Source of the DNA: Neisseriaceae bacterium
Lineage (GTDB): Bacteria > Pseudomonadota > Gammaproteobacteria > Burkholderiales > Neisseriaceae
Assembly (NCBI GenBank): GCA_017989485.1
Contig: JAGNPU010000004.1
Location: 1-17,301, forward strand
Direction of reading: 5' to 3'
Length of the DNA stretch: 17,301 nt
Position 1 is the first letter of the stretch, and every line of letters starts with the position of its first letter. A program made the position numbers and the translations under genes. Below the pieces are notes generated by a model that worked only from the letters and a program-made list of their open reading frames with translations, made no database searches and was not told the DNA's origin. Positions 1 through 17,301 of the stretch are shown here, piece after piece.

Positions 1-1155
1 GCATCATCTTATACGCGCATCACCATTGAAGCCTCGGAACCCGTGACCTACAAGTATTTTGAGCTGGATAGTCCACGCCGTATGGTGTTGGACATCGATG
101 GCGTGGTGCTGAACGAGTCCATGCAAACCATCAGCACCAAGGTATTGGCTTTTGACCCTTACATTAAGGTGGCGCGGGCGGCTCAGTTTAGCCCGACCGT
201 GGTGCGCGTGGTGTTCGAATTAAAAGAGCCCATTAACCCACAGGTGTTCACCTTAAAGCCGATTGCCGAGTTTAAACACCGTTTGGTGGTCGATTTATAC
301 CCTAAACACAGCGCCGAAGAGTCGGATCCGCTGTTGGCACTGTTAGAAGATTACAACAAAGGCAAAATGAGCACCGATGGGTCATCGCCCAGCGTGCCCA
401 AGACGCCGCCTAAGGTCGACACGGCCGTGGTGCCCAAACAGCCGGTGACGGCGAATCGTCCCTTGGTGGTGATGTTGGACCCCGGTCATGGTGGGGAAGA
501 TCCCGGCGCCATTGGGCCGTCTAAGCTGCGTGAAAAAGACGTGGTGTTGCAGGTGGCGCGTGAAATCAAGCGTTTGTTTGATCGCCAAGGCAATGTGCGC
601 ACCTATATGACCCGTAATGAAGACGTGTTCATTCCGTTGAGCGTGCGGGTGGCCAAAGCGCGCAAGCAAAAGGCAGATATTTTCATTTCCATTCATGCCG
701 ATGCCTTTACCAACCCTTCGGCGCGCGGGACGGGGGTATTTGCCCTGAGTGAAAAGGGCGCGACCAGTACCCAGGCTCGCTTTTTGGCGCAAACCCAAAA
801 TGACGCCGACTTGATCGGTGGGGTAAAGGCCAAGACGGGCGACGCGTATTTGGACAGAACCCTGTTGGACTTAACCCAGACCGCGACGATTAACGACAGC
901 CTCAAGCTGGGTCGGCTGGTGTTGAAACAGCTAGAGGGCGTGAATAAGCTGCACCGTGGCCAGGTAGAACAGGCCGGTTTTGCGGTGTTGAAGGCGCCGG
1001 ATATTCCGTCTATATTGGTGGAAACGGCGTTTATTTCCAACCCCACCGAAGAGGGCCTGTTGAAAACCGCGGCGTTTCGGACCAAGCTGGCCCAGGCGAT
1101 TGTGAGCGGGGTGAATCAATACATTAAGCAAGGGGCGGTGATTGCGCGACGCTAG
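1..1155 (+). CDS. amiC: N-acetylmuramoyl-L-alanine amidase AmiC (5' truncated by window edge)
   Basis: Periplasmic zinc amidase that cleaves the amide bond between N-acetylmuramic acid and the stem peptide, so that daughter cells can separate at the septum. The frame is open from base 1, with AMIN-like sequence (ITIEASEPVTYKYFELDSP) before the first in-frame GTG at 43, so the true start and signal peptide lie upstream of the window. Visible order: the end of an AMIN domain (to about codon 108), a Pro/Thr/Lys linker (about codons 120-155), then an Amidase_3 domain. Zinc and catalytic signatures are present: LDPGHGG with His at 487-489, the Glu of LREKD, ISIHAD, and the terminal catalytic Glu in ILVETAFISNP. 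The C-terminus is complete and is followed by a strong terminator. Identification as amidase is secure. AmiC rather than AmiA/B rests on the AMIN plus Amidase_3 arrangement. Confidence 0.93.
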   Translation, partial: ASSYTRITIEASEPVTYKYFELDSPRRMVLDIDGVVLNESMQTISTKVLAFDPYIKVARAAQFSPTVVRVVFELKEPINPQVFTLKPIAEFKHRLVVDLYPKHSAEESDPLLALLEDYNKGKMSTDGSSPSVPKTPPKVDTAVVPKQPVTANRPLVVMLDPGHGGEDPGAIGPSKLREKDVVLQVAREIKRLFDRQGNVRTYMTRNEDVFIPLSVRVAKARKQKADIFISIHADAFTNPSARGTGVFALSEKGATSTQARFLAQTQNDADLIGGVKAKTGDAYLDRTLLDLTQTATINDSLKLGRLVLKQLEGVNKLHRGQVEQAGFAVLKAPDIPSILVETAFISNPTEEGLLKTAAFRTKLAQAIVSGVNQYIKQGAVIARR

Positions 1156-1167
1156 TCGCTGCTGCTC

Positions 1168-1199
1168 AAAAAAAGCTGCCCTGGTTGGGCAGCTTTTTT
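1168..1199. terminator. Bidirectional rho-independent terminator
   Basis: A perfect 7-bp stem GCTGCCC/GGGCAGC (1175-1181 and 1187-1193) with loop TGGTT. An A-run (1168-1174) lies on the left and a T-run (1194-1199) on the right. It sits between the convergent amiC and the methyltransferase gene and can serve both strands. Confidence 0.9.
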
Positions 1200-1211
1200 A
1201 ATGGGCGTCGT

Positions 1212-1919
1212 TTATTGGTGGTGAATGATGAAAATGCACGGGCGCTTGTGTAGGTTGGGCAAGGCCTTGGGCCAGTTGGCCACGGTTTGGCTGACGATGG
1301 TTTGGCTGGGCAGGGTTAAGTCGCAGGCAATGCACAGGCGCGTGCTGGGGGCCAGGGTGGCCAAGGCGTCTTCTAGGACGGCCTGATTGCGGTAAGGGGT
1401 TTCGATGAAAATCTGGGTTTCATTGTGCTTGTGCGAGGTTTGCTCTAGCTGCTTTAAGGCTTTTAGGCGCTCGGCCTTGTCTGCGGGCAAATAGCCTTTA
1501 AAGGTAAAGCTTTGGCCGTTGGCGCCAGAGGCCATTAAGGCCAAAAAAATGCTGGAGGCGCCCATTAGGGGCTGAACCGGTATCCCTTTTTTGTGGGCCA
1601 GTGCCACCAAATTGGCGCCGGGGTCGGCAATGGCCGGGCAGCCCGCTTCGCTCACCAGGCCAACGTCAAAGCCGGCCAGCAGCGGCTTAATCAGTTCGGG
1701 CAGGGTTTTGTCGTCGCTGTGTTCGTTGAGGGTGCTCATGTGCAGCTCGCGGATGGGGGTGGTCACGCCCATGGCTTTTAGGTGTTTGCGCGCGGTTTTT
1801 TCGGCCTCAACCACGAAGTGGGTGATGTGGGTGACCTGGCTTTGTTCGTGCGGCAAGAGCCACGGCTGTTGTTCGTCGCCTAAGGGGGTGGGGATGAGGT
1901 ATAGGGTGCCTAGGCTCAT
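1212..1919 (-). CDS. Short RsmI-like SAM-dependent methyltransferase (tetrapyrrole methylase fold)
   Basis: 235-aa protein of the RsmI/COG0313 type. The N-terminal LYLIPTPLGD (residues 6-15) corresponds to the family's LYVVATPIGN-like motif. SEAGCPAIADPGA (90-102) corresponds to the SAM-binding S-[DE]-AG-x-P-x-x-DPG motif, and ETPYRNQAVLEDAL to the E-[ST]-x-x-R motif. RsmI 2'-O-methylates C1402 of 16S rRNA and is usually about 280-290 aa. This protein lacks the C-terminal extension of about 50 residues, and several motif positions differ (Cys-Pro-Ala in place of Thr-Pro-Leu), so it is more likely a paralogue of unknown substrate than RsmI itself. Its ATG overlaps the maf stop codon (ATGA, 1916-1919), so the two genes are translationally coupled. 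Family call firm, function open. Confidence 0.85.
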   Translation of the reverse strand: MSLGTLYLIPTPLGDEQQPWLLPHEQSQVTHITHFVVEAEKTARKHLKAMGVTTPIRELHMSTLNEHSDDKTLPELIKPLLAGFDVGLVSEAGCPAIADPGANLVALAHKKGIPVQPLMGASSIFLALMASGANGQSFTFKGYLPADKAERLKALKQLEQTSHKHNETQIFIETPYRNQAVLEDALATLAPSTRLCIACDLTLPSQTIVSQTVANWPKALPNLHKRPCIFIIHHQ

Positions 1920-2503
1920 AGTGGGTGTATTCCTTCGTTGGCCAGAAAATCAATTAAGGTGAAAATGGGCAGGCCGATTAAGGCATTCGGGTCATCGCTG
2001 TGGATGCTTTGAATCAGCGCCGCGCCGAGCCCTTCGCTTTTGGCCCCGCCGGCGCAGTAGATGGCGTCTGGTTCTTTGGCCAAATAGGCTTTAATGGTGG
2101 CGTCGCTCAGCGTGCGCATATGGACCACGGTGATGTCAACGTGGTTTTGCAAAGTGTGGGTTTCGGTGTTCAAAAGACAGAGGGCGCTGTAAAAGGTCAG
2201 CACTTTACCGCTGGTGTGCTGTAACATGGCGAACGCTTTGTCTGCGCTCATGGGTTTGCCCAACTGAGTTTGGCCGACAAAGGCCACCTGATCTGCGCCA
2301 ATAATCAGGCTGCGGGGGTGGCTCGCCACCAAGGAGCGTGCTTTGGATACGGCCAATCGCCGTGCCGTATCGGGCGCAGCCTCTTGGTCGAGCGGCGTTT
2401 CGTCACAATGGGGCTTGGCGCTGACAAAGGGCAGGCCTAAGGTTTTGAGTTGCGCTTGGCGAAATACCGAGCCAGAACCCAAGACAAGTGTGGTATTCTT
2501 CAT
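1916..2503 (-). CDS. yceF: Maf-family nucleotide pyrophosphatase, YceF type (7-methyl-GTP pyrophosphatase)
   Basis: 195-aa Maf protein that hydrolyses a non-canonical nucleoside triphosphate to the monophosphate and PPi. Maf signatures: GSGSVFRQ (9-16, with the S-x-x-R element), DETP (34-37), IIGADQV (67-73, with the presumed catalytic Asp71), LGKP (81-84), FYSAL, and the C-terminal CAGGAKSEGLG...DPNALIGLP block. This last block matches E. coli YceF as I remember it (CAGSFKSEGFG...DPNTLVGLP). YceF acts on m7GTP, and its gene lies divergent from yceD-rpmF-plsX-fab in E. coli, the same arrangement as here. The ATG at 2503 has no obvious Shine-Dalgarno sequence but lies about 32 nt below an extended -10 promoter. 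YhdE-type Maf (dTTP/UTP) is the less likely alternative. Confidence 0.92.
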   Translation of the reverse strand: MKNTTLVLGSGSVFRQAQLKTLGLPFVSAKPHCDETPLDQEAAPDTARRLAVSKARSLVASHPRSLIIGADQVAFVGQTQLGKPMSADKAFAMLQHTSGKVLTFYSALCLLNTETHTLQNHVDITVVHMRTLSDATIKAYLAKEPDAIYCAGGAKSEGLGAALIQSIHSDDPNALIGLPIFTLIDFLANEGIHPL

Positions 2504-2521
2504 AAAAAAGTCGTAAGCAAA

Positions 2522-2549
2522 TTGACAATGAGGGGGAAAAGATTATATC
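2522..2549 (+). promoter_or_regulatory. Sigma-70-type promoter candidate for yceD-rpmF
   Basis: A perfect -35 TTGACA (2522-2527), a 16-bp spacer, and -10 TATATC (2544-2549). The predicted start point, near 2556, is only about 5 nt before the yceD ATG at 2561. That would make the mRNA nearly leaderless, unless a further promoter upstream is used. Confidence 0.5.
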
Positions 2550-2550
2550 A
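2542..2550 (-). promoter_or_regulatory. Extended -10 promoter for the yceF-methyltransferase operon
   Basis: On the minus strand, 2550 to 2542 reads TGATATAAT, an extended -10 (TGnTATAAT) with a perfect hexamer. The -35 is weak (a TTTAAC-like hexamer upstream). The predicted start point, near 2535, gives a leader of about 32 nt to the yceF ATG. The element overlaps the opposing yceD promoter candidate. Confidence 0.6.
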
Positions 2551-2560
2551 TGCCCGATTT

Positions 2561-3064
2561 ATGTTAAACATTAATTTGATCGACCCGAAGGCTTTTGCGC
2601 AATCTGCCCAATTTATTGAGGCCGATGTTGCCTTAGCTCAACTAGATGAACGGGTAAGTAAACACGAATTCATAGTGAATCACGACGGCGTTTGCACCTT
2701 CAGCCTTCAAGGCGGAGTGGACAAGTGGCAGCGTGCTTACCTAGACTTAACCGTGCAAGCTCATTTTAGCTTGACTTGCCAGCGGTGTATGCAGCCGAAG
2801 GCTTTTGTTATGGATGAAACTGCGCGCATCGTGTTGTTTGATGATGAAGTAGCGCTGGATGAGGCCATGCTGCAAGACCCTGACTTAGACGGGATCTTGT
2901 ATGAGGCGGAGCTAGACGTTTATTCGTTGGTTGAAGATCAAATGATTATGGCATTACCGTTTTCGCCTATGCATGATGATTGTGACAATGAGCAGTTGGC
3001 CAAGGTCAACCGCGATAAACCCAATCCATTTGCGGTACTGGCGGGGCTTAAGAAAAGCCAGTAA
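2561..3064 (+). CDS. yceD: YceD/DUF177 family protein
   Basis: 167-aa DUF177 protein, the usual partner of rpmF. Visible features: a CxxC pair (Cys73-Gln-Arg-Cys76, CQRCMQP), an acidic middle section (DDEVALDEAMLQDPDLDG), VEDQMIMALPFSP, and a C-terminal KPNPFAVLAGLKK that closely matches E. coli YceD KPNPFAVLASLKR. I chose ATG 2561 (MLNINLIDP) because the family begins here; longer in-frame starts at 2450 and 2528 add unrelated residues and run back into the divergent yceF. No Shine-Dalgarno precedes this ATG. The family has been linked to ribosomal RNA/50S accumulation in plants and bacteria; the precise bacterial role is unsettled. rpmF follows after 27 nt. Confidence 0.9.
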   Translation: MLNINLIDPKAFAQSAQFIEADVALAQLDERVSKHEFIVNHDGVCTFSLQGGVDKWQRAYLDLTVQAHFSLTCQRCMQPKAFVMDETARIVLFDDEVALDEAMLQDPDLDGILYEAELDVYSLVEDQMIMALPFSPMHDDCDNEQLAKVNRDKPNPFAVLAGLKKSQ

Positions 3065-3091
3065 CTATTTTACTTTATTAGGAGCATCAAC

Positions 3092-3271
3092 ATGGCCGTT
3101 CAACAGAACAAAAAATCACCTTCAAAACGTGGTATGCACCGCTCACACGATGCATTGACTTTACCTGCATTGGCAACTGAGCCAACCACCGGTGAAATCC
3201 ACTTGCGTCACCACATTTCACCTAACGGTACCTACCGCGGTCGTAAAGTGGTTAAAGTTAAAGGCGAGTAA
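3092..3271 (+). CDS. rpmF: 50S ribosomal protein L32
   Basis: 59-aa L32, a small protein of the large ribosomal subunit. It starts [20 protein letters not shown], the standard bacterial L32 N-terminus, and ends [11 protein letters not shown]. It has no cysteines, so it is the form without a zinc ribbon. A good Shine-Dalgarno AGGAG (3080-3084) lies 7 nt before the ATG. The gene is placed between yceD and plsX, the classic arrangement that couples a ribosomal gene to phospholipid and fatty-acid synthesis genes, and is followed by a terminator-like hairpin. Confidence 0.97.
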
Positions 3272-3285
3272 GCCTTTACGCGATT

Positions 3286-3327
3286 AAGCCAGATCCTGCC
3301 TTGATAAGAGACAGTTCTGGCTTTTTT
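3286..3327 (+). terminator. Terminator or attenuator after rpmF
   Basis: An 8-bp stem AAGCCAGA (3286-3293) / TCTGGCTT (3316-3323) with a 22-nt loop, followed by a T-run to 3327. It would end or reduce transcription of yceD-rpmF before plsX. Confidence 0.75.
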
Positions 3328-3335
3328 GTATTCGC

Positions 3336-3364
3336 TTGAAATTTTAGAATAAATAATCTATTCT
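3336..3364 (+). promoter_or_regulatory. Promoter candidate for plsX
   Basis: TTGAAA (3336-3341), a 17-bp spacer, and TATTCT (3359-3364), directly after the rpmF terminator. It leaves a leader of about 125 nt to the plsX ATG at 3498. Confidence 0.45.
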
Positions 3365-3497
3365 GATGTAGGCGTAGGGGTGGCAAGGTCTTTTTTGGGC
3401 CTTTGCTGATTTTATGCAAAAAGCAGGGGCGATGTTTGCTTGTATAGGCAAAAGCGCTCATGATAAGCTTCCTCTTTTCGCGTCAAATAGATTACTT

Positions 3498-4556
3498 ATG
3501 ATAACCATTGCAGTAGATGCTATGGGCGGTGACTTTGGTTTAAGCGTCACCGTGCCTGCAGCCGTTTCGTTTCTGAAAAGAAATGCCGATGCCCGCCTGA
3601 TTATGGTTGGGGATGAACACCTTGTTAGTGAAGCTTTAAAGGCCGCTGGTGCGCCGCTGGACCGAATCGAGGTGCGACATGCCTCAGAGGTGGTGGAGAT
3701 GGATGAGTCGCCGCAATTGGCGCTTAAAAACAAGAAGCAGTCGTCTATGCGCTTGGCCATTAACGAAGTCAAAGAAACGCGTGCGGACGCTGCGGTGTCT
3801 GCGGGCAATACCGGGGCCTTAATGGCCACTGCCCGCTATGTGTTAAAAACCTTGAGCGGCGTCGACCGTCCCGCCATCGCCAAATTTATGCCCAATGCCA
3901 AAGGCGGCTTAACCTGCGTCTTGGATTTAGGGGCCAACATTGAGTGTACTGCCGAGCAGCTGGTGCAGTTCGGCATGATGGGGGCAGAGCTGGTACGTGC
4001 CTTACATCCCGAGCGGCAAAACCCGACGGTGGGCCTGCTGAATATCGGGACCGAAGACATCAAGGGCACGGCGGTGGTGAAAGAAGCGCATCAACTCTTA
4101 CAGTTAACCGATTTAAACTACGTCGGCAATGTTGAAGGGGATGACATCTACACCGGCGATGTGGACGTGATTGCCACCGATGGCTTTGTGGGCAACGTGG
4201 CCTTAAAAGCCAGTGAAGGCATTGCCAAAATGTTTGCGGCCTTCATTAAAGCCGAATTTAAACGCAACCTCTTCACCAAGCTGTGCGCCATACTGGCCAT
4301 GCCGGTGTTGAATGCGTTCAAACAGCGTGCCGATGCCCGTCGTTACAACGGGGCCATTTTCTTAGGCCTGCGGGGGGTGGTGGTGAAAAGCCACGGCGGT
4401 ACCGACGCGGTGGGCTTCGCCTTTGCCTTGCAAGAGGCCTACGTCGAGGCCAAAGCCGGTATTTTAACGGCACTAGAAGTCGGCATGACCCAGCAAATGG
4501 CACGCTTAGCCGACAAACGAGCACAGCAAGAAGCGCCTGTTGCCGAGGCTGAATAA
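3498..4556 (+). CDS. plsX: Phosphate acyltransferase PlsX
   Basis: 352-aa peripheral membrane enzyme that converts acyl-ACP and phosphate to acyl-phosphate, the acyl donor for PlsY in phosphatidic acid synthesis. The start ATG at 3498 gives MITIAVDAMGGDFG, the family's hallmark N-terminus; the longer frame from 3414 adds 28 unrelated residues. Other family blocks: AAVSAGNTGALMA, RPAIAKFMP, CVLDLGANIEC, VGLLNIGTEDIKGT, VATDGFVGNVALK-like sequence (VIATDGFVGNVALKASEG), and GAIFLGLRGVVVKSHGG. Length is normal. No convincing Shine-Dalgarno is visible. fabH follows after 46 nt without a terminator, so the two are probably cotranscribed. Confidence 0.97.
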   Translation: MITIAVDAMGGDFGLSVTVPAAVSFLKRNADARLIMVGDEHLVSEALKAAGAPLDRIEVRHASEVVEMDESPQLALKNKKQSSMRLAINEVKETRADAAVSAGNTGALMATARYVLKTLSGVDRPAIAKFMPNAKGGLTCVLDLGANIECTAEQLVQFGMMGAELVRALHPERQNPTVGLLNIGTEDIKGTAVVKEAHQLLQLTDLNYVGNVEGDDIYTGDVDVIATDGFVGNVALKASEGIAKMFAAFIKAEFKRNLFTKLCAILAMPVLNAFKQRADARRYNGAIFLGLRGVVVKSHGGTDAVGFAFALQEAYVEAKAGILTALEVGMTQQMARLADKRAQQEAPVAEAE

Positions 4557-4602
4557 ATCTATAACACAGCCTTTTGAGCAATAGTGAGAAAGATGGATAC
4601 GA

Positions 4603-5565
4603 ATGAAATTTGCTAAAATTTTGGGCACGGGCAGCTATTTGCCTAGCCAATGCCTCACCAATGAAGATTTGGCCAAGCGTGTTGACACATCTGATGAATG
4701 GATTGTCAGCCGAACCGGCATCAAAACCCGCCATATTGCTGCCCCAGGGGAACACACCAGTGATTTGGCCGTGAATGCGGCCAAGGCTGCCTTGGCGCAC
4801 GCCAACCTCGACGCCAACGACATTGATTTAATCATTGTGGCCACGGCCACCCCAGACATGACGTTTCCCAGCACCGCCTGTTTGGTGCAGGAAAAACTCG
4901 GCATCACCAATGGCTGCGCTGCGTTTGACGTACAGGCCGTGTGTGCGGGCTTTATGTATGCCTTGGTGACCGCCAATAATTACATTCGGACCGGCATGGC
5001 CACCAAGGCCTTGGTGATTGGGGCGGAAACCTTTAGCCGCCTGCTCGACTGGAACGACAGACGCACCTGCGTTTTGTTTGGTGACGGTGCGGGCGCGGTG
5101 GTGTTGGGCGCTTCGGACGAGCCGGGCATTTTACACGCCAAGCTGGCTGCCGATGGCCGCTACAACCATATTTTGCAAACCCCAGGCGTGGTGGCGAATG
5201 GCACCGTGGTGGGCGCGCCTTTCCTGTATATGGATGGGCCGGCGGTGTTTAAATTTGCGGTGAAGGCCTTGGCCAAAGTGGGCGAAGAGGTCTTGACCAT
5301 GGCGGGGCTGGATGCAGACTCCGTCGATTGGGTGGTGCCCCATCAGGCCAATTTACGGATTATTGAAAGCACGGCCCGACATTTAGGCCTGTCTTTGGAT
5401 AAGGTGATCTTGACCGTGGCCGATCATGGCAATACCTCGGCGGCGTCGATTCCGCTGGCCTTGGACTGTGGCGTCAAGGATGGCCGCATTCAGCGTGGCC
5501 ACAACCTATTGCTGGAAGGCATCGGCGGTGGCTTTGCCTGGGGTGCGGTATTGCTGCGTTACTAA
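4603..5565 (+). CDS. fabH: Beta-ketoacyl-ACP synthase III
   Basis: 320-aa initiating condensing enzyme of type II fatty-acid synthesis; it joins acetyl-CoA to malonyl-ACP to give acetoacetyl-ACP. The triad is complete: Cys114 in [10 protein letters not shown], His247 in VPHQANLRI and Asn277 in [11 protein letters not shown]. The N-terminal YLP...[12 protein letters not shown] block and the C-terminal [18 protein letters not shown] are typical. Length matches E. coli FabH (317 aa). Start codon ATG 4603 gives [14 protein letters not shown], in line with the family; upstream purine-rich sequence (GAGAAAGATGGA) may act as a weak ribosome site. A terminator-like hairpin follows. Confidence 0.97.
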
Positions 5566-5580
5566 AGCACACACAACAAT

Positions 5581-5610
5581 AGGCTGCCGGCGCGTTCGAG
5601 CAGCCTTTTT
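5581..5610 (+). terminator. Terminator-like hairpin between fabH and fabD
   Basis: A 7-bp stem AGGCTGC (5581-5587) / GCAGCCT (5600-5606) with a 12-nt GC-rich loop, followed by T at 5606-5610. The short T-run suggests partial termination inside the fab cluster. Confidence 0.6.
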
Positions 5611-5663
5611 CGATGGGTATATTTGATTTTACGCCTCGGCGTGAACTGCACGAAAGGATGATT

Positions 5664-6587
5664 ATGGCTTTGGCCTTCTTTTTTCCAGGACAGGGCTCAC
5701 AAAGCCTGAACATGATGGCTGGCTTTGCCGACATCGACGTGGTGAAGCAAACGTTTGACGAGGCCTCTGCGGCCTTGGGCGATGACTTGTGGGCCATGAT
5801 GAACGGCGACAATGCCGACGTGATTAACGAAACCGTGAACACCCAGCCGCTGATGCTGGTGGCCGGTGTGGCCACCTATCGTGCCTACTTGGCCGCCGGG
5901 GGCAAAACGCCTACGGTACTGGCTGGGCACAGCCTGGGTGAATACACCGCCCTAGTGGCCGCCGGCAGCTTAGACTTTGCCGATGCGGTACGCCTGGTGC
6001 GCCTGCGCGCCCAGCTGATGCAAACGGCCGTACCGGTGGGCGAAGGTGCCATGGCGGCCGTATTGGGCCTGTCGGATGCCGACGTTAAGGCCGTGTGTGC
6101 TGAGGCGGCTCAGGGCGAGGTGGTGGAAGCGGTGAACTTTAACGCCACCGGCCAGGTGGTGATTGCGGGCCAAACCGAAGCGGTCAACCGTGCCATGGCC
6201 TTGGCCAAAGAGAAGGGCGCCAAGCGTGCCCTGCCATTGCCGGTGTCGGTGCCTGCGCACAGCAGCCTGTTGAAAGGCGCCTCTGAGCAATTGGCCGCGG
6301 CCTTGGCTGAGGTGACGGTGAATCCACCCGCCATACGCGTGATTCACAATGCCGACGTGGCCAGTTTTACGGCCCCGCAAGACATTAAGGCCGCCTTAGT
6401 GCGCCAGCTGTATTCGCCGGTGTTGTGGACGGATACCGTCAACCTATTGGCCGAAGAGGGCGTGACCGTGGCCGCCGAGTGTGGTCCAGGTAAAGTTTTG
6501 GCAGGCCTATGCAAACGCATTAACGATCAGGTGAAATGTACCGCTTTGGTGAAGGCCGAAGACCTGGTTGCATTCATTGACGCATAA
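5664..6587 (+). CDS. fabD: Malonyl-CoA:ACP transacylase
   Basis: 307-aa enzyme that moves malonyl from CoA to acyl carrier protein, supplying the extender for FabH/FabF. Seen: FFFPGQGSQS (5-14, oxyanion Gln), the nucleophile Ser90 in GHSLGEYTAL, VRLRAQLMQ with the conserved Arg, and the catalytic His199 in VPAHSSL. Of two close in-frame ATGs (5658, 5664), I chose 5664: AAAGGA (5653-5658) lies 5 nt before it, and the family starts directly with hydrophobic residues followed by FPGQGSQ. A longer frame from 5613 covers the terminator region and is rejected. Length agrees with E. coli FabD (309 aa). fabG follows after 12 nt. Confidence 0.97.
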   Translation: MALAFFFPGQGSQSLNMMAGFADIDVVKQTFDEASAALGDDLWAMMNGDNADVINETVNTQPLMLVAGVATYRAYLAAGGKTPTVLAGHSLGEYTALVAAGSLDFADAVRLVRLRAQLMQTAVPVGEGAMAAVLGLSDADVKAVCAEAAQGEVVEAVNFNATGQVVIAGQTEAVNRAMALAKEKGAKRALPLPVSVPAHSSLLKGASEQLAAALAEVTVNPPAIRVIHNADVASFTAPQDIKAALVRQLYSPVLWTDTVNLLAEEGVTVAAECGPGKVLAGLCKRINDQVKCTALVKAEDLVAFIDA

Positions 6588-6599
6588 TAAGGATAAACC

Positions 6600-7340
6600 A
6601 TGATGGACTTAACGGGTAAAATCGCCCTAGTGACGGGGGCTTCGCGCGGCATAGGCGAAGCCATTGCACAAACCTTAGCCGGTGCGGGCGCCATTGTGAT
6701 TGGCACGGCCACCAGCGAGGCGCAAGCCGCCGTGATCAACGAGCGTCTGGCCCCAAGCGGTGGCGCGGGCCGCGTGCTGAACGTCAGCGAAGAGGGCGCG
6801 ATTGAAATGTTAATCGACGCCATCGCCGCCGAGTTCGGCCCGGTTTCGGTCCTGGTCAACAATGCCGGCATCACCAAAGACAATTTGCTGATGCGCATGA
6901 AGGAAGAAGAGTGGGATGCGGTGTTGAACGTGAACCTGAAGTCGGTTTATCGGGCGTCTAAAGCCGTATTGCGCGGCATGATGAAGGCACGCACTGGCCG
7001 CATCATCAACATTGCGTCCGTGGTGGGCACCATGGGCAACGCCGGTCAGGCCAACTATGCGGCGGCCAAGGCGGGCATGATGGGCTTTACCAAATCTATG
7101 GCGCGTGAAGTGGGCAGCCGCAACATCACCGTCAACTGTGTGGCGCCAGGGTTTATTGAAACCGACATGACCAAGGCCTTGCCAGAAGAGCAGCGTCAGG
7201 CTCTGGCCCAGCAAATTGCCTTAGGGGCTTTGGGCCAGCCGCAGCACATTGCCGATGCGGTTTTGTTCTTGGCCAGCGATCAGGCCAGCTACATTACCGG
7301 TCAGACCTTACACGTCAACGGCGGCATGCTCATGCCTTAA
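6600..7340 (+). CDS. fabG: 3-oxoacyl-ACP reductase
   Basis: 246-aa NADPH-dependent short-chain dehydrogenase that reduces 3-ketoacyl-ACP to 3-hydroxyacyl-ACP. Seen: the cofactor motif TGASRGIG (13-20), NNAGIT, the catalytic Ser140-Tyr153-Lys157 in IASVVGTMGNAGQANYAAAK, VNCVAPGFIETDMT, and the C-terminal TLHVNGGMLMP. AAGGA (6589-6593) lies 6 nt before ATG 6600; a second ATG follows at once. The genomic position after fabD makes FabG, rather than another SDR, nearly certain. In E. coli acpP and fabF come next; here a terminator ends the cluster. Confidence 0.97.
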   Translation: MMDLTGKIALVTGASRGIGEAIAQTLAGAGAIVIGTATSEAQAAVINERLAPSGGAGRVLNVSEEGAIEMLIDAIAAEFGPVSVLVNNAGITKDNLLMRMKEEEWDAVLNVNLKSVYRASKAVLRGMMKARTGRIINIASVVGTMGNAGQANYAAAKAGMMGFTKSMAREVGSRNITVNCVAPGFIETDMTKALPEEQRQALAQQIALGALGQPQHIADAVLFLASDQASYITGQTLHVNGGMLMP

Positions 7341-7370
7341 GCCTAGGCCGTCTTGAGTGTCTCATACCTG

Positions 7371-7407
7371 AAACGCTTGCTTGGCCTTGGTCAGCAGGCG
7401 TTTTTTT
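7371..7407 (+). terminator. Rho-independent terminator of the fab cluster
   Basis: A 10-bp stem AAACGCTTGC (7371-7380) / GCAGGCGTTT (7394-7403), with one G-U pair and a 13-nt loop, merging into T at 7401-7407. Confidence 0.85.
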
Positions 7408-7429
7408 GTTTATTAGGGAGTTTTTGACC

Positions 7430-7933
7430 ATGACTGATGTGATCATACGGGCGATAGCGCCCAGCGATGCTGAAGCGCTGCGGGCGCTGTTTGCCCAGCC
7501 CGAGGTATGTCGCCAAACCTTACACCTGCCTTATACCGACCAGGGCGAATGGCAGCGTCGGACGCTGCCGTCGCCGGCGGGCACGCACAAGCTGGTGGCC
7601 GTGCTTGATGACCAAGTGGTGGGCATGATTGGCCTCGTGGTCGAGTCGAATGCACGGCGCCGCCACGTGGCCAGCATCGGCATTGGCGTGGACCAGGGGT
7701 TCATCCGCCGCGGCATAGGTCGTGGCCTGATCAAGGCGGTCATCGCGCTGTCTGAGCAGTGGTTAAACCTGCGGCGTTTAGAGTTGACGGTGTTTACCGA
7801 CAATGTAGGGGCCATTAGCTTATATGAGCAATGTGGCTTTGTGATTGAGGGGACCAGCCGCGGTTATGCTTTTCGCGATGGCGCTGACCACGATGTGTAT
7901 CAAATGGCCTATTACTGTGGGCCTGAGGCCTAG
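7430..7933 (+). CDS. GNAT acetyltransferase, YhhY/AaaT-like
   Basis: 167-aa GNAT protein that transfers acetyl from acetyl-CoA to an amine. Motif A, the acetyl-CoA pyrophosphate loop, is RRGIGRG (93-99). Motif B is LYEQCGFVIEGTSRGYAFRDG (131-151). The whole length follows E. coli YhhY (AaaT, an L-amino-acid N-acetyltransferase) as I remember it: IVIR, AQPEV, TLxxP, RRxHVAxxGIxVD, LELTVFxDN, YGFxIEGT. The substrate is inferred from this resemblance only. Start ATG 7430 has GGGAG (7416-7420) at 9 nt; a longer TTG start at 7406 lies inside the terminator and is rejected. It stands alone between the fab terminator and a 100-bp gap. Confidence 0.88.
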   Translation: MTDVIIRAIAPSDAEALRALFAQPEVCRQTLHLPYTDQGEWQRRTLPSPAGTHKLVAVLDDQVVGMIGLVVESNARRRHVASIGIGVDQGFIRRGIGRGLIKAVIALSEQWLNLRRLELTVFTDNVGAISLYEQCGFVIEGTSRGYAFRDGADHDVYQMAYYCGPEA

Positions 7934-8033
7934 GCGTTTGAGGCTCTGATTTAGGGTAAATTGCTTATGGCTAAATCAAATAAAATCAGTACAATAGGGG
8001 TTTGTTAAGCATGATTAAAAGGTGTTCCGGTAT

Positions 8034-8414
8034 ATGGATTATGTTGATTTAAAGTTTACCCATGTGGTGTTGGTCTACGTGAGCGTGATCTTTTTTAATA
8101 TTCGGTTTTGGCTGTTCAGCGTCACCACCCAGGCGCAGCGGCCTAAAATACTGCGCATCTTGCCCCACGTCATCGACACCGGCCTATTGGTGTGTGGTGT
8201 GGTGTTGATTGGGGTGACCGGGTTTATGCCGTTTACCGACGTGGCACAATGGTTGACCGTCAAGCTGGGTATGCTGGTGCTGTACGTTTGTTTTGGGGCC
8301 GTGGCGCTGCGCAATGGCTCGGTGTTTTTGGTGCGCTTAGGCGCTTATGTACTGGCCAATGCCTGCGTGTTTGCCATGATTTATTTGGCCTTAACCAAGC
8401 CGGTCTTATGGTAG
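8034..8414 (+). CDS. SirB2-family integral membrane protein
   Basis: 126-aa inner-membrane protein with four predicted hydrophobic helices (about residues 8-28, 45-63, 72-92 and 97-117 counted from ATG 8034). The pattern fits the SirB2 family: an N-terminal helix with KFTHV, LPHVIDTGLLVCGVVL, and WLTVKLGMLVLYVCFGAVALR. SirB2 was named for raising invasion-gene expression in Salmonella, but its biochemical role is unknown, and no such role should be assumed here. ATG 8034 was chosen over GTG 8022 because AAAGG (8018-8022) lies 11 nt before the ATG while the GTG has none. A TACAAT hexamer (7990-7995) may be a -10, with no clear -35. The glycosyltransferase gene follows after 16 nt, so the two are probably cotranscribed. 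Confidence 0.82.
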   Translation: MDYVDLKFTHVVLVYVSVIFFNIRFWLFSVTTQAQRPKILRILPHVIDTGLLVCGVVLIGVTGFMPFTDVAQWLTVKLGMLVLYVCFGAVALRNGSVFLVRLGAYVLANACVFAMIYLALTKPVLW

Positions 8415-8430
8415 GGTGAGGGAGGGGTTT

Positions 8431-9456
8431 ATGACGCGGATTTTGGTGGGGCGCTATCATGATTTAGCAGAGTTTATGCAGGCATGGCCGGCTTTGGCCA
8501 TGTTGAAAGCCTCTTTGCCCAAGGCGTTTGTGGTGGCCTTGGTGCCGAGTCACGCCGCGCCTTTGGCGGGGTTGTGCCCCTACTTGGACGACGTCATTGT
8601 GGACGTGGGTGCGGGCGGCAGCGCCCATGATAAAGACCGTCTGGTGCATATTATCCATGCCCATCGGCTGGACGTGTCTATCCACGTTCACCCCAATTAC
8701 CACAATGCCAAACTGAGCCGTCATGCCAGGATTCCCTATCGCCTAGGGCCGGCGTCAACGTGGCTGCGGTTTATGTACACGCACCGGTTTAGGCTTGAGC
8801 TCAAAGGGGGTGAGGAAGAAGGGCATCACACGGCGGTTGTGCGGCATTTCTTGACCAGCCTAGGCCTTGAGCCGAAGCTGCCGCCACCGCCTTATTTGCG
8901 GTTTGCCGCAGCAGAGGTGGCCGAGCAGCGCCGGGTATTGGCCAAGCAGCTGTCTTTGAATGAGCGCCGACAATGGTGTTTTGTGCATTTGGGCACGGCC
9001 TTGAGCCTGGCTCAGTATGCACAGCTGTTGAATTTGTGGTTGAGAGACCATATTGACGTAGACGTGGTGATTTGTGCCCAGCCAGAGGCTTGGGAAGCGG
9101 TTTTGGCCTTACAGGGGCTGTTGCAAGACCCGACGAGGGCGGTGGCCTATCTTGACCATGACAGCCTGGTGGATTTTGCCCGATCACTGGCGTGTGCCAG
9201 CGTGTTCGTGGCGGGTGCGGGTGGGCCGTTACAGCTGGCGGCCGCTTTAGACGTCGCGACGGTGGGCTTTTATACGGCGGCCGCGCTGGCGGATCCGCGC
9301 CATGGTCGACCGATTAATGCCGCCGGCCGTCACCTGGCGTTTTGTGCCAAAGGGGGTGACCCTGACTTACACCAGCTTGATATGGCGGCCAGCTACGGCG
9401 AAATTAAGACTTGGTTGGCGCAATCTCAGTCTCAATCCACAGATCTGCGTATTTGA
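8431..9456 (+). CDS. Divergent GT9-type (heptosyltransferase-like) glycosyltransferase
   Basis: 341-aa protein with the two-lobed GT-B layout of the LPS heptosyltransferase family. The N-lobe is RILVGRYHDLAEFMQAWPALAMLKASLP...ALVPSHAA...LDDVIVD. The C-lobe is VHLGTALSLAQYAQLLNLWL...VVICAQPE, then VAGAGGPLQLAAALDVATVGFY (260-281). In active family members the last block reads D-[ST]-G-x-x-H-L-x-A. Here Asp, Ser/Thr and His are replaced by Ala263, Gly264 and Gln268, and the N-terminal G-D pair is also changed (YHDLAEF). It may have a different reaction or may have lost activity. ATG 8431 has GGAGG (8421-8425) at 5 nt. The last 53 bp overlap the 3' end of the opposing GT2 gene. A role in LPS is inferred from family and neighbours. 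Confidence 0.8.
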   Translation: MTRILVGRYHDLAEFMQAWPALAMLKASLPKAFVVALVPSHAAPLAGLCPYLDDVIVDVGAGGSAHDKDRLVHIIHAHRLDVSIHVHPNYHNAKLSRHARIPYRLGPASTWLRFMYTHRFRLELKGGEEEGHHTAVVRHFLTSLGLEPKLPPPPYLRFAAAEVAEQRRVLAKQLSLNERRQWCFVHLGTALSLAQYAQLLNLWLRDHIDVDVVICAQPEAWEAVLALQGLLQDPTRAVAYLDHDSLVDFARSLACASVFVAGAGGPLQLAAALDVATVGFYTAAALADPRHGRPINAAGRHLAFCAKGGDPDLHQLDMAASYGEIKTWLAQSQSQSTDLRI

Positions 9457-10183
9457 TGAAGGTGGCGTGGGTGTACAAAATGGCGAGTAAAAACCCCTGT
9501 TTGCCATCTAAAAACCCTGCGCGCAACACGTACATTTTCAAGAAACAACCGATGGCGTGCACGACGGCCTTGCTGAGGCTGCTGCGCTGTCCCGCGGCCT
9601 GGCGCTGGGCCGACCAGTCCATGGCGTAGCGCGTGGTTTTGGTCAGGTAGTGGTTGAGGTTTTCATACGGCTGATGGCGCAGGTCGCCAGACAGCGTCAT
9701 CAGGGTCACGCCCGGCTCAGGCTGGGCGCTTTCATGCACCAAATCATCGTTGTAATGGGCCTCTTGGGGGCGAAACAGACGCAACACATAGTCGGGATAC
9801 CAGCCCGAGTGGGTGATCTCGCGACCAAAGGCGCTGGAGCGGCGGTTGAGCCGATAGGCGACTTTGGGGCGATTGGCCAGCAGCGCTGCTTCTATGCTGT
9901 GGCGTAACTCTGGGCTGATTTGCTCATCGGCATCCAACCACAGCACATAATCCGTTTTGACATAGGCCTGGGCCAGCTGCCTTTGTTTGCCAAAGCCAGG
10001 CCACTGTGCGTTGCAGTAAAATGACGCGTCGTAGCGCCGGGCAATCTCTTCGGTGGCGTCGGTGCTGCCAGAATCCAAAATCACAATGTCGTCTGCCCAG
10101 TCTTTGACCGAATCCAAACAGAGGGCCAAGTGTTTGGCCTCGTTTTTGACAATCAGGGCAACGGTTAGGGTGGGCTTACTCAT
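9404..10183 (-). CDS. GT2 glycosyltransferase, WaaE/KdtX/LgtF type (LPS core glucosyltransferase)
   Basis: 259-aa GT-A enzyme on the cytoplasmic face. Seen: VALIVKNEAKHLALCLDSV at the N-terminus, the nucleotide-sugar motif DSGSTD (37-42), the metal-binding DADE (84-87), a typical HSGWYPDYVLRLFRP acceptor-side block, HES, and a C-terminal hydrophobic section (GFLDGKQGFLLAILYTHATFIKY) seen in WaaE/LgtF proteins. These add a beta-1,4-linked glucose to heptose I of the LPS inner core in Klebsiella, Serratia and Neisseria; the exact linkage here is inference. Its ATG overlaps the upstream GT9 stop (ATGA, 10180-10183), so it is the last gene of a coupled operon. Its 3' end lies inside the facing gene, and no terminator is visible. 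Confidence 0.88.
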   Translation of the reverse strand: MSKPTLTVALIVKNEAKHLALCLDSVKDWADDIVILDSGSTDATEEIARRYDASFYCNAQWPGFGKQRQLAQAYVKTDYVLWLDADEQISPELRHSIEAALLANRPKVAYRLNRRSSAFGREITHSGWYPDYVLRLFRPQEAHYNDDLVHESAQPEPGVTLMTLSGDLRHQPYENLNHYLTKTTRYAMDWSAQRQAAGQRSSLSKAVVHAIGCFLKMYVLRAGFLDGKQGFLLAILYTHATFIKYADLWIETEIAPTKS

Positions 10184-11256
10184 GGCGTCTCCGCAGGGTG
10201 AAAAAGTAGGGGGTCTATGGCGTCAAAATCAACGTGGTCAATGTGGTCATGATAGCGAATGATTTGGTTTTTGCCTGGATGGTTGGGGTGCCAGCGTTGA
10301 AAGTTAAGCGCATCGTGGCTGTAAAAACTCAGCAGGGGGCGCTGTAAGGCGGTGGCAATGTGGACGATGGCGGTGTCGGGACTGATCACGCCTTGGCTGT
10401 AGCGCATCAACTCGATGTTTTCTTCTATGCACAGGGTGTCGGGCAAAAAGCGCACCATGGGGCTGTTGCAGGCCTGGCACAGTTGGTCGATGGTGGTCTG
10501 TTGGCGCGGCTGGCTTAACATCACCAGCACGTGGGTTGGCCAGAGCTGACGTAGGGTTTGGATTAAGACCCGTGCGCGTTCTGGGGTGAACTGGCGTCGA
10601 CGACCATCACCGTGCAGGTTTAGGGCCAGTATGGGGCCGGCCGGTAAGGTGGCCAAAAAGGCGGCGACCTTGACCTGAACCGCGTCGGTACTGGGCAGGT
10701 CGTAGCGACAGTCGGCCGCGGCGACCCCAAGCCGGTTCAAAATCTCGGCATAGACCGCAGCCATGTGTTGGCCCTGTTCGGGTATGCTGAGGTTGAATAA
10801 GCCAAAGTCGGCCTTGTTAAAGCCCACATTTAACCGTGCGTTCAGGCTGCGAATCAACATCAAGTCGCGGCTGCGCACGATTTCGGTTGGGTCGATCAAA
10901 ACGTCATAGTGTTGTGCTTGGCTGAGGCGGCGGCCACAGCAGAAGGCCGCGGTGACGCTGCGCTGGTTCAAAATGTGGACGTGGTCAACATAGGGGTTTT
11001 GGTCGAATAAGGCCCGGTTTTTGTCTGCGGCCACGACGTCAATCACGGCGTCAGGCCAATGGCGTTTGAGTTCACGGAACACGAACGAGCTCACCACGTA
11101 GTCGCCAATCTTGCCGTCTTTACGGATGAAGATAAAGCGCGGTGTCTTGCTGACCATCAGCGGCTCTGCTGGCGGCACGCGGCGGTCTATCCAGGCGCGG
11201 CCCACCCATAATTTAAATTTCTTGAACTTCAGTTTGAACCGACGGTATGGCTTCAT
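10180..11256 (-). CDS. GT9 glycosyltransferase (LPS heptosyltransferase family)
   Basis: 358-aa GT-B enzyme. The N-terminus is strongly basic ([17 protein letters not shown]), which may hold it to the inner membrane. RKDGKIGDYVVSSFVFRELKRHWPDA (45-70) carries the conserved Gly-Asp (51-52). The C-lobe has LALNLHGDGRRRQFTPE and the complete sugar-nucleotide motif SPDTAIVHIATAL (292-304) with Asp294 and His299. In contrast to the plus-strand GT9 gene, all key residues are intact. Family members transfer heptose (WaaC, WaaF, WaaQ) or related sugars in LPS inner-core synthesis; which step it performs cannot be told from sequence. It is joined on both sides by ATGA overlaps (stop/start at 11253-11256 and 10180-10183). 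Confidence 0.88.
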   Translation of the reverse strand: MKPYRRFKLKFKKFKLWVGRAWIDRRVPPAEPLMVSKTPRFIFIRKDGKIGDYVVSSFVFRELKRHWPDAVIDVVAADKNRALFDQNPYVDHVHILNQRSVTAAFCCGRRLSQAQHYDVLIDPTEIVRSRDLMLIRSLNARLNVGFNKADFGLFNLSIPEQGQHMAAVYAEILNRLGVAAADCRYDLPSTDAVQVKVAAFLATLPAGPILALNLHGDGRRRQFTPERARVLIQTLRQLWPTHVLVMLSQPRQQTTIDQLCQACNSPMVRFLPDTLCIEENIELMRYSQGVISPDTAIVHIATALQRPLLSFYSHDALNFQRWHPNHPGKNQIIRYHDHIDHVDFDAIDPLLFHPAETP

Positions 11257-11438
11257 GCGGTGTAAAAACCCTTAAATAGTTGAACAAGCAAGGCCACAAC
11301 TGAGACCCCTAAAAACCCATACGCCAAGAGGGACACCCAAAAAGTCATTTCTCGCTTTTGCCGACGGCTAAACAGGCGATTAATGACAATGAGCAAAATG
11401 GCGATGATTAAAAATATTCTGAGTAGACGGCCAAGCAT
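11253..11438 (-). CDS. Small two-helix membrane protein of the LPS operon
   Basis: 61-aa protein I do not recognise. It has one hydrophobic helix near the N-terminus ([17 protein letters not shown]), a basic loop (SRRQKREM), and a second helix ([22 protein letters not shown]). I start it at ATG 11438 because AAGGA (on the minus strand, 11455-11451) precedes it, though 11 nt away. A GTG at 11501 would add 21 residues (82 aa) but would lie in the metX promoter. Its stop overlaps the start of the GT9 gene (ATGA, 11253-11256), so it is the first gene of the LPS operon. Possible roles, such as anchoring the core glycosyltransferases, are speculation. Confidence 0.65.
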
Positions 11439-11460
11439 CTGTTTTATTGTCCTTATGAAC

Positions 11461-11489
11461 CGTACAGCCCTGATACAAACCGTTATAAT
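11461..11489 (+). promoter_or_regulatory. Promoter candidate for metX-metW
   Basis: A perfect -10 TATAAT (11484-11489) with a weak -35 CGTACA (11461-11466) at 17 bp. The predicted start point, near 11496, leaves about 27 nt to the metX ATG at 11523. A minus-strand TATAAC (11487-11482) overlaps it and could start the LPS operon. Confidence 0.5.
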
Positions 11490-11522
11490 GACATTTTTCA
11501 CACTATTTGCCTAATCGTGGAC

Positions 11523-12656
11523 ATGAATGACATCAACAGCGTGGGCGTTGTGCGCCCACAAACGCGACAGTTTAATCAGCCTTTGACCTTGGTCAGTGGT
11601 CAGATTCTAGCGCAGTTTACCCTAACCATCGAAACTTATGGTCAGCTTAACGCAGCCAAGAGCAATGCCGTCCTGATTTGCCCGGCGCTGTCTGGTCATC
11701 ATCACGTGGCGGGTCGACATCAGGCCGACGATCCCTATCCTGGCTGGTGGGACAATATGGTGGGGCCGGGCAAGCCCATCGACACCCGTCATTTTTTTGT
11801 GGTGGGGGTGAATAACCTAGGGGGCTGCCATGGCAGCAGCGGTCCTTTAAGCGTGAATCCCGACACTGGGGTGCAGTACGGTGCAGACTTTCCCATGGTG
11901 ACGGTTAAAGACTGGGTGAGCGCCCAGGTGCGTCTGGCCGATGACTTAGGCGTAGACGCCTGGGCTGCCGTCATTGGCGGCAGCCTAGGCGGCATGCAGG
12001 CCTTGCAGTGGGCCATAGACTACCCGGAACGCATCCGCAATGCGCTGGTGATTGCCTCGGCGCCTAAGCTGTCGACCCAAAACATCGCTTTTAACGACGT
12101 GGCGCGTCAGGCCATTTTGACCGACCCCGACTATCACGGCGGCCATTATATGCGGCACGGCGTGGTGCCGCGTCGCGGTTTGAAAATTGCCCGCATGATG
12201 GGCCACATCACCTATTTGGCCGAAGGCGGCCTAGGAGAGAAATTTGGCCGCACGCTGCGCCACGGCGAGTTTAAATTTGATTACGACGTGGATTTTGAGG
12301 TGGAAAGCTATTTGCGCTATCAGGGCGACAAGTTTGCCGACAGCTTTGACGCCAACACCTATTTGCTGATGACCAAGGCCTTGGATTATTTTGATCCCGC
12401 GCAAGACTACGGCGATGATTTGGTGAAGGCCGTGGCCGGGACGCAGGCGCGCTTTTTTGTGGCCAGTTTTACCACAGACTGGCGCTTTAGCCCGACGCGT
12501 TCACACGAATTGGTGAAGGCCTTGATTGCGGCTAAAAAATCGGTTCAATACAGCGAGATTGATTCCAAGCACGGACACGATGGTTTTTTGATGTTGGATC
12601 CGCAGTATGTGGCCGCCATGGCCATCTTTTTGGCCCAAGTGGCAAAGGAGTGTTAA
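11523..12656 (+). CDS. metX: Homoserine O-succinyl/acetyltransferase MetX
   Basis: 377-aa alpha/beta-hydrolase-fold enzyme that acylates the hydroxyl of L-homoserine, the first committed step to methionine. Seen: [40 protein letters not shown], the nucleophile Ser154 in [30 protein letters not shown], and the acid/base pair region TTDWRFSP and KHGHDGF. It is very close to the Neisseria protein as I remember it. Betaproteobacterial MetX proteins are often succinyl-CoA users (MetXS) and need MetW next door for activity; this fits the metW that follows. ATG 11523 ([10 protein letters not shown]) aligns with the family start; GTG 11517 would add two residues. Confidence 0.95.
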
Positions 12657-13241
12657 GTGGACCAATTAAGGGCAGACTTACAGTTAATTTATGATTGGGT
12701 GCCCAGTGGCAGCCATGTGCTCGACCTTGGCTGTGGTGATGCGTCACTGTTGGCGGCGCTCACCCGCCAAAAAGCCACCACGGGCTATGGCATTGAGCTA
12801 GACACAGAGGCCTTGCTGGCGGCCATGGCCACTGGGGTCAACGTGATCCAGTCGGATTTGGAACAGGGGTTGCAAACCTTTGGTGACCAGACGTTTGACG
12901 TGGTGGTGCTGTCCCAGACCATCCAGGCCATGCACAATACCGAAGACATTTTGCTGGACATGTTGCGCGTGGGCAAGGAGGCGATTGTGACCTTCCCTAA
13001 CTTTGGGTATTGGCGCAACCGATGGCAAATTCTTAAGGGGCAAATGCCGGTGTCGGAAAGCATGCCGTTTGAGTGGTATAACACCCCGAATATTCATTGG
13101 TGTATGGTGAGGGATTTTGACGCCTTATGCCATAAAAACGGCATTAAGGTGTTGGAACGCACGGTCATGAGCGGCGGGCGCCGCATCGATTTTTGGCCCA
13201 ATTTATTGGGCAGCCTGGCGTTTTATCGTGTGGGCCGTTAG
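12657..13241 (+). CDS. metW: Methionine biosynthesis protein MetW
   Basis: 194-aa class I methyltransferase-fold protein. SAM-binding-type motif I is VLDLGCGDASLL (21-32); then GIELD (45-49), SQTIQAMHN, and the family-typical FPNFGYWRNRWQILKGQMPVSE. MetW is known to pair with MetX, and MetXS needs it for homoserine acylation; whether it methylates anything is not established. The GTG start sits directly after the metX stop (12654-12656), with AAGGAG (12645-12650) inside the metX end at 6 nt, so translation is coupled. A terminator follows. Confidence 0.95.
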   Translation: MDQLRADLQLIYDWVPSGSHVLDLGCGDASLLAALTRQKATTGYGIELDTEALLAAMATGVNVIQSDLEQGLQTFGDQTFDVVVLSQTIQAMHNTEDILLDMLRVGKEAIVTFPNFGYWRNRWQILKGQMPVSESMPFEWYNTPNIHWCMVRDFDALCHKNGIKVLERTVMSGGRRIDFWPNLLGSLAFYRVGR

Positions 13242-13260
13242 GCCCGTACGGTGGAGGATC

Positions 13261-13283
13261 AGCAGCCTTAGGCTGCTTTTTTT
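13261..13283 (+). terminator. Rho-independent terminator of metXW
   Basis: A 7-bp stem AGCAGCC (13261-13267) / GGCTGCT (13271-13277) with a 3-nt loop TTA and a T-run from 13277 to 13283. Confidence 0.9.
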
Positions 13284-13337
13284 GTGACCGCTCGGCGTGG
13301 GTGGGTGTTTTTTATGGTTTAGTGACGGCCAGTACAC

Positions 13338-13399
13338 GGTAGCGGGCCCACGGCCCCACCACTCAAACCAAAACCCCGTGGGTCGCGACCGACGCTACC
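13338..13399. other. Foldable GC-rich intergenic segment
   Basis: Outer stem GGTAGCG (13338-13344) / CGCTACC (13393-13399). Inner stem GGCCCAC (13345-13351) / GTGGGTC (13378-13384), with one G-U pair. An alternative local palindrome, GGTCGCGACC (13381-13390), competes with the inner stem. There is no T-run, so it is not a simple terminator. It could be a small dispersed repeat or a structured RNA; I do not recognise it. Confidence 0.4.
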
Positions 13400-13413
13400 C
13401 CAGCAGAACCATC

Positions 13414-13431
13414 AATAGACCATGGTCTATT
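13414..13431. other. 18-bp perfect palindrome
   Basis: AATAGACCATGGTCTATT is fully self-complementary about CCATGG. Such a site could bind a dimeric protein. No gene starts close by: metW ends 173 bp upstream and htpG starts 911 bp downstream. A shorter AAACCATGGTTT palindrome (14186-14197) lies nearer htpG. Confidence 0.4.
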
Positions 13432-13519
13432 TAAAACATACGGTGGCGCCTGCCCGGTACAGAGAGGGGTAAAGCGATTGCCGCTTAGGGCTTTATTTAA
13501 TCTCACCACGCTCATGCAG

Positions 13520-13764
13520 CAGTGAAGTACCGTCCCCTTTAAGCCGCCGAGTCAGGTTCTAGCGGGCCAGATGAAGCAGGCAAACGCTTGTGGTGGCCGA
13601 CCACGCTTTGATAGGAGGCCGCCACTCTTGCCTGCGCTGGCCCGCTAGGTTCTGGGGAGGGCACCCCTTGCGCCAACGGCGTAAGGGGCGGCTGGCCGGG
13701 GTGGCGTTTTCTTTGCATACTTTCTTTTGGCCATGCAAAAGAAAGTCTGTCGCCCTACAGGGCG
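13520..13764 (-). repeat. Structured intergenic repeat, copy A
   Basis: 245 bp, homologous in reverse complement to 13885-14130. Shared exact runs include a 17-mer (CTCTTGCCTGCGCTGGC, 13625-13641). Hairpins: CTAGCGGGCCAG (13559-13570) with CTGGCCCGCTAG (13637-13648), continued by GCAGGCAA (13576-13583) with TTGCCTGC (13628-13635). An 11-bp stem at 13719-13729/13736-13746 (ACTTTCTTTTG with CAAAAGAAAGT). A small CGCCCT/AGGGCG hairpin at 13751-13764. A CCCCTT...AAGGGG hairpin (about 13664-13688). Open frames across it are not supported as genes. Confidence 0.85.
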
Positions 13765-13884
13765 AAAGGCAACGACCGATTAATAGCGACATAGCCGAAG
13801 CACTGATGAGCATTTCCAGTACGGCTAAATCATCATGCGTTCAAGGGTAATGGTTCACATGACTGATGGTTTAGCGTTTTATTT

Positions 13885-14130
13885 CACCCTTCGGGCGACG
13901 TCATTTCTTTTTGGTGGCAAAAAGAAACGAAGCAAAGAAAAAGCCACCCTGCTGAACCGCCCCTCGTGCCTACGGCCCAAGGGGTGCCCTCACCGGACGC
14001 TAGCCAGCCAGCGCAGGCAAGAGCTTGCCCGCCTATAGAAGCGGGGCGGGACGGCGCAAACGTTTTGCCTGCTTCACCTGACTGTCTAGCATCCGCCTCG
14101 GCGGTTCGCTTTACGGGGGACACTTCACTG
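13885..14130 (+). repeat. Structured intergenic repeat, copy B (inverted relative to copy A)
   Basis: 246 bp. Hairpins correspond one by one to copy A: CACCC/GGGCG (13885-13889/13893-13897); a 10-bp TTTCTTTTTG/CAAAAAGAAA stem (13904-13913/13918-13927); a CCCCT...AGGGG hairpin (about 13961-13985); and the long stem CTAGCCAGCCAG (14000-14011) with CTGACTGTCTAG (14078-14089), continued by GCAGGCAA (14013-14020) with TTGCCTGC (14065-14072). It shares the 17-mer GCCAGCGCAGGCAAGAG (14007-14023) with copy A and ends in ACTTCACTG (14122-14130), the exact complement of copy A's outer end. Confidence 0.85.
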
Positions 14131-14264
14131 AATAGTTAGAGGAGTGAGGTTAAAATAAGTTTGCTTATGCGTTCTAAGATAAATCAAACCATGGTTTTCT
14201 GGCAAAAAACAGGGTGTCGCTGGGGGGTGACGCAGCGCAGCGATGGCCGATTATGCCCTGATGG

Positions 14265-14292
14265 CTTGAAATTGGCACAATCGCCCCTAGCT
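14265..14292 (+). promoter_or_regulatory. Sigma-32 (heat-shock) promoter of htpG
   Basis: CTTGAA (14265-14270), followed by A to extend it to CTTGAAA, a 13-bp spacer (14271-14283), and CCCCTAGCT (14284-14292). The RpoH consensus is CTTGAA-N13-17-CCCCATnT, so the -35, the spacing and the CCCC core all fit. The predicted leader is about 43 nt. Confidence 0.7.
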
Positions 14293-14341
14293 TAAGTAGG
14301 TTCGCCCGAAAAGGGCTTGTGGATAAGATTGAGGATTAAGC

Positions 14342-16240
14342 ATGAAGCAAACATTAGGGTTTCAAACAGAAGTCAAACAGCTGCTGCAGTTGATGATTCA
14401 TTCTTTGTATTCCAATAAAGAAATTTTCTTAAGAGAGCTGATCAGCAACGCCGCTGATGCGGCCGATAAATTACGTTTTGAAGGGCTGAACAACGACGGC
14501 CTGTACGAGAACGATCCTGAATTGCGCATCACCGTGACGGCGGATGCCGACAAGCGCACGGTGACCATTAGCGACAACGGCATCGGCATGAACCAAGCCG
14601 AGGTGATTGAACACCTGGGCACGATTGCCAAAAGTGGCACCAAAGCCTTTTTTGAGCAGCTCACCGGCGACGCGCAAAAAGACGCGCACTTAATCGGCCA
14701 GTTTGGGGTGGGGTTTTATTCGGCCTTTATCGTGGCCGATGAGGTGGTGGTTGAGAGCCGTCGTGCGGGCGATCCCGCCGATGCTGGCGTGCGCTGGCAA
14801 AGCCGCGCCGACGGTGAGTTCACGGTGGAAACCATTGAGAAAGCCGGCCGCGGTACCGACATTATTTTGCACCTAAAGGAAGAAGAGCAGGATTACCTGA
14901 GCGATTGGACGCTACGGCGCATCGTGACCACCTACAGCGACCATATTTCGGTGCCGATTTACATGAAAAAAGCGCCTGAATACCAAGAAGATGGCACCGT
15001 GGTGCCCAGCGACGAGCTGGAAGTGGTGAATCAGGCCCAGGCCTTGTGGACGCGCAATAAAAACGACATCAGTGAAGAACAATACCAAGAGTTTTACAAA
15101 CATGTGTCACACGACTTTGACGACGCCATGGCCTGGAGCCATGCACGCGTAGAGGGCCGCCAAGAATACACTGAGCTATTGTATGTGCCGAAACGGGCAC
15201 CGTTTAACCTGTATGAGCGTGAGCAAAAAGGCGGCGTCAAGCTGTATGTGAAGCGCGTATTCATCATGGACGACGTGAACAAGCTCATGCCTAACTATCT
15301 GCGCTTTGTGCGCGGGGTGATCGACAGCAGCGATTTGCCGCTAAACGTGTCGCGTGAACTGTTGCAAGAAAGTAAGGATTTAGACGCCATCCGTGCCGGC
15401 TGTGTGAAGAAAGTCTTGGCCCTGTTAGAAGACGTGGCGGCCAACCGCGCCGACGACTACGCCAGCTTCTGGCGCACGTTTGGCCAAGTGCTGAAAGAGG
15501 GCGTGGGCGAGGATCAGGCCAATCAGGTTCGGGTGGCCAAGCTGTTGCGCTTTGCCTCTACCCACAATGACGACGACGCGCAAAACGTGTCGTTGGCCGA
15601 CTACGTCAGCCGCATGAAGGAAGGGCAAGAAGCCATTTACTACATTACTGCCGATACCTATGCGGCGGCGAAACATAGCCCACACATGGAAATTTTCAAC
15701 AAGAAGGGCGTTGAGGTTTTGCTGTTGTCTGACCGCGTCGACGAGTGGGTGGTGGGGTCATTGTTTGAGTTTGAAGGCAAAAAATTGGCCAGCGTGGCCA
15801 AAGGCACCTTAGACTTGGGCGACATGGCCGATGAAGCAGAAAAACAGGTGCAGGCCGAGCTGGAAGTCAGCAGCCAAGCACTGGTGGCTCAAATGACGGC
15901 TTTGTTGGGCGACAAAGTGGCTGCCGTACGGGCGACCTCACGCCTGGTGGAAAGCCCAGCCTGTTTGGTGGTGGGCGAAACCGACATGAGCCAAAACCTG
16001 GCCCGTATGCTGGCCGAGGCCGGCGCCGGCGACCAAATGCCGCAGACCAAGCCAACCTTAGAGATCAACCCAGACCACATGTTGGTGCGACGCTTGGCCG
16101 ATGAGACGGATGAGCACAAGCAATCCGAGCTGGCGGCCCTGTTGTTTGATCAGGCATTGTTGGCTGAAGGGGGTAAATTGGCCGATCCTGCCAGTTTTGT
16201 GAAACGCATGAATCATTTATTGCTGGAATTAAATCAGTAA
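14342..16240 (+). CDS. htpG: Molecular chaperone HtpG (bacterial Hsp90)
   Basis: 632-aa cytosolic ATP-dependent chaperone that acts as a dimer and remodels client proteins with DnaK. The N-terminal ATPase domain (about 1-215) shows [43 protein letters not shown] sequence, ATP-contacting Asp78 in [18 protein letters not shown] (lid) and [12 protein letters not shown]. The middle domain (about 230-495) has [32 protein letters not shown] sequence and LQESKDL. The C-terminal dimerisation domain ends [14 protein letters not shown] without the eukaryotic MEEVD tail, as expected. Length fits the E. coli protein (624 aa). GAGGA (14331-14335) lies 6 nt before the ATG. It is monocistronic, between a heat-shock promoter and a terminator. 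Confidence 0.98.
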
Positions 16241-16254
16241 GTGAAACGCCCGCC

Positions 16255-16279
16255 AAACCACCCCTAGGGGTGGTTTTTT
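16255..16279 (+). terminator. Rho-independent terminator of htpG
   Basis: A near-perfect palindrome: AAACCACCCC (16255-16264) / GGGGTGGTTT (16267-16276), followed by T to 16279. Loop TA (in practice CTAG). Confidence 0.9.
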
Positions 16280-16358
16280 GTTGGGGGCTTGTCTTGTGGC
16301 CAGACTGTGTTAAGGTAGCTATTTAGCCCTTTTGATCCCTTTTTAGATTTGGCACTTC

Positions 16359-17301
16359 ATGACTTATATCAGCACCAATCCCTATACTGAAATCGAGATT
16401 TATCGTCGTGACGCCGATGAGGTGGCGACATTTTATGCCCAGTTGGCCGCCCTACAGCAGGCACAAACCGTCTTTTCGGCGCTGCCTATCGGCGAGCGCA
16501 TGCGCCGACTGAGCGCTTTGGCCGAACGCATCGACGCGCATAAGCAGTCGTTGGCGACCTTAATCAGTGAAGAGGTGGGGCGGTGCCTGCGTGAATGCTT
16601 GGCCGAAGTGGATAAGTCGATAGAGCTGATTCGCTACTATGCCCAACTGGCCCCCGAGCTGTTGGCGCATCAAACCATTGCCACCCAGGCCAGCCTCAGC
16701 CAGGTGCGTTTTGAACCCTTGGGCGTGGTGTTGGCGGTGATGCCATGGAATTATCCCGTGTGGCAGCTGCTGCGCTTTGCCATTCCGGCGATGTGTGCGG
16801 GCAATGCGTGCGTGGTGAAGCCTGCGCCGAGCGTGGGTCGAGTGACGGAAGCCCTGTTTGCCTTGGTCGACGATGAGCTGCCGTTTGCGGCCACGTTTTT
16901 GGCCCATGAGGACGTGCCTGCCGCAATCGCCGCCACCGATGCCTTGGCCTTCACTGGCTCTAGCGAGACCGGCCGCTATTTGGCGGGCGTGGCCGGCCAG
17001 CATTTGAAAAAGTGTGTGTTGGAGCTGGGCGGCAGCAATGCGGTCTTGGTGTTGCCCGATGCCGACCTGCGTTTGGCCGCCACCGAAGCGTGCTACTCAC
17101 GCTACCGGGATGCGGGGCAGTCGTGTAATGCCGCCAAGCGCTTAATCGTGGCCGAGTCGGTGGTGGATGAGTTCTTGGGTTATTTTCAAGAAGCCGCTGC
17201 CAGGCTGACGATGGGCAATCCTTTGCTGGACAGCACCAGCCTGGCGCCGTTGCATACCGAAGCCGTGCGCCAGCGGTTACATGCTCAAGTGAAAGACGCC
17301 T
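16359..17301 (+). CDS. Aldehyde dehydrogenase, succinate-semialdehyde dehydrogenase type (3' truncated)
   Basis: The frame is open from ATG 16359 to the window end (314 codons). NAD(P)-dependent oxidation of an aldehyde to an acid. Signatures: MPWNYPVWQ with oxyanion Asn131, the cofactor Lys154 in VVKPAP, FTGSSETG, the general base Glu222 in LELGGSNA, and the nucleophile Cys256 in GQSCNAAKR. Layout and motifs (MPWN-[FY]-P-x-W-Q, KKCVLELGGS) resemble E. coli Sad/YneI more than GabD. The Lys-Glu interval is 68 residues, slightly shorter than in YneI (74 by my count from memory). No Shine-Dalgarno is seen before the ATG, so the start is uncertain by a few codons. The substrate is inferred. Confidence 0.88.
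   Translation, partial: MTYISTNPYTEIEIYRRDADEVATFYAQLAALQQAQTVFSALPIGERMRRLSALAERIDAHKQSLATLISEEVGRCLRECLAEVDKSIELIRYYAQLAPELLAHQTIATQASLSQVRFEPLGVVLAVMPWNYPVWQLLRFAIPAMCAGNACVVKPAPSVGRVTEALFALVDDELPFAATFLAHEDVPAAIAATDALAFTGSSETGRYLAGVAGQHLKKCVLELGGSNAVLVLPDADLRLAATEACYSRYRDAGQSCNAAKRLIVAESVVDEFLGYFQEAAARLTMGNPLLDSTSLAPLHTEAVRQRLHAQVKDA

Follow-up and report, generated by a model that had tools for sequence, protein, structure and literature searches.

Telomerase RNA contains an H-type pseudoknot in which loop 1, rich in U, occupies the major groove of stem 2. To our knowledge, triple-helix pseudoknots are known only from a handful of RNAs. MITEs, such as the Correia elements of Neisseria, are short, non-autonomous insertions with inverted ends, and integron gene cassettes are structured sites that lie beside single genes of unrelated function. 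REPs are described as single hairpins of 20 to 40 bp that are tagged with GTAG or CGTC (PMC3733652).

The feature described here lies between two genes in a 17,301-nt stretch of DNA from a member of the Neisseriaceae (the whole stretch is referred to as the window). We favor, with moderate confidence, the reading that it is a mobile, non-coding composite of two inverted structured units, that these units belong to a family defined by a pseudoknot with a triple helix, and that the unit works as RNA. An earlier note on this DNA had described two diverged copies of a repeat that share their hairpins; the recognition of a single mobile element, the pseudoknot, the third strand, and the wide distribution go beyond that description.

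A composite insertion between metW and htpG

The metW-like gene ends at position 13241 and htpG starts at position 14342, and the spacer between them contains two diverged inverted copies, A and B. Their description in the earlier note as inverted, diverged copies was confirmed. One pair of arms (13625-13755 and 13893-14023; 131 nt) is 77% complementary, a second pair (13544-13584 and 14064-14104; 41 nt) is 78% complementary, and the identity between A and B over the half is 73%. Sequence comparison and profile searching placed structured half A at 13520 to 13785 on the plus strand and structured half B, which is inverted, at 13868 to 14131 on the minus strand. Together, A and B make up a single insertion in the metW-htpG spacer, of which each is one inverted half. 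The whole composite element (13423 to 14191; 769 bp; no strand assigned) has ends that read TGGTYT...AAACCA, and a junction of the AAACC-AT-GGTTT type is present at both ends, the left one in the degenerate form TAGACCATGGTCTA. Because the metW-htpG spacer is short and devoid of the element in G001 and G003, two species of the same genus, the element either was inserted after the species split or has been lost. The same site in G002 carries a different, shorter insertion.

A neighboring short element (13315 to 13422; 108 bp; no strand assigned) has ends that read TGGTTT...AGACCA. Short elements of about 86 to 145 bp between such junctions recur, although some may be chance occurrences, as up to two mismatches were allowed in the junctions. 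In the flanks of L031 to L070, elements of about 86 to 145 bp abut the large element and have the common ends TGGTTT...AAACCA. Many of the short elements, in the region of 13315-13422 and in L031 to L070, contain GTAGGGTGGG...CCCACC palindromes of the GTAG-REP type.

Copies and fold within the genus

Relatives of the repeat were found in the source genome and throughout the genus, in which the halves recur. Matches to copy A, fragments included, numbered 24 in its own draft genome, 17 in G001, 92 in G002, and 6 in G003. In a survey of 61 relatives, copy A was detected in the four genomes of the genus and in 0 of 33 other genomes of the family; a match to its core was found in one (G060) of 24 genomes from other families, with no more than 12 candidates scored per genome. 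Plasmid and phage collections contained no match to copy A. A profile search of 82 sequences (80 fetched loci, the window, and L113) yielded 137 hits, 99 of them near full length and 22 of those non-redundant at 93%. The halves are arranged convergently in the window and in G002, where the copies are largely convergent pairs of about 680 bp end to end, and as outward pairs in G001. Derivatives with internal deletions, ranging from 99 to 408 bp, are also present in G002. The junction AAACCATGGTTT occurred 71 times in G002, 11 times in G001, 10 times in G000, and 9 times in G003 (reversed control, 0), and an exact junction was located within 90 bp of 48 of the 82 outer ends of G002 halves. The multicopy dispersal and the empty and filled sites are direct observations, and the element shares with MITEs the traits of being multicopy, non-coding, and absent from empty sites. 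Hin-type serine recombinase genes (L115 to L122) occur in G001, G002, and G003, several of them, by eye, beside fimbrial or secreted-looking genes, and palindromes such as AAACAATTGTTT are found just upstream of some of these genes.

The claim that A and B keep the same fold was borne out by the alignment of the 22 genus halves. Their consensus fold has 49 pairs, 20 of which have changed on both sides. When the pseudoknot was added (53 pairs, again with both-side changes at 20), 95.6% of cells were paired, compared to 85.7% when partners were shuffled and 39 to 53% when the structure was slid, the last comparison being one that favors the structure because it was derived from the same alignment. 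The pseudoknot helix itself paired in only 70.1% of cells; by eye, rows of a second subfamily seem to pair it in another register.

The main stem is formed in A by arms at 13559-13570 and 13637-13648 on the plus strand and in B by arms at 14078-14089 and 14000-14011 on the minus strand. The letters previously assigned to B were those of the plus strand; in the orientation of A, the arms of B read CTAGACAGTCAG/CTGGCTGGCTAG. The two compensated positions stand nevertheless: position 6 changes from G-C to C-G and position 7 from G-C to A-T. Two further changed positions had been considered mismatches, which is correct for one (A.G), whereas the other is a U.G wobble. Within the genus the main stem exists in several quite different versions (for example, CTAGCGGGCCAG, CTATTGAGCCAG, CTATTGGCCCAG, and CTAGCGAGCCAG), and every version is matched by a complement of its own. 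Downstream of the main stem in A, on the plus strand, are a G+C hairpin (13664-13688), the letters and lengths of which differ in other copies, the T-rich hairpin discussed below, and a 3' terminal hairpin (13751-13764) identified from the genus alignment and its pairing count. The reported shift within the T-rich hairpin is real: counted from the loop, the hairpin has T4/A4 in A (13719-13746) and T5/A5 in B (13903-13928). Two copies in the window's own genome, L096 and L097, have GG/CC changes in this hairpin, on one arm only in L096 and on both arms, with the third strand unchanged, in L097.

With a phylogeny-aware null, no column pair was significant in the genus alone (alignment A1, 22 rows and 49 structure pairs; A2, 15 rows and 71 pairs). 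The caution in the earlier note that two sequences cannot prove covariation was therefore appropriate, and the case presented here does not rest on the genus; the significance of covariation comes from the wider family. A lack of covariation beyond phylogeny among many copies, which had been named as the outcome that would count against a selected fold, was not seen in the wide set; inside the genus alone, no pair reached significance.

Distribution of the wider family

When GTDB species genomes were scanned for exact matches to the T-rich hairpin, at least 118 stretches were found, with 80 loci among the matches listed. By their titles, the loci among the matches listed belong to Comamonadaceae, Methylococcales, Thiobacillus, Rhodocyclales, Pasteurellaceae, Xanthomonadales, Neisseriales, Bacteroidota, and others. 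Upstream of the hairpin, many of the matches listed contain, by eye, two CGAG-type motifs that form a stem, together with a G+C hairpin. In the construction of alignment A3, 14 of the 80 scan loci were left out as Bacteroidota or other, including, in error, one titled Proteobacteria (L187), and 63 of the 67 remaining sequences were kept as non-redundant. The covariance model R1 has 76 positions and was built from 63 copies, none of which came from the four genomes of the window's genus. R1 nevertheless found the conserved pseudoknot module of A at 13697 to 13772 on the plus strand (E, 4.9e-21) and that of B at 13876 to 13951 on the minus strand (E, 5.6e-18).

In a survey that included the source genome and in which no more than 13 candidates were scored per genome, R1 had matches with an E value of ≤0.001 in 97 of the 369 species genomes sampled from the class, representing 80 of 272 genera, and 90 of the 369 genomes (as read from the table) had matches with an E value of ≤1e-6. 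The window has no match in Rfam 15 at gathering thresholds, consistent with the earlier statement that the repeat has no family name. In 16 named relatives the only Rfam matches were the rRNA and tRNA of one locus, and lax thresholds gave only low-scoring hits that are probably due to chance. A limited literature search found no description of the element in print. These results indicate a family of bacterial elements that is very widespread and, apparently, uncatalogued. The fold, its conservation, and its dispersal are solid. By extrapolation, bacterial genomes may contain thousands of copies of a triple-helix pseudoknot.

The 80 named loci contributed 577 open frames to a clustering in which the largest clusters were frames through the element itself, and beyond these no cluster was seen in more than 4 of the 80 loci. 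Spurious open frames that cross the units in L123 to L202 form clusters across species that mimic protein families. By eye, some relatives, such as L141, L150, L125, and L176, appear to have a second 3' pseudoknot, in which a hairpin loop, CGGGT, would pair with ACCCG just downstream; it is not evident in the window.

A pseudoknot with a predicted triple helix

Copy A reads, from 5' to 3', GTGGC, TTTTCTTT, ACTTTCTTTTG, the loop GCCATG, and CAAAAGAAAGT. The T-rich hairpin (S2, 13719-13746; loop, 13730-13735; purine strand, 13737-13744) is the core of an H-type pseudoknot, in which the upstream GTGGC (13701-13705), the 5' strand of helix S1, pairs with 13730-13734 of the loop. This helix has 5 bp in A (GTGGC/GCCAT) and reads GTGG/CCAC in B. 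In this H-type arrangement, with GTGGC paired to the hairpin loop, loop 1 has to span the deep groove of the hairpin and to run parallel to the purine strand. The segment TTTTCTTT (L1, 13707-13714), which lies between GTGGC and the hairpin, matches AAAAGAAA of the hairpin in the manner of a third strand in parallel orientation, and the match in A is perfect and in exactly the groove-crossing register. The same parallel relationship is present in B, on the minus strand, where TTTTTCTTT (13934-13942) matches the purine strand AAAAAGAAA (13904-13912) of hairpin S2 (13903-13928).

The third strand and the purine strand change together across relatives. In addition to TTTTCTTT/AAAAGAAA, the combinations TTCTCTTT/AAGAGAAA, TTTCTTTT/AAAGAAAA, TTTGCTTT/AAATGAAA, TTGTCTTT/AATAGAAA, TTCTTTTC/AAGAAAAG, and others were found. 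Among 129 distinct units, the third strand matched its own purine strand at 8 of 8 positions in 91, at 7 of 8 in 29, and at 6 or fewer in 9; with shuffling, the mean number of 8-of-8 matches was 31.5 (maximum, 44 in 2,000 shuffles). A T in the purine strand is accompanied by a G in the third strand, which we take to be a G.T-A triplet. In 135 copies, the combinations were TA 111, CG 18, GT 5, and TG 1 at columns 13/43; TA 115, CG 15, GT 2, CC 2, and TC 1 at columns 14/44; and CG 119, TA 15, and CA 1 at columns 15/45. The natural variation in this family is thus sufficient to read a triplet code of U.A-U, C.G-C, and G.T-A.

Phylogeny-aware covariation analysis, with a null of 200 alignments simulated on the inferred tree, was applied to these 135 copies, which are the ungapped 76-nt hits that differ at 4 or more positions (135 of 175 distinct hits). 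Only 12 of 2,628 column pairs had an E value of <0.05, and all of them were in the model: five in the hairpin, three in the pseudoknot, and four in third-strand contacts. Without any scan locus (79 copies), 10 of 2,628 pairs passed (five hairpin, one pseudoknot, and four third strand), again with none elsewhere. The 63 pattern-selected copies alone gave 4 passing pairs of 2,628, all in the model and two in the pseudoknot; because the scan pattern fixed both the hairpin core and the third strand, the A3 copies carry no evidence on either. Some of the data used in these tests had already served to arrive at the triplex reading. A pseudoknot helix of at least 4 bp was possible in 93 of 110 distinct units, compared to 54.7 in shuffled units (maximum, 69 in 1,000 shuffles). 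It was also possible in eight of nine listed loci from outside the model (Bacteroidota and others), the exception being L181 with 3 bp; 13 set-aside loci were given, and the other four were duplicates or were not parsed. The pseudoknot letters of these loci vary widely (for example, TTGAC/GTCAA and CGTC/GACG).

The outer hairpin, in 76 copies from non-pattern loci (380 cells), had 311 Watson-Crick pairs, 36 G-U pairs, 2 A-C combinations, and 31 other mismatches. Since G-U is far above A-C, it is the sense strand that folds, and it does so as a single strand. Folding of one strand, covarying stems, pseudoknot pairing, and the third-strand code are properties observed in these copies. The covariation in the 135- and 79-copy sets and the excess of G-U over A-C support the earlier proposal that selection acts on the folding of RNA or single-stranded DNA rather than on coding. 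The asymmetry between G-U and A-C does not separate RNA from DNA, and the triple helix can form in DNA too.

Outward pairs and enclosed genes

In 11 complete or near-complete genomes, 121 copies were considered (125 rows minus 4 antisense rows that matched only the hairpin). Neighbors less than 5 kb apart formed 37 outward, 4 convergent, and 2 same-direction pairs, and the spacing was 341 to 684 bp in 33 of the 37 outward pairs. Ten wider outward pairs were inspected, six from the scan and class-survey loci and four from the 11-genome pair count, and nine of them enclosed one or more likely genes. The enclosed genes code for a protein with an NYN domain (L189), a DpnII-MboI-like nuclease (L265), Y1_Tnp and a protein of unknown kind (L151), a nucleotidyltransferase and T5orf172 (L292), DUF4760 (L293), a possible PEP-CTERM protein that scored below the cut-off (L291), and unknown proteins (L134, L251, and L261). 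No clear gene was seen in L294. It is possible that wide outward pairs with genes of unrelated kinds are a gene-carrying form of the element; random insertion into the spacer between paired units could also account for the enclosed genes.

RNA or DNA

We consider it probable that each unit is transcribed and acts as RNA. The sense strand of each unit folds into a structure of several stems that terminates in an H-type pseudoknot, with a triple helix in the major groove, and the pseudoknot and triplex might stabilize the RNA or serve as a binding platform. This preference is based on the presence of only one unit in folding sense per strand of an outward pair, an arrangement more easily reconciled with two transcripts directed outward than with a strand-specific DNA end. 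Several findings count against it: the weak promoter scan, the lack of a recurring protein partner, the lack of genus-only covariation, the pairing of only 70.1% of pseudoknot-helix cells in the genus halves, the changed hairpin with an unchanged third strand in L097, the 9 of 129 units with third-strand matches at 6 or fewer positions, the 31 mismatched cells of the outer hairpin, and the ability of a triple helix to form in DNA. In a simple search for promoters, the region 13200-14400 gave 2 weak sites, compared to 0.7 (standard deviation, 0.8) in shuffled sequence; both are on the minus strand at 14176-14278 and would read into B, and none was found on the plus strand for A. If the units are transcribed, they represent a large missing class of RNA. 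A more ambitious proposal, which we regard as plausible but put somewhat below an even chance, is a new class of mobile structured RNA with a telomerase-like triple-helix pseudoknot, present in about a quarter of the sampled species of the class and in Bacteroidota, with outward pairs that can acquire and carry single genes.

The principal alternative, which we judge unlikely but worth serious attention, is that the unit works as DNA, as a large structured transposon end recognized in cruciform or single-stranded form; the two members of an outward pair would then be the left and right ends of the transposon, and the genes between them its cargo. The predominance of outward pairs (37 versus 4 and 2), the enclosure by some of them of one or two unrelated genes, and the mobility evident from empty and filled sites are consistent with such an end. 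However, the asymmetry between G-U and A-C indicates one folding strand, and an inverted pair presents only one folding end per strand; a single-strand transposon would need both ends on one strand, and the outward pair appears to suit RNA better. Furthermore, no transposase was seen by eye among recurring neighbors, and the outer boundaries differ between lineages. If the unit does act as DNA, it would represent a structured mobile end of a new kind, capable of carrying genes that include some for nuclease-like proteins or nucleotidyltransferases.

Movement of the element

The boundaries vary by lineage (by eye), with AAACC-AT-GGTTT in the genus, CAGGG ends and a 10-bp duplication in G309, and REP palindromes around pairs in G142. 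At L284 and L285, a single unit lies in a miniature element with CAGGGCAAACGCATTAAAA ends, flanked at L284 (G309) by a 10-bp target duplication. The recurring neighbors of the units include, by eye, no transposase, integrase, or common protein partner, and in the loci and genomes examined no transposase or recombinase was linked to the units, with the exception of the Y1_Tnp gene in L151. We infer that the structured unit is carried by whatever mobilizes its surroundings, and the element, itself non-autonomous, may spread by riding on transposition or recombination systems, with different systems in different lineages.

For the genus only, one such system might be a Hin-type serine recombinase that moves the element at AAACC-AT-GGTTT, a suggestion that concerns movement and not the nature of the unit and that we consider improbable. 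The junctions, which presumably resemble hix sites, show by eye no duplication beyond AT and are shared by several unrelated short elements with the same ends, and Hin-type genes are present in three of the four genus genomes. However, exact AAACCNNGGTTT was found beside none of 8 recombinase genes in fetched flanks of up to 1.5 kb (3 of 8 with one mismatch), and no recombinase was found in G000, which is 81% complete.

The proposal that identifies the copies with the terminal inverted repeats of RAYT/TIRYT tyrosine transposases (TIRtrons) is largely refuted and retains very little probability. Long, partly self-complementary repeats are described for TIRtrons (PMC3733652), and the outward pair in L151 encloses a Y1_Tnp gene, but none of 40 Y1_Tnp matches in the 11 genomes lies within 5 kb of any of the 121 copies (nearest, 8.6 kb), and G422, with 11 copies, has no Y1_Tnp match. 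In these genomes, this speaks against a REP/RAYT association as well. Just as hard to sustain is a neutral, hairpin-rich selfish DNA with arms kept alike not by selection but by template-switch correction of imperfect palindromes, a known process: both halves contain hairpins, but template switching makes inverted copies whereas the third strand mirrors the hairpin arm, the third-strand code includes G opposite T, which template switching would not make, and the pseudoknot pairs the loop with a strand outside its own hairpin.

Comparison with known systems

Like integron gene cassettes, the units combine a structured site with adjacent single genes that are functionally unrelated, but an assignment to cassettes was rejected because the units pair inverted and outward rather than directly and no integrase was seen by eye among recurring neighbors. 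The element shares with MITEs such as Correia short non-autonomous insertions, inverted ends, and internal-deletion derivatives; unlike them, it has long structured halves, and no common terminal repeat or transposase was found across lineages. REPs, BIMEs, and GTAG/CGTC palindromes are likewise intergenic, multicopy, and palindromic, and they were seen by eye beside units. In contrast to REPs, the unit is about 250 nt long, includes a pseudoknot, and has no link to a Y1 transposase in the 11 genomes tested. Unlike telomerase RNA, the unit is an interspersed bacterial repeat, with no telomerase domain or reverse transcriptase seen nearby, and its triplet changes include G.T-A. Like telomerase RNA and other triple-helix pseudoknots, it has the H-type arrangement, in which U.A-U and C.G-C triples are possible in register.
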